64,000 nt of DNA from an uncultured Saprospiraceae bacterium (GTDB taxonomy: Bacteria > Bacteroidota > Bacteroidia > Chitinophagales > Saprospiraceae). Numbering within the stretch: the stretch's first letter is position 1; every line of letters begins with the position of its first letter. The position numbers and the translations under genes were made by a program. The notes under the pieces were generated by a model, which saw only the letters and a program-made list of their open reading frames with translations, was not told where the DNA came from and ran no database searches. The stretch covers positions 1-64,000 of the forward strand of contig CALFUQ010000095.1 of NCBI GenBank assembly GCA_937929885.1, in the 5' to 3' direction. Of this stretch, positions 1-64,000 are shown in pieces.

Positions 1-332
1 AATTGAGTATGGAGATGCATCATTGGTTTATGTAGAATCTTTAATCCTTTGATCCACATCTTGGCTGGAGAAAAAGTATGCATCCATGCAATTAAACCTA
101 TGCATTTATCATCATAATTCGCGTCTTTAAAAAGTTTGAAAATCTCATCTGGGGTGGTAAGTAATTTTTTAAACTTTACAGTAACAGGAATTTGTTTATT
201 TGCAGCTATCGATGTTGCAATTTGTTTTGAATTTCTTTCTACTTCTTTGAGGACCTCTTTACCATATAGATGTTGACTGCCTGTTATGAACCAGACTTCA
301 AATTTCTTAAGCTTAATAAATTGTTTCTTCAT
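1..332 (-). CDS. araA: L-arabinose isomerase, N-terminal part (truncated by window edge)
   Basis: My reverse-strand translation from ATG at 332: [28 protein letters not shown]...[51 protein letters not shown]; AraA hallmark VWFxxGSQHLYG and [11 protein letters not shown]. Immediately downstream of araD. Confidence 0.95.
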
Positions 333-1034
333 TTACTCTGTTTGTCCATAGTAAGAATCAGGACCATGCTTACGATCAAAGTGTTTTTTAATTAATGTGT
401 CTTTTAATCTCGGCGCTTGAGGATTAATATTTAAACTCAGATAAGCCATCTTAGCACACTCCTCTAATACTGCGCTATTGTACACAGCTTTGTTTGCCGA
501 TTTTCCCCATGTGAATGGCGCATGATTTCCTAGTAGAACCATTTCTACTTCCTTGTAGTCAAGTGATCGTCTTTTAAACTCATTCATAATCTGAAAACCT
601 GTTTCATATTCGTAGTTGCCTTTGATCATTTCGTCTGACATGGGTGGAGCACAAGGAATGTCTACAGTTAAATGATCAGCATGTGTTGTCCCCATGATGG
701 GGATATCACACTGCGCTTGAGACCATGCAGTCCCATAAGTAGAATGGGTATGGACTATTCCCCCAATGCCGTCCCAATGTTTATAAAGTACCGCATGAGT
801 CTTAGTATCAGATGAAGGTCTCAGATCACCATCAACAGTATGAGCATCAAAGTCTACTACTACAATCTTGTTAGGAGTCAGATCCCTATATGGTACTCCA
901 GAAGGCTTAATCGCAAACACTCCTCTATCTCGGTCCACCGCACTAGCATTCCCAAATGTAAAGAGCACCAAGCCAAGTGACTCAAGTTGCATATTTGCTT
1001 CGTAAGCTTCTTCTCTGATTCTTTTAAAGTCCAT
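333..1034 (-). CDS. araD: L-ribulose-5-phosphate 4-epimerase
   Basis: Class II aldolase/epimerase motifs (GNASAVDRDRGVFAIKPSGV, HTHSTYGTAWSQA); between araB and araA. Start MDFKR at 1034 fits better than the listed 1067. Confidence 0.93.
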   Translation of the reverse strand: MDFKRIREEAYEANMQLESLGLVLFTFGNASAVDRDRGVFAIKPSGVPYRDLTPNKIVVVDFDAHTVDGDLRPSSDTKTHAVLYKHWDGIGGIVHTHSTYGTAWSQAQCDIPIMGTTHADHLTVDIPCAPPMSDEMIKGNYEYETGFQIMNEFKRRSLDYKEVEMVLLGNHAPFTWGKSANKAVYNSAVLEECAKMAYLSLNINPQAPRLKDTLIKKHFDRKHGPDSYYGQTE

Positions 1035-1035
1035 T

Positions 1036-2703
1036 TTACGATTTGGTGTTTTGCACAATATACTCACCTACTTTACAATAGTCTTGATATAGCTTGTTGT
1101 AAAGTTTTGCATTGGACTTATTAGGTGTATAGGTAGCACTAAACCCTGCACCCATTCTATCCATAGCTACTGATACGTTGTCATAAACTCCAGCAGCGGT
1201 AGCCGCAAACATAGCAGCGCCCAGTGCACAAGTCTGCTCGGATTTAGCAATCTTAATGGGGGCATTGAGTACATCTGCCATAGTCTGCATGATAAATGGA
1301 GATTTCTTAGCTACCCCTCCTAAACCTATTAGCCCTTTAATAGGTATCCCTTCAGACTCGAATCTTTCTACTATTGCTCTTGCACCATAGCACGTAGCTT
1401 CTACTAATGCTCTAAATATTTTAGGTGCGTCACTTCCAAGATTTAATCCAAGTATCGCCCCTTTAAGTGCTTGATTTGCATCAGGAGTTCTGCGACCATT
1501 TAACCAGTCTAGTGCTAATACCGTTGATGTTGCAGGATCAATTTGCTGAGCTGCTTTAGTTAACTCTGGGATAATTTTATCCATACTTTCTTTAATCAAT
1601 AGCTTTTTTGTTTTGCTATCAATCAATTTGCTTTTGCCTACAACTTCATATAGTGTCCACGATAGCAAATTCTGAAACCATGCATATACATCTCCAAACG
1701 CGGACTGCCCAGCTTCTAAACCAACCATGCCTGGAATTACAGATCCATCTACTTGACCGCAGATTCCTTTGACTAGATTCTTACCTACATATTTGTAAGG
1801 AGCTACAAGCACATCACAGGTAGAAGTCCCCATAACCTTGCTCAGAAAAAAGGGTTCAATCTGTCCTCCTACTGCACCCATATGTGCATCAAAAGCTCCT
1901 ACGGCAACTTCTACATCCATAGATAATCCAAGCCGCTTTGCCCATTCAGCGGATAATTGCCCAGCAGACTGATCAGACGTATAAGTCTCATCGAATAGTC
2001 GATCTCTTAATCCATCTAATTTTTTATCTAACTTTTTAAAAAAACCATTAGGAGGAAGGCCATTGAAATCCTCATGCCATAATGCTTTGTGCCCTGCAGC
2101 ACATCTACTTCTTTTCATATCATGCACATCCTTACCGCCCGTTAATAAAAACGGAATCCAATCGCAATGTTCGACCCAAGAGTAAGCTGCCTTAGCAATT
2201 TTGGAATCTACTCTTATCGTCCTTAAAATTTTTGCCCAGAACCACTCAGATGAGTATACTCCTCCTTCGTATTTAGAATAATCGACTTTAGATTTTTTAC
2301 ATAGTTTATTAATCTCTTTTGCTTCCTTAATCCCAGTGTGATCTTTCCAAAGAATGAACATGGCATTAGGATTCTTCGCAAACTTTGATTTTAAGGCAAG
2401 CGGAGTTCCATGCTTGTCTACTGCAACAGGTGTCGAACCTGTTGTGTCAATAGCTATCCCTACTACTTTCTTAGCGCTACTCTTGGGTGCCTGACGCAAA
2501 GCCTGCTTAATTGACTTTTCAAGACCTTCGATATAATCTAATGGATGTTGCCTAAACTGATGATTAGAAGCATCACAGAACAATCCTTTCTTCCATCTAG
2601 GATAGTGAAAAACTGAACTACTTATTTCCTTACCATTTTTAGTATTAACTAATACGGACCTTACGGAATCTGTCCCATAGTCTACTCCAATTACCAAACT
2701 CAT
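1036..2703 (-). CDS. araB: Ribulokinase (FGGY family)
   Basis: FGGY kinase N-term VIGVDYGTDSVRSVLV, GLGGVAKKSPFIMQTMADVLNAPI; operon with araD/araA. Confidence 0.93.
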   Translation of the reverse strand: MSLVIGVDYGTDSVRSVLVNTKNGKEISSSVFHYPRWKKGLFCDASNHQFRQHPLDYIEGLEKSIKQALRQAPKSSAKKVVGIAIDTTGSTPVAVDKHGTPLALKSKFAKNPNAMFILWKDHTGIKEAKEINKLCKKSKVDYSKYEGGVYSSEWFWAKILRTIRVDSKIAKAAYSWVEHCDWIPFLLTGGKDVHDMKRSRCAAGHKALWHEDFNGLPPNGFFKKLDKKLDGLRDRLFDETYTSDQSAGQLSAEWAKRLGLSMDVEVAVGAFDAHMGAVGGQIEPFFLSKVMGTSTCDVLVAPYKYVGKNLVKGICGQVDGSVIPGMVGLEAGQSAFGDVYAWFQNLLSWTLYEVVGKSKLIDSKTKKLLIKESMDKIIPELTKAAQQIDPATSTVLALDWLNGRRTPDANQALKGAILGLNLGSDAPKIFRALVEATCYGARAIVERFESEGIPIKGLIGLGGVAKKSPFIMQTMADVLNAPIKIAKSEQTCALGAAMFAATAAGVYDNVSVAMDRMGAGFSATYTPNKSNAKLYNKLYQDYCKVGEYIVQNTKS

Positions 2704-2766
2704 AACTAAATCTTAGCGAATCTAAAAGTTAGGCAAATGATTTGGAATGAAGAAAAAAGAATTGTC

Positions 2767-3540
2767 TTAGTTGATACTTAGTTTTTTCCTGCCCTTTACT
2801 TCGTCATAAGTTTCTTCATAGGATTCTGCCATAGTGTTCATCAATCTATCCCAAAACGTGAAATATAGTCCGTAGCTATTATCAAAATTTTTGTGGTGGA
2901 GGTTATGATGTACAGAGGTATTAAGCCATTTTCCTAACCAATGCTTTTGAAACTTTTTCGGATATAGTTCGAAACCACTGTGGCCATAAACATTGTAAAT
3001 AATAGAGAACAGAAAAAACAAACCAATTGCTGTAATGTGCAATGGCAACATGAATGCTAAAATGGGCAATATAGCAGCCTCCAAAATTGCCTCCAAAGGA
3101 TGAAAAGCATAAGCAGCCCAAGGCGAGGGGTTAGTAGATTTATGATGAACTAAGTGGGCATGCTTAAATATTCTTGGATGATGCAAACTTCTATGCATCC
3201 AATAAAAATAAGTGTCATGAATAATTAGCATAACAGGAAAGCAAAGCATATAATACCAAATTGGCAACGAATTGAGATCATAGTAAACTTGATTATAAAT
3301 ACTGATTGGGGATCTCAATGCAAGCACTCCGAACGCTCCAAAAAACACAACGGAGAGAAGTGAATACTTCAATTCTCTTATGTAGTCAGAGCCTTTTGGA
3401 AATTTTTGTTGGATTTTTTTGTAGGCGATTTTATTACGTAAAAACTTATAATAGATGAGAAAGAAAATAGTAGCTATGATTAAATAACGGATTGCAATAG
3501 CTCCATAAATGATAAAGAAACTTGTAACATAATCTCCCAT
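2767..3540 (-). CDS. Sterol desaturase / fatty acid hydroxylase family membrane protein
   Basis: Histidine boxes HDTYFYWMHRSLHH, HLVHHKS, HHNLHHKNFDNSYG with several TM helices. Confidence 0.88.
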   Translation of the reverse strand: MGDYVTSFFIIYGAIAIRYLIIATIFFLIYYKFLRNKIAYKKIQQKFPKGSDYIRELKYSLLSVVFFGAFGVLALRSPISIYNQVYYDLNSLPIWYYMLCFPVMLIIHDTYFYWMHRSLHHPRIFKHAHLVHHKSTNPSPWAAYAFHPLEAILEAAILPILAFMLPLHITAIGLFFLFSIIYNVYGHSGFELYPKKFQKHWLGKWLNTSVHHNLHHKNFDNSYGLYFTFWDRLMNTMAESYEETYDEVKGRKKLSIN

Positions 3541-3625
3541 GATTCAATATTATAACAAACTTCTCGCAATGAGGTTGCATGTAGAAAAAGCAAGTCCTCA
3601 GCAGTCGAAACCCCTGAGGTCTTAT

Positions 3626-3690
3626 GTGGAACATACTGGATTCAATTACCGTTTTGCCTCGGTCTACCAATAGCTCTATGCACACTGATT
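3626..3690 (-). pseudogene. tRNA-Val-like 3' remnant
   Basis: gtggaacatactggattc at 3626-3643 is identical to the 3' end of the intact tRNA-Val at 6751-6768; flanking bases (..ggtctaccaatagctctatgc) are loosely D-arm-like. Confidence 0.5.
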
Positions 3691-3750
3691 ATCAATTCAT
3701 TATAGTTAAGTCAGTTAGCTCAAAAGCATTTACATTCTTCAATCTTTTAA

Positions 3751-3981
3751 ATGGAGTGTTACACTCGACACAGAAACTTATACTACGGTGACATATGTGA
3801 TGAGGACAAAAGAATCAATGAAGATGCTTTAACATCAGGCTCTAGAGTTTTGTCATCATACAAGATTCCTGATGAGTTGAAAGAGCATTGCAGAGATGAA
3901 AAAATATGGGTGATAACTGAGACAACTAATCAAGATGGAAATAGGTTATGTACAACCATATTTTTTCCAAGTGAATACTAA
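3751..3981 (+). CDS. Small hypothetical protein (76 aa)
   Basis: Intact ORF followed by a strong intrinsic terminator at 4042-4070; no family recognised. Confidence 0.55.
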   Translation: MECYTRHRNLYYGDICDEDKRINEDALTSGSRVLSSYKIPDELKEHCRDEKIWVITETTNQDGNRLCTTIFFPSEY

Positions 3982-4041
3982 AGAGTAACACTTTGGTTAA
4001 TTGAACTACTTGACAAATAGAGACACTACATCAGGTAACAG

Positions 4042-4070
4042 AAAGCAGAGTTTTATACTCTGCTTTTTTT
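4042..4070 (+). terminator. Rho-independent terminator
   Basis: aaagcagag-ttttata-ctctgctttttttt: perfect stem plus T-run. Confidence 0.85.
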
Positions 4071-4441
4071 TATTCGAAAACTATGTAATAAATGAATCAC
4101 CAATCCTTAAAGTTCCCAGACTGTTTCTCTTCTTTCATGGTTTTATATTATTGGATTTACGACGAAATTTCATATTAAATAATTAGTTAATATGTTATAA
4201 ATTTATTATATTGTTTTCTGTATGACACATCCTACCTGAATAGAAAAGTTCATTACTTTTCAAATGATTTTCTGAATTCCATTTTAATAGCAATTCAATT
4301 TCATTGAACAATTCTGTCTTATTTATTAAGTCTAATTTTTCGCCTATACAAAGTAGTAGTTACTGTATTAATGCCTGCTGCGACAAGTATTTCATTGATA
4401 GGATTAGTATAAATTATTTCATAAAAATTACTCTATAAAAT

Positions 4442-6418
4442 ATGTATTCTTCTAAGCTTATAGCCATAACATTATTTAGTTTAATTGTATCATGGAATGC
4501 TAATGGGCAATCAGCAAAAATATTTTGGACAGAAGGTAATCAGCAGCAGTTATTCAGAATAAATGATGATGGTAGCGGCAAACAATTATTGGCCCAAGAT
4601 GAAATAAACAGACCATCTAATATTCAATATTACGACTCCCAGGTATACTTTACTGATCACAGATCTATTATCAGATTTAATGAGAATAGCAGTGAACTTG
4701 AAACTCTCATAGAAGGACAAAACTTTATTGATGTTGTTTATTTAGATAAAGCATCAGATAAGATATTCTGGGCTGAGAGATTATTTCCGAAAGGAAGCAA
4801 TCTTTTTTCCAGTGACCTGGATGGCTCAAACATTCAACTAATGTTTGAATCCCCTGAGACTATAAATGCACTTACGATCGATCCATCAAATGGATTAATG
4901 TACTTTGCTACCAGTTCTCAAATTTTCCGATTGGATAAAGATATGCAATCCTCAATTCTTCTAGTCGAAGGCTATAATGATATTAGGACTTTGGTAATCG
5001 ATCCAGATGAGGGTCGTATGATATGGTACGATGAGCGGCTAGAATATATTTTAATAAGCAATCTTAATGGCGCAGAAATAGAAACTATATTCGATGCTGA
5101 GTTCTCTGATAGACCTGTAGATATTTTTGTAGACACACAAGAAAATACTGTTTACTGGTTAGACAAAAGAGACTTCCTTATCAAAGGTTTAGACTATATG
5201 GGAAACGAGATAGAAACCTTAATGGATATAGGAGAAGATAATCCCTTTAATGGATTTTATACTGCCTATTATGATTTTGAAAAAAATAAATTATTCTGGG
5301 GACATACAGATGGGTTCATTAAGTCAAAAGGAAGAAATGATGATTCGTCTCAAATCTTATTAGATGATGAATTTGAAGTAATCCAAAACTTATGGGCGGA
5401 TAACACCTCAGGGAAATTGTATCTACGTCAAGATGGAGTATGGGCTATGAATGCAAGCGGCACAGATCAGATGCAGGTATTAAACAACGGGGATAGTCAT
5501 CTCGCAGTTCAAGTTTATAATGGCTACTTCTATTACCATGAGCCTTTGGTTGGCTATAAAAGAGCAAAACTTGATGGAACTGGTACAGAGTTATTAGTTG
5601 ATGGATATGCAGATGGATTTGATGGTTACACAAGTTTTGATATAGATTATGAAAATTCCACTATACATCATACTCGACAATCATGTAGCTGTGTTGAGTC
5701 ATATTCAATAACTGGCGGGATCACAAGAACAATCTACAGAGGAAGCGATGTTCAGAATTTAGTCTTTGATCGTGATGAAAACGTCCTTGCCTGGACAGAT
5801 TGTTCAGAAGGAGTATGCGAGATAATTTCAAGAGGATCTGGTCTATCAGGGCCACAATCAATTTACAACACGACTAATGCTATTAGTAGCATGGCAATGG
5901 ATAGGATATCACACAAACTTTATTGGCTAGAATTTACTGACACTGACGGTAAGATATTATCCTCAAACTACGATGGTTCTGCACTAAACGAAATCACCCT
6001 TACCGAAGGTAGACCAAGATCTATTGCAGTAATGAGCTCAGTGGATTTCGACCAGGATGGATTTGATTGTTTTGTAGATTGTGATGATGCAGATCCTAAT
6101 ATCCATCCTGATGCTGAAGAAATACTAGATAACGATATTGATGAAGATTGCGATGGAATAGCTCAGGTCTCAAATTCTTCTTTTGAAGAAATGACTACCA
6201 TAAAGAATTTGAAAACCCCTTGGAATTTCTTACTCCTTTATTCTGAAGATCATGTTCTGGATTTAGTTGAAATTATGTTTGATGGCCAAGTAATCTTATC
6301 AAATGCTGCGGGCAAATCAGTGGCTTCTATTAACCTTAAAGAATTATCTCCTAATACTTATCAAGTAAAGGTTACTTCTGGAAATGAATATTTCATGAAA
6401 GAGATTAAAATAGATTAA
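4442..6418 (+). CDS. Secreted YWTD-like beta-propeller protein with MopE-type metal-binding motif and T9SS-like C-terminal tail
   Basis: Signal peptide; repeated IFWTE/VYWLDKRD/KLYWLEF-type blades; DQDGFDCFVDCDDADPNIHPDAEEILDNDIDEDCDGIA motif; C-terminal sorting-like domain. Confidence 0.8.
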   Translation: MYSSKLIAITLFSLIVSWNANGQSAKIFWTEGNQQQLFRINDDGSGKQLLAQDEINRPSNIQYYDSQVYFTDHRSIIRFNENSSELETLIEGQNFIDVVYLDKASDKIFWAERLFPKGSNLFSSDLDGSNIQLMFESPETINALTIDPSNGLMYFATSSQIFRLDKDMQSSILLVEGYNDIRTLVIDPDEGRMIWYDERLEYILISNLNGAEIETIFDAEFSDRPVDIFVDTQENTVYWLDKRDFLIKGLDYMGNEIETLMDIGEDNPFNGFYTAYYDFEKNKLFWGHTDGFIKSKGRNDDSSQILLDDEFEVIQNLWADNTSGKLYLRQDGVWAMNASGTDQMQVLNNGDSHLAVQVYNGYFYYHEPLVGYKRAKLDGTGTELLVDGYADGFDGYTSFDIDYENSTIHHTRQSCSCVESYSITGGITRTIYRGSDVQNLVFDRDENVLAWTDCSEGVCEIISRGSGLSGPQSIYNTTNAISSMAMDRISHKLYWLEFTDTDGKILSSNYDGSALNEITLTEGRPRSIAVMSSVDFDQDGFDCFVDCDDADPNIHPDAEEILDNDIDEDCDGIAQVSNSSFEEMTTIKNLKTPWNFLLLYSEDHVLDLVEIMFDGQVILSNAAGKSVASINLKELSPNTYQVKVTSGNEYFMKEIKID

Positions 6419-6751
6419 AGGAATGTCATCACACAAGAGAATCATTTATAATTTTCTAGCGTTAACCCTATCAATAAAGAAGGAAGAAATGAATAATCAT
6501 TCTTTGAATTTTTAAAGACTGCAGAAAAGGGGAGCCCTTTCTTTCCAAAATGGGAAAAACCTTAAGACAATTTTCCCACCTTTCTCCTTCAAATACCACT
6601 AATATTTTGAGTTCATTATTTACTAACCTCTATTGGTAATTAATCACTGTAAAAATAGAAAGCACACTACATCCTAATAAACCTATGCAGAGGTCACCAG
6701 ATCTGGCTATAAAAAAACCTCCAGCTAATTTAATAACTGAAGGGTTATCCG

Positions 6752-6826
6752 TGGAACATACTGGATTCGAACCAGTGACCTCTGCCCTGTCAAGGCAGCG
6801 CTCTAAACCAACTGAGCTAATGTTCC
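6752..6826 (-). tRNA. tRNA-Val (anticodon GAC)
   Basis: Reverse strand GGAACATTAGCTCAGTTGGTTTAGAGCGCTGCCTTGACAGGGCAGAGGTCACTGGTTCGAATCCAGTATGTTCCA; 7-bp acceptor, anticodon loop TTGACAG. Confidence 0.95.
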
Positions 6827-6954
6827 TCCTATATCAAATATATAATCTCTGAGCTATACCTCGTAAGAAGTGGTACAATTTTACATATCAATGAATTAAA
6901 GAAATTATTATAGCGATTTTTTTATTAAGTTTAGTTAACCTAAATAAGAACACT

Positions 6955-7398
6955 ATGAGCGCATTCCAACAATATTTTCTAGATGTTTTAAAATATAAAT
7001 ATGCTGACTTCAGCGGTAGGGCTCGTAGAAGTGAGTATTGGTTTTTTTCATTATTCTCATGGCTAATATTAATGGCCTTAATGTTTATTTTATTCCCAAT
7101 CATTGGTTTGGGTGGAGGCGAAATGTCTGGGTTAGCATATATACCATTGGCTTTAATGGGTATATTTTATTTGGCCATATTAATTCCAGGATTAGCCGTA
7201 ATGGTCAGGAGGTTTCATGATTCTGGTAAGTCTGGCTGGTTTTTTCTTTTAGCTTTTATTCCTTTAGGTAGTCTTGTGCTATTTGTATTTACTTTATTAG
7301 ATAGCGATCATAATACAAATAAGTGGGGACCAAATCCTAAGCTGCCAAGCCTTGACAATAATGTCAGCGAGCATCTATTGGAAGACGATATAGTTTAA
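6955..7398 (+). CDS. DUF805 family membrane protein
   Basis: FSGRARRSEYWFFSLF, VRRFHDSGKSGWFFLL, DHNTNKWGPNP. Confidence 0.88.
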   Translation: MSAFQQYFLDVLKYKYADFSGRARRSEYWFFSLFSWLILMALMFILFPIIGLGGGEMSGLAYIPLALMGIFYLAILIPGLAVMVRRFHDSGKSGWFFLLAFIPLGSLVLFVFTLLDSDHNTNKWGPNPKLPSLDNNVSEHLLEDDIV

Positions 7399-7432
7399 GA
7401 CAGTAAATTCTGTTTAAAAGAAAATTTTCGAT

Positions 7433-8221
7433 TTAAGTACCAACTTTATTTTTGAAAAAGCTATTTGCTAATGCTGTAGTTGCTTTAACAAGTAGATTTG
7501 AATCTGCTCCTACACCGAGCATCTTAACACCTGCACGTAAATATTCATCTGCTAATTTTTTATCCAGGACCAATGTGCCTGATACTTTACCACATTTCTC
7601 TATTAGCTTAAATCCTCTAATTACTTCTGCTTTTACCTTTCTATGATTACTCTGACCTAGATAGCCCATAGATGCAGCAAGATCTGAAGGGCCAATAAAC
7701 ACTGCATCTACTCCATTAACATTTGCAATAGCTTCAATATTTTCCATACCTAGTCTAGTTTCTACTTGTACAATAAGGCAAAGTCCTTTGTCCGCTTTTG
7801 ATAAATAATCAGATGTTCTATCCCACTGCGCAGCTCTTGTTAGCGCAGTGCCAACACCACGATTTCCTTTGGGTGGATATCTCATAGCTGCAACCATTTC
7901 CTCCGCTTGTGCTGCGGTATCTACCATAGGTATCAAAAACGACTGAGCGCCCGCATCCAATAATTGTTTAATTAGTATGGGATCTCCTACAGGAGGGCGT
8001 ACTATAATACTAGCTTGATGCCTGGCCATAACTTGCATCTGGATAACCATAGATCTAAAATCAAATGGTGCATGCTCGCCATCAATCAAAACCCAATCAA
8101 ATCCTGCACCGGCACAAATTTCGGCCACATAAGTATCTACTAATCCATTCCAAATACCATAATTTACTGTTCCCGATTTGAATAGTTTTTTAAGTTTATT
8201 TTTTTGAAGCTTCATTTGCAA
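7433..8221 (-). CDS. HpcH/HpaI aldolase family protein
   Basis: DWVLIDGEHAPFDFRS, DAGAQSFLIPMVDTAAQA, VFIGPSDLAASMGYLGQ. Confidence 0.9.
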   Translation of the reverse strand: MQMKLQKNKLKKLFKSGTVNYGIWNGLVDTYVAEICAGAGFDWVLIDGEHAPFDFRSMVIQMQVMARHQASIIVRPPVGDPILIKQLLDAGAQSFLIPMVDTAAQAEEMVAAMRYPPKGNRGVGTALTRAAQWDRTSDYLSKADKGLCLIVQVETRLGMENIEAIANVNGVDAVFIGPSDLAASMGYLGQSNHRKVKAEVIRGFKLIEKCGKVSGTLVLDKKLADEYLRAGVKMLGVGADSNLLVKATTALANSFFKNKVGT

Positions 8222-8244
8222 TTATTTCAACTTTAATTCACCAA

Positions 8245-8580
8245 CTAAACACTTTGCTTGCGTCTAAATATACCCCACCAAAAAATTGGGACTATAACTA
8301 TATCGATCAATATCAAAACGATATCTAAATCAAATGGTGATTCGTTACCTGTATATACAACTGTAGCTGCTATCATCCCAATTGTGGTGAAAATTGCAGC
8401 TGCGTATAAAAATAATTTCTTACTGCTAATAAGCAATCCAAGACTTAAGATTAGATATATAACTCCAAATACTGCCACAGGCGTAGTCGCTTCAGGATTA
8501 TGATAGAGAATAGGATACGCTAGATGAATAACCGCCGAGACTAGTAAAATTACTGCCGCTACTTTGATTTTTTTATCCAT
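8245..8580 (-). CDS. Small hypothetical membrane protein (111 aa)
   Basis: Several predicted TM segments; tight spacing in a minus-strand cluster. Confidence 0.65.
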   Translation of the reverse strand: MDKKIKVAAVILLVSAVIHLAYPILYHNPEATTPVAVFGVIYLILSLGLLISSKKLFLYAAAIFTTIGMIAATVVYTGNESPFDLDIVLILIDIVIVPIFWWGIFRRKQSV

Positions 8581-8608
8581 ATTCCTCCTAAGATAGCAAT
8601 GATTTTAA

Positions 8609-9466
8609 CTACGCCTTCAATCTTGATTTTTGTTTTACCCACACATTTAAAAGGAGAGAAGCTATAATTAATAGCATTGCCAAAAGTGCAATAGCAGATT
8701 GGCCTTCACCGAACAAAGACCAGCCTATTAAAAGTGTAAAAATAACTTCGGAATATTTGAATGGTGTAATGAGATTAGCCTCCTCGATCTGGAGTGCTCG
8801 TGTCATAAAATACTGCGCTACAAATCCGAATATTCCCATAGCAAAAAGAAACAACCATTCGAGCCCAATTGGCTGTACCCAATTAAATATGGAAATTACA
8901 CCCGCAACAATTGTCGATATGCTTAGAAAATAATTTACGATTACGATAGGGTGCTCTGAGTCACCGATTTTCCTTATTACAACATAGACCAAACCACTAA
9001 ACACGGCAGAAGTAAGAATTATTACCAAAGCGGTAAGAGAAATTCTACTATCAAAGCCCTTTAATAATAATACACCGACAAAGGCAAAGAGATAAAAAAG
9101 CCATTGGAGGTTAAGCATTTTTTCTTTTAAAAAATATATAGCAAAACCAGCAGCAAAAAAGGGAGATAAATATCTGAGAGAAACTGCAGACCCCATAGGC
9201 ATTAACTGTAGTGCTTTGTAAAATAGGGCAAGTGAAATTAACCCAACTACTCCTCGAGTGACAAGTAACTTTTTATTATTACCAAGAATAGGAATTTTAT
9301 TTCTTTGAATAATAAACAAACAACAAACCACAGTCCCAATAGCTCTAAAAAATACGATTTCAAAAACAGGAAGATGATCAACAAATCGTACAACTGAGTT
9401 AATGCCCGTGAAACACAAAGCACTGATTAGCATATAGTAGATTGCCTTAGAGTTAATCATAGCCAA
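8609..9466 (-). CDS. EamA/DMT-family transporter
   Basis: About ten TM segments with the repeated EamA pattern (SAVSLRYLSPFFAAGFAIYFLKEKM; ANLITPFKYSEVIFTLLIGWSLFGE). Confidence 0.88.
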   Translation of the reverse strand: MAMINSKAIYYMLISALCFTGINSVVRFVDHLPVFEIVFFRAIGTVVCCLFIIQRNKIPILGNNKKLLVTRGVVGLISLALFYKALQLMPMGSAVSLRYLSPFFAAGFAIYFLKEKMLNLQWLFYLFAFVGVLLLKGFDSRISLTALVIILTSAVFSGLVYVVIRKIGDSEHPIVIVNYFLSISTIVAGVISIFNWVQPIGLEWLFLFAMGIFGFVAQYFMTRALQIEEANLITPFKYSEVIFTLLIGWSLFGEGQSAIALLAMLLIIASLLLNVWVKQKSRLKA

Positions 9467-9501
9467 GAAAATAATTGATGTTTAGTTTTCGAGTTACTAA
9501 A

Positions 9502-10539
9502 TTACCAGTCTATTTTTTGGTTAGCTGCTGCAGCTAATATTTTAGCACCCATACCTAGTTGAGCCATCCGCTTATCCTTAGTAGCACCATCTACATATCT
9601 TTTATAAAGTTGCTGTAACACTACTGCATTCTTCCAATATGCAAAACACTCGTACCACTTGATGTTCTCTAAGTTATAACCAGACAACTTTTCATATTGG
9701 CTTATCAAATATTTTTTGTCTGGAGCATCTCCTTCTAAACTGAAAGGTAAAATCTTAATACTTTCTAGTAAAGGATCTCTCCAGTAGCTGAGTAAAATTC
9801 CAAAATCTATAAGTGGATCACCTAAGGTTGTCATATCCCAATCAAAAATAGAAGTTACTACATCAGGGTTATCTTCAGAAAATTGGCAATTATCAAACTT
9901 GAGATCGTTATGAATTATAGCGACTGCCTGAGGTGCAGGGATATGAGCAGAGATCTTATTGAAAACATTTTCCATGTCTTTGTTTTCTTCTGTCTTCGAT
10001 AGATTCCATCTGTTGTACCATCCTTCAACTTGTCGAGCTGCAAATCCATCAGGTCTGCCAAGTTGAGATAAATTAGCCTCCTCTACATTTACGGTATGGA
10101 GATCAGCTGTTGCTTTAAGTAGTGCATCAGTTAATCGCTGATTTACGTTCTCAAATTTCTTAAAACCTTCAGGAAATTTTTTCCTAATTACAACACCTTG
10201 CCTTCTCTCAATAATAACAAACTTAGCTCCGATTATATCTTCATCCATGCAGAGATGATATGCTCTAGGTGCTTGAGGTAAAAACTTGTAGAGCTTTGAG
10301 AGTACTTTGTACTCACGCTTCATATCGTGAGCGCCAGGAGCAATCTTGCCAAATGGTGGTCTTCTTAAAACAAATTCTTTCTCGCCAAATTTGATTAAGT
10401 AAGTGAGGTTTGCATGACCTCCGTGAAATTGGCCGACACTCATTTCGCCATCTATATCACTTAAAACGCTTCGTAGATAAGGCTCTAATGCATCCCATTT
10501 TAATTCTTCTCCTTCCCTAATGTGTTGAACATCTGTCAT
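9502..10539 (-). CDS. Phosphotransferase (APH) family, ACAD10-kinase-like
   Basis: GGHANLTYLIKFGEKEFVLRRPP, IIHNDLKFDNCQF, VTSIFDWDMTTLGDPLIDFG. Confidence 0.9.
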   Translation of the reverse strand: MTDVQHIREGEELKWDALEPYLRSVLSDIDGEMSVGQFHGGHANLTYLIKFGEKEFVLRRPPFGKIAPGAHDMKREYKVLSKLYKFLPQAPRAYHLCMDEDIIGAKFVIIERRQGVVIRKKFPEGFKKFENVNQRLTDALLKATADLHTVNVEEANLSQLGRPDGFAARQVEGWYNRWNLSKTEENKDMENVFNKISAHIPAPQAVAIIHNDLKFDNCQFSEDNPDVVTSIFDWDMTTLGDPLIDFGILLSYWRDPLLESIKILPFSLEGDAPDKKYLISQYEKLSGYNLENIKWYECFAYWKNAVVLQQLYKRYVDGATKDKRMAQLGMGAKILAAAANQKIDW

Positions 10540-10637
10540 AACGTGTAGACATATTGTAGGTTTTTATAATATGTAATACTTGCTTCAGTGATTACATTTG
10601 CAATATAAATTAAATACTAAGGGTGTTTAATATTAAA

Positions 10638-10667
10638 GGGGCTTTGATTTAGGCTCCTTTTTTTATT
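10638..10667 (+). terminator. Terminator-like hairpin with T-run
   Basis: aaaggggctttgatttaggctccttttttt; no annotated + strand gene upstream. Confidence 0.5.
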
Positions 10668-10758
10668 TAAAAACATAGGGTTTGAGCACATTATAGTTTC
10701 TTATTATTAGATGAGTTTATCATATTAAATTTTATCTTAATACTAAGATTCCATAAAA

Positions 10759-11940
10759 TTGCAACCTACTCATACAGAATACGATCAAAAGAATTTAAAT
10801 TCTAAAGTCGAGAGATCTAACTCTTGGTACAAGTCGGTAGTTGACGCATCTCCATCTGGTATTCTTATAATGGACAAGGAAGGCAAAATTATGTTTTGTT
10901 CTAGAATGGCTTGTAACATCTTCGGAGTGTCAGAAGAAAAATTAATTAACAGATCGATTTTAGAAATTACACATAAAGACCAACGTGAAGATTTAATATC
11001 TAGGACTCGTAGTATAATACAAGGTGACGCTGGTTATGATAGGTCTCCGATGACTATAGTACCAGGTAATGGTGCTGAGATAAATATTGAAGGGTCAGCA
11101 ACTATCCATAGAAATGAAAAGGGTGAAAAAGAAGGGATCATCATGATCTTTAATGATGTAACAGAGCGAGTGCAGCAGGCCAAAATCATACACCAGCAAA
11201 TACAAGATTTAAACGCAAAAAACGAAGAGCTTAAAAAATACATTGATTCTAATCTCCAATTAGAAAACTTTGCCTACATCGCTTCTCATGATTTAAAAGC
11301 GCCGATAAGAAGTGTTATAAGTTTTGCACAACTCTTAACTGATAGTACAAAAAGTAAGTTATCAGATAAAGAACAAAAATTTCTTCAAATCATAAGTGAT
11401 AGCTCTGAGCACATGCGTGAGTTAATTGATGATCTTCTTATTTTTTCAAGAGTAAATACTACTAAGACTATTTTTGACGAAGTGGACGTGCAAGAAATGG
11501 TAGATAGCATCTTGGCAGACCTACAACAAGAAGTACTTAAGTACGAAGCTGAAATAATAGTGACAGATTTACCTAAGACAATAATCGCAGATAAAATAAA
11601 GATTAGACAGGTATTCCAAAATTTGATTGCTAATGCAATGAAGTTTCAAGATGATGGGATAAAACCTATTGTGAAATTAACTGGCTCTGAAAATAAATCT
11701 CATTGGTTATTCACAGTTACAGATAATGGAATAGGGATAGATAACAAGCATATCGACAAAATATTTTTGCTATTTCAAAAACTGCATAGTAAAGATAAAT
11801 TTGAAGGATCGGGAATGGGCTTAGCAATTTCTAAGAAGGTACTAGAGCAACATGAGGGAACTATCTCTGCAAGGAATAACGAGGATAGAGGATGTACTAT
11901 AGCATTTACAGTTTATAAAAACCTAAAGAAAAGTTCTTAA
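10759..11940 (+). CDS. PAS-domain sensor histidine kinase
   Basis: PAS (DASPSGILIMDKEGKIMFCSRMACNIFG), H-box ENFAYIASHDLKAPIRSV, HATPase DNGIGIDNKHIDKIF..GSGMGLAISKK; TTG start. Confidence 0.93.
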   Translation: MQPTHTEYDQKNLNSKVERSNSWYKSVVDASPSGILIMDKEGKIMFCSRMACNIFGVSEEKLINRSILEITHKDQREDLISRTRSIIQGDAGYDRSPMTIVPGNGAEINIEGSATIHRNEKGEKEGIIMIFNDVTERVQQAKIIHQQIQDLNAKNEELKKYIDSNLQLENFAYIASHDLKAPIRSVISFAQLLTDSTKSKLSDKEQKFLQIISDSSEHMRELIDDLLIFSRVNTTKTIFDEVDVQEMVDSILADLQQEVLKYEAEIIVTDLPKTIIADKIKIRQVFQNLIANAMKFQDDGIKPIVKLTGSENKSHWLFTVTDNGIGIDNKHIDKIFLLFQKLHSKDKFEGSGMGLAISKKVLEQHEGTISARNNEDRGCTIAFTVYKNLKKSS

Positions 11941-12899
11941 ATCGCTACTATAAATTCCCTTAGCTTAGCATTCTCCTGTACCTTAAGTTTCTTCTTTAGT
12001 CTATACCTAGTCTGTTGTAAACTTTTTAACTCCACATTTAAGATTTTAGTAATCTCATAGTTATCTAGGTTCATCTTAATGTAAGCACAGTGCTGGAGAT
12101 CCAGTGAGGTAAGTTTAGGGTTAATAGTCGTAAGCTTCTTAAAAAACTCTGGCTCTATAGACTCATATATCTCTTTGAAGTCAGACCAGCTATCTTGCTT
12201 ACCGAATAAGTCTTCCACTTCTTTTTGCAACTTGTTAAGTATACTGATTCCTACTCCACCATTGGAGTCTTGCGCAAGTATTTTTTTGCCTTCTGATATG
12301 AGGCTGTTGATATTCTTAATTTGATTTACACTTTTAGAGGTATCTACCTCCATTGTCATAATCTTTCTATTCTTATCATCAATCTCAATTTGCTGCTGTT
12401 GCTCTTTGATCTCTGCAAGTTCTTGCTTGATTTTGAAAGTCTGTTGCAACTCTTCTTTTTGACTTGATATGATAGCATTTAGTGATTCTAACTCTTCTTT
12501 CTGCTTGATAAGCATCTTCGTAGAATTAAAGAGTTTAAGTACGCTATTAACTCTAGAGTTAAGCTCAATCTTAGAGACAGGTTTATTTATAAAGTCTACT
12601 CCACCATAATCAAAAGCTTGTTCTAAAACTTTATCGTCTTCTAAACCTGTAATAATGATAATAGGAGTGTCTTTATGATTGCTGTGTTTGACATTTCTCA
12701 ACGTCTCTAGCCCTCCTACCCTAGGCATCTGCCAATCTAGTAGTATAAGGTCATATTCCTTGTTATTAAGCTGAGCTATAGCTCCTTCTCCATCATCTAA
12801 TTCAGAAAAATTGTATTGTTCATCACCCAAATATTCTTTGTACAGAACTCTATCGAATTCTCTATCATCGATGATTAATACGTGTGGCTTGTTACTCAT
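11937..12899 (-). CDS. Response regulator with receiver domain, coiled coil and C-terminal HTH-like domain
   Basis: VLIIDDREFDRVLY..DLILLDWQMPRVGG..INKPVS receiver; C-terminal LTSLDLQHCAYIKMNLDNYEITKILNVELKSLQQTRYRLKKKL. Confidence 0.88.
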   Translation of the reverse strand: MSNKPHVLIIDDREFDRVLYKEYLGDEQYNFSELDDGEGAIAQLNNKEYDLILLDWQMPRVGGLETLRNVKHSNHKDTPIIIITGLEDDKVLEQAFDYGGVDFINKPVSKIELNSRVNSVLKLFNSTKMLIKQKEELESLNAIISSQKEELQQTFKIKQELAEIKEQQQQIEIDDKNRKIMTMEVDTSKSVNQIKNINSLISEGKKILAQDSNGGVGISILNKLQKEVEDLFGKQDSWSDFKEIYESIEPEFFKKLTTINPKLTSLDLQHCAYIKMNLDNYEITKILNVELKSLQQTRYRLKKKLKVQENAKLREFIVAI

Positions 12900-13017
12900 A
12901 TTAATAAAAATAATAATTTCTTAATATGTAGACACGGTTTAAGCTAATTCCCCTTATCTAATTCCATCCCTAGTTTTACAAATTTGTACATTGCCTACAA
13001 CATGTTTACTACCGTTT

Positions 13018-14151
13018 ATGAGAATTTATTTAATATTATCAGCAATGGCAATTTTATTAGCCTGCCAAACAAAATCAGATCCTAAAGTGAAAGACACAAA
13101 TCAAAAAATTGATGTTTCATACGCCACATTCGGATATCTAAATGAAGAACAGGTATTTGTATTCACTCTAAAGAATAAAAATGGAATCGAAGTAGACATC
13201 ACTAATTATGGCGGGATAATTACGTCTATTAGGGTTCCTGATAAAGACGGAAAATTTGAGGATATAGCAATGGGTTTTCCGACTTTAGGTGCATACTTAG
13301 AGGAGCACCCTTACTTTGGTGCAATAATAGGAAGGTATGGCAATAGAATAGCTGGTGGTAAATTTACTTTACAAGGAAAGGAATATTCCTTAGCTAAAAA
13401 TGACGGTGAGAATTCATTGCATGGAGGCATACAAGGGTTTGACAAACACATTTGGAAAGAAGATTTTATAGATGGAGGCATTAGCTTATATAGGCTTAGT
13501 CCTGATATGGAGGAGGGGTTTCCAGGAAGTTTGGAAGTGACTGTCACATATGTACTTACAAATGAAAATGAGCTAAAAATTTCATATCAAGCAACTACAG
13601 ATAAAGCTACTGTGTGTAATCTTACAAACCACACCTATTTTAATCTTGCTGGCCATGGTAGTGGAACTATAGAGAATCATGAGATTATGATCAACGCTGA
13701 TGAATACAATCCTATCGACGAAGGACTAATTCCTATTGGTATAGCTCCTGTAAAAAATACTCCATTTGATTTCACGACAAGTAAAAAAATAAGTGTTGGG
13801 ATAAATGATGATCACCCTCAAATAAAATTTGGAGGCGGCTATGACCATAATTGGGTATTAAGAAATAAAAATGGTGAAATGAAGCTTGCAGCAATTGCTA
13901 CAGATCCTGTCTCTGGCCGTAAATTAGAAGTGCTCACGTCTGAGCCAGGCATTCAGTTTTACACTGGTAATTTTCTTGATGGTAAACTTAACGGAAAAGG
14001 AGGTAATCAATATGGCAAAAGAGGTGGGTTTTGTTTAGAGACTCAACATTTCCCTGACTCTCCCAATCAACCTGATTTCCCAAGTACCGTCCTCATGCCT
14101 GGAGAGGAATATTCTTCGCAGACAGTATATAAGTTTTCCACCCTAAAATAG
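13018..14151 (+). CDS. galM: Aldose 1-epimerase (lipoprotein)
   Basis: LTNHTYFNLAGHGSG, GGYDHNWVL, EPGIQFYTGNFLDG; lipobox LSAMAILLAC if start is ATG at 13018. Confidence 0.9.
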   Translation: MRIYLILSAMAILLACQTKSDPKVKDTNQKIDVSYATFGYLNEEQVFVFTLKNKNGIEVDITNYGGIITSIRVPDKDGKFEDIAMGFPTLGAYLEEHPYFGAIIGRYGNRIAGGKFTLQGKEYSLAKNDGENSLHGGIQGFDKHIWKEDFIDGGISLYRLSPDMEEGFPGSLEVTVTYVLTNENELKISYQATTDKATVCNLTNHTYFNLAGHGSGTIENHEIMINADEYNPIDEGLIPIGIAPVKNTPFDFTTSKKISVGINDDHPQIKFGGGYDHNWVLRNKNGEMKLAAIATDPVSGRKLEVLTSEPGIQFYTGNFLDGKLNGKGGNQYGKRGGFCLETQHFPDSPNQPDFPSTVLMPGEEYSSQTVYKFSTLK

Positions 14152-14364
14152 AAAAGAGACTTGAAGAGCTGTTTTTCTAAATTAACTGAAAACAAAAGAT
14201 GTGACACTAAGGCCACATCTCAAAAAACGGGTTAAGGGTAAAAAGTTTTGAATTTTTAGAGAAAAACTAAACTCCCTGTCAAGAAATATATTGGAAAATC
14301 GATTTGTAGGTTAAATAACCAACTATCTAGAAATAAGTAATGTGCAAAAGGGTGGTTCAAAAAG

Positions 14365-14487
14365 AACTATGCAAACTGTGATCTCAGCAAAATCGATAAT
14401 ACCGCTTAATTGATTGAAGTTGAGCTTTTACCAAAAAGGTAAAATTCACTTTACTCGATCAACTGAGATTACAAGCTTACATAGTTT
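14365..14487. repeat. Imperfect long inverted repeat with internal perfect hairpin
   Basis: Arm 14365-14396 (aactatgcaaactgtgatctcagcaaaatcga) pairs imperfectly with 14455-14487; inside is ttttacc-aaaaa-ggtaaaa at 14426-14444. Confidence 0.6.
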
Positions 14488-14659
14488 AAGTAAATGTAGT
14501 AGAACCAAACACTTTCTTTAAAGTCTTTTGAGGCTAGATCCTTTCTGAAGGTGACTACTTAAAAAACCTTCACTAAGTATTTAACCATACATTAAAGATG
14601 AAAACAATTTTAGCAGCTGATATTGTGGAAAGTCCTATATTTTGTAGTAGGGTAAACCC

Positions 14660-16435
14660 CTAAACAGCAGCTGCATATTGGGGTATATGAATGATTACAG
14701 AGGTTCCTTTGTTTTTTTGGGTATCAATTTGTAGGTCCCCTTTTAAGATATTTACTCTCGATCGGATATTTTCTATTCCATGCCCATAAGTAGCATTTAG
14801 TTTATCAAACCCTACTCCATCATCTTCTACCATAATCACAAACTCATCATTTAGAGATGATATTTGGATATCTAGTTCTTTACATTGAGAATGCTTGATC
14901 GCATTGTTTATTAACTCTTGGATAATCCTATACACATGCACCTTAGTATTGTACTCCAGTTTTTTATCTGTTTTATGGAAGTGGAGTGTTATATCCGCAT
15001 TAGGAAATCGCTTATATCTATTTACAAGATCTGTAAGCGCTGCCTTTAAACCGATTTTCTCAAGTGCTGCAGGTTTTAGATTTCTTGCAATATTTCTCAC
15101 TTCATCGCATGCTGTATCTATCAGCGAATTTATATTGTTATAGTCTTCGTCTTGATCTAACTCCTTATGCGTTAGGTGTAAAGAGTCATATTGTAACTTA
15201 AGCGCAGAGAGCATTCCCCCAAGACTGTCATGTAGATCAGTAGATATTCTTTTTCGTTCTTCTTCTTGTCCTACTATCATTGATTCCAGGTTTCTGATCT
15301 TAAAGTCATTACTCATGTCTTTAATCTTTTGCTGATCAAGTTGAGATTGTTTTTCCGCAAGTAGTTGATTTGCTTTAATCTTCTGCGCATAGAACCTGAT
15401 TAACAAAAACAAGGTGAATAAACCTGCTAGCAGACTCGCAAATAAAATCCAAACTAACCTTCTTTGTTGCTTTAAAGTCAATGCTGCTATCTCACTATCT
15501 TTTTCTAATCTTACTATTTCCCTTTCTTTATCTCTTGTCTCAAACTCATAAGCCATACTATTCATGAGTTCTTTTCTGCTCAGTTGTGCTATACTATCTC
15601 GGTAAACGATATATTGTTTGTATTGATCAAAGGACTTCGATAAATCATATTCTTCTAATGAGAAATCAGACAGTAGTTTATAGAGTCTCGCTTTTTGCTG
15701 TTTTGTTCCTTTACGCTTAATCAATTGTTCATCGAGATAAGCAGAGCCTTTCTTGTATTCACTTGCTTGTGAATGAAATTCTGCCAGATTGAGAAGATTT
15801 TCTGTAATGAAATAATCTTCTTTTAGTAATTGACTTAGTTTTAGATTATTCTCTGCTAGTTCTATAGCTTTACTTACATTACCATTCATCGAGAATAGTT
15901 TAGTAACAAGAATGTTACATTCTAACTGCAGCAGGGTATCTTTAATCTCTTCATTGAGTTTGAGCGCTTTATTGATATTGTTAAGAGCGATGTCATATTC
16001 TTGCCGGTTCTCATAAATCCGACTCAGGATAGTATAACTCTTAGCTTCGAGGTCATATTCTTCATGTACGTTATAATACCTTATCCCTTCATCTAACTTA
16101 GAAATGGCATCATCATAATACACTTCTTGAGCTGTATAGAGTTCTGCTATCCTGGTATTACACTGATGATACGAGAGCGTATCCTCATTATATCTGGCAT
16201 AAGTTGCAGCGGTCTGCAGATCATAAAGGGCTTCACCAGTTTCTGAGAATAGTGTAAGTTTAGCATTAGCTCTATCGTAATATAGCTGTGATAAATCATC
16301 AGTTGCTCCTTCCTTAAGTTTGTATTTTATGATTGAGTCTATCGTCTCAAGGGTCTCTATACTTACTTTTTCTTGTCCAGATGAATACGGTAGTATGGTA
16401 CCTAAAATGAGAATTATGAAGAGAAATCTTAACAT
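14660..16435 (-). CDS. TPR-containing NarL-type (HisKA_3) sensor histidine kinase
   Basis: TPR-like N-terminus, one TM, EEERKRISTDLHDSLGGMLSALKLQ, HVYRIIQELINNAIKHS; divergent from a LuxR-type regulator. Confidence 0.93.
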   Translation of the reverse strand: MLRFLFIILILGTILPYSSGQEKVSIETLETIDSIIKYKLKEGATDDLSQLYYDRANAKLTLFSETGEALYDLQTAATYARYNEDTLSYHQCNTRIAELYTAQEVYYDDAISKLDEGIRYYNVHEEYDLEAKSYTILSRIYENRQEYDIALNNINKALKLNEEIKDTLLQLECNILVTKLFSMNGNVSKAIELAENNLKLSQLLKEDYFITENLLNLAEFHSQASEYKKGSAYLDEQLIKRKGTKQQKARLYKLLSDFSLEEYDLSKSFDQYKQYIVYRDSIAQLSRKELMNSMAYEFETRDKEREIVRLEKDSEIAALTLKQQRRLVWILFASLLAGLFTLFLLIRFYAQKIKANQLLAEKQSQLDQQKIKDMSNDFKIRNLESMIVGQEEERKRISTDLHDSLGGMLSALKLQYDSLHLTHKELDQDEDYNNINSLIDTACDEVRNIARNLKPAALEKIGLKAALTDLVNRYKRFPNADITLHFHKTDKKLEYNTKVHVYRIIQELINNAIKHSQCKELDIQISSLNDEFVIMVEDDGVGFDKLNATYGHGIENIRSRVNILKGDLQIDTQKNKGTSVIIHIPQYAAAV

Positions 16436-16547
16436 CGGAGTAAATGTGAGTTCTTACTTAAAATTAAAAAATAGTATAAACCCTAATTTTAGTGCACTGA
16501 TATAGGTTTTAATTTACGTTACTTTAAAAGATTACTAAAGATACCGT

Positions 16548-17201
16548 ATGATTAATATCCTAATAGTTGATGATCACGAAATGTTTGTCGATGGTCTAGA
16601 ATCAATTTTCGACAAAGAAGATGACATTAACATCGTAGATAAATGTCTTACGGCACGTGAGATATTTAAAGAAGGATTATTAGATAAAGCTGATATCATT
16701 CTACTTGATATTAACCTACCAGATATTAGTGGTATAGATATCTGCAAGAGACTCATCACTAAGAATAAAGAAATTAAAATCTTAGTCCTATCAATGTATG
16801 ATGAAGAAAGTTATATCACAGAGATACTTAAAAGTGGAGCTTTAGGATATGTATTAAAGAACACAGGAAGAAAAGAATTGCTAACGGCTATAAGAACAGT
16901 TGCAACGGGTAAAACATACTTCAGTGAGGCCGTAACCAAAACTATCATGAATGGTATCATGAATAAAAATAGGAACGACAAAACTGCTAAAAAAGAAATT
17001 CCTAAAATCACACGTAGAGAAAGAGAAGTCTTAGAGTTAATTATACAAGAGAATACTAATCAAGAAATAGCAGGTAAATTATTTATCTCTCTTAAAACTG
17101 TAGAAGCGCACCGTAGCAGTTTACTATCTAAACTTAATGCTAGAAACACTGCAGGACTAGTACGTATTACTATGGAAAATAAAATCTTAGAAAACGTCTA
17201 A
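16548..17201 (+). CDS. NarL/LuxR-family response regulator
   Basis: Receiver ILIVDDHEMFVDGLESIF; HTH ITRREREVLELIIQENTNQEIAGKLFISLKTVEAHRSSLLSKL. Confidence 0.95.
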   Translation: MINILIVDDHEMFVDGLESIFDKEDDINIVDKCLTAREIFKEGLLDKADIILLDINLPDISGIDICKRLITKNKEIKILVLSMYDEESYITEILKSGALGYVLKNTGRKELLTAIRTVATGKTYFSEAVTKTIMNGIMNKNRNDKTAKKEIPKITRREREVLELIIQENTNQEIAGKLFISLKTVEAHRSSLLSKLNARNTAGLVRITMENKILENV

Positions 17202-17210
17202 ATAACAAAA

Positions 17211-17232
17211 CCCTCCATTTTACAATGGAGGG
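17211..17232. terminator. Hairpin after the LuxR regulator
   Basis: ccctccatt-ttac-aatggaggg perfect 9-bp stem; no T-run on + strand, T-rich on - strand. Confidence 0.5.
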
Positions 17233-17716
17233 CCTGGTAATCTTGGTCAACATATCATCTCGGTTGGAAAATTCATGTGACCATCTTTGGATCTCAATTA
17301 AGAGACTTAAATCTAGTTGTTTTTTCTTATTATCTGAATATCAAACCCAATTTAAACTAGATTTTAAAACGCAAAATACTGTTGGGACTATAGTGGTGGT
17401 AAGTATTTTTGGTTTCTTATTGAGGGTCGATTTAAAAGTAGCAGAAGAGAAAAATTAAAACTGCAGTTATTACAGTTGATTAAAAATGTAAAACAGTTGT
17501 GCAAGATAATTTTAGAAAGTTCTGTCAACTATATATCATCAAAAATCATTACATGTAATAATCTAATATTAAGTGCATAAAATATATGAAAGTTTTATAA
17601 TAAATAGATATATTTGCGTTTAATTAATATTTAAAACATTGTATTACAGAATACGAGAAGTTCAAATAAAAATATTTCTTTCCTTATTCTGATTACGTAA
17701 TTAATTTTTAAAACAA

Positions 17717-18343
17717 ATGGCAAAAAGAACTACGAAAGCAGCAACAAAAAGAAAAGCTGCTACGAAGAAGAAAACAACTGCTAAGAAAAAAACTACTGCT
17801 AAAAAAGCAGCTCCTAAAAAAAGAACAGCGGCTAAGAAAAAAGCAGCTCCTAAGAAAAGAGCAACTGCTAAAAAAGCAGCTCCTAAAAAAAGAACTACTG
17901 CTAAAAAAGCAGCTAAGAAAAAAACTGTAGCTAAAAAAAGAACTGTAAAAAAAGCAGCTCCTAAAAAAAGAACTACAGCTAAAAAAGCAGCTCCTAAGAA
18001 AAGAGCAACTGCTAAAAAAGCAGCTCCTAAAAAGAGAACTACTGCTAAAAAAGCAGCTCCTAAAAAAAGAGCAACTGCTAAAAAGGCGGCTCCTAAAAAA
18101 AGAACTGTAAAAAAAGCAGCTCCTAAAAAGAGAACTACTGCTAAGAAAAAAGCAGCTCCTAAAAAAAGAGCAACTGCTAAAAAAGCAGCTCCTAAAAAGA
18201 GAACCACTGCTAAGAAAAAAGCAGCTCCTAAAAAAAGAGCAACTGCTAAGAAAGCGGCTCCTAAAAAAAGAACTACGGCTAAAAAAAGAACCGTAAGAAA
18301 AGCAGCTCCTAAGAAAAGAGCTACAGCTAGAAAAAGAAGGTAA
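17717..18343 (+). CDS. Histone H1/HC-like basic repeat protein
   Basis: 208 aa almost entirely of KKAAPKKR(T/A)TA units; own start and strong terminator. Confidence 0.85.
   Translation: MAKRTTKAATKRKAATKKKTTAKKKTTAKKAAPKKRTAAKKKAAPKKRATAKKAAPKKRTTAKKAAKKKTVAKKRTVKKAAPKKRTTAKKAAPKKRATAKKAAPKKRTTAKKAAPKKRATAKKAAPKKRTVKKAAPKKRTTAKKKAAPKKRATAKKAAPKKRTTAKKKAAPKKRATAKKAAPKKRTTAKKRTVRKAAPKKRATARKRR
17790..18330 (+). repeat. Degenerate tandem repeat inside the histone-like gene
   Basis: Recurring aaagcagctcctaaaaaaagaactactgct units with synonymous variation and variable spacing. Confidence 0.85.
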
Positions 18344-18370
18344 ACTACCTTAAAATATACTGTAAAAATG

Positions 18371-18405
18371 AAGAGGCTTCGATTTTAATCGGAGTCTCTT
18401 TTTTT
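18371..18405 (+). terminator. Rho-independent terminator of histone-like gene
   Basis: agaggcttcgattttaatcggagtctcttttttt. Confidence 0.85.
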
Positions 18406-18477
18406 GTATAGTCATTAGTATAAATACAAACTAGACCTATAAACAAGAAAAGCCTAGCAATAATGCTAAGCTTTTTT

Positions 18478-18553
<76 letters not shown>

Positions 18554-18602
18554 AAATCAAAACTCAATCGTCAATGAATGATTTTTGACCATTAATCTTT
18601 AG

Positions 18603-18694
<92 letters not shown>

Positions 18695-18858
18695 ATTCTC
18701 TTTAGAACTATTTCTTAAGAGTCGGCAAAGATAGGTAACCGCAAGTCAATATGCAATGAACTAACGTATTAATTATTCCCTCTATATATTCGGTAAAACA
18801 AGCCACGAATAGGCTTTAATGAGTATAAAGCTACGTATTTAAGAAAATAGTAAAAGAA

Positions 18859-20526
18859 CTATCCTTTCATATCCCTAGCAGCCTTAAACTCAGACCCATC
18901 ATACCAAACTGGCCATCGCTGTGAATTTGCCAATTTAAGACCGATATCAAGATATAACTGCCCATCCTGGATCATCCCATCAAAGTTCCAAGTAGCTTCA
19001 TCATATTCGTCACTAGGTCTATGGTAATTGTCTGTGGTGTATTTGTTTCTCATTTCTTGAGCATATTCTTTACCCTTCTCTCTGTGATCATAACCACCTT
19101 CTGCATAAAGCGCAGGCACTCCTGCTTTAGCAAAGTTAAAGTGGTCTGACCTAAAGAAGTATCCTTTCTCTGGCTCTTGCTCAGGTAATACATATCTATC
19201 TTGAGTCTTGGCAACCTCCTCAGCAATCTCATCCATATCAGAATGCCCTATCCCTGTGATAGTTAGATCATTCATTTCACCGATCGGGTTGACGCCATCC
19301 ATATTTAGATTGCAAACAGTATTCTCTAAAGGGAAGAGTGGGTTTTTAGCATAGTATTCAGAACCTAGCAACCCTTGTTCCTCTGCTGTTACCATCAAAA
19401 AAAGAACAGATCTATCTGGTGCTTCCTTCATCTCAGAAAAACTCTTAGCTATTGCCATTACGGTAGCCACTCCACTCGCATTGTCAAGCGCACCATTATA
19501 AATCGAATCTCCATTAACAACTTGTCCTACCCCAATATGATCCCAGTGTGCTGTATACACTATAAAATCGTCAGGTTCCTTCTTTCCTTTAATGTAAGCA
19601 GCAACATTCTTAGAACTATCAAACTTGTAATCATTTGTCAAGCTTGTACTCACTGATGCATTCATAGGCACAGGTTTAAATCCTGGCTTCCTAGCTGACT
19701 TTATCATTGCAGGAAGATCTAAATCACAACTTGAGAACAACTTTTTAGCAGCATCTAGATGTAGCCATCCTTTCATATCGCAACCAGTACTGTTATCTTC
19801 CCTTGTGAGGCTCAGTAGAGCACCTGTCCAGCTACTTTGCGGCACGAACCATGGATAACCTGCTGACGTCGTCTCATGAATTAGCAACAAACCTTTGGCA
19901 CCCTGACGCTCGGCTTCCTCGTATTTGTACGTCCATCTACCATAATAAGTCATTATATCACCTTTGAAAAACTCCTCATTCTCACTTCCAAAACCTGGAT
20001 CGTTAACTAGCACTACAGCTACTTTCCCCTTCATGTCTACACCTGCGTAGTCATTCCAGTTTTTCTCTGGAGCGTTTATACCAAATCCACAAAAGACTAA
20101 CTCTGCATCATTGATACTAATATCATCTACCGTCTTGTCCGCATGGATAACATAGTCATCATTAAATCTTAAATCAAAATCACCAGACTTAGTAGTGATT
20201 TGCATAGTCTCCGCAGGATGGCTAGTTATCTCCATCATAGGAACCTCCTGATAGTAACTACCATTATTTGCAGGCAGCAGACCCATCGATTCAAATTCAT
20301 TCTTTATGTATTCAATAGTAATTCCCTCAGTTCTCGAAAATGGTTTCCTACCTTCATACTTATCGCTCGATAACTCTTCAAGATGTCGTTTAATTTCTTC
20401 TTTGCTTATTTGATTTTGAGCTGTGCCATCATTATTAGTTTTGGTAGCAGATTCAGTACAGCCTAATGAGAAGCAAATTATTAAGCATGCAAATACGCCT
20501 ACCCAAGCAGTTGATAAAACTTTCAT
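18859..20526 (-). CDS. M28-family metallopeptidase with PA domain (lipoprotein)
   Basis: Lipobox LIICFSLGC; VVYTAHWDHIG, GALDNASGVATVMAIA, VTAEEQGLLGSEYY. Confidence 0.92.
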   Translation of the reverse strand: MKVLSTAWVGVFACLIICFSLGCTESATKTNNDGTAQNQISKEEIKRHLEELSSDKYEGRKPFSRTEGITIEYIKNEFESMGLLPANNGSYYQEVPMMEITSHPAETMQITTKSGDFDLRFNDDYVIHADKTVDDISINDAELVFCGFGINAPEKNWNDYAGVDMKGKVAVVLVNDPGFGSENEEFFKGDIMTYYGRWTYKYEEAERQGAKGLLLIHETTSAGYPWFVPQSSWTGALLSLTREDNSTGCDMKGWLHLDAAKKLFSSCDLDLPAMIKSARKPGFKPVPMNASVSTSLTNDYKFDSSKNVAAYIKGKKEPDDFIVYTAHWDHIGVGQVVNGDSIYNGALDNASGVATVMAIAKSFSEMKEAPDRSVLFLMVTAEEQGLLGSEYYAKNPLFPLENTVCNLNMDGVNPIGEMNDLTITGIGHSDMDEIAEEVAKTQDRYVLPEQEPEKGYFFRSDHFNFAKAGVPALYAEGGYDHREKGKEYAQEMRNKYTTDNYHRPSDEYDEATWNFDGMIQDGQLYLDIGLKLANSQRWPVWYDGSEFKAARDMKG

Positions 20527-20562
20527 AATTAAATATTTTAAGAAAATCTGTGGTTCTGGAAA

Positions 20563-21966
20563 CTACAGTGTACTTATGCTAAGTTGTACTTTCTTCTCGA
20601 GATCTGCAACTGTGTCTTTGAAGTTAAGATCAGTATCCATCATATCCTGTACTGCCTTGCAAGAGTAAATAACAGTACTGTGATCTCTGCCTCCAAAATT
20701 TTCTCCAATTGATTTTAACGAACTCTTAGTATGATTCTTCGCTAGATACATAGAAAGTTGACGTGCTACTACAACTTGACGTTTACGAGTCTTAGCTCTC
20801 AGCTTTTCTACTTCAACTTTAAAGTGGTCCGCTACCATTTTTTGGATACTCTCAACCGTTACTTCTTTGTCGACTTTGTTAACAAAATTCTGTACTACCT
20901 CTTTCGCAAGGTAGATGTCTATTTCTTTTTGATTTAGCGTTGCTTGCGCAACCATAGAGATTAATACACCTTCTAATTCTCTTACGTTGTTCTTGATATT
21001 GAATGCTATGAACTCTACTACATCTTTAGGCATCTGTATATTATCTTTCTCTAAGATAACTTCGAGGATAGCTAGTCTTGTTTCAAATTCTGGTACTTGG
21101 ATATCTGCAGTTAGTCCCCACTTAAATCTAGAGATCAATCGCTCCTGCATATCTTTCATATCCTTAGGCGCTCTATCAGATGTAAGGATAATTTGCTTTT
21201 TATCTTGGTGTAGCTGATTAAATATGTTGAAGAATATCTCTTGTGTCTTCTTTCTACCAGCAAGGAACTGTATGTCATCTACTATCAAAACATCTATCAA
21301 TTGATAGAAATTCATAAAATCACTAACTGAGTTCTTCTTAATAGCCTCAATAAGCTGATTTGTAAATCGCTCAGAACTTACATAGAGTACATTCTTAGCT
21401 GTATTCTTAGATACTATATCGTTACCTATTGCTTGTGCTAAGTGAGTCTTACCAAGACCTACATTCCCAAAAATGATTAGCGGATTAAAAGCAGTCTTAC
21501 CAGGATTATCTGCTATCGCCTTACCTGCTGCTCTTGCTAACTGGTTACAAGACCCTTCTATGAAGTTTTCGAATTTGTATTGATCGCTTAACTGAGGATC
21601 AACTTTCATCTTTTTGATACCTGGAATTACAAACGGGTTTTTGATTTCATCACCCTGCATCCACACTTTATCACTAGTAGTTTTTCGCTGTCCTGCTTCT
21701 TTATGATTGTCTAGTAAAATTTGATATTCAAGTCTGCCTTTTTCTCCTATTTCTTTTCTTACTGTTTTCTTCAGAAGACTTACATAGTTTTCCTCGATCC
21801 ATTCGTAGAAAAACTTATTAGGTACTTGTATTGTAAGGGACTCTTGAAATAATTTGATCGGCTTAATAGGCTCGAACCACGTCTTGAATTCTTGATCGTT
21901 TAAATTCTCTTTAATGTATTGTAAACATTTTCCCCAGACAGTTACGTGGTCTATCACCATACTCAA
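20563..21966 (-). CDS. dnaA: Chromosomal replication initiator protein DnaA
   Basis: NPLIIFGNVGLGKTHLAQAIG, VLIVDDIQFLAGRKKTQEIFFNIFN, GGRDHSTVIYSC. Confidence 0.98.
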   Translation of the reverse strand: MSMVIDHVTVWGKCLQYIKENLNDQEFKTWFEPIKPIKLFQESLTIQVPNKFFYEWIEENYVSLLKKTVRKEIGEKGRLEYQILLDNHKEAGQRKTTSDKVWMQGDEIKNPFVIPGIKKMKVDPQLSDQYKFENFIEGSCNQLARAAGKAIADNPGKTAFNPLIIFGNVGLGKTHLAQAIGNDIVSKNTAKNVLYVSSERFTNQLIEAIKKNSVSDFMNFYQLIDVLIVDDIQFLAGRKKTQEIFFNIFNQLHQDKKQIILTSDRAPKDMKDMQERLISRFKWGLTADIQVPEFETRLAILEVILEKDNIQMPKDVVEFIAFNIKNNVRELEGVLISMVAQATLNQKEIDIYLAKEVVQNFVNKVDKEVTVESIQKMVADHFKVEVEKLRAKTRKRQVVVARQLSMYLAKNHTKSSLKSIGENFGGRDHSTVIYSCKAVQDMMDTDLNFKDTVADLEKKVQLSISTL

Positions 21967-22276
21967 TTATTATTCTCTTATCAAAATATGTTACAGGATT
22001 CGGATTCTAAAATTCCAATCGCGTATAGCTTTCAAAATTTTGCTGTCTATTATAAAGTTGGTTAGTCTATAATTCAACAGCCAACAAAAATGTAGAAATA
22101 AGTTTGAAATTGGAAGAAAAGCTAATCAATTTTTATAAAAAATATTCTTGTAACTAATTGATTATCAAAGTTATATATACCAATTTATTCTAATGCGTTT
22201 CCAAGCTTTTTTACTAACTATCAGAGTATCAAGGAAGTCGATAAAGCGACTTGGAGTTATCTCGTAAATTAAAATC

Positions 22277-23194
22277 TTACTTAATGTATTCATTTCGACA
22301 AGTGATGCATTTACCTTTTTTATTTTTTTCAAAGTAAACATCTACTCTGCCTAACATAATACCTGCCCAACCAGCTTGATTAACTACTACATTTTCTCCA
22401 TCCATGTTTTCAATATTAACTGGCTCCCTGAGAAATGTATGTGTATGTCCTCCGATAATCAAATCAATATTCTTACTATTCTTAGCAAGTACCATATCAG
22501 AAACTTTACTATTAGAATATTTAAACCCAAGATGAGATAAACAAATGATATAATCACATTTTAAATCGTGCTTAAGTATAGCTGCGTATTCATTTGCTTT
22601 AGTTATTGGATCTTGATAAACAGTTTCTTTAGTTAGACTACCTGGGACAAGCCCTTTTAATTCGATCCCTACCCCAGTGACACCTATTTTGATTTTGTCT
22701 TTCATGAAAGTCTTCATAGGCATAGTCTTACCGTTGAGGACCGTATTTTCAAAATCATAGTTTGAAATAATCATAGGAAAATTAGCATGTGCTAACTGCT
22801 TATCTAATCCATCTATGCCACCATCAAAATCATGATTACCTATAGTGCCTGCATCATACTTCATCTGAGACATGAGCTTAATCTCTAACTCTCCTCCATA
22901 AAAATTAAAGTACGGTGTACCTTGGAATATATCACCTGCATCTAACAACAAGGTATTGGACTCTTTAGCTCTAATTTTCTTTAAAAGTGAAGCTCTTTTT
23001 GCTGCTCCGCCCAAACCTTCATTTCTACTACCATCCATCGGGAAAGGGTCAACTCGACTGTGCACATCATTAGTGTGTAAGATGCTCACCTTAGTAATAT
23101 CTAAATAATCTAGCTCTGATAGCAATTGTGCTCCACCGCTATATAGTAATGAAGCTTGACCCATTCTTTTGATAAATGATCTCCTCGTTGTCAT
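22277..23194 (-). CDS. 5'-nucleotidase-like metallophosphoesterase (catalytic half)
   Basis: Tat-like RRSFIKR; ILHTNDVHSRVDPFP, LLDAGDIFQGTPYFN, GTIGNHDFDGG, LIIGGHTHTF. Confidence 0.92.
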   Translation of the reverse strand: MTTRRSFIKRMGQASLLYSGGAQLLSELDYLDITKVSILHTNDVHSRVDPFPMDGSRNEGLGGAAKRASLLKKIRAKESNTLLLDAGDIFQGTPYFNFYGGELEIKLMSQMKYDAGTIGNHDFDGGIDGLDKQLAHANFPMIISNYDFENTVLNGKTMPMKTFMKDKIKIGVTGVGIELKGLVPGSLTKETVYQDPITKANEYAAILKHDLKCDYIICLSHLGFKYSNSKVSDMVLAKNSKNIDLIIGGHTHTFLREPVNIENMDGENVVVNQAGWAGIMLGRVDVYFEKNKKGKCITCRNEYIK

Positions 23195-23949
23195 TTGATC
23201 TTTTTTACTCTTCCTGTTATTTTGCTACTATGTTTTGTACCCTCTGTTCTTTCAAAGAATTCTATGATAGCATCTCTTACGGTAATGTCTAATGTCTCCA
23301 CTTTACCTTCTTGTAAGAAATCACAATTATCTCCTCCATTTGCGATATAATCGTTAATAGCAAATTTGTAAATCTTATTATCGTCAACAGGCTTCCCATG
23401 TATTAGCAACTCCGATACTATCGTATCCTGTATCGTCAGTTGGATATCATCACTCATCGGCCATCCACCCTTAAACGCAACGACATCAAACAGCTTTTTA
23501 ATAATCTTACCATCAGCTGAAATCACTACAAGCATGTTGTCAAATGGCATCAGCTCAAAAACTTTCCCTCGGGTAATCGGCCCTTTAGAGAGACTGGAAA
23601 TTCTAAGTCCTCCATGATTCTGCATAGCAAAATCAAGACTGTCTTTAATAATGATCTCAGTTTGTTCTTTAAGGAGTTGTGCTACAAAATTACCTAGTGT
23701 ACTCTCAGGCAATCGTTTTGACATATTATGAGCTATCTCTCCTATTACCTCATTCATCTCAGCATCTAACTCTGATCGGTAAGGTTTGATAAGGTCATCA
23801 ATCGTCTTATCATCTTGAGCATCTAGTCTATCATCAAATCGATAATAACTAGCATCAGCATCTGTAACTTGCCACACCTTCTTAGCGCAACTGCTAAAGA
23901 TGACTATGACTAAAAGTGCTATTAATTTGTTCTTGGTAATCATCCGCAT
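23191..23949 (-). CDS. 5'-nucleotidase C-terminal domain lipoprotein (substrate-binding half)
   Basis: NFVAQLLKEQTEIIIKDSLDFAMQNHGGLRISSLSKGPITRGKVFELMPFDNMLVV..IANGGDNCDFLQ; overlaps the catalytic half by 4 nt. Confidence 0.9.
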   Translation of the reverse strand: MRMITKNKLIALLVIVIFSSCAKKVWQVTDADASYYRFDDRLDAQDDKTIDDLIKPYRSELDAEMNEVIGEIAHNMSKRLPESTLGNFVAQLLKEQTEIIIKDSLDFAMQNHGGLRISSLSKGPITRGKVFELMPFDNMLVVISADGKIIKKLFDVVAFKGGWPMSDDIQLTIQDTIVSELLIHGKPVDDNKIYKFAINDYIANGGDNCDFLQEGKVETLDITVRDAIIEFFERTEGTKHSSKITGRVKKIK

Positions 23950-23956
23950 AATAATA

Positions 23957-24487
23957 CTACAATATCAATTCTGTTTCTTTTCGAATTGCGGTGATAGCTC
24001 GTTGTGCTGGCCCCAATTGTAATTCTTTATAAACTTCGTAAATCTTCTTCTCAAGACCATCTGCATTACCACTAGGGTTTACAGTTGCTGCTGAGCTTAC
24101 TATTATTTCTATGATTTGATTCTTTGCTGCTTCTATGACACGCCAAAGTCCTTCTGACACATAAATCTGTTGCACCATATTGTGCTCGTATTCTTTTTGG
24201 ACTGAAATAAGTAAGGATTGTTCTAAATCTGCATTGGTCATAGTATTCATACTCAGTCTTCCTATCATATTAGGAACAGATATGCGCTGGCAGAAAAGGG
24301 CTAACCTCTCATAAGCTTGTAGCTTGATAGCTACACCTTCTTTCTTTCGCTCCTTGTTATACTTTATTTGCTCGAGGTCTATTTGATTAGCAAATACGCG
24401 TTTTAAAACATAGTAAACTGCTGCGAATACTACTAGTCCTGGAATGGTGAATTTTAGTATTTCTAAGACTATAGTGAGGGCCTCCAT
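23957..24487 (-). CDS. Conserved hypothetical protein with N-terminal TM helix
   Basis: 176 aa, N-terminal TM (ILKFTIPGLVVFAAVYYVL) then a helical domain. Confidence 0.8.
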   Translation of the reverse strand: MEALTIVLEILKFTIPGLVVFAAVYYVLKRVFANQIDLEQIKYNKERKKEGVAIKLQAYERLALFCQRISVPNMIGRLSMNTMTNADLEQSLLISVQKEYEHNMVQQIYVSEGLWRVIEAAKNQIIEIIVSSAATVNPSGNADGLEKKIYEVYKELQLGPAQRAITAIRKETELIL

Positions 24488-24617
24488 GGTTATTGACTGA
24501 TACTGGCAAAAATAGCTTTATTACGTTTATATATCCATGACTAGAACTATTTATATGTATGAATCGTTAATTGTTAAACTCGAACGGAGTATTTTTACAA
24601 TAAATTAAGATTCCGCT

Positions 24618-24968
24618 ATGGCAGAAGTACAAGAAAAAGTGAGTCCTATTAATCTTACAGAGACTGCTTTAAAGCAACTAGAAAGAATAAGAACTGAGCA
24701 AAATGTACCAGCAGATTATGGCCTAAGGGTTGGTGTTAAAGGAGGTGGATGCTCAGGATTCTCCTATGTTTTAGGATTTGATGAGCAAAAAGAAAATGAC
24801 GAATTGTATATCCTAAATGGGAATAAGGTCCTAATGGAAAAATCTCACGGCATATATCTTATCGGTATGGAGATAGACTGGTTAGATGGTTTAGAGAACC
24901 GAGGATTTGTTTTCAACAATCCTAATGCGAAAGATTCTTGTGGATGTGGTACCAGTTTTTCTGCGTAA
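24618..24968 (+). CDS. HesB/IscA/ErpA-family iron-sulfur assembly protein
   Basis: GLRVGVKGGGCSGFSYVLGF and CGCGTSF with the conserved Cys triad. Confidence 0.93.
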   Translation: MAEVQEKVSPINLTETALKQLERIRTEQNVPADYGLRVGVKGGGCSGFSYVLGFDEQKENDELYILNGNKVLMEKSHGIYLIGMEIDWLDGLENRGFVFNNPNAKDSCGCGTSFSA

Positions 24969-25017
24969 AATAAGAAGTCAATTGTCTATGGTTATTAGTC
25001 CATAGTTAAACATAAAA

Positions 25018-25050
25018 AAAGCCCTCATTGGATATTCCTATGAGGGCTTT
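25018..25050. terminator. Bidirectional intrinsic terminator
   Basis: aaagccctcat-tggatattcct-atgagggcttt between convergent genes. Confidence 0.85.
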
Positions 25051-25096
25051 TCTATTTCTCTATGACTGACAACTCTTTGGTCAATCGATTAGTTAT

Positions 25097-26320
25097 TTAC
25101 ATACTTGCAATAATCTCTGATCCAAACTCAGAACATTTTAATAGTGTAGCATTCTTCATCAGTCTTTCAAAATCATAAGTTACTTTCTTTTTCTTGATAG
25201 CTCCTTTGATTCCTTTCTCTACTAATTTACCTGCTTTCTTCCATCCCATGTAGTTAAGCATCATAACTCCTGATAAAATAACAGAACTAGGATTTACCTT
25301 ATCCTGCCCTGCATACTTAGGAGCCGTACCATGAGTCGCTTCAAATACTCCGATACCCGTATCATAATTGATATTAGCACCTGGAGCTATACCGATACCA
25401 CCAACAATCGCTGCTAGTGCATCTGAGATGTAATCTCCATTAAGGTTTAAAGTAGCGATATGATCATACTCAGCAGGTCTTAGTAATATCTGCTGTAGGA
25501 ATGCATCAGCAATTACATCTTTGATGATCAGCTGTCTTCCTTTATGATCTATTATTTGCCAAGGTCCTCCTTGATAATCTTGAGAACCAAATTCTTTCTT
25601 TGCCAAATCATATCCCCACTCTTTAAATTTACCTTCGGTAAATTTCATAATATTACCCTTGTGGACAAGTGTCACAGAGCTCTTCTTCTTAGCTAATGCA
25701 TCTTTGATACACGCTCTTACTATTCGCTCTGTACCTTCAACTGATACTGGCTTCACTCCTAGAGATACAGTATCAGGGAATCTAATCTGTGTTACTCCCA
25801 TCTCATTCATCAAGAAGTCCTTAACCTTATCGTTGTCTGCCGTACCGTGTAGATATTCTATACCGGCATATATGTCCTCAGTGTTTTCTCTGAAGATGGT
25901 CATATCAACCAACTTAGGTTTTTTCACTGGTGAAGGGACACCTGAGTACCACTTAACTGGTCTTACGCAAGCATATAAATCTAGTTTTTGACGTATAGCC
26001 ACATTTAGTGATCTAATACCTCCTCCTACTGGAGTAGTTAAAGGCCCTTTGATAGCTACTAGGTTTTCTCTGATTGTATCAAGCGTCGCTTGAGGTAACC
26101 ATTCTCCTGTTTTATCAAATGCTTTTTGACCAGCAAGTACTTCTTGCCAGTGTATTTTTCTTTTTCCGTCGAATGCTTTTTCGACTGCTGCGTCAAGAAC
26201 TCTCACTGAGGCAGCCCAGATATCTGGTCCTATCCCGTCGCCTTCTATAAATGGAATGATCGGATTGTCAGGTACTTGGAGTTTACCTCTCCGACTCATT
26301 GTTATTGCTGTACCACTCAT
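25097..26320 (-). CDS. icd: Isocitrate dehydrogenase (NADP-dependent)
   Basis: [29 protein letters not shown]-type motif, [27 protein letters not shown]. Confidence 0.95.
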
Positions 26321-26471
26321 TTATATATGATTTAAAAATTTAATAATATGCGCGCAAAGTTAATTATTTATTACTATGACTGCCTAAAACACCTTATTTA
26401 GACATTATTAGGTCTTCCCATAGTCTAAATGATATTCTTAAATTTGCATTAATAAAAATCGTAATACGAGC

Positions 26472-27497
26472 TTGATCAATCCTAATCTAGACCCTACAGA
26501 CTCTCAAATCACCACAGAAGATAAGCAAATAGAGAAAGCGCTTAGGCCTAAATTATTAGATGATTTTAGCGGTCAGCCTAAACTAGTAGAAAACCTCAAA
26601 GTTTTCATTGAAGCAACTAAACTTAGAGGAGAAGCCCTAGATCATGTGCTTTTGCATGGTCCACCTGGCTTAGGCAAGACTACCCTATCACATATCGTAG
26701 CCAACGAATTAGATACTAATATAAAAATCACTTCGGGCCCAGTTATAGAGAAACCAGGTGATTTAGCAGGTCTATTAACCAATCTAGCTGAAGGAGATGT
26801 GCTATTTATTGATGAGATCCATAGGCTAAATAATGTAGTGGAAGAATATCTCTACTCAGCTATGGAGGACTATAAAATCGATATCATGATCGATTCAGGT
26901 CCTAATGCTAGAAGTATTCAATTGAGTATCAATCCTTTTACACTTGTTGGTGCTACTACCAGAATGGGGCTTTTAACGCCTCCTCTCCGTGCTAGATTTG
27001 GGATAACTTGTCATCTGGACTACTATGATACTGCTACCCTTAAAAAAATCATGCATCGTAGCGCTGAGATCTTACAAATACCGATAGATGATGAAGGAGC
27101 TTGGGAGTTAGCTAGAAGAAGTCGAGGTACACCTAGAATTGCTAACGCATTACTTCGTAGAGTAAGAGACTTTGCACAGATCAAAGGGAATGGAAGTATA
27201 GACAAATCTATAGCGGAATATGGGTTGCAAGCGCTTAATGTGGATTCTAATGGTCTTGACCAGATGGATAATAAAATATTATCGACCATTATTGAGAAAT
27301 TTAAAGGAGGTCCTGTCGGGCTAACCACTATTGCCACTGCAGTCGGTGAAGAGTCAGGTACTATAGAAGAAGTTCATGAGCCATTCTTAATAATGGAAGG
27401 TTATATACAACGTACTCCAAGAGGAAGAGAGGCCACTCAGAAAGCATATCAACACTTAGGTGTGATTCCTCCAGCAAGTAGCGGCAAACTTTTTTGA
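26472..27497 (+). CDS. ruvB: Holliday junction branch migration helicase RuvB
   Basis: [81 protein letters not shown] start. Confidence 0.97.
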
Positions 27498-27515
27498 TCT
27501 TGATTCTGAACTAAC

Positions 27516-27839
27516 TTATGCCTGAGCTGTGGGTGTAAAGTTCATAGGCGGCATTTGAGGTGTAGACTTATCTTCCGCTATAACCCCATGCTGCTTCTCA
27601 AACTTTTTAATATTATCATTAAGCGCTTTCATCAGGCGCTTAGCATGCATAGGTGTTAAGATAATCCTTGACTTTACCTTTGCCTTTGGTACGTTTGGTA
27701 CCATTCTAATAAAGTCTACTATAAACTCTGCATGCGAATGAGATATAATAGCAAGATTAGCATATGTGCCTTCCGCTACTTCTTCTGATAATTCGATATT
27801 GATATTATTCTTCTTTGGGGTAATCTTTTTCTCTGCCAT
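27516..27839 (-). CDS. DUF3467 family protein
   Basis: GTYANLAIISHSHAEFIVDFIRMVP..KVKSRIILTPMHAKRLMKALNDNI. Confidence 0.88.
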   Translation of the reverse strand: MAEKKITPKKNNINIELSEEVAEGTYANLAIISHSHAEFIVDFIRMVPNVPKAKVKSRIILTPMHAKRLMKALNDNIKKFEKQHGVIAEDKSTPQMPPMNFTPTAQA

Positions 27840-28247
27840 AACTCGGTATTCTCTTATTTATACATATAAAGTTACTATATATTTAAGCAAACACAGCCGT
27901 CTGTTAAAACACTTTCTACTTCTATTCTGATTGTCTGAAATAAAGAGAGCTAACTATATGAGTACTTTCTGCATATGTTAAATGTCTAGTGAGAAAAGTA
28001 TCGTGTTTCAACTATAATATCGCTTATTAAAGTCCATCAAGGGAAGGTCAAAAGCTCCCTAAAACATAGCGATTATACTTAAATTATAACTTTAGTCAAT
28101 GCGTATAACTCACTCTATATGAGGAACATATATTATTAATTAAATATATTATTTCTTTTCGTAATAAGTAGGTTTTTTCTAATTTTATAAGACTGAGTAC
28201 TAATGTGTGCGAGGTAAACCGATTTTTTTACTGAAAACCGAATTCAT

Positions 28248-28505
28248 ATGATCGAGAATCGATTACAATTCGCCAAGCCCCACCTTGGTGAAAACGATGC
28301 TATTGATTTTTTTCCCGAAGATGACTTGACGAGAAAGGATCCTTTAATCCTTTGTGCCTTAGTTATTGTAGGCTTGATAGGATTTTTATACGTCCTTCAT
28401 TGTCTTAATCGTAATGACTTCTCTCCTAAGTACATGCACAAAAATTCTTTTGATATCTCTCAGAACAATGAGGGACAGCAAGACAATACTCTAAATGTGA
28501 TATAG
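28248..28505 (+). CDS. Small single-TM hypothetical protein (85 aa)
   Basis: One TM (LILCALVIVGLIGFLYVLHCL); no family recognised. Confidence 0.6.
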   Translation: MIENRLQFAKPHLGENDAIDFFPEDDLTRKDPLILCALVIVGLIGFLYVLHCLNRNDFSPKYMHKNSFDISQNNEGQQDNTLNVI

Positions 28506-28582
28506 AATTCGTTTTACGATTCCAAAAAAAATTCCATTTTCTCTATCGTAGTCTTTTGAGCTTTTCACTATCTTCAAAATAG

Positions 28583-28801
28583 ATGATAGATAAGATCAAG
28601 GATAACATAGAAATTTATTCATTTGGAGTATGCAGCTACCTAGGAGAAAAAATGGGTATTCGTAGCTCTGTAATTAGGAGATATTTTATCTATACTTCTT
28701 TCGTAGCTCTTGGATCACCTATCATCGTTTATCTGATAGTTGGCTTTTGGATCAACGTCAAGAAGTATTTCAAGAAAGGAAGACACTTGATTTTCGAGTA
28801 G
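28583..28801 (+). CDS. PspC-domain-like small membrane protein
   Basis: FGVCSYLGEKMGIRSSVIRRYFIYTSFVALGSPIIVYLIVGFWI. Confidence 0.75.
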   Translation: MIDKIKDNIEIYSFGVCSYLGEKMGIRSSVIRRYFIYTSFVALGSPIIVYLIVGFWINVKKYFKKGRHLIFE

Positions 28802-28889
28802 GGCCCTTTCTATAAAATACATCTGTGACGGCATTCTTTATAAGGTCACTCCTCTAGAGTTTGCCGTCTTCTATAGTTCTATTGCTGGT

Positions 28890-28945
28890 AATATTTCAAC
28901 CCTTCGGGTTTTCTATGATGCCTCTACAATCCTTAAAGGATGGTA
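28890..28945. repeat. REP-like double mini-hairpin intergenic element
   Basis: aaccc-ttc-gggtt at 28898-28910 and atcc-ttaaa-ggat at 28929-28941, about 18 nt apart. Confidence 0.5.
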
Positions 28946-29017
28946 TAATTATAAGTTGATTATATCGAAATTGAAAACCCTGAAAAATGCTAGTATAAAG
29001 ATTAAAATCTAGGCAAC

Positions 29018-29695
29018 CTAAGATTCAAATGCATATTGGATAATATTAGCGCCCATCTTTAGTGCTTGCAATCTTACTGCATCACTATCCTTGTGCACTT
29101 CCTTATCTTCCCAGCCATCACCAAGATCACACTCGTAAGTATAAAAGCATACTAACTTACCTTCCCAAATCAAACCGAATCCCTGTGCAGTGCTATCATC
29201 ATGCTTGTGGATTTTAGGCAAACCATTCTCAAATCGATATTTCTGATTATAAATCTCATGGCTAAATGGCAACTCTATAAATTCTAATTCTGGGAATACT
29301 TTCTTCATGGCTACTCGGATATAGGGGTCCATACCATAGTTATCATCTACATGGAGGAAGCCTCCTGCCATTAAATATAATCTTAGATTCTCTGCTTCAC
29401 TATCTGATAACAGGACATTACCATGTCCTGTCATGTGCAAGAATGAATAATTGAAAATATCTGCACTGCCTACCTCTACCGTCGCATATTGATAATCAAA
29501 ATTTGTCCCTAACTCTTGATTACAAAAAAGCGCAAGATTCTTAAGTGCTGTAGGATTAGAATACCAGTCCCCTGCATTATACTTAAGAAGGGCCAATTGC
29601 AAATCTTTATTAACTGCAGGACCTAAATCAGCAACACTCTTAAATCCGAATGAAGCAACACAAACAACTATCGTAACAAATAATCTAAATTTCAA
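29018..29695 (-). CDS. DUF4159 domain-containing secreted protein
   Basis: KYNAGDWYSNPTALKNLALFC, HMTGHGNVLLSDSEAENLRLYLMAGGFLHVDDNYG. Confidence 0.85.
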   Translation of the reverse strand: MKFRLFVTIVVCVASFGFKSVADLGPAVNKDLQLALLKYNAGDWYSNPTALKNLALFCNQELGTNFDYQYATVEVGSADIFNYSFLHMTGHGNVLLSDSEAENLRLYLMAGGFLHVDDNYGMDPYIRVAMKKVFPELEFIELPFSHEIYNQKYRFENGLPKIHKHDDSTAQGFGLIWEGKLVCFYTYECDLGDGWEDKEVHKDSDAVRLQALKMGANIIQYAFES

Positions 29696-30117
29696 CTTAA
29701 TTTTATTTTAGGATTTAACTCAACTAACTTATTAATCAATTCTTCTTTGAGCAATGGTGCAATGCTTAAAGTCTTCTTATAATTTTCATAATATATAATA
29801 TCCATCTTATCCATTGACCAAGTGCCATGATTTATCATGCTCTTAGACTTTGATCTTACTTCTACTATATTTTCTATCTCTATCTCCCAACTTATCGGTC
29901 CCGTATTATGGATCAGCAAGTCATTAGCTATGCATGTATCAGTACTTTTAAATGCCCAATATATAAATCCCCATGTTAATAGATTTATGATCAGTAAGAC
30001 CCAAAAAGCCTCAGAAGTGATAAACATAGGCCATACACTAATCAGAAAACTGGGAATCAAAATGTAGAATACCAAATTATCTACTTTCTTACCATAACTT
30101 AATTTCTCTTCATGCAT
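29692..30117 (-). CDS. Hypothetical membrane protein (141 aa), PH-like
   Basis: Two TM helices; overlaps both neighbours in an apparent rsmE operon. Confidence 0.7.
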   Translation of the reverse strand: MHEEKLSYGKKVDNLVFYILIPSFLISVWPMFITSEAFWVLLIINLLTWGFIYWAFKSTDTCIANDLLIHNTGPISWEIEIENIVEVRSKSKSMINHGTWSMDKMDIIYYENYKKTLSIAPLLKEELINKLVELNPKIKLS

Positions 30118-30814
30118 TATTTATGATATTAAAAGTATGGCAAGCTACTACGCCAGCCGTCTCTGTTCTCAAACGATGGTTACCAAGATTTATTGAAGAA
30201 AATCCAGCTTGTGTAACTGAAGAAATTTCACTTTCTGTAAAGTCTCCTTCTGGGCCAATCAAAATTGTAGCGTTTTTTCCCTTTTCAATACTATCCTTTA
30301 ATTGCTTATTATCAGATTTATAATGACCAACAAATTTTTGATGTTTGAGGTTTCTTTCCCCTTCTATAAATTGCTCTAGAGACGTAGCTTGATTCAAACC
30401 AGGAAGGTGATATCTTAGCGATTGTTTCATAGCTGCAATCACAATCTTATCTCCCCGCTCTTTCTTAAAAGATTTTTTCTCTGTACGAGAAGTAATTAGA
30501 GGCGTTATAGTCTGTACACCAATCTCTGTCGCCTTTTCTAAAAACCATTCTAATCTATTAGCATTTTTAGTCAGTGCTATGGCTAGGTGTAAATTATAAT
30601 TAGGCAGATTAAAAAGTTCCCTTTCTAAGATCTGCAAGGTTGCATTTGACTTAGTGATTGTCGTTATTCGCGATTTATATTTACACCCTTCACCATCAGT
30701 ACTCCAGATCTCATCCCCTACTCGTTTGCGGAGTGTTTTCACGGCGTGTCTAAGTTCATCACCCTCAATCGATAATGAATCCTCTGTAACTTCTGGCGTA
30801 TAGAATAAAAACAT
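30110..30814 (-). CDS. rsmE: 16S rRNA m3U1498 methyltransferase RsmE
   Basis: EDSLSIEGDELRHAVKTLR, ATEIGVQTITPLITSRTEKK, ILIGPEGDFTESEI, NLGNHRLRTETAGVVA. Confidence 0.94.
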   Translation of the reverse strand: MFLFYTPEVTEDSLSIEGDELRHAVKTLRKRVGDEIWSTDGEGCKYKSRITTITKSNATLQILERELFNLPNYNLHLAIALTKNANRLEWFLEKATEIGVQTITPLITSRTEKKSFKKERGDKIVIAAMKQSLRYHLPGLNQATSLEQFIEGERNLKHQKFVGHYKSDNKQLKDSIEKGKNATILIGPEGDFTESEISSVTQAGFSSINLGNHRLRTETAGVVACHTFNIINNA

Positions 30815-30930
30815 AGTGTTATAGTATGAAATCCTGGATAGACAATTATCCTAAGGATATATTACTTTTGCCCCGAATTTAGAAACAATTTGCTCGCTAA
30901 CAGAGTTTTAAGAATTAGAATAAAATAGAT

Positions 30931-32262
30931 ATGGATACGGTAATCATGGTGGGGCAATTTATTCTGAGTTTATCTATACTCATTATCCTACACGAATGCG
31001 GGCATTTCTTTCCAGCAAAGTGGTTTAAAACTCGAGTAGAAAAATTCTATCTCTTCTTCGATCCATACTTTTCGCTTTTTAGCTATAAAAAAGGAGAGAC
31101 AGAATATGGGATAGGTTGGTTACCACTAGGAGGTTATGTCAAGATATCTGGAATGATAGACGAGAGTTTTGACAAAGAGCAGATGGAAGGACCACCTCAG
31201 CCGTGGGAATTTAGATCTAAGCCAGCATGGCAGAGATTGATAATCATGGTCGGTGGAGTGACTGTAAATTTTATCCTTGGCATTCTTTTATTTGCCATGA
31301 TATTTAATGTGTGGGGCAAAGACTATCTACCAAACAGCGAGGTAACCAATGGTATCTTTGTGGACAGCCTAGGTATGCAGCTAGGGTTAAAAGACGGAGA
31401 TAAAATATTACAAATTGGCGATAAAGATTTTGAGCGCTTTAGCAAATCCGCATTCATCAATGATGTAGTATTTAATGAAGCGAATCAGATTACGGTAGAA
31501 CGTAATGGAAGTAGAAAAACTCTTGATTTAGATCCTGAGGTAGTAGCAGAGTTGACTAAATTTCAAAATCAAAAGAAATCTATATTCGACATGAGATTAC
31601 CCTATACGATCGATAGTATTGTGGTAGAGTCTCATGCAAAAGATGCAGGATTGAGACCCAATGACAAAATCATAGGACTTAATGGGAACTACTATCCTTG
31701 GTATCATCAATTTGCAACAGCAATAGCTAAAGTTGAAACAGATCGGGTAAGTGTTATAGCACTTAGAAATAGAGACACAGTTACCGCTGACATAAAACTT
31801 CTAGAAGGTAATAAGTTAGGAATCTTTCCTCAGCCAGCTTCTCACTATTACAATTTTGAGAATGAAAAATATGGGATTGCACAAGCCATTCCAGCTGGAG
31901 CACGAGAAAGTTGGGACTTTTTATCTAATCAAGTGAAGGCTTTTGGGCAAATATTCAGAGGTAAGATAAAAGCTAAAGACTCTCTAGGTTCATTTATTAC
32001 TATCGGGAAACTTTATGGGACCACCTGGGATTGGCGGAAGTTTTGGAATCTAACAGCTATGCTTTCTATTCTTCTTGCTTTCATAAATATCTTACCAATC
32101 CCTGCGCTTGACGGAGGACATGTTATGTTCTTGCTATGGGAAGTGATAACTGGAAGAAAGCCAAGTGACAAAGTACTAGAGTATAGTACAATGGCAGGTT
32201 TCATACTCCTCATAATGCTGATGGTATATGCGCTAGGGCTTGATATATCCAGATTGTTCTAG
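30931..32262 (+). CDS. rseP: RIP metalloprotease RseP (site-2 protease) with PDZ domains
   Basis: LHECGHFFPAKWF zinc motif; NILPIPALDGGHVMFLLWE. Confidence 0.95.
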   Translation: MDTVIMVGQFILSLSILIILHECGHFFPAKWFKTRVEKFYLFFDPYFSLFSYKKGETEYGIGWLPLGGYVKISGMIDESFDKEQMEGPPQPWEFRSKPAWQRLIIMVGGVTVNFILGILLFAMIFNVWGKDYLPNSEVTNGIFVDSLGMQLGLKDGDKILQIGDKDFERFSKSAFINDVVFNEANQITVERNGSRKTLDLDPEVVAELTKFQNQKKSIFDMRLPYTIDSIVVESHAKDAGLRPNDKIIGLNGNYYPWYHQFATAIAKVETDRVSVIALRNRDTVTADIKLLEGNKLGIFPQPASHYYNFENEKYGIAQAIPAGARESWDFLSNQVKAFGQIFRGKIKAKDSLGSFITIGKLYGTTWDWRKFWNLTAMLSILLAFINILPIPALDGGHVMFLLWEVITGRKPSDKVLEYSTMAGFILLIMLMVYALGLDISRLF

Positions 32263-32778
32263 ATGAACTATTTCGAATTTTACAATATTCCTGTCAGCTT
32301 TACTCCTAGTCAAACTGATATAAAGAAAACGTTTTACGAATTCAGCAAGACCTATCATCCTGATTTCCACTCTGACGCTTCCGACTTAACTAAAGAAGAA
32401 ACGCTACAAAAATCTGCACTTAATAACGAAGCCTACAAAACACTTAAGAATTTTGATCTTAGGTTAAAGTACGTTCTAGAGTTAAAAGGTGCGATCCAAC
32501 CTACTGATAAGGATGATATCCCTCAAGACTTCCTTATGGAAATGATGGACATCAATGAAAGGATTATGGAAGTCCAATTTGACTTTGAAGAAACAGCCTA
32601 TAACAAGCTACTAGAAGAAGTAAATGCTTTCGAAAGTAAGTTAATCAACTCTGTACTTGGAATATTAGAAAAAGAAAGCCAAACTTCTGAAGACCTCGAA
32701 ACGATTAAAAACTTCTACTATAAAAAGAAGTATCTCCGACGTCTTAGAGAGAACATTGAAAAGATTAGGGAAGACTAA
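32263..32778 (+). CDS. hscB: Fe-S assembly co-chaperone HscB
   Basis: J-domain NYFEFYNIPVSFTPSQTDIKKTFYEFSKTYHPDFH; HscB C-terminal; start abuts the rseP stop. Confidence 0.88.
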   Translation: MNYFEFYNIPVSFTPSQTDIKKTFYEFSKTYHPDFHSDASDLTKEETLQKSALNNEAYKTLKNFDLRLKYVLELKGAIQPTDKDDIPQDFLMEMMDINERIMEVQFDFEETAYNKLLEEVNAFESKLINSVLGILEKESQTSEDLETIKNFYYKKKYLRRLRENIEKIRED

Positions 32779-32784
32779 GGATAG

Positions 32785-34083
32785 CTAGTTTACTTTAATA
32801 CTTATCATTTCACTTTTACCTAAATCAGAATTTAAGATAATTTCTTTTTTAAAATTATCGGTCTCAAAATAAAAGGCGGCAGTGTTAGGAGGTTTCTCTC
32901 CTATATTTTCTGCTTTCATAATTAAAAAATTCTCCTCTTCTCGCAAATCTAAAAAGAAGGTTGCTCTACACTTGCTAACTCGTAAGTTCCTTATGATCCA
33001 TTCTCCATTTAAACTTAAAGAGATGATATCACCATCTTCTACATTATCATCCCATATACTCACCTTGACTTGTTTGCTTTTTAAGCTAATACTTTCCTTT
33101 AGCTTAACTTCCGTCTTTTCGATTTGAGTTGCTGATGTGTTTTTAATCCTATATGACACTTCAAATTCGAATTCATTATTTCCACTATCACCAGTGAAGG
33201 TAATTCCACGTGTAGACTCTTCCCATTGTCCTGGTCTACTAGCACTATACTCGAGTATCTCTATATTATCAGGAATAAACCAACTGTACTTCATCTTTCC
33301 AAAATCACTTTTAGACATTTCTGCTTCAATGTCTTTATCATATGAACTCAAATCATTACCATCAATCGTAGATTTGAAAGTATAAATGCCATTCCTAATA
33401 GATACAAACTCAGATATATCGATGTAAGTCAATAAGGAAGAGTAATAATCTTCTATCGGATAGGTTATAATTTGCTGTGCACCCTTATCTTCTAAAATAG
33501 TGTTATGAGAAGTGTAGTAAAATGACAAGTCATCGACACTGAGATTTTGCTTATAAGTCTTCAGCGTATTATGATAAAGGAAATTGTACATGTACGCAGA
33601 TACACCATCAGAACCGATAAACATAATATTTTCGTCATGATACTTTTTTGATTTAGAAAACTGAATTGACCAACCTGTCTCGTCTCCATAAATCACTTCA
33701 GATAGCATTAAATAGTTCTCCCCTTGTACTTCATCCATGATCATTCTTAAGACATACTCTTTACCTTCCTCTGACTTGACAAAACACATATTGACTTTAT
33801 CGCTTTGATCTGCCCACGGTCTTGTTTGTTTTAGTTGGTAAAGCTTAGTCTGAGTGATGCCATTAGCATCCTGCTGATTTATAGAAATAATGAATTGAGA
33901 ATTGGAAGCACCTATTCTGACAAAAAGATTAGCGAATTGCCAATCGGTAGATTCTTCGATAGTACCATTATCATGTGTGATTATAAAATCAGGATAGATA
34001 AGATTCTCTGTAAACTGAGCTTCTACAGAACCAAGAAGGAATAATAGACTAAATAAAGTCGCTAAAAGAAGTCTTAACTGCAT
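32785..34083 (-). CDS. Secreted hypothetical protein (432 aa)
   Basis: Signal peptide; C-terminal WDDNVEDGDIISLSLNGEWI..AENIGEKPPNTAAFYF domain. Confidence 0.75.
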   Translation of the reverse strand: MQLRLLLATLFSLLFLLGSVEAQFTENLIYPDFIITHDNGTIEESTDWQFANLFVRIGASNSQFIISINQQDANGITQTKLYQLKQTRPWADQSDKVNMCFVKSEEGKEYVLRMIMDEVQGENYLMLSEVIYGDETGWSIQFSKSKKYHDENIMFIGSDGVSAYMYNFLYHNTLKTYKQNLSVDDLSFYYTSHNTILEDKGAQQIITYPIEDYYSSLLTYIDISEFVSIRNGIYTFKSTIDGNDLSSYDKDIEAEMSKSDFGKMKYSWFIPDNIEILEYSASRPGQWEESTRGITFTGDSGNNEFEFEVSYRIKNTSATQIEKTEVKLKESISLKSKQVKVSIWDDNVEDGDIISLSLNGEWIIRNLRVSKCRATFFLDLREEENFLIMKAENIGEKPPNTAAFYFETDNFKKEIILNSDLGKSEMISIKVN

Positions 34084-34206
34084 CTTCCTTTAACAAACCA
34101 AATTAATATATATTGCTTTTTTAAATCATATAATTTGATAGAAATGTTACTGAAACCTTATAAAATAAAAATGCATCCCAAAATTATTTGAGATGCATCA
34201 TAATTG

Positions 34207-34288
34207 TACCGGAAGCGGGACTTGAACCCGCACGCTCGAAAGCACTGGATTTTGAATCCAGCGTGTCTACCAATTCCACCATTCCGGC
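34207..34288 (-). tRNA. tRNA-Leu (anticodon CAA)
   Basis: Reverse strand GCCGGAATGGTGGAATTGGTAGACACGCTGGATTCAAAATCCAGTGCTTTCGAGCGTGCGGGTTCAAGTCCCGCTTCCGGTA. Confidence 0.96.
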
Positions 34289-34299
34289 ATTTATTAATT

Positions 34300-34371
34300 T
34301 TGCTCTTAGAGCATCCCGACTTGTCGGGACATGTCTACCAACTTGTGAGCCTATGGCTCATTCCACCATTT
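34300..34371 (-). pseudogene. tRNA-Leu-like remnant with palindromic arms
   Basis: Reverse strand AATGGTGGAA[TGAGCCATAGGCTCACAAG]TTGGTAGACATG[TCCCGACAAGTCGGGA][TGCTCTAAGAGCA]; the unbracketed parts match tRNA-Leu at 34207-34288. Confidence 0.7.
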
Positions 34372-34420
34372 AAACCCTGCTTCTCATTTCAAGACGAGCT
34401 GCAAATTTAAATTAGTTTCC

Positions 34421-35023
34421 CTAAAATTTCTTCATTATTTCTGTCCCTAACGCTGTAGCAATCCTATACTGCTCTTTCTCATCCCAATCCATATTAAAGG
34501 CAACAGTAATCACATAATCTCTTTCAATTCTCCAATAGTATTTTCCAGCTTCATAACTATACGCACCACTATCTCCATGCTCATCATAGCTGTTAAACTT
34601 TACCACATCCGTTGTGCCTGGGACGTTTTCTCCTGCACTCTTCTTAGAATCGATGTAAGATATAGCCCAATCTCTGTATTCGTCATAAACGGGATTTCTA
34701 GATACTTGCACCATGATTCCAGCATTGACGAAATCATCAGGCCATTTTATAAAAGCAGACTGATAGTTCTTTTCTGATTTAGCATTACCCTGGATTACTT
34801 CGATCATTCCAGGATCTTGATTTATAATTTTTCCTATTACAGCTTCTGAGACTAATGTTGTTGCGTCTGGTACAACAATGGTGTTGTTAGTAGCAAAGTC
34901 AGTTATTTCCTCCTCAACAGGCATCTGCGGTCCTGCATTTGGCGCAGGAGCTACTACAGAAGCAGAAGGGTCAGATTTACATCCTAGAGATAAGAGGATA
35001 AATAAGATTAATATTCTATGCAT
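34421..35023 (-). CDS. Hypothetical lipoprotein (~200 aa)
   Basis: MHRILILFILLSLGCKSD lipobox from ATG at 35023. Confidence 0.75.
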   Translation of the reverse strand: MHRILILFILLSLGCKSDPSASVVAPAPNAGPQMPVEEEITDFATNNTIVVPDATTLVSEAVIGKIINQDPGMIEVIQGNAKSEKNYQSAFIKWPDDFVNAGIMVQVSRNPVYDEYRDWAISYIDSKKSAGENVPGTTDVVKFNSYDEHGDSGAYSYEAGKYYWRIERDYVITVAFNMDWDEKEQYRIATALGTEIMKKF

Positions 35024-35097
35024 TACAGGCGATTTTGTACAAATGTATGTCACTTATATTAATTCTAATTCCAAATTCTAGACCATCTTTGCGACAT

Positions 35098-35745
35098 ATG
35101 AGTAAATCCTATAAAATAGAAGCATGCGTAGAAACTTATGAAGAAGCTCTAGCTGCTCAAAATAATGGTGCGGACCAAATAGAACTTTGTGGTAGACTTG
35201 ATTTAGATGGCATTACACCGCAGAGAACATTGATAGAAAAATGCTTCAAAAATCTAACGTTGGATATTAAAGTTATGATTAGGCCTAGAGGTGGCAACTT
35301 TGAGTATGATAGTGTTGAACTTGAGCAAATGATGGAGGATATAAATTATTGTCATGAAGTTGGAGTATATGGAGTAGTATTCGGGGTATTAAATGGTAAA
35401 AGTCTTGATCTAGAAATGATCGAGAAATTAGCTTCAGCTGCGTCACCACTCAATGTCACCATTCACAAAGCGATTGATGATACTACTGACATTATCTCTG
35501 AAACCAAAAAACTTGTCTCGATTAGCCAAAACATAGATACCATATTAACTTCTGGGGGTTCATCTACTGCTATTGAAGGAATACCTAATCTTCTGGAAAT
35601 GATCGAGGCAACCAAAGACCATATCGAAATTATGCCAGCGGGGAAAATTACCAATCATAACTTGGCAACTCTGCATAATCAATTAAATACCACAGGATAT
35701 CACGGTAGAAAGATAGTTGGAGACCTAACATCGTCGGGGAATTGA
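35098..35745 (+). CDS. cutC: CutC family copper homeostasis protein
   Basis: IEACVETYEEALAAQNNGADQIELCGRLDLDGITPQ, VMIRPRGGNFEYD, ILTSGGSSTAIEG. Confidence 0.92.
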   Translation: MSKSYKIEACVETYEEALAAQNNGADQIELCGRLDLDGITPQRTLIEKCFKNLTLDIKVMIRPRGGNFEYDSVELEQMMEDINYCHEVGVYGVVFGVLNGKSLDLEMIEKLASAASPLNVTIHKAIDDTTDIISETKKLVSISQNIDTILTSGGSSTAIEGIPNLLEMIEATKDHIEIMPAGKITNHNLATLHNQLNTTGYHGRKIVGDLTSSGN

Positions 35746-35832
35746 TAATTCTTCAAAATCTAATGCTACCCCTTCAAACATAATTGCTATAAATAAGCGT
35801 TCTATAGCCAGATATTATATTTTTGTGAACGA

Positions 35833-37857
35833 ATGAATTTTTTATACCCTTCATTTCTTTGGGCACTCCTAGCTTTATTGATCCCAATAATTATTCATTT
35901 ATTCTATTTCAGGAGATTTAAGAAAGTCTATTTTACTAATGTCAAGTACCTCAAAGAAATTAAGGAGGAGACTAGTTCACGAAATAAGCTCAAGAATTTT
36001 TTGACGCTGCTAATGAGATTGCTGGCCTTAGCTTTCTTGATTTTCGCATTTGCACAGCCATACATCCCTCAAGGAGATAATATTAAAAAAGGAACCAAAG
36101 GCATTAGTCTGTTTGTAGATAATTCTTTTTCTATGAATGCACTTAGCAAGGATGTGCCACTAATTACTAAGGCGAAAGACAAAGCACGAGCAATCATAGA
36201 GGCATATTCTCCAGAAGATAAATTTCAGATACTTACCAATGATTTTGAAGGTCGACATCAAAGGATGGTTGACAAGGATGTGGCCATCTCTATGCTAGAG
36301 GAAATCGAAATCTCTCCAAGTGTAAAATCACTAAATCAGGTTATTAACAGACAAAAGCAGACACTCAACAGTCAGCTGATAGATCATGAGATTATCTATC
36401 TCCTTTCTGATTTTCAAGAGAGCATTACACAAATTGAAGGGATTACAGATACCCTTGCTGAGTATAACCTAATCCCGTTACAGTCCGTACAAGAGAAAAA
36501 CGTAAGTATAGATTCTTGCTGGTTTGAAGCACCTGTACCTATGCTTAACCAAGCCAACAAGGTTTATGCAAAACTGACGAACTATAGTGATGAAGCAGCA
36601 CAAAACATAAGGTTGTCACTAATCGAAAATGGACAGTCAAGACCACTAGGTTCTTTTGACATAGAAGCTAATAGCTCAATAGTACAAGACTTCAATTTAT
36701 CTATTCTAAAAACAGGGTGGCAAGAGATGCAGATTGAGATTTCTGATTATCCTGTGCAGTTTGATGATAAATATTTATTCGCTTATAACATAGATGAAAA
36801 AATCAATATTCTGATTTTGAATAGTAGCGCGTCTTCTAAATACCTTAACGCTGCATTTAATGGCTTAGACTATTTTCAAGTCAATAATCAAAATACAAAT
36901 CGTGTTGACTATGCCCAGTTTAAAAATTTTGACCTCATAATTTTAAATGACCTTAATACTTACAGCTCAGGACTAACAGCAGAATTAAAACAATATACAG
37001 ACGGCGGTGGCAATTTATTGATTTTCCCTGGTAGCTCACTTGATATCACTGCAGCTAATTATCTCACCAATCAATTAGGCATAAACAACTTCCAAGAGAA
37101 ATCAACTACGCCTAAAACTGTAGGGTCGATAAATACCGATGAATTTATTTTCAACAATGTATTTGAACGAACAGATCAAAATGTAAAACTCCCTACGGCA
37201 AGCACTAGCTACAGCTTAACTAACTTTCAACGAAGTGGTCAACAGAAACTACTCTCATTTAGAGATGGGAGTGCATATCTCGGTAAGTATACTAAAGGAG
37301 ATGGCAATGTATACCTCTGTGCATCACCTATAAATACTGAGATGAATGATTTAGTGAGAAATGCAGAAATCTTTATCCCTATGCTTTATAAAATGTCACT
37401 GTCTAGCGGTCGCAAGCAACAAATCGCATACACCATTGGCAAAGATGATTTGATAGAAGTAGAAGCATCAGATGTAGGAAGTGAAATACTTTATAAGATC
37501 AGTGGTGCTGAAGAGTTTATACCTGGCCAAGTTAGTAATGGAAACAAAAAACTACTAGACTTAAATGATAATATTACCGAAGCAGGTTTTTATGACCTAA
37601 AACTAGAGGATAAAAAACTAGGTGCATATGCATTTAACTTTAACAGGAAAGAATCAAATTTAAACTGTTATAACGTTGAAGAACTAGAAAGTAGATTTGG
37701 AGAAACAATGAATGTAATAGACCAAAGAGATGAGACTAGCTTAGCGAGTTTCGTAAGCTCTAAAGATAGCGGTACTGTCATGTGGAGATGGTGTATTATT
37801 TTGGTTTTGATTTTTCTTGGTATAGAAGCATTGCTACTTAGATTTTGGCAACGATGA
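35833..37857 (+). CDS. BatA/VWA-domain membrane protein
   Basis: MNFLYPSFLWALLALLIPIIIHLFYFRRFKKVYFTNVKYLKEI BatA N-term; VWA-like GISLFVDNSFSMNA; C-terminal TM. Confidence 0.88.
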   Translation: MNFLYPSFLWALLALLIPIIIHLFYFRRFKKVYFTNVKYLKEIKEETSSRNKLKNFLTLLMRLLALAFLIFAFAQPYIPQGDNIKKGTKGISLFVDNSFSMNALSKDVPLITKAKDKARAIIEAYSPEDKFQILTNDFEGRHQRMVDKDVAISMLEEIEISPSVKSLNQVINRQKQTLNSQLIDHEIIYLLSDFQESITQIEGITDTLAEYNLIPLQSVQEKNVSIDSCWFEAPVPMLNQANKVYAKLTNYSDEAAQNIRLSLIENGQSRPLGSFDIEANSSIVQDFNLSILKTGWQEMQIEISDYPVQFDDKYLFAYNIDEKINILILNSSASSKYLNAAFNGLDYFQVNNQNTNRVDYAQFKNFDLIILNDLNTYSSGLTAELKQYTDGGGNLLIFPGSSLDITAANYLTNQLGINNFQEKSTTPKTVGSINTDEFIFNNVFERTDQNVKLPTASTSYSLTNFQRSGQQKLLSFRDGSAYLGKYTKGDGNVYLCASPINTEMNDLVRNAEIFIPMLYKMSLSSGRKQQIAYTIGKDDLIEVEASDVGSEILYKISGAEEFIPGQVSNGNKKLLDLNDNITEAGFYDLKLEDKKLGAYAFNFNRKESNLNCYNVEELESRFGETMNVIDQRDETSLASFVSSKDSGTVMWRWCIILVLIFLGIEALLLRFWQR

Positions 37858-37877
37858 CTTCATATTAAATTACATAT

Positions 37878-39149
37878 ATGAGATTACTACTTAAAAAACT
37901 CACGGTCTTAGATAAAAACTCACCTCATCACCAAGAGAAAGTAAGTATCCTTATTGAAAATGGAATTATTACTAAAATTGGTAAGTCCATTCGAATAACT
38001 AAAAATGTAAAAACTGTAGAGTTTAAAAATGCCATTGCTTCTATCGGATGGTTAGATATAGGAACACAGATCGGGGAGCCAGGTTATGAGCATCGAGAAA
38101 CTTTAGAGACCGTAGCTGCTGCTGCAGCTAGAGGAGGGTTTACAGAGATTGCTTGCTTCCCAAACACTAAGCCCACTATTCACACAAAGTCAGAAGTACA
38201 ATACATAAAAAATAATACAAAAGAATCCATCGTCAACTTCCACCCTGTAGGTGCAGTGAGTAAGGACTGTCTGGGAGAAGAAATGTCAGACATGATTGAC
38301 CTCCACCATGCTGGAGCAATAGCATTTTCTGACGGTAGGCGCTCTATTCAGGATAATGGGATGCTCATGAGAGCACTAGACTATGTGAGATCTTTTAACG
38401 GCTTGATAATAAATCATCCCCATGACAAATCTATAGCACGAAATGGAATGGTACATGAAGGCATGATGAGTACATCGCTCGGAATACCTGGGATCGCTGA
38501 TATGTCTGAGTCCATACAAGTAGAAAGAGATCTCAGCTTAAGAAATTATACTGATTCCAAAATATTCGTTCATAACATCTCTTCTAAAGATTCAGTCCAA
38601 AAAATTAGATCAGCAAAAGCAGTAGAGAAGAAAAACGTATATAGCTCTGTACCTTATCTGAACTTAATATTTAATGATAGTGCAATCGAGCAGTTTGATG
38701 CTAATTATAAAGTGCTGCCTCCGCTTAGAGACGAATCTGACAGAACATCATTAATCGAAGGACTTAAGGACGGCACAATAGATTGTATAACAACAAATCA
38801 TAAACCAGTAGAAATAGAATCCAAACATTTAGAATTTTCTAGATCATCCTATGGCGCAATCGGGTTAGAGACTTGCTTTGCAGCCATCACAACACATCTT
38901 AAGAAAGCTCTGACCGTTAGACAAATCGTACAATCTTTAGCTTATAAATCGAGAGAAGCCATAGGACTTGCAATCCCGACTATAAATGTGGATGCACCTG
39001 CAAATATTACCATATTTGATCCAGACCAAGAATGGACTTATGATAAAAAATCGATCCGCTCTAAATCCTCGAATTCCCCATTCATCAATCAGACCTTTAC
39101 AGGTAAAGTGCTAGCTGTAGTTAATAACAAAAAATTTCAACAGTTCTAA
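37878..39149 (+). CDS. pyrC: Dihydroorotase
   Basis: GWLDIGTQIGEPGYEHRETLETVAAAAARGGFTEIACFPNTKPT; amidohydrolase C-term. Confidence 0.9.
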   Translation: MRLLLKKLTVLDKNSPHHQEKVSILIENGIITKIGKSIRITKNVKTVEFKNAIASIGWLDIGTQIGEPGYEHRETLETVAAAAARGGFTEIACFPNTKPTIHTKSEVQYIKNNTKESIVNFHPVGAVSKDCLGEEMSDMIDLHHAGAIAFSDGRRSIQDNGMLMRALDYVRSFNGLIINHPHDKSIARNGMVHEGMMSTSLGIPGIADMSESIQVERDLSLRNYTDSKIFVHNISSKDSVQKIRSAKAVEKKNVYSSVPYLNLIFNDSAIEQFDANYKVLPPLRDESDRTSLIEGLKDGTIDCITTNHKPVEIESKHLEFSRSSYGAIGLETCFAAITTHLKKALTVRQIVQSLAYKSREAIGLAIPTINVDAPANITIFDPDQEWTYDKKSIRSKSSNSPFINQTFTGKVLAVVNNKKFQQF

Positions 39150-39212
39150 TTGCTTCTTCAAGATTACATATTGCAATTATTGTGATATATTGAGTGTTCA
39201 AAACAGGTAACT

Positions 39213-39731
39213 ATGAATAACCCAGGAGTAAAAAATGGTCTTTTCTACGGAGCCGCTGCATGCATATTATATCTGCTTCTATATCTGATAAGTAAGCGAC
39301 TTATATTCTCTGTTAGTATCGGACTCATATTTGGAGTTGCAGTACCCATCTTTTTTATGGTTATGGCAGCTAGGCAAACTAGGAGTAATCAAGAAGGAAT
39401 TATGTCATTCGGTGAGGGTTTGACAGCTACATTTGTGACTTATGTCTTAGGTAGTTTTATAGCTACTATATTTACTTATGTCATGAGTAATGTTATAGAT
39501 CCTTCATTACTTGTCATCGAAAAAGAGGAGGCGATGAGCATGATGGAAAATATGTTTTCAACAATGGGAGCACCTGAAGATCAATTAGATTTAGTGAAAG
39601 AATCGATTGAAGATAGCTCTGATGTAGGACTTGGTATGACCTTAGCGGCTTGGGCATTTACTTTAATCATTCCTGGCTTTATATATGCTGCCATCACATC
39701 TGCTATCATGAAAAAAGATGCAACAGCCTAA
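39213..39731 (+). CDS. DUF4199 family membrane protein
   Basis: Four TM helices; SFGEGLTATFVTYVLGSFIATIFTYV. Confidence 0.8.
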   Translation: MNNPGVKNGLFYGAAACILYLLLYLISKRLIFSVSIGLIFGVAVPIFFMVMAARQTRSNQEGIMSFGEGLTATFVTYVLGSFIATIFTYVMSNVIDPSLLVIEKEEAMSMMENMFSTMGAPEDQLDLVKESIEDSSDVGLGMTLAAWAFTLIIPGFIYAAITSAIMKKDATA

Positions 39732-39737
39732 TTCTTC

Positions 39738-40685
39738 ATGTTAGATATCTCAGTCATAGTCCCCCTTCTGAACGAAGAAGAATCTCTTCCCGAATTAATG
39801 GAATGGATAGATGTGGTGATGGAAAAATCTTCCTTTAGCTATGAAGTGATTTTCGTTGATGATGGGAGTAAGGATAAGTCCTGGGAAGTGATCGAAAATC
39901 TATCCAATAAATACTCTACGGTAAAAGGCGAGAAGTTTAGAAGAAATTATGGCAAGTCTGCGGCGCTCAGTGTAGGTTTTGATCGAGCAGAAGGTAACGT
40001 TGTAATTACAATGGATGCAGACTTACAAGATAGCCCAGAAGAGATCCCAGAGCTATACAGGATGATAACAGCTGACGGATACGATCTAGTATCAGGTTGG
40101 AAGAAGAAGCGACATGATCCAATAGGCAAGCGATTACCTTCTAAATTTTTTAATGGCGTCACTAGAAGAATAAGTGGCATCTCACTGAATGATTTTAACT
40201 GTGGACTCAAGGCTTACAAGAAAGATGTTGTCAAAAACATCGAAGTCTATGGTGAAATGCATAGATACATTCCTGTTATATCTAAATGGGCTGGTTTTGA
40301 CAAGATCGGTGAAAAGGTGGTTGCTCATCAAGCAAGAAAATATGGCTCTTCCAAATTTGGATTGGAAAGACTAGTTAATGGGTTTTTAGATTTAATGTCG
40401 ATAACCTTTGTTGGAAAGTTTGGTAAACGACCGATGCACTTCTTTGGTGCTCTGGGTACTTTGTTTATTGTTATCGGTTTTTGTATCCTCCTCTTTTTAA
40501 GTATCGAAAAACTCTTTTACAATACAGGAGGGATTGCTACTCGTCCACTATTCTATTTTGGGATACTTACTTTAATCGTTGGTACTCAATTATTCGTAAC
40601 AGGATTCTTGGCGGAGCTAATTACGAGAAATTCTCCTGAAAGAAATGATTACAAGATTGAAAAATCGATTGGGGAAACAGCTTAA
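39738..40685 (+). CDS. Family 2 glycosyltransferase (DPM1/ArnC-like)
   Basis: DISVIVPLLNEEESLPELMEWI, FVDDGSKDKSW, MDADLQDSPEEIPELY; two C-terminal TMs. Confidence 0.92.
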   Translation: MLDISVIVPLLNEEESLPELMEWIDVVMEKSSFSYEVIFVDDGSKDKSWEVIENLSNKYSTVKGEKFRRNYGKSAALSVGFDRAEGNVVITMDADLQDSPEEIPELYRMITADGYDLVSGWKKKRHDPIGKRLPSKFFNGVTRRISGISLNDFNCGLKAYKKDVVKNIEVYGEMHRYIPVISKWAGFDKIGEKVVAHQARKYGSSKFGLERLVNGFLDLMSITFVGKFGKRPMHFFGALGTLFIVIGFCILLFLSIEKLFYNTGGIATRPLFYFGILTLIVGTQLFVTGFLAELITRNSPERNDYKIEKSIGETA

Positions 40686-41683
40686 TTTAAGTTCCTCAAA
40701 GCCTTCTCATAGACTCTTGTTAGGCCTTCTTTTAAACTAATTTTCGGGGTCCACTTTAATTTACTTTCTGTAAAGCTAGTATCACAGTATCTCGAGAACG
40801 CACCCACAGGCTTATCTAAAAGCTGCTTTATCTCAGGATTATAACCTGCAATCTCGCAGTAGGCTTTTATAATCTCTTTAAAATTAGTCAGCACACCACT
40901 TCCAATATTAATCGCAGTACCGTCTTTAATTTTATCTAATGCTAGAAGCATCACATCGATAACATCGTCTATGTGCACAAAGTCTCTGCCTTGCTCTCCC
41001 GTACCCCACACCTCGACAGGATCTTCCTTGCGAGCTACTCGTGCTGCTATCGCAGGAAGTGGGTAATCTGTTTCTTGATCCTCTCCATAACCAGAAAACG
41101 GCCTGATACATGCAACTGACAGCCCATAATGAGAATGAGCAATCTTAGCTAATAGCTCACCCGTAACCTTAGACCAACCATAAGTCATATCAGGCAAGCC
41201 AATAGTTTTGAGATTTATATCAGTCTCTATAAGCGCTTTATTATTCTCTTTAGTTTGAATTGCTACAGGATATGCAGCGCTTGAACTTGGATAAAGAATT
41301 CTTTCAGGTTTATGCTTACTTGCCCAATAAAACAACTCAGCATCGATCGATAAATTCAAAGCAATTTTCAGTGGGTCTCCATCTATCACCGACCTCCCTC
41401 CTACTATCGCAGCGAAATGAAAGACATCACTAAATTTTATAGCATTAAGTCTATGATTAGAGTCATCTACTTCTTTAATAAAATCTCTAACATCTTGGTG
41501 ATAAAATAAAACACGTCCACCCTCAATAACACCACTGCCCTCAATTGAAAGCCATTCATTAGGCGCTCTTCCTTTGGTCAAATCATCTACCAGAACTAAC
41601 GTATCGTTACTATCTGCTAGCAATCTCTTTGTCAGGTTTCTGCCAACAAACCCACAGGCTCCAGTAATTAAATGGTATTTCAT
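40682..41683 (-). CDS. NAD-dependent epimerase/dehydratase
   Basis: ITGACGFVGRNLTKRLL, YPSSSAAYP, YGWSKVTGE. Confidence 0.92.
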   Translation of the reverse strand: MKYHLITGACGFVGRNLTKRLLADSNDTLVLVDDLTKGRAPNEWLSIEGSGVIEGGRVLFYHQDVRDFIKEVDDSNHRLNAIKFSDVFHFAAIVGGRSVIDGDPLKIALNLSIDAELFYWASKHKPERILYPSSSAAYPVAIQTKENNKALIETDINLKTIGLPDMTYGWSKVTGELLAKIAHSHYGLSVACIRPFSGYGEDQETDYPLPAIAARVARKEDPVEVWGTGEQGRDFVHIDDVIDVMLLALDKIKDGTAINIGSGVLTNFKEIIKAYCEIAGYNPEIKQLLDKPVGAFSRYCDTSFTESKLKWTPKISLKEGLTRVYEKALRNLN

Positions 41684-41787
41684 TAATGATTTATTAAAAA
41701 AGGATTGTTATTTGTATTTATTAACGAGAAAATTGAGCTTTACAGATACAAAGAATCGATTTCTTTATTTAGTAGATATTACCTGAG

Positions 41788-42351
41788 ATGATTAGACTAA
41801 GAATTATATATGTTATCCTTACTTTGGCTATAGCCCAACATGGATTTAGCCAAGAGAATAATAATTATTACTTAGTAGAATTCGAAAAATTTACGCCTCC
41901 TGTAAAAGATGTGATCAGAGCATTTGAAACTCGCCCTGCTACCCCATTCATGGCATCTGATATCTATGGTAATGAAAGATACTTAGGAGACTATAAAGGG
42001 AAAAAAGTATTGCTTTGGTTTTGGAGTATAGATGATGGTCTAAGCATCAGCCAGATAGCAATGCTAAACGATATACAGGCCAGCTTTAGAGATGAGTTAC
42101 AAATTGTCTCTTTTGGGATGGAAGACAAAGAACCTCTTGCGGCATTTAGAAAAATTAATCCTATAGATTTTCCGATCATGCCAAAGGGGAAAATATTTGG
42201 CCAGGCAGCATACGCTGCAGATTTAGGGTTAGGAAGATTATTTTTAATCGATGAGAAAGGGATTATCCAAAAGGTTTTCCCAAGGATAGCCTTTGAAAGT
42301 AATTTTACCGATTCTTTCAAGTTTGTCAGAGATATGATCCGAAGTATCTAA
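41788..42351 (+). CDS. Secreted redoxin/AhpC-TSA-like protein
   Basis: Signal peptide; thioredoxin fold GNERYLGDYKGKKVLLWFWSIDDGLS..LFLIDEKGIIQKVF, no CxxC. Confidence 0.75.
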   Translation: MIRLRIIYVILTLAIAQHGFSQENNNYYLVEFEKFTPPVKDVIRAFETRPATPFMASDIYGNERYLGDYKGKKVLLWFWSIDDGLSISQIAMLNDIQASFRDELQIVSFGMEDKEPLAAFRKINPIDFPIMPKGKIFGQAAYAADLGLGRLFLIDEKGIIQKVFPRIAFESNFTDSFKFVRDMIRSI

Positions 42352-42394
42352 CAAGCATCTTTCCTTCCTTTTCTCTTTCTTTGTTATCGCAAAT

Positions 42395-43024
42395 ATGTAC
42401 TCAGTAAAAGAAATCTATTTTACATTTCAAGGTGAAGGCTTCCATACAGGTAGGCCCGCAGTGTTCTGCAGATTCAGCGGCTGTAATCTCTGGACTGGCA
42501 GAGAAGAAGATCGTGCAGAGGCAATTTGTAAATTTTGTGATACTGATTTCTGGGGAACCGATGGTGTAGAAGGTGGCAAGTATGAACTTGATGCACTTGT
42601 TACAAAATGCAAAAATATATGGAATCAAGATTTTGATCAAAAGCCATATATTGTTTTCACTGGAGGAGAGCCTGCTCTGCAATTAGATGAACCATTAGTC
42701 GCAGCGTTTCAAAAAGAAAATTTCGAAGTAGCAATTGAAACTAATGGCACTTTAACTCTACCGAGTAATATAGATTGGATTTGTATGAGTCCTAAAGCTA
42801 ATACTGACCTGGTAGTAACAAAAGGTAGCGAACTCAAAGTCGTCTTTCCGCAGAATGGTATTGATCCTAAAGATTTTGAAGATTTTGAATTTGATCACTA
42901 CTTTTTACAACCTATGGACTCCCCAACCAAGGATGAGAATACTGTAGAGGCTATTAAATATTGTAACCTGAATCCGAAGTGGAAAATCAGCTTACAGACA
43001 CATAAGCTATTGAATATACCTTAG
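42395..43024 (+). CDS. queE: 7-carboxy-7-deazaguanine synthase
   Basis: KEIYFTFQGEGFHTGRPAVFCRFSGCNLW..CKFCDTDF, VFTGGEPALQLD; radical SAM. Confidence 0.94.
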   Translation: MYSVKEIYFTFQGEGFHTGRPAVFCRFSGCNLWTGREEDRAEAICKFCDTDFWGTDGVEGGKYELDALVTKCKNIWNQDFDQKPYIVFTGGEPALQLDEPLVAAFQKENFEVAIETNGTLTLPSNIDWICMSPKANTDLVVTKGSELKVVFPQNGIDPKDFEDFEFDHYFLQPMDSPTKDENTVEAIKYCNLNPKWKISLQTHKLLNIP

Positions 43025-46000
43025 GTAATTTCTACTCTACTGCAAGCTGCAATCAATTCTCGGTATACTGGGTTGACACTCAAGATCTTTTCATTTCCAA
43101 CTAATATCAATTGTTCTTTTGCTCTCGTAAGCGCGACGTTAAGTTTACGATCTATCCCTTCTGATGAAAGCGAGATCATTCTGTTAAGCTGATTAATCTG
43201 ATTCATGCAGAAGGAAATAATAATCACATCTTTAGCTCCTCCCTGAAAACGCTCAACAGTATCTATCACCACCATGGATTCATCTATTCCATGTCCTTTA
43301 AGACGAGATTGGATATTTGCAATCTGAGCTCTAAATGGTGTTATAACGCCTACACTCCTATCTTTTAGACAACCATTTTTTTCAAATAGGATCTGTAAAT
43401 TCTTTATAAGCTTGGCAACCTTCTCAGCTTCATCATGATTAGTTTTTATCTGGAGGTCATGCTCATCTACTTTTGCATCTATGAAGATTAATCTATCAGA
43501 AGCAAGCTGAGGATATTCGCCAGTCGGCTTAAGTGCTAACGATTCTCGTAGTCGAGTAACTTTATCGATCGTTTTCAAATTGCCATCATAAAAGTTATCA
43601 TTTGGAAATTCCATGATGTCCTGATGCATCCTTCCTTGATGTGTTAACTGTCCGATCGCCCAGTCCCATCCTTGAGATAGACATCTTAAGTATAATCGCT
43701 CAAAAAGTGAATTAGACATATTCGTTAATCCTAAATCAATAAGTCTATCATCATTTACTTTTGCCTCTAACTTACTTTGTCTGACAACTGCTGGCAATTG
43801 CTTATGATCTCCTATCAAAACAACCTTACTAAATCGAGTAAGAAACCCAACTAGAATTGGCTCCAGCAATTGAGAAGCTTCATCGATTATTATCCGATCA
43901 AAACTGATGAGATCAAATAGTTCAGTTTTGCCAAGCATGGAAGAAACCGTCCCTACGTATATCCTCTTACTCTCTAGGACAGCTCTCAAATCCTTACGGT
44001 TACTCACATTCCTGATACTCTCGTCTAGCAAATTATCAATGAATTCCTCACTGATAGAATACCTAGAACCCACCCTAATGAAACGGTCTTTAAAAGCGGA
44101 GCTAATAGCTACTAACGCTTGACAGATTTCATCTACTGCTTTATTAGTATAGGCTAAAAGCAGTAAGTTTTCCGAAGTATTTTCAAATAGATATGCAACT
44201 AGATGTTTGACCATAATACTGGTCTTACCAGTACCTGGAGGACCCCACAAAAGATAATAATCTTCGCTATCAAGTATCTCGCCCATAATCTGCTTTTGCT
44301 CAGCAGTCATTTCATCAGATAGTTGATATTCGTTGTTAGTTGTTTTATTTGGTTGTATTCTCGTGAGCCATAAATCTCTTTTTCGTTTGATGCTAGAGGA
44401 GAACTCAAACAAACTTCTAGTCATTTTGGTATAACCAGTATCGAGGGTATCATGATCAATGTGCCAATACTTATGCTTCCTGAAAATGCTATAGTTTTTT
44501 TGTTTGCTTCGCAGTCTAACCACAACTTCATTATCATTGTTTTCTAGAAGAGTACACTTAAAAACTTGAGTGTGTAGCGCTGACTGTGGGCTGCCTAGTT
44601 CTGGATACAAGACACCGATATCCCCTACTCTAAAGTTGCTAAGCTTCATCGTAAGCTTCGACTTTTTAAATACTAGTTGAGGTACTGCATCATCCGTCAG
44701 ATTAGAAGTGATTTCTAAGTCATTGAGAATATTAAAGTTTTCCTTTTTCTCTTCTATTGTATTTTCCCAAATGCCTGATAGTCCATTGATATAATTAATC
44801 TGTTGCTGCCCAATTTTTGATAAGCGTTGTTCTCTAGCTATGAATGCTGTGAAGTGATTAAAGTAACTTTTCTCTTTAGCATCTAACTGGCCATAGTTTT
44901 TTTCAAACTGCTCTACATCTCTTTTTTCGAATCCACTAATTTTTTTGAATTTATCAACTTTAATAAAATCTAGAATATTATGAATCTTATCATTATCAAG
45001 TTGTTCCAGTGATTTATTATATACTATTATTTCGTTTCTAATTCTTATCGATTCCTTTTGCTTGAGCTTTACTGCTGGCGCATATCTTAGGGATTGATCG
45101 CTTTCTTTAGAATACAGGATATAGCTATCCACTAAGATTTTTTTATCTAAAGCAGATTTTATAAGTAGGTCATAAAGTAAGGTCTGTACATAATGCTTCT
45201 CACTCAACCCGTATACATTAGCCCTAAAAGCCTTTCCGCTCTTAAGCTCCACGATAGTTGCTTTAGATCCGCCCTCATCATGACGTAGAAGATCAAGCCT
45301 CCCTTGGATACCGTAGCTGGGAGAATAAAAAGCAGGTTCTAGATAAGTATTGCTGTGAGTAATCCCTTGACTTACAAAGTCATTACTAATTACCTTTTTA
45401 AGATTAGAATAATGCAACTTTAAATCTGATATAAGCTCTATGATTTTAGCATTATCATACATCGCAAATAAGAGAGGATGCAACTGGAAGAGCTGTTTCT
45501 TTATCTCGCTAAACTCCATAGTCGGGTCTGCCACTAATTCGTCTAACATATGGTTAGCAATATTACCTACAAGCAATGGCGTCGAAAAAGCAGAAGGTAA
45601 AAATCTACGTAGCAAAGAAATCCTAGTCATAGATGCATCTTGCTTATAGGCCTCTGCCACTGCTGTCACATCTACTAGATAAGATGGCTCTATCACAATT
45701 ATACCAGGTATAAAGTATCCATCCTGATCCACCTCAATCTCATGCAGATAAAAATTTATAGGTAGCGCACCCAACTTTACTATTGACCTTATACTTTTTG
45801 TATAAATTTCATTTTTATGTGGAATGTTATATCTCGCAACTACTTTCTCGTGAGGAGTTATCGTGGTGTAACCTTTTATAAGGTGCTCCTCTAAATCCAC
45901 ATCAAGGACAAGTATTTCAGCATGACTTATAAATGATTTTAGCTCATCTTTTTTACGAATAACCAGTGAAACATCTAAAATCGCCTTCCAATCTGCTATC

Positions 46001-46338
46001 TCAGTGATGTCGGCAACTTGTAAAATGAACTCTGCAACAGCCTTGGCATATAACCCTTTAGTCTCTTCACTCTTAACATTGCTAAACAAATCCTCTGATG
46101 CTCTCCTAAATCCATGTAAATGATAGAGTACCTTCTTATCGATAGCATACTTATTACCTAAGAATGCAACCTTAGAAAACATGGTGCTAAAATGAATCCC
46201 GTCTTTTTCTATCAGCTGCTCTATGCAAAATTTAAATATTCTATCAACTTCCTTGCAATAGTCTAGTAGACTAAGATTTGAGTCAGAATAAATCGAGTAT
46301 AATTTATTCAGTAATAATTTTGCAAGTGGCTTATCCAT
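43021..46338 (-). CDS. Dna2-like PD-(D/E)XK nuclease plus SF1 helicase (1105 aa)
   Basis: Nuclease-like GIQGRLDLL..ATIVELKSGKAFR..YVQTLLYDLL; helicase LLWGPPGTGKTSIMVKHL, DRIIIDEASQLLEP, VLIGDHKQLPAVV, VIDTVERFQGGAKDVIIISF, NVALTRAKEQLILVG. Confidence 0.9.
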   Translation of the reverse strand: MDKPLAKLLLNKLYSIYSDSNLSLLDYCKEVDRIFKFCIEQLIEKDGIHFSTMFSKVAFLGNKYAIDKKVLYHLHGFRRASEDLFSNVKSEETKGLYAKAVAEFILQVADITEIADWKAILDVSLVIRKKDELKSFISHAEILVLDVDLEEHLIKGYTTITPHEKVVARYNIPHKNEIYTKSIRSIVKLGALPINFYLHEIEVDQDGYFIPGIIVIEPSYLVDVTAVAEAYKQDASMTRISLLRRFLPSAFSTPLLVGNIANHMLDELVADPTMEFSEIKKQLFQLHPLLFAMYDNAKIIELISDLKLHYSNLKKVISNDFVSQGITHSNTYLEPAFYSPSYGIQGRLDLLRHDEGGSKATIVELKSGKAFRANVYGLSEKHYVQTLLYDLLIKSALDKKILVDSYILYSKESDQSLRYAPAVKLKQKESIRIRNEIIVYNKSLEQLDNDKIHNILDFIKVDKFKKISGFEKRDVEQFEKNYGQLDAKEKSYFNHFTAFIAREQRLSKIGQQQINYINGLSGIWENTIEEKKENFNILNDLEITSNLTDDAVPQLVFKKSKLTMKLSNFRVGDIGVLYPELGSPQSALHTQVFKCTLLENNDNEVVVRLRSKQKNYSIFRKHKYWHIDHDTLDTGYTKMTRSLFEFSSSIKRKRDLWLTRIQPNKTTNNEYQLSDEMTAEQKQIMGEILDSEDYYLLWGPPGTGKTSIMVKHLVAYLFENTSENLLLLAYTNKAVDEICQALVAISSAFKDRFIRVGSRYSISEEFIDNLLDESIRNVSNRKDLRAVLESKRIYVGTVSSMLGKTELFDLISFDRIIIDEASQLLEPILVGFLTRFSKVVLIGDHKQLPAVVRQSKLEAKVNDDRLIDLGLTNMSNSLFERLYLRCLSQGWDWAIGQLTHQGRMHQDIMEFPNDNFYDGNLKTIDKVTRLRESLALKPTGEYPQLASDRLIFIDAKVDEHDLQIKTNHDEAEKVAKLIKNLQILFEKNGCLKDRSVGVITPFRAQIANIQSRLKGHGIDESMVVIDTVERFQGGAKDVIIISFCMNQINQLNRMISLSSEGIDRKLNVALTRAKEQLILVGNEKILSVNPVYRELIAACSRVEIT

Positions 46339-46340
46339 CT

Positions 46341-47459
46341 TTACCCAAGATTATCATTTATTATTTCTTGAGTAATTTTTTCTAATCTTATTTCAGTGTT
46401 TTCTTTAGAAATGAAATCTGGAGCTGATAGATAAAGAGGATATACTTTACTTAATCCTAGTTTAGAAATTTCAGTTTTTCTCAATTCATTTAAGGCACAT
46501 ATAGCTACAACTTTTTTATTTTCTTCTGATGCCAATTTGCAAACGCCACTTATCAGTTTACCATTTAAAGTCTGATTATCTAGTTTACCTTCACCCGTAA
46601 TAACAAGGTCAGCTTCACAAATGGATTTTCTAATTTGGAGTTTATCAATCATATATTCTATTCCAGACTTTTTAATAGCTCCTAAAAAAACCATTGCTCC
46701 ATATCCTACTCCACCTGCAGCACCGGCGCCAGGATACAGGTGATATTCGGACTTAGTTTTCGCGCTTACTAATTTGACAATATTTTTTGCTCCAGCTTCG
46801 AGGAGATCAAGTTCTTTTGCGCTAGCTCCTTTTTGTTTCCCGTAAGTATACGTTGCTCCTCCATCTCCCAACAGAATATTATCTACATCAGTAACAACCT
46901 TAAACTTTATGTTTTCAAATAGGTTGTAATTAGGTTCAAACCTTGACACAGAATTTAAATCCTTACCTACTGGTTGTACCAATTGTTGTTCTTGATTATA
47001 AAACTTGCAAGATAATGCAGCTGCCATCCCAACCCCAAGATCATTAGTAGCTGAGCCTCCTATTAATAGATCAATTGAGTCTGGTTTAAACTCCAAGGCT
47101 TTCAATATTTGAAGCCCAAAGCCATAAGTAGAAGTATAAAAACAATTACGCTCACTGGAATTCAAGAGACCAAGACCGCATGTTTGTGCTAGTTCAATTA
47201 CTATATGATTAGATGATGGGAAGTGCAGAAAATCTGCTTCAATTGGTCTTAAAAGTGAATCTAGAGAACAATGTGAGATAATATCAGCATTTAAGCCAGT
47301 CGCGAGCGCATTTAAAGACCCTTCACCACCATCAGCTAGTTCTATACAGGTAATCTTAGCTTTGGGAAACTTTTTACTGATAATCTGGCTTATTATATAT
47401 GAAAGCTCATCAGAAGACAGGCTGTCCTTAAAACTATCACTACATATAACAATATTCAT
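46341..47459 (-). CDS. glxK: Glycerate kinase
   Basis: VICSDSFKDSLSSDELSYII, ELADGGEGSLNAL, LIGGSATNDLGVGMAAAL, ITGEGKLDNQTLNGK. Confidence 0.93.
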   Translation of the reverse strand: MNIVICSDSFKDSLSSDELSYIISQIISKKFPKAKITCIELADGGEGSLNALATGLNADIISHCSLDSLLRPIEADFLHFPSSNHIVIELAQTCGLGLLNSSERNCFYTSTYGFGLQILKALEFKPDSIDLLIGGSATNDLGVGMAAALSCKFYNQEQQLVQPVGKDLNSVSRFEPNYNLFENIKFKVVTDVDNILLGDGGATYTYGKQKGASAKELDLLEAGAKNIVKLVSAKTKSEYHLYPGAGAAGGVGYGAMVFLGAIKKSGIEYMIDKLQIRKSICEADLVITGEGKLDNQTLNGKLISGVCKLASEENKKVVAICALNELRKTEISKLGLSKVYPLYLSAPDFISKENTEIRLEKITQEIINDNLG

Positions 47460-47643
47460 TGGTTGAATCTAAAACTCCCTATAATTCAGGCACTTAAATA
47501 AATTAAAATTTCTTATATAAGCTTTATATATTTGTAAACTAAAGCAATTTTCATTATTAAACTTTACAAGGAGTTAGCTTAGATAATTTTTTCTGAGCCA
47601 TAACTGCTCCTCATTTAATTAACATTAAAAAAACATACGAATT

Positions 47644-49050
47644 ATGTCTATCAACTTATTAGATATGCTCAAAGACCAGGTTGGCGGTGAACTAGGAAGC
47701 CAAGCTGCAAAATTTTTGGGTGAATCAGAATCCAATGTCGGTTCGGCATTAGCAAATATTTTCCCTTCCATACTTGGAAGTGTGATTGATAAAGGGAGTT
47801 CGGAAGCTGGTGCAGGAGAATTAATGAACGTATTAAAAGATGCTGATACTAGCGTTCTTGGAAATATAGGTGGATTATTTGGTGGCGGTGCTGGAGCTGT
47901 CAATGGATTACTTAACGGTGGATCTGGGATATTATCATTCTTAATGGGTAACAAGATAGGTGGTGTCGTGGACATACTAATGAAAGTTACTGGCATGAAA
48001 TCAAGTGCTACTTCTTCTCTGATAAAAATGGCTGCGCCATTTGTAATCAGTATGATAAGTAAGCAAGTGAGAAGTGGTGGTCTTAATGCTGGCGGTCTTA
48101 TGGACATGCTTAAAGGTCAAAAAGCTCATGTATCTTCTGCTCTTCCATCTGGAATGGCTGGTGCTTTAGGACTTAGTGGATTTGATGGTGGTAACATTGC
48201 AGACAGAGTAGCAGGTGCAGCAAGTGGTGCAGTAGATACTGTGAGTGATACAGGTAAAAAAGTTGTAGGTGGTGCTAAGGACCTTGCTGGAGGCACCTTA
48301 GATGCTGGTAAGAAAGTTGTTGGAGGAGTAGCTGATGTTGCAGGAGATGTAGGAGGAGCTGCAGTTAAAACTGGAGGAGGATTATTAAAGTGGTTACTAC
48401 CTGCTTTCTTAGGGCTTTTAGCTTTAGGATGGTTTGGAAGTAGAGGATGTAATACTGGAGTAGATGCCTTAGATGATATGGCAGCTAAGACTAAAGACAT
48501 GACTGAGAATGTAGTTGATAAGACTGCTGGAGCTGTCGGTGATGTAGCGAATGCTGCAGGTGATATGGCTGAAGGTGCAGTAGATGCTATTGGAGGAGTA
48601 TTTGGAAATATAAATGAAGCGGCAAAAGCGGCAATGGATAAGATCTCTTTCGCAGCAGGATCAGCGGGTGCTCAGATGAAGGACTTCATTGATGGAGGAT
48701 TTAAAGGAGATGGAAAAGTAACTTTCAAGAATTTGACATTTAGTTCTGGTTCGGCAACTATTGCTGGAGAATCAGGAGCAGAGGTTGATAATTTCGCATC
48801 TATCCTTAAAGCTTATCCAGATTTAAAAATAAATGTAGATGGATATACTGATAGCTCAGGTGATGCTGCTAAAAATGTAACATTGTCAGAGTCAAGAGCG
48901 GTATCCGTGAAAAACAGATTAGTTGCAGCGGGAATCGATGCATCTAGAATCGCAACAAAAGGTTATGGAGCAGCTAATCCAGTAGCACCTAACGATACTC
49001 CTGAAGGAATGGCACAAAATAGAAGAATTGAGGTTACAATTATGAAATAA
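47644..49050 (+). CDS. DUF937 / TM / OmpA-domain protein
   Basis: N-terminal DUF937-like domain, Gly/Ala-rich middle, TM LLKWLLPAFLGLLALGWF, OmpA C-terminal (VDGYTDSSGDAAKNVTLSESRAVSVKNRL..NRRIEVTIM). Confidence 0.88.
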   Translation: MSINLLDMLKDQVGGELGSQAAKFLGESESNVGSALANIFPSILGSVIDKGSSEAGAGELMNVLKDADTSVLGNIGGLFGGGAGAVNGLLNGGSGILSFLMGNKIGGVVDILMKVTGMKSSATSSLIKMAAPFVISMISKQVRSGGLNAGGLMDMLKGQKAHVSSALPSGMAGALGLSGFDGGNIADRVAGAASGAVDTVSDTGKKVVGGAKDLAGGTLDAGKKVVGGVADVAGDVGGAAVKTGGGLLKWLLPAFLGLLALGWFGSRGCNTGVDALDDMAAKTKDMTENVVDKTAGAVGDVANAAGDMAEGAVDAIGGVFGNINEAAKAAMDKISFAAGSAGAQMKDFIDGGFKGDGKVTFKNLTFSSGSATIAGESGAEVDNFASILKAYPDLKINVDGYTDSSGDAAKNVTLSESRAVSVKNRLVAAGIDASRIATKGYGAANPVAPNDTPEGMAQNRRIEVTIMK

Positions 49051-49072
49051 GTAACTTCTTAGAAACATACTT

Positions 49073-49105
49073 AAAAGCCCGCTTGCAGACGCAAGTGGGC
49101 TTTTT
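49073..49105 (+). terminator. Rho-independent terminator
   Basis: aaaagcccgcttgcagacgcaagtgggcttttta. Confidence 0.85.
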
Positions 49106-49177
49106 ATTTTTAGTGTAATTGCAACTAATAAGAAAAATTTTATGCTACCTTTTAGTTACTTCATTAAATAGCTAAAC

Positions 49178-50428
49178 TTGAATCGAAGCATAGGTGTTTT
49201 ATTGTTTTTATTGGTTTGGAGCTTAACTCCGATAAGTGCTCAACCTATAGGCACTGATCTTCTAGGAGAAAAAGACCAAATTGAAATACCATTTGATTAT
49301 ACCCAAGGATTCATCTTAGTTGATATTGAAATCGACAAAACATTACCTCTCAAGTTTATATTCGATACTGGAGCTGAGCATACGATCATGTTTCATAAGA
49401 TTATGGCAGATCTTATCAATATGGATTATTCCAAAAAGATAAAAATCCTTGGCTCAGACATAAGCAATGATGTACATGCATTGATAGCGAGGAATATTTA
49501 TATCGACCTCAAAAAAGGTGAAACCGTAACTAGAGATATACTGGTTTTAGAAGATGAGATTTCTAAATTACGAGAAACGATAGGAGAAGAGATCAGCGGC
49601 ATTCTAGGGACGAGCATGTTTAAGGGCATGGTGCTAACCATAGATTATAGAAAGAAGAAAATAACTATTACGCATCCCGATAAATTTGTAGCTCCAGACA
49701 AAAAAAAGGGCTTTACAGAATTTGATCTAACAGTAATTCATAATAAAGCATATTTAAAAACTCCAGTCCATTTACAAAATGGCAATGTTTATAATTCTAC
49801 GTTGCTATTGGATACTGGTGCAGCTATACCGCTTCTAATACACACTAATACAGATAGCAGTTTGGTGTTACCTGATTTTGTGATTGATGGCCGATTAGGA
49901 TACGGATTAGGAGGCCCTATAAAAGGTTTTTTAGGTAAGGTTAAGCGTTTAAATCTAAGTCCTTATAAATTCGATTTTGTACTTACTTCTTTCCAGGATA
50001 TTGATCTTGTCGCTTATGAAGATGCTTTGATAGTCAGGAATGGAATTTTGGGAAATAAGTTACTATCACGATTTCATGTGATTATTGATTTCTTTAGTAA
50101 AAAGCTATATCTCAAATCACATAAGAAGTACAATGATGATTTTAAATATGATCTGAGTGGTCTAGAGATAGTAGCGTTAGGCAAAGATTTTAAAACTTTC
50201 GAAGTAAAGTTCGTACTGCCGAATAGCCCTACATCTGAAGTAGATATTAGACCAGGGGATAAAATCATAAAAATAGGTTGGTTAAAATCTAAGCACTATA
50301 CGTTAGAAAAATTGGTAAAAAAGCTAGAATCAAGACCAGGTAAACGTATTAAGCTAAAAATTGATAGAAATGGAGAGATTTTGACAAAAAAATTCTGTTT
50401 GAGAGATCTCCTCCTGCAAAACAGCTAG
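49178..50428 (+). CDS. Aspartyl protease family protein with PDZ domain
   Basis: Two DTG motifs (KFIFDTGAEHTIMF; LLLDTGAAIPLLI) and C-terminal PDZ (PNSPTSEVDIRPGDKIIKIG). Confidence 0.88.
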   Translation: MNRSIGVLLFLLVWSLTPISAQPIGTDLLGEKDQIEIPFDYTQGFILVDIEIDKTLPLKFIFDTGAEHTIMFHKIMADLINMDYSKKIKILGSDISNDVHALIARNIYIDLKKGETVTRDILVLEDEISKLRETIGEEISGILGTSMFKGMVLTIDYRKKKITITHPDKFVAPDKKKGFTEFDLTVIHNKAYLKTPVHLQNGNVYNSTLLLDTGAAIPLLIHTNTDSSLVLPDFVIDGRLGYGLGGPIKGFLGKVKRLNLSPYKFDFVLTSFQDIDLVAYEDALIVRNGILGNKLLSRFHVIIDFFSKKLYLKSHKKYNDDFKYDLSGLEIVALGKDFKTFEVKFVLPNSPTSEVDIRPGDKIIKIGWLKSKHYTLEKLVKKLESRPGKRIKLKIDRNGEILTKKFCLRDLLLQNS

Positions 50429-50542
50429 ATTTCCCTAAATCCCCCTAATTACAAGGATTTTCTCTTAAAAATTATCTTTCTATTTAAGTAGAATAGTTCT
50501 ATTTTTGCAGACCATTTTAAATACGTATCAAATACAGAAGAA

Positions 50543-50854
50543 ATGTACGCAATAGTAAATATCGCTGGTCAACAGTTTAAAGTAGAAAAAGACGCAGAAA
50601 TTTTCGTTCATCAGCTTAATGCTTCTGAAGGTGACAAGGTGTCTTTTGACGAAGTATTACTTGTAGGTAGTGATAACAGTACAACTGTAGGTACTCCTAA
50701 TGTGGGTGGTGCTTCAGTGAGCGCTACAGTACTTAACCATCAGAAAGGCGATAAGGTAGTAGTATTCAAGAAAAAGAGAAGAAAAGGATACGCAGTAAAA
50801 AATGGACACAGACAATCTTTTACTAAGATCAAAATAGATTCAATTACAGCATAA
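50543..50854 (+). CDS. rplU: Ribosomal protein L21
   Basis: MYAIVNIAGQQFKVEKDAEIFV..FKKKRRKGYAVKNGHRQSFTKIKI. Confidence 0.97.
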   Translation: MYAIVNIAGQQFKVEKDAEIFVHQLNASEGDKVSFDEVLLVGSDNSTTVGTPNVGGASVSATVLNHQKGDKVVVFKKKRRKGYAVKNGHRQSFTKIKIDSITA

Positions 50855-50882
50855 GCTGTTGAAAAAATAAAATCATCAAATC

Positions 50883-51527
50883 ATGGCACATAAGAAAGGA
50901 GTCGGTAGTACGGATAATGGAAGAGATAGTAATAGTAAAAGACTTGGCGTAAAACTATTTGGCGGTCAAGTAGCTAGAGCTGGTAATATCATTATCAGAC
51001 AGCGAGGAACAAAGTTTCATCCTGGACTAAATGTAGGTATGGGTAAAGACCACACACTATTTGCTTTGATTGATGGTACAGTTACTTTTAAGAAGAAAAG
51101 ACTTAACAGGACGTTTGTAAATATCCTACCTGTAGATGGAGCAGCAGAAGCAGCACCAAAACCAAAGTCAGCTCCAAAAACAGAAGCAGCACCTAAGGCA
51201 GCAGCTCCTACGCCGCAAGAAGAAGCTCCTGTAGAAGTAAAAGCCGCTCCTGTAGCTCCTGCTGCAGATGCTAAGCCTGATGATATGAAAAAAATCGAGG
51301 GTGTTGGACCAAAAATTGCTGAAATATTGACTAATGCTGGTTATACAACTTTTGCACTATTAGCTAAAGCTGACCCTGCTAAAATTAAAGAGTCTTTACT
51401 AGAAGCTGGGCCAAGATATAAAATGCACGACCCTACTACATGGCCAGAGCAAGCACAACTAGCAGCTGATGGAAAGTGGGATGAGTTACAAGAGTTGCAA
51501 GATAGATTAGACGGAGGTAAAGCATAA
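50883..51527 (+). CDS. rpmA: Ribosomal protein L27 with C-terminal HhH-like extension
   Basis: [29 protein letters not shown] (L27), Ala/Pro/Lys linker, then [33 protein letters not shown]. Confidence 0.95.
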
Positions 51528-51607
51528 GCTTTTATCTTTTCTTAATCTTTACTTTTTCAATAGATTTTCTTTGGAATTTAAGTCTTGTTTATTAACAAGC
51601 CTTAAAG

Positions 51608-52360
51608 TTATATTGCCTCTAATTCACTTAGAGCAATCCAGCCTACTTCTTTGTCTATTAGCTCTACTTTGTAGTAATCTTCGATTTGGTCTAGCAGCTT
51701 CACTTTTATTCCTTCTGATAGATTTAATAGTAATTCGCTTTGTGGACTAGCTCCAGTAAGTAGTGACGCACTATTGTTTATGACCACTGCATGAGTTGCG
51801 TTTCTTTCTATATTATATTTTGTTGTGCCAGCTAATATGCTAAAGAGCAATATGCTAACTAAGATTATTAAACTGTAGAATGCCGTTTTCTTATTAGAAA
51901 GTGATTTGCCAAGGAACCAAAAGCCTAAAGCTATAGCAATCAATATTAACAGGATAATTTGCAATGATGCCCATCCTCCAGAACTCATACTTGTAACTAC
52001 TGTATGCCAGTAACGACTTAAGAAAAAATCCTGAATAAGAGTTAAAGGAGTCTCTATTTGCTTATTAGCAAATTTGAGGTTTTGTAGAAGCAATTTATTA
52101 CTGTTATCAATTTTTAATCCTCGCTCATAATTTAATACTGCCTTACCTAGCTGATTATTTTTAAGGTAAGCGTTTCCAAGATTTAAATAAAGATCTACAG
52201 ACTCTTGTTGAGTTGATAATATCTCCTCGTACAATGAGATAGCTTTACCATAATCAGATTGATTGTATGCATTATTAGCTTGTAAGAATTGATCTTCTTG
52301 GGCTAATACAGGCCCTAGGAATAATGAAAAGAAGCAAAAAATAAATAAGAACCTCTGCAT
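51608..52360 (-). CDS. BatE-like TPR/SH3 protein
   Basis: Signal peptide, TPRs (AYNQSDYGKAISLYEEIL; LGNAYLKNNQLGKAVLNYERGL), two TMs, SH3-like C-term. Confidence 0.82.
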   Translation of the reverse strand: MQRFLFIFCFFSLFLGPVLAQEDQFLQANNAYNQSDYGKAISLYEEILSTQQESVDLYLNLGNAYLKNNQLGKAVLNYERGLKIDNSNKLLLQNLKFANKQIETPLTLIQDFFLSRYWHTVVTSMSSGGWASLQIILLILIAIALGFWFLGKSLSNKKTAFYSLIILVSILLFSILAGTTKYNIERNATHAVVINNSASLLTGASPQSELLLNLSEGIKVKLLDQIEDYYKVELIDKEVGWIALSELEAI

Positions 52361-52366
52361 CGTTTG

Positions 52367-54178
52367 CTATTTGAGATCAAATATACTCAACGGTCTGTTT
52401 GTATAGTACCATTTGAAACCATCTAATTTCATTTTTGAATCAGATAACTTATCTAAGGGAGACATAGTGCTCGCAGGGTTAGTTAAAAATCTGATATCGG
52501 ATATTTTATTTTCTTCGAACAAGACTAAAATTTTATTACAAAGGGATTTATTCATACCAATGTATGCGTCGTTTTCATCTTGCATAAAATAAATCGATTC
52601 GGAATTTCCTTCCAAAATCATATCACTTAATTTCCCGCCTATAAAATTTGCAAATACATTTTGACCTTTCATTTGATTATAAATAGCATCAGAATTTTCA
52701 TTAATAACAAATCCATTATTGAAAATTTTGAGAGAATCAATCTCATGATTCCCTAATATTATCTTGATTGTATCACCTGTCATCTGAGTAGAATCAGACC
52801 AGAGTATAGGATCATCGTATAAAACAAAAAGAGAATCAGAAGCGCTATAGGTTAAGGAGTCACAGACAGCTTGCAGGTCCTCTTTAAAGATCTTTACATT
52901 CTCGTAGGCATTGAAAATATCCTTAGACCCAAGGCTATCAGTTACCGTTAATGACACCAACGTATCAGCTACCAAGAACAAGGTATCACCTAGCATTAAA
53001 GACTCAAGGCGTGGCCTAGCTTTTGTACCAAATGCTTTGACATAATTTTCTGTATCGCTGTAGTACATATCATCACAATAGATCTTGATATTTTGTACGG
53101 TATCTTCCCACACCACATTCCCAAATGCATGACCTAAGTCCAGAGAATCATTATACTCTATACCTTCTGCTATTAACTTAGTATCGTCTTCGTAAATTTC
53201 TGTTTTACCAGAGGTAGTAACCGATTCCGTTTTACCGTTGTAATTTATTACATCGGATGCAACTTCCTTTTGGCCATCTTTATAAAAGGCATCTCCTGTT
53301 AATCGAGTTGTTTCATCTTTCTCATTATAAACAATCTTTACTGCTGTCGCCTCTTTCTTTCCTTCAAAATATTTGGCATTCCCTTCTAGAATTACATCTC
53401 CTACTCCACCCTCATAGAAAATCTGGTCTGCTGTTGCCCGTTTAGCTCCACTGATATATTGAGCGTTATCCTCAAACAAAGCACTTTTTTGTGGGACTAA
53501 ATAGTATCCACTTTCACAATAGATTTCTGAGTTATTATCAGTAACAATAGTAGGGCCTAGAAAAGTCGCTTTCTCTTCTTCCATTGAATAGGTAAGGGTG
53601 TCTGTACTTACTGTCAGATCTTCGTCAATAATTTTTACCTCCTTAGCAAAATAGGCTACCTTTTCATTGACGTAATAAATTCCTCTCTTGCTACTTAATT
53701 TAGTATTTCCCTTCGTTAAAATGCCTCCATCAGTATAGGTGGCTTTCTTAGTTCCAAGATTGTATTTTAAGTAGTTTGTATTAAGCTTTTCCTTCCCGTT
53801 AATCAATATAACTTGCCCAAATAGTTCTGCCTGCTTTGACCCACTCTCATAACTCAAAGAATCACAATAAGTTTGAATAGTATCGTTTTGTAAAATGATC
53901 ACGTTACCATATGCAACTAGATGCTCCTTATTGACAATAATGGCCGTATCACAAAACATAAAAGTGCTGTCCTGATACAATCTTATATCACCTTTTAATG
54001 AATCGATTTCATTTCCATCTACTCGTGTATGGACCATACTCTCTGCACTTTTAATATTTACCTTTTGATTGTCTGAGCTAGTGGTATCTATTTCAGTTTG
54101 ACAAGATACACCTACAGCACTACCCAATAGAATAGATAATGAAAGTAAAATTAGGTAAGCGTATTTCTTTAGTAACAT
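52367..54178 (-). CDS. OstA/LptA-like repeat protein
   Basis: Repeated LVAYGNVIILQNDTIQTYCDSLSYESGSKQAELFGQV-type units; signal peptide. Confidence 0.85.
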   Translation of the reverse strand: MLLKKYAYLILLSLSILLGSAVGVSCQTEIDTTSSDNQKVNIKSAESMVHTRVDGNEIDSLKGDIRLYQDSTFMFCDTAIIVNKEHLVAYGNVIILQNDTIQTYCDSLSYESGSKQAELFGQVILINGKEKLNTNYLKYNLGTKKATYTDGGILTKGNTKLSSKRGIYYVNEKVAYFAKEVKIIDEDLTVSTDTLTYSMEEEKATFLGPTIVTDNNSEIYCESGYYLVPQKSALFEDNAQYISGAKRATADQIFYEGGVGDVILEGNAKYFEGKKEATAVKIVYNEKDETTRLTGDAFYKDGQKEVASDVINYNGKTESVTTSGKTEIYEDDTKLIAEGIEYNDSLDLGHAFGNVVWEDTVQNIKIYCDDMYYSDTENYVKAFGTKARPRLESLMLGDTLFLVADTLVSLTVTDSLGSKDIFNAYENVKIFKEDLQAVCDSLTYSASDSLFVLYDDPILWSDSTQMTGDTIKIILGNHEIDSLKIFNNGFVINENSDAIYNQMKGQNVFANFIGGKLSDMILEGNSESIYFMQDENDAYIGMNKSLCNKILVLFEENKISDIRFLTNPASTMSPLDKLSDSKMKLDGFKWYYTNRPLSIFDLK

Positions 54179-54221
54179 CTAAATTAAAACGGACGTGAAG
54201 GAAGTGGTGTTGTTAATTTTT

Positions 54222-55370
54222 TCATACCATATCGGCTAATTCTTGACCGATTAAGCTACCTAGTGCAACTCCCATACCACTTAGCCTTATGCCCACAAAT
54301 ACATTTTTGGTATACTCCATTACTATTGGCTTTTTACTTGATCCAGTGGCAATAATACCAGACCACCACGAATCTTCTGCATATGGAGTATCGGGAAGAA
54401 TGATTTCATTTAGGAGTTTTCTCAAGTAATCCTTTATAGAATCAGTTAATCCAAAATCTGATGTTGTTTCTTCTTCCAAAGCAATATTTCTACCTCCTCC
54501 AATTAATAATCTACTTCCAACATTCCTAAAGTAAACGTATCCTTTGTCATAGTGGAAAGTTCCTTTGATACTTAAATTTTTAATCGGCTTAGTAATCATC
54601 ACTTGATTTCTGCCTGGCACTACATCTACATCATCAACTAGAGATTTAGCAAAAGCATTAGTAGTAATTAACAATTTGCTACACGTAAAACTGAGCTTAT
54701 GATTCACTGTAGAAACTACTAAATCATTTTCATCTGTATTGTAAGAATCTACTTCGACCCCATACTTAATTTCTATGTTACTTTGTCTTGAGATGTAAAG
54801 TAACTGATCCATCATTTGTCCAGGGTGCAGCTGGCCTTCATACTGGTTAAAAACTAGCTTCTCATAACTCTTTATCCCGAATGATTTACTGCTTAAAGCA
54901 AAACAGTTAGATAGTCCCGTTGCATTGTAAACCAACTTATTAATTTCATCTAGTCTATCGTAACATTCATTATAGACTTCAGATTGAGCATCAGAAAATA
55001 TTTCATATCCTCCAAGCTTATGAAAAGCAAGATTTTCATCTCCTACACGCTTTCTTAAAATTTCCAAGCCTGCATACCTCTTACTAATAAGATTTTCTAC
55101 CTCAGATGAACTCATATGCTTAAGGTCATCTATAATTTCAGATATACTTCCAAAGCATGCAAAACCAGCATTCCTAGTAGAAGCTCCAAGAGGGATACTA
55201 GATCTATCTAAAACTAGAATACTTGAGAGCGGATATTTCTGTCTTATAGATATTGCAGCTGATAAGCCTACCAACCCAGCTCCTATGATTATAAAATCCC
55301 TTTTACGAGCCAATACATCGCTTTCCCAATAGCTGAAATTCCGATTTTGAAGAGAAAAATTATCTTGCAC
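54222..55370 (-). CDS. FAD-dependent oxidoreductase (DAO family)
   Basis: DFIIIGAGLVGLSAAISIRQKYP..RNAGFACFGS; GIRLSGMGVALGSLIGQ. Confidence 0.9.
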   Translation of the reverse strand: MQDNFSLQNRNFSYWESDVLARKRDFIIIGAGLVGLSAAISIRQKYPLSSILVLDRSSIPLGASTRNAGFACFGSISEIIDDLKHMSSSEVENLISKRYAGLEILRKRVGDENLAFHKLGGYEIFSDAQSEVYNECYDRLDEINKLVYNATGLSNCFALSSKSFGIKSYEKLVFNQYEGQLHPGQMMDQLLYISRQSNIEIKYGVEVDSYNTDENDLVVSTVNHKLSFTCSKLLITTNAFAKSLVDDVDVVPGRNQVMITKPIKNLSIKGTFHYDKGYVYFRNVGSRLLIGGGRNIALEEETTSDFGLTDSIKDYLRKLLNEIILPDTPYAEDSWWSGIIATGSSKKPIVMEYTKNVFVGIRLSGMGVALGSLIGQELADMV

Positions 55371-55431
55371 TCTTAAATTTATATGATTCTAAAATGGTAT
55401 AATTTTGCCGCTTTAAAGTAAAGAGATAAAT

Positions 55432-55863
55432 ATGATACAAAGAATTCAATCACTTTTCATGCTACTGGCTAGTGGCGTTTTAGGATTAGAGTTTGTCTTC
55501 CCTTTTGCTACTTCAGCAAAACAGGGCACTGGTTATTTCTCAGATAGTGTTTTCAATGTATTTGATAATAGTATTTTATTGGGTTTAGTTGGAGCAGGCA
55601 TTTTGCTGAGCCTAATTGCAATTTTTCTATTTAAAAATAGGAAGCTGCAAACCAGCATAAATTGGTTTACTATTATACTTTGTATTGCTATCCTTGGTGT
55701 AGGTTATCTTTTTGCCGCCCAAGACCAAACTGGCGGGCTGAATGGCATTAATATTCGAATTGGTGCAATTCTACCACTTATAAGTTTGGTGCTCTTATAC
55801 GTCGCTAATCAATTTATAGGCAAAGATGAAAGCCTCGTTAAATCAATGGATAGATTGAGGTAA
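55432..55863 (+). CDS. DUF4293 family membrane protein
   Basis: MIQRIQSLFMLLASGVLGLEFVFPFA; four TMs. Confidence 0.85.
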   Translation: MIQRIQSLFMLLASGVLGLEFVFPFATSAKQGTGYFSDSVFNVFDNSILLGLVGAGILLSLIAIFLFKNRKLQTSINWFTIILCIAILGVGYLFAAQDQTGGLNGINIRIGAILPLISLVLLYVANQFIGKDESLVKSMDRLR

Positions 55864-55867
55864 AAAA

Positions 55868-55897
55868 AAAGCTTATTTCTGTGAAGAAATAAGCTTT
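55868..55897 (-). terminator. Terminator of ExbB/ExbD operon
   Basis: Perfect 12-bp stem aaagcttatttc/gaaataagcttt, T9 on minus strand. Confidence 0.8.
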
Positions 55898-55923
55898 GTA
55901 ATTCTTATCGAATATTTTCTTTA

Positions 55924-56391
55924 TTATTCGGTTTTAGGCTTAGCTGAATAGTTTATTAATAACTGCCCTGCCTTTCTAAGTGCTGTTTTAATATCTGATA
56001 CGATACCCATTGTAACATCTTCATCTACTCTTAATGACGTTTTTATCCCTCCTCTTTGACCTTCATTAATTTTCGTTCTATGTTTTTCTAAGAACAATGG
56101 AATATCTGATAATGTAGCAAACTTATCTCCCAATTGCATTCTTGCATTTGTTCCTGCTTTTGTTTGATACTTTTCCTTTGGCTTACCTACATAGATATAA
56201 TTAACTAGAGATTTTTTCTCAAGTTTATCTAATTCAGTTGCTTTGGGGGTTACTACATCCACCATAATCGTAGCATCTCTCATCACAGTTACAACCATGA
56301 AGAAGAATAAAAGCATGAATATGATATCTGGCAATGATGCCGTAGATATTGCTGGTGAATCTTTTCCTCTTTTTCTAGCAAACTTTGCCAT
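55924..56391 (-). CDS. ExbD/TolR family protein
   Basis: STASLPDIIFMLLFFFMVVTVMRDATI. Confidence 0.9.
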   Translation of the reverse strand: MAKFARKRGKDSPAISTASLPDIIFMLLFFFMVVTVMRDATIMVDVVTPKATELDKLEKKSLVNYIYVGKPKEKYQTKAGTNARMQLGDKFATLSDIPLFLEKHRTKINEGQRGGIKTSLRVDEDVTMGIVSDIKTALRKAGQLLINYSAKPKTE

Positions 56392-56419
56392 GCGTGGTTA
56401 AATTAAAAATGAACAAATA

Positions 56420-56974
56420 TTAATTCTCCTCTCCGAATGATGAAGGCTCAGCCTCGGAGATAATTAAAGGAATTGCATTCCTAATTGTTTTACGTTGTTC
56501 TCTATCACAATACTCATATAGCTTACCATACTTTCTTTCTGCTAAGTCATTTCTCAATTCGGAGTAAGCTGCTTGTAATTCATTATATACGTTCAAGTAA
56601 GTATTATACTTAGTACCTCTATCGTGCTTTAATGATACGATTGCTTTAGTAGGCGCTTCAGCCATATCTGGACGATCATCAGGATTATTAATAAAGACTT
56701 TAGTGTCGTCCTTCAAATTTTCGATGCTCGTCAATTCACCTCTTACAAGTAATTGGTCATCAGCATTTACCAGTACTGAATATACATTACGTTTTTTCAG
56801 CTTAGTAATATCCGGTTCATCTTCCGACCATGGCGGCAACTTAGCCAAGATTCCTTTATCCTCTGCTATAGTTGTAGTCACGAGGAAGAATATTAATAGA
56901 AGGAAAGCAATGTCCGCCATCGAACCTGCATTCACTTCATTACTCATTCTATCTCTAGCGCTTTTTTTAGCCAT
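56420..56974 (-). CDS. ExbD/TolR family protein (second copy)
   Basis: NAGSMADIAFLLLIFFLVTTTIAEDKGI. Confidence 0.9.
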   Translation of the reverse strand: MAKKSARDRMSNEVNAGSMADIAFLLLIFFLVTTTIAEDKGILAKLPPWSEDEPDITKLKKRNVYSVLVNADDQLLVRGELTSIENLKDDTKVFINNPDDRPDMAEAPTKAIVSLKHDRGTKYNTYLNVYNELQAAYSELRNDLAERKYGKLYEYCDREQRKTIRNAIPLIISEAEPSSFGEEN

Positions 56975-56982
56975 GATACTTT

Positions 56983-57480
56983 TTATTTAAATAGATTAAA
57001 TATTTCAAATACCACTAGGAGTAAAAATGCTATACCCCCTAGAATTGCAGTAGTTGTGATACCACCCCCAATCATCTTGCTTATATTCTCTGATACATCA
57101 AACTTTTGTAGCGTTTCTGCTATTGGACCTGTTGCATCAGGGCTAGCCATATTGTATGTAATAAAAAATAATGCTACAATAGCGACCACAGAGAGAATTC
57201 CTTTCATAGAGTTCTTCGGAGATGATAACAACTGTATCAATCCGAAAATAACTGCAGCTGCCAAAGCAATACCAATCAAAATCATAACTACAGTAATACC
57301 TGTATTAAAGAAGCTAAAATCTGCCCCTGGATTATTTTTCATGATCTGATTTAAATCATCAGAAACACTGTAACCTGCACCACTCAATCCAGAGAGTACA
57401 GTTCCAAAGAATATGGCAATGCATACTAAGCCTATAAGCAGAGCAAACATTTGTCCTTTATCTGTTAGTAGTTTATACAT
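56983..57480 (-). CDS. Hypothetical four-TM protein within the ExbB/ExbD operon
   Basis: Four predicted TMs; between ExbB-like and ExbD genes. Confidence 0.8.
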   Translation of the reverse strand: MYKLLTDKGQMFALLIGLVCIAIFFGTVLSGLSGAGYSVSDDLNQIMKNNPGADFSFFNTGITVVMILIGIALAAAVIFGLIQLLSSPKNSMKGILSVVAIVALFFITYNMASPDATGPIAETLQKFDVSENISKMIGGGITTTAILGGIAFLLLVVFEIFNLFK

Positions 57481-57500
57481 AAACTCTTATTAAGTCTTAG

Positions 57501-58223
57501 TTATTTAAATACATTATTTCTAGCCATTACATCTACAAGTCCTATAGACGCATCTTCCATCTTGTTAACAATCCCGTCAATTTTTGACACGATATAATTA
57601 TAAAAGATCTGTAGGATAATAGCTACGATAAGACCAAATACAGTTGTCAATAAGGCTACCTTAATACCCCCTGCAACAATCGCCGGAGATATATCCCCTA
57701 CTTGCTCGATTCTATCAAAGGCTCCAATCATCCCGATTACAGTACCCATAAATCCTAGCATCGGTGCAATCGCAATAAAAAGTGATATCCATACTAGTCC
57801 TTTCTCCAATAGCCCCATTTGTACAGAACCATAAGAAACTATAGCTTTCTCTACTGCCTCAGGTCCTCCTGCAGCATTCTTTAACCCTTCGTGCAATACA
57901 CTTGCCGTTGGGCCAGGTGTAGATCTTGCTACCTCTTTAGCTCCTTCCATATCACCATCAGCTAATCTTTCATCAATGTTATTAAGCAATTTGTCTGTAT
58001 TCGCAGTTGCAATATTTAGTGTTATAATTCTTTCTATACAGAATGCAAGTCCTAGAATCAGACATACAAGTACTGTACTCATAAATTTCCAATCACCTTC
58101 AATAAATTTTTCTTTTAGTGTTTGAAATCCAGTAGCAGCTGCATCATCTTGCGCTAATGATTCTATCGCTCCGAAATAAGATGCTATCATGAAAACACCT
58201 ATTAGAAATAATAATTTTCGCAT
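57501..58223 (-). CDS. MotA/TolQ/ExbB proton channel family protein
   Basis: LEKGLVWISLFIAIAPMLGFMGTVIGMIGAFDRIEQVGDISPAIVAGGIKVALLTTVFGLIVAI. Confidence 0.93.
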   Translation of the reverse strand: MRKLLFLIGVFMIASYFGAIESLAQDDAAATGFQTLKEKFIEGDWKFMSTVLVCLILGLAFCIERIITLNIATANTDKLLNNIDERLADGDMEGAKEVARSTPGPTASVLHEGLKNAAGGPEAVEKAIVSYGSVQMGLLEKGLVWISLFIAIAPMLGFMGTVIGMIGAFDRIEQVGDISPAIVAGGIKVALLTTVFGLIVAIILQIFYNYIVSKIDGIVNKMEDASIGLVDVMARNNVFK

Positions 58224-58518
58224 AATCAGTTTTGTTTTTCTCTTAGATTGGTTTATAAAAATGTTGCGTTAAAGAACTAAAAATAGAAATATTTACTAAA
58301 GTTATGTAAGCTCTCATTATTTTTTTTTGCCGTTGTTATGTATATACCATCTAAAGTCAGTTACCCCATTTAGCATCAACCAGATACATATTATACTAAT
58401 TCATCAACCTTTAAATTTATAAATGGATTAAAGCTTTATAAATTAGATGCAACGGGTTGTGAAAGCGGTGTGTAGACACTTCTATTATAAAGAAATAAAA
58501 TACGTATATAGAAAAAAG

Positions 58519-58606
58519 CGGAGAGTGAGGGATTCGAACCCTCGATATCCTTTTGAGATATACACGCTTTCCAAGCGTGCGCCTTAAGCCACTCGGCCAA
58601 CCCTCC
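58519..58606 (-). tRNA. tRNA-Ser (anticodon GGA)
   Basis: Reverse strand GGAGGGTTGGCCGAGTGGCTTAAGGCGCACGCTTGGAAAGCGTG..GAGGGTTCGAATCCCTCACTCTCCG. Confidence 0.95.
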
Positions 58607-58651
58607 TATACTTAAGCGCGTAATAAATACACGACGATAATCTTTGATTAT

Positions 58652-59431
58652 TTAAAATGAAAGATCAATATTACTAAATATGTCCCTAGCATTTTGAGAA
58701 GTTACTTCTGCAACCTCTTCAATACTTACTTCTTTGATTTCTGCTATTCTTCTTGCAATTATTGGTATATAAGAACTTTCATTACGTTCCCCACGATGAG
58801 GACTGGGTGTAAGGTAAGGAGAATCGGTTTCTAATACTATATGCTTTAAATCTATTGCTCGGATTACCTCAACCAATTTTGACTTCTTATGCGTAACAGG
58901 TCCTCCTATACCCATCTTCATTCCAAGGTCTATGATTTTATTAGCATGTTCTAACTTCCCATCAAAACAATGAAAAATACATTGGTTAGGAATACAATCA
59001 CTATCTCCGACAATTTTAATAGTAAGATCAAGCGAACTCCTTGAATGAATAACAAATGGTATACTCAATTCTTTGGACCATTTGATTTGTTCTTTAAATG
59101 CAAATATTTGTTCTTCTGCAAAAGTAGTATCCCAGTAAAAATCAATACCTATCTCTCCTACTCCGACATATCCATATTTTGAAAAATCAGACTTCAATCT
59201 ATTTAGAGTACTTACTACTTTCTCATTAACATGACATGGATGGAGCCCATTCATCGCAAAACAAGTATCAGGATAATCATCAGCTAATTGCTTCACAGCA
59301 GTTAGTGTAGTTTCATCTATGTTAGGCAGTAAAACTTTCAGAACGGCTTGCTCTTTACACCTACTAATAACTTGATCCCTATCTACATCAAAGTTTTCAA
59401 CATATAAATGTGTATGCGTATCTATAAACAT
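58652..59431 (-). CDS. TatD family hydrolase
   Basis: MFIDTHTHLYVENFDVDRDQVI, GVGEIGIDFYWD, PFVIHSR, LETDSPYLTPSPHRGERNES. Confidence 0.94.
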   Translation of the reverse strand: MFIDTHTHLYVENFDVDRDQVISRCKEQAVLKVLLPNIDETTLTAVKQLADDYPDTCFAMNGLHPCHVNEKVVSTLNRLKSDFSKYGYVGVGEIGIDFYWDTTFAEEQIFAFKEQIKWSKELSIPFVIHSRSSLDLTIKIVGDSDCIPNQCIFHCFDGKLEHANKIIDLGMKMGIGGPVTHKKSKLVEVIRAIDLKHIVLETDSPYLTPSPHRGERNESSYIPIIARRIAEIKEVSIEEVAEVTSQNARDIFSNIDLSF

Positions 59432-59451
59432 TTTAACTTGCTATTTATAAT

Positions 59452-60087
59452 ATGGCAAAAAAGAAAAAGTACTATGTAGTTTGGGTTGGTGTTAGTCCAG
59501 GAATATATGATTCATGGGAAGCATGTAATTTACAAATCAAAGGCTACCCTGCTGCAAAATACAAATCATTTAAATCAAAGACAGAGGCTGAGGATGCATT
59601 TTCAAATCACTTCAGTGAATCAATTAAAAAGAAAACTAGTACCAAAAAACATATTGAAGATTTAGAATTCTCGAAAGAAATAGTTTGGAAAAGCATGTCT
59701 GTGGATGCAGCCTGTTCTGGCAATCCTGGAAAGATGGAATATCGTGGTGTAGATACCAAAAACAAAGATGAGATTTTTCACCTTGGCCCTTTTGATGGAG
59801 GCACTAATAATGTTGGGGAGTTCTTAGCTCTCGTGCATGGGTTGGCCTATTTAAAAAAGATAGGTGATGATAAGCTTCCAATCTATTCTGATTCTAAAAT
59901 TGCTATCGGTTGGGTAGCTAAAAAGAAGTCAAAAACTAAACTTGTTAAAACATCTAAAAATAGTATCCTATTTAAAATGATAGACAGAGCAGAAGCTTGG
60001 CTAAAAGCGAATACCTACAAAAATCCTATACTAAAATGGGAAACTAAAAGATGGGGTGAAATTCCTGCAGATTTTGGAAGAAAATAA
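59452..60087 (+). CDS. Ribonuclease H family protein with viroplasmin-like N-terminus
   Basis: YYVVWVGVSPGIYDSWEACNLQIKGYPAAKYKSFKSKTEAEDAF; RNase H domain SVDAACSGNPG..NNVGEFLALVHGLAYL..IYSDSKIAIGWV. Confidence 0.9.
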   Translation: MAKKKKYYVVWVGVSPGIYDSWEACNLQIKGYPAAKYKSFKSKTEAEDAFSNHFSESIKKKTSTKKHIEDLEFSKEIVWKSMSVDAACSGNPGKMEYRGVDTKNKDEIFHLGPFDGGTNNVGEFLALVHGLAYLKKIGDDKLPIYSDSKIAIGWVAKKKSKTKLVKTSKNSILFKMIDRAEAWLKANTYKNPILKWETKRWGEIPADFGRK

Positions 60088-60642
60088 TTATCTAACAAAT
60101 CTCATCGCATAATCAGAATCAACTTTACCCTTCTTGATTATATCTAGTTTTCTTTTAATCATTCTTTTTTTGAGGGGCTTCAGTTTTTCTAAGAACAAGA
60201 TTCCGTCTATGTGATCATATTCATGTTGCACTACCCTCGCATTGATCCCTTCAAAAGTTGCTATACGTTCTGCAAAGTTTTCATCGAAGTATTTAATCTT
60301 GAGAATTTTCTGTCTTTCTACATCTCCTCTGATATGTGGTATACTTAAACATCCTTCTTCGTACGGCCAAAATTCTCCCTGTTCTACAATTACTTCTGCG
60401 TTTATAAATACTGACTTGATTCCTTTTTCCTTGTCCTCTTCTCCATAAGTCTGTTTAGTATCTACGATGAATATTCTTAAGGATTGTCCAATCTGTGGTG
60501 CTGCTAATCCCACTCCTTCTGCATTGTACATTGTCTCCCACATGTTAGCGATCAATTCTTCTAAGCCTTTATGATTTTCTGCTACAGGTTTAGCTACTCT
60601 TTTGAGTACTGGTTGCCCATAAGCGTATATTGGTAATATCAT
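60088..60642 (-). CDS. def: Peptide deformylase
   Basis: GVGLAAPQIG, EEGCLSIP, VVQHEYDHIDGILF. Confidence 0.97.
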   Translation of the reverse strand: MILPIYAYGQPVLKRVAKPVAENHKGLEELIANMWETMYNAEGVGLAAPQIGQSLRIFIVDTKQTYGEEDKEKGIKSVFINAEVIVEQGEFWPYEEGCLSIPHIRGDVERQKILKIKYFDENFAERIATFEGINARVVQHEYDHIDGILFLEKLKPLKKRMIKRKLDIIKKGKVDSDYAMRFVR

Positions 60643-61052
60643 GATCTGGTATCTAAATATTCATTCAAAATTACAAGTGCACTATAGCTATCTATCAAGC
60701 CTTTCTCTCTCCTCTTCTTTCTGCTAATTCCTAATTTGATCATAAGTGACATTGCATCTTTAGTAGTAAAGCTTTCTTCCAATTTTACAATCTTAGTTTT
60801 GGGTTCTTTCTTAATTATAAATAAAACTAACTTCTCTATCTCCTCAGCTAAGGCTGTTAAGTTTCCATCTCTATGCTCAGGATAACCAATTACTATTGTT
60901 TCTATTTCTTCTTCATTGAAATAACTTAACAACCATTTTCTAAATTTAGTTTCTACTTGAAAAGGCAAAATACTAGTTGAAATTTGTAATGGGTCAGTAA
61001 CTGCTAACCCAACTCTTTTTTCTCCATAATCTATAGCAAGTATTCTTCCCAT
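60639..61052 (-). CDS. ruvX: YqgF/RuvX Holliday junction resolvase-like protein
   Basis: MGRILAIDYGEKRVGLAVTDPLQI; IDSYSALVILNEYL. Confidence 0.93.
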   Translation of the reverse strand: MGRILAIDYGEKRVGLAVTDPLQISTSILPFQVETKFRKWLLSYFNEEEIETIVIGYPEHRDGNLTALAEEIEKLVLFIIKKEPKTKIVKLEESFTTKDAMSLMIKLGISRKKRREKGLIDSYSALVILNEYLDTRS

Positions 61053-61086
61053 TATTGGTTCAAAAGTACTTTTATTTTAAAAAAAA

Positions 61087-61115
61087 GACCCCCTCCAAAT
61101 TAATGGAGAAGGGTC
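61087..61115 (-). terminator. Terminator of the adhesin gene
   Basis: gaccccctccaaattaatggagaagggtc; T-run on minus strand. Confidence 0.8.
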
Positions 61116-61148
61116 CCATCCCAAAAACAGTAAATCTTTGTGTTATAT

Positions 61149-64000
61149 CTAATCCAGTATTACCATACGTTTGGTAGCACTGTAGTTATCTGTCTTTAAT
61201 GTGTAGTATAATATTCCCGACGTGTTCAGGTCACTTCTTGATAATTCAATACTATTTAATCCAGCACTAAATGAATTTTGGTATTGTCTTACCAACTTAC
61301 CAGTGATATCATGTATGCTAATTGTTGCATTCATGCTTTGTGGTAATGTGAATGATATTGTCGTACCATCTTTAAATGGATTCGGAGTATTTTGCTTTAA
61401 TTCATAAGTATGAGCCGCAATACTAGAATCTTCCAATTCTAGATTAACATCCATAATCTCATTACCAGTTGTGTATGCTTCAGCAGTAGTAATTTCAGAG
61501 TTTAATTCTATCTGATTAAGATCTTTATTTGATCCAGAAAGAACTATCGTAAACAATACTTCATCCTTGTCTACAGAAACTAACTCTGCCGCATTCCAGC
61601 TTAAAGCAACTAATCCTCGATCACTACTTCTTAGACCTAAATTATCTTGATTAATATTAAGCTTGCCGCTTTCGATATTTACAAAGTCAAGATTTAGAAG
61701 AGTATAATCTAGCGTGAATTGTAATCCGCTTAATAACTCTTTAGACTTTGAAGTAACTGGTATTCTGATCTGCTCTCCATTTACTTCGCTAACTCCAGTT
61801 AATTCCAGCTTATTACTGCTTCTAACTTCAGTTGTCAAGTAATTGGCTATAGTAACCGAGTTATTGACATCACCAATTTTTACTGCTGTGAAATCTATGT
61901 TCATATCAGTATCTAGTGAAGAAATCTCATAATCCTCTGAGAATAATTCGCTTAACGGATTATTACTATTAGCAAATGTGTAATCCTTATCTACAAATCT
62001 CCAACTCTCATTATAGCTATAAGAATCAATGTTACCTAAGATCAGTTTTCTCAATTCTACTAAATCACTTGCGCTAATATTCTGATCCTTATTTATGTCT
62101 GCAGCTATTTTCTTATATGGACCTTCTAATAATGTTAATCCAAGAATGTGCTTTTGAATCATTACAAGATCTAGAGTACTTACACCATTTATATCATCTT
62201 TATCCTTTGCAGGCGCTACTACATATGCTCCTCCCATCGCCATACCAGGGAATGCATATTCTCCTGATTCGTTAGTCATCGCAGGTGCTAATTCTGTGCC
62301 TTCTAAGTTTACTACTGTTTCAGCTACATTCTGATCTAACTCGGTGGTAATTAATCCTGAGATTAATGCTCTACCTTCTCCTGCTACACTAGAACATGCA
62401 TTCATATTATCTTGCACTTTGAGTGTTGTTCTACAGAATGATTGTACGATTTCTTCGTGCTCTCCTTCTCCTACTATTACTGAGGTATATATTTCAATAT
62501 TTACTGTCTGATTTGCTTCTGAACAGGTAAATGTTCTATTAGTTTCTGTAATGTCATCACTGAATGATAGTATAACATCATATCCACATGGATGTGAACT
62601 ACCTAAGTCAAAATCACTAGCCCATAATTCTACCATTCCGCTGTCAGGCTCTCCATCTCCATTTTCATCTACTGGCATCAAATCAACTACTAATCCATCA
62701 ATACAATATGGCGCTGCAGCTTTACAATTTTTAATAGTAAATATTTGGTCACAATGTGTCACGTTGCCACATCTATCCCAGAAAGACCATGTTACTAAAT
62801 GTTTACCTATAGGGTAATGAGCACTAGCGTTCGCTAAGTTTCCAACTCCTGTGAATACTGTATCAACAACATTTGTTTCTGCTTTAATATCTATGAATAC
62901 ACTTGCTTCCCATCTTAAATGATCGGATCCTGTACATCCATCAATCGCTGTCTTTAATAACTCTATATATCCACTATTACATTCAGCATCAAATGAACAC
63001 TCAGATCTCTCCTCACATGTAAATAGTATCTCTGGAGCATCCTGATCTGTAACTTTTATTACTTGCTCATATGGTGGCATTGGGTAAGGTTGGTTGTCAT
63101 CTCCTTCGAATGAACACCAATCAATGAACTGCCAAGTTCTTAATATTTTAAAGCAAGCTTGAGTACTGTTAATATCATATTCGTTGAATAAGAATACTTG
63201 ATCTGTATAATTAAAACCTACTAAATCACACTGTCCTTCAACAATTTCTGGATAACCAGTTACTTCAGGGCCATAATCTTCAGGAAAACCACATGACATG
63301 ATAGATGTGTCTAAAGGCATCACAATTGTTTTGAAATCAAATTCCTTAATTGCTTTTACTCGAATTCTTTGACGACATAAATCAGCTTGTTTATTATCAG
63401 TTCCAAATAATCTAAAAACTCTAGTTATTGTACCAATTCCACACTTATTTCTTCCATCTGCTACAGTTGTCTGCACTGTAGCGCCACCACAATTATCCCA
63501 ATATTGACCATCCCATAGTTCAAAAGGCTCAGCATCAGAACCATCACAAAGCGTATCCAATTCAGTACCTATTCCTTCTACTAAAAATCCTCCAGTCTGA
63601 TCACCTCCTCTAAAATCATAAGTCTCAACCAACTCAGCTTCACTTACTAGTGTTCCAAAAATATTAGATAGATTAGGTTCACTTGCATTAATATTAAGAT
63701 CACAAGAAACCATTATATCAGCAGGACAATTTAAAATCTTAGGTTCAATTTTATTCTGTATTTCTACTTCAAACATGCAATCGTTGAAGTTGTCATTTTG
63801 GTCATATACTCTTAGAATAACCATCACGAAGTCTTCATCACAACAGAATTTAACAGTAGGTGCAAAAATTGTATCCTGACCCAGGCCACATAAATCTAAA
63901 TTCATTTTACTTACTAAAACATTAGATATACCACAGTCATCATAACTTCCATCGTCAAATACTTCTGCTGGCACCTCAGCGCTGAAACTGTTAACCCCAT
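61149..64000 (-). CDS. Large secreted protein with dockerin-like, cohesin-like and T9SS C-terminal domains (5' end beyond window)
   Basis: Frame open to position 64000 (GVNSFSAEVPAEVFDDGS..); ADINKDQNISASDLVELRKLILG dockerin-like; C-terminal NTPNPFKDGTTISFTLPQSMNATISIHDITGKLVRQY..KRMVILD. Confidence 0.88.
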   Translation of the reverse strand, partial: GVNSFSAEVPAEVFDDGSYDDCGISNVLVSKMNLDLCGLGQDTIFAPTVKFCCDEDFVMVILRVYDQNDNFNDCMFEVEIQNKIEPKILNCPADIMVSCDLNINASEPNLSNIFGTLVSEAELVETYDFRGGDQTGGFLVEGIGTELDTLCDGSDAEPFELWDGQYWDNCGGATVQTTVADGRNKCGIGTITRVFRLFGTDNKQADLCRQRIRVKAIKEFDFKTIVMPLDTSIMSCGFPEDYGPEVTGYPEIVEGQCDLVGFNYTDQVFLFNEYDINSTQACFKILRTWQFIDWCSFEGDDNQPYPMPPYEQVIKVTDQDAPEILFTCEERSECSFDAECNSGYIELLKTAIDGCTGSDHLRWEASVFIDIKAETNVVDTVFTGVGNLANASAHYPIGKHLVTWSFWDRCGNVTHCDQIFTIKNCKAAAPYCIDGLVVDLMPVDENGDGEPDSGMVELWASDFDLGSSHPCGYDVILSFSDDITETNRTFTCSEANQTVNIEIYTSVIVGEGEHEEIVQSFCRTTLKVQDNMNACSSVAGEGRALISGLITTELDQNVAETVVNLEGTELAPAMTNESGEYAFPGMAMGGAYVVAPAKDKDDINGVSTLDLVMIQKHILGLTLLEGPYKKIAADINKDQNISASDLVELRKLILGNIDSYSYNESWRFVDKDYTFANSNNPLSELFSEDYEISSLDTDMNIDFTAVKIGDVNNSVTIANYLTTEVRSSNKLELTGVSEVNGEQIRIPVTSKSKELLSGLQFTLDYTLLNLDFVNIESGKLNINQDNLGLRSSDRGLVALSWNAAELVSVDKDEVLFTIVLSGSNKDLNQIELNSEITTAEAYTTGNEIMDVNLELEDSSIAAHTYELKQNTPNPFKDGTTISFTLPQSMNATISIHDITGKLVRQYQNSFSAGLNSIELSRSDLNTSGILYYTLKTDNYSATKRMVILD

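Follow-up and report, generated by a model that had tools for sequence, protein, structure and literature searches.

A partial copy of tRNA-Leu(CAA) lying upstream of the intact gene in an uncultured Saprospiraceae bacterium carries a perfect palindrome exactly in place of its anticodon arm, and palindromes with the same outer stem, TCCCG-x-CGGGA, occupy the anticodon arm in partial copies of other tRNA genes across Bacteroidia families and in a Calditrichia genome. Our preferred explanation, to which we assign a probability of about one half, is that partial tRNA duplicates are redundant and that their hairpin arms have been swapped, in the course of replication or repair, for members of a dispersed family of TCCCG palindromes.

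The window, i.e., the whole stretch of 64,000 nucleotides analyzed here, contains the intact tRNA-Leu(CAA) gene, the source of the copy, on the minus strand at 34206..34288 (ARAGORN; Rfam tRNA, 60.3 bits), with a terminator-like inverted repeat (I1; 34161..34208, minus strand) just downstream. Colinear identity defines the region 34301-34371 as a truncated copy of this gene in the same order and on the same strand, ending 12 nt upstream of it after A/T-rich intervening DNA. From 5′ to 3′, the copy reads AATGGTGGAAT, TGAGCCATAGGCTCA (with one T common to both), CAAG, TTGGTAGACA, TG, TCCCGACAAGTCGGGA, and TGCTCTAAGAGCA, and all of its parts are on the minus strand. AATGGTGGAAT (34360..34370; part of the acceptor end and D-stem, nt 6-16) and TTGGTAGACA (34332..34341; D-loop end and 3′ strand of the D-stem, nt 16-25) match the intact gene exactly. 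Between them is the palindrome TGAGCC-ATA-GGCTCA (34346..34360) in the D-loop, which together with CACAAG forms an insertion of approximately 18 nt. By contrast, TCCCGAC-AA-GTCGGGA (34314..34329) replaces the anticodon arm. It is followed at the variable-arm position by TGCTCT-A-AGAGCA (34301..34313), which may alternatively be read as TGCTC-TAA-GAGCA. The T-arm and the 3′ half of the acceptor are missing. An initial annotation had described a tRNA-Leu 5′ half with three palindromes at arm positions beside the intact gene, lacking the acceptor 3′ half and T-arm; all these elements are present, and the anticodon arm can now be described more precisely as a replacement with exact boundaries.

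ARAGORN and Rfam called only the intact tRNA-Leu(CAA) and did not call the copy, which does not form the complete cloverleaf recognized by tRNA models in a functional tRNA-Leu. It is colinear with its neighbor and has lost essential parts, as a tRNA pseudogene arising by partial duplication does, and it combines an exact-boundary TCCCG-x-CGGGA anticodon arm with an intact tRNA alongside, which is how we define an arm swap. The 87-nt segment contains three nonoverlapping perfect hairpins of 7, 6, and 6 bp. Three such hairpins were found in 0 of 20,000 dinucleotide shuffles and in 5 of 9,131 background 87-mers of the window.

Comparison of the two adjacent sequences delimits the exchange. The intact gene reads GACACG[CTGGATTCAAAATCCAG]TGCT and the remnant GACATG[TCCCGACAAGTCGGGA]TGCT, with the swap running from stem start to stem end; at the variable arm that follows, the intact gene has TGCTTTCGAGC and the copy TGCTCTAAGAGCA. 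Four tRNA-Leu(TAA) loci from three other families have an identical junction, GTAGACACG/TCCCG..CGGGA/TG. The D-loop and variable-arm palindromes of the window are not of the TCCCG type. In a tRNA-Leu(TAA) copy (L306), TCCCGATTGCTATCGGGA replaces the D-loop at nearly the same site as the D-loop palindrome of the window.

Recurrence was first seen in a scan for TCCCGACAAGTCGGGATGCTC in one genome per species, which gave six loci, four of them tRNA pseudo-copies in Sediminibacterium and a Calditrichia bacterium; these tRNA finds are partly luck, as the suffix TGCTC belongs to the variable arm in the window and to the D-arm in other tRNAs. The later surveys did not depend on this suffix. The pattern GAGCATCCCGN{3,8}CGGGA matched 41 sites in 29 of 395 Bacteroidia genomes, compared with 5 for the reversed control, and the sites were mostly perfect palindromes, located mostly in tRNA copies adjoining an intact gene. 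A script applied to all fetched loci tabulated 60 distinct pseudo-copies with TCCCG-x-CGGGA at the anticodon arm, derived from Val, Leu, Thr, Glu, Asp, Lys, and Arg tRNAs, although a few rows are cross-assigned to a misannotated neighbor (e.g., L153 Lys and L180 Phe). The stem comprised at least 6 bp in 58 of the 60 copies, whereas the search pattern required 5 bp. The same structure is present in the isolate genome of Sediminibacterium salmoneum NBRC 103935 (L043) and in two single-contig genomes (G198 and G355). The palindromes are thus associated with tRNA genes rather than randomly distributed, and their recurrence in Bacteroidia of different families as well as in a Calditrichia genome lends good support to the earlier proposals that simple decay does not explain them and that they could be palindromic mini-inserts. 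At the orthologous locus, for which alignment to relatives had been suggested, inspection by eye of 180 nt upstream of tRNA-Leu(CAA) in 20 relatives revealed no palindromic copy. Upstream of tRNA-Leu(CAA) in genome G008 (L034) there is a possible Leu remnant whose anticodon-arm region has an imperfect palindrome. Neither TCCCG palindromes nor palindromic tRNA copies were described in the literature we searched, which is weak evidence given that this search covered papers outside subscription journals.

Surveys blind to palindromes gave the same picture. Sixty tRNA-Val(TAC) loci were picked by tRNA similarity alone and read by eye. Ten of them contained a partial copy (L211, L212, L220, L222, L224, L227, L228, L230, L251, and L257), L213 and L238 being left out of the count because they have short 3′ fragments only. 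All 10 copies had a palindrome at an arm, 7 of them a TCCCG anticodon arm, with the qualification that L211, which was identified from a TCCCG palindrome and a diverged D-arm, is less independent than the other nine. The other three had CCCCGATAGCTATCGGGG in the D-loop, TCCGCC-TTT-GGCGGA in the D-arm, and CTATAC..GTATAG in the D-stem. We also scanned the tRNA loci obtained by family search from the window genome and the Calditrichia genome for partial copies, with no palindrome criterion. The window case was the only partial copy in its genome. In the Calditrichia genome, Val, Asp, Lys, two Glu, and Pro tRNAs had copies in which TCCCG palindromes occupied the anticodon arm, D-loop, or T-arm; the exception was a short Lys(TTT) fragment (L117) without a perfect palindrome.

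TCCCG palindromes also form a dispersed population in several genomes, where they outnumber those of the control (10 versus 0 in G320, 10 versus 0 in G198, 26 versus 1 in G163, and 42 versus 2 in G443), and exact TCCCGACNNGTCGGGA occurs 196 times in a Chloroflexi genome. The TCCCGAC subtype is shared by tRNA palindromes and dispersed palindromes in both G320 and the Calditrichia genome. The presence of such palindromes in the same genome fits an exchange of hairpins from a pool. The window genome has just 6 TCCCG palindromes in 4.1 Mb, mostly of the TCCCGAT type, unlike the TCCCGAC of the window; TCCCGACNNGTCGGGA occurs there once, and exact repeats of the remnant elsewhere in that genome did not exceed chance. 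Outside tRNA copies, TCCCG palindromes were found as terminator-like hairpins (L090, L190, and L293), in a dispersed repeat of G320, and at the center of a Calditrichia repeat. The G320 repeat spans at least 150 nt and includes a TCCCGACATAAAGTCGGGA-like hairpin (L290 to L292, L295, and L296). The Calditrichia repeats have the forms GTCATTCTGA-x-GAAGAATC and GATTGCTTC-x-GCAATGAC (L063 to L077), and their center x consists of different palindromes in different copies, TCCCGACnnGTCGGGA included.

The truncation of the copies is polar. In the 60-copy table, upstream copies are 94% identical to the gene in the 5′ half, 92% at nt 44-53, and 34% in the last 20 nt, while downstream copies show 94% at nt 44-53, 74% at the 3′ end, and 68% in the 5′ half. 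In arrays, each copy comes with its own leader or terminator (L146, L120, and L227). Together, these patterns are consistent with tandem duplication in which one of the breakpoints fell within the gene, an intact gene surviving in each case.

The −7 box of Bacteroidota promoters has the consensus TAnnTTTG. For 11 of 21 loci, such a box precedes the first pseudo-copy by no more than 60 nt (shuffle mean, 0.8), and only 1 of 21 has one in the interval from copy to intact gene; 47 of 58 Val loci have it upstream of the intact gene. In the window, TAAATTTG (34402..34409, minus strand) fits the consensus upstream of the pseudo-copy, and the interval between copy and intact gene has no TAnnTTTG box. 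The intact gene is therefore most likely transcribed through the copy, which in the window would probably be part of the transcribed tRNA leader, judging from the position of the box. A terminator role for the window hairpin was rejected, since no T-run comes immediately after it. Downstream copies lie past the terminator in several loci and are probably not cotranscribed there.

These observations can be accommodated by the following scenario. In the window, tandem partial duplication would have produced a second leader together with ~50 nt from the start of tRNA-Leu. The downstream gene would have stayed intact, and the copy would therefore have been redundant from birth. Many loci show that the hairpin arms of such copies have given way to perfect palindromes, the anticodon arm to a member of the dispersed TCCCG-x-CGGGA family. 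This probably occurs by hairpin-for-hairpin substitution during replication or repair: an arm would be extruded while the DNA is single-stranded, then be lost or cleaved, and the gap would be filled in from a different hairpin. The exchange is visible in redundant copies only, because it would destroy a functional tRNA. The copy would be transcribed within the tRNA leader, with no function required of it. None of the loci examined caught an enzyme or a donor event. Further observations weigh against this scenario: the dispersed TCCCG palindromes of the window genome are mostly of a different subtype from that of the window, the other two window palindromes are not of the TCCCG type, a palindrome in every sampled partial copy exceeds what passive, neutral insertion easily explains, and the covariation of stems together with the well-kept 5′ halves could reflect selection.

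Such selection would be expected if the copies were leader RNAs, whose tRNA-like 5′ part and strong foreign hairpin tune the folding, processing, or dosage of the tRNA or keep the intact tRNA from pairing wrongly with the copy beside it. The location of the copy between the −7 box and the gene is compatible with this, and the inner stems vary among species of one genus with complementarity maintained (CTC..GAG, CCC..GGG, and CC..GG). In silico folding of 27 loci gave a native pairing of the downstream tRNA of 0.503 for the actual transcript versus 0.440 for a version with the ordinary arm (P = 0.015). However, the mean effect is slight, and most loci, among them the window (0.88 versus 0.88), show none. 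Moreover, 50 of the 60 Val loci have no copy at all, downstream copies follow the terminator in several loci, and a tandem copy at L157 has a broken inner pair. We regard a selected leader function as rather unlikely. Local template switching might instead have perfected the palindrome of an arm, possibly while the tandem duplication itself was arising. The change of the window's variable arm from TGCTTTCGAGC to TGCTCTAAGAGCA has the appearance of a quasi-palindrome being made perfect, and some Leu(TAA) copies retain a CTTAAA loop inside the new stem (L183). Yet the same TCCCG/CGGGA outer stem is found in Val, Leu, Thr, Asp, Glu, Lys, and Arg copies of different phyla despite their differing resident stems, arguing that the stem has no local source. 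A purely local template switch, one of the options raised by the initial annotation, is therefore unlikely for the anticodon arm, and we regard it as unlikely overall.

Mobilization of REP-like nonautonomous elements by a Y1 (RAYT/IS200-type) transposase appears more unlikely still. Y1-type enzymes act on hairpins in single-stranded DNA (PMC8266576, PMC6006769), and the window genome has two Y1_Tnp genes. On its contig C325, TCCCGATGACAATCGGGA (L270, 1244-1261) lies 117 bp from an IS200-type Y1 domain, but this is the sole nearby TCCCG palindrome among the 20 Y1_Tnp neighborhoods checked. Y1 genes are present in 15 of 21 genomes with palindromic copies versus 10 of 13 without one at the Val locus, i.e., they are not enriched, and they are absent from both Sediminibacterium genomes. 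Given this lack of association, a RAYT origin was rejected. An assembly artefact or chance is very improbable: although the draft assembly of the window genome comprises 421 contigs, the structure recurs in the isolate and single-contig genomes, and no shuffled sequence reproduced the three hairpins.

Exchange of tRNA arms for dispersed TCCCG palindromes thus remains our preferred reading. More tentatively, it may reflect a previously undescribed, scarless process in Bacteroidota and Calditrichota by which TCCCG palindromes replace stem-loops, namely tRNA arms and apparently the variable centers of dispersed repeats, with partial tRNA duplicates as its fossil record. Recombination and mobile elements concentrate at tRNA genes. 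If exact-boundary exchange of arms for a shared palindrome proves regular, it would imply a hairpin-specific DNA process without a named enzyme in these bacteria, which would also account for the spread of dispersed palindromes and of hypervariable hairpin tips. The tRNA copies give a clean readout of it because the original sequence stands next door.

Several known systems bear some likeness to these copies. The tyrT repeats of E. coli (rtT RNA) and the pseudo-tRNA of B. cereus consist of tRNA segments, repeated or degenerate, that lie within or close to a tRNA transcript; they are not known to show palindromic arm exchange. Rickettsia palindromic elements (RPE) are likewise palindromes inside bacterial genes, but they are much longer and inserted rather than substituted. 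Two RPE families end in CGTC, which, like GTAG, is a tetranucleotide tag that defines REP sequences at one hairpin end, and CGTC-type REP have been reported in Bacteroidetes also (PMC3733652). REP and RAYT-mobilized REPINs resemble the TCCCG palindromes in being short, dispersed hairpins with variable inner parts. In contrast to them, the TCCCG copies have no tag, few copies, and no flanking transposase, and the palindrome replaces a gene arm. No GTAG or CGTC tag adjoins the TCCCGAC palindrome of the window, a nearby GTAG being native tRNA sequence; the single exact motif and 6 TCCCG palindromes in the genome fall short of the high copy number of REP, and a RAYT gene flanked by the palindrome, as in REP systems, has a counterpart in only 1 of the 20 Y1_Tnp neighborhoods. 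Repetitive hairpin-forming and double-hairpin elements of sponge and fungal mitochondria are also small palindromes in RNA genes and intergenic DNA, with a conserved stem and no known function. They are reported to lie within rRNA or protein genes and between genes rather than exactly replacing a tRNA arm in a truncated duplicate (PMC2800124).

Two further observations concern the surroundings of tRNA genes. In S. salmoneum, TCCCGATGAAATCGGGA (L304, 203-219) lies in the leader shortly before tRNA-Phe, with no recognizable tRNA copy. In the region 32263-34083 of the window, a 432-aa minus-strand ORF intervenes; in several relatives, tRNA-Leu(CAA) apparently follows directly after the hscB-like or rseP-like gene.
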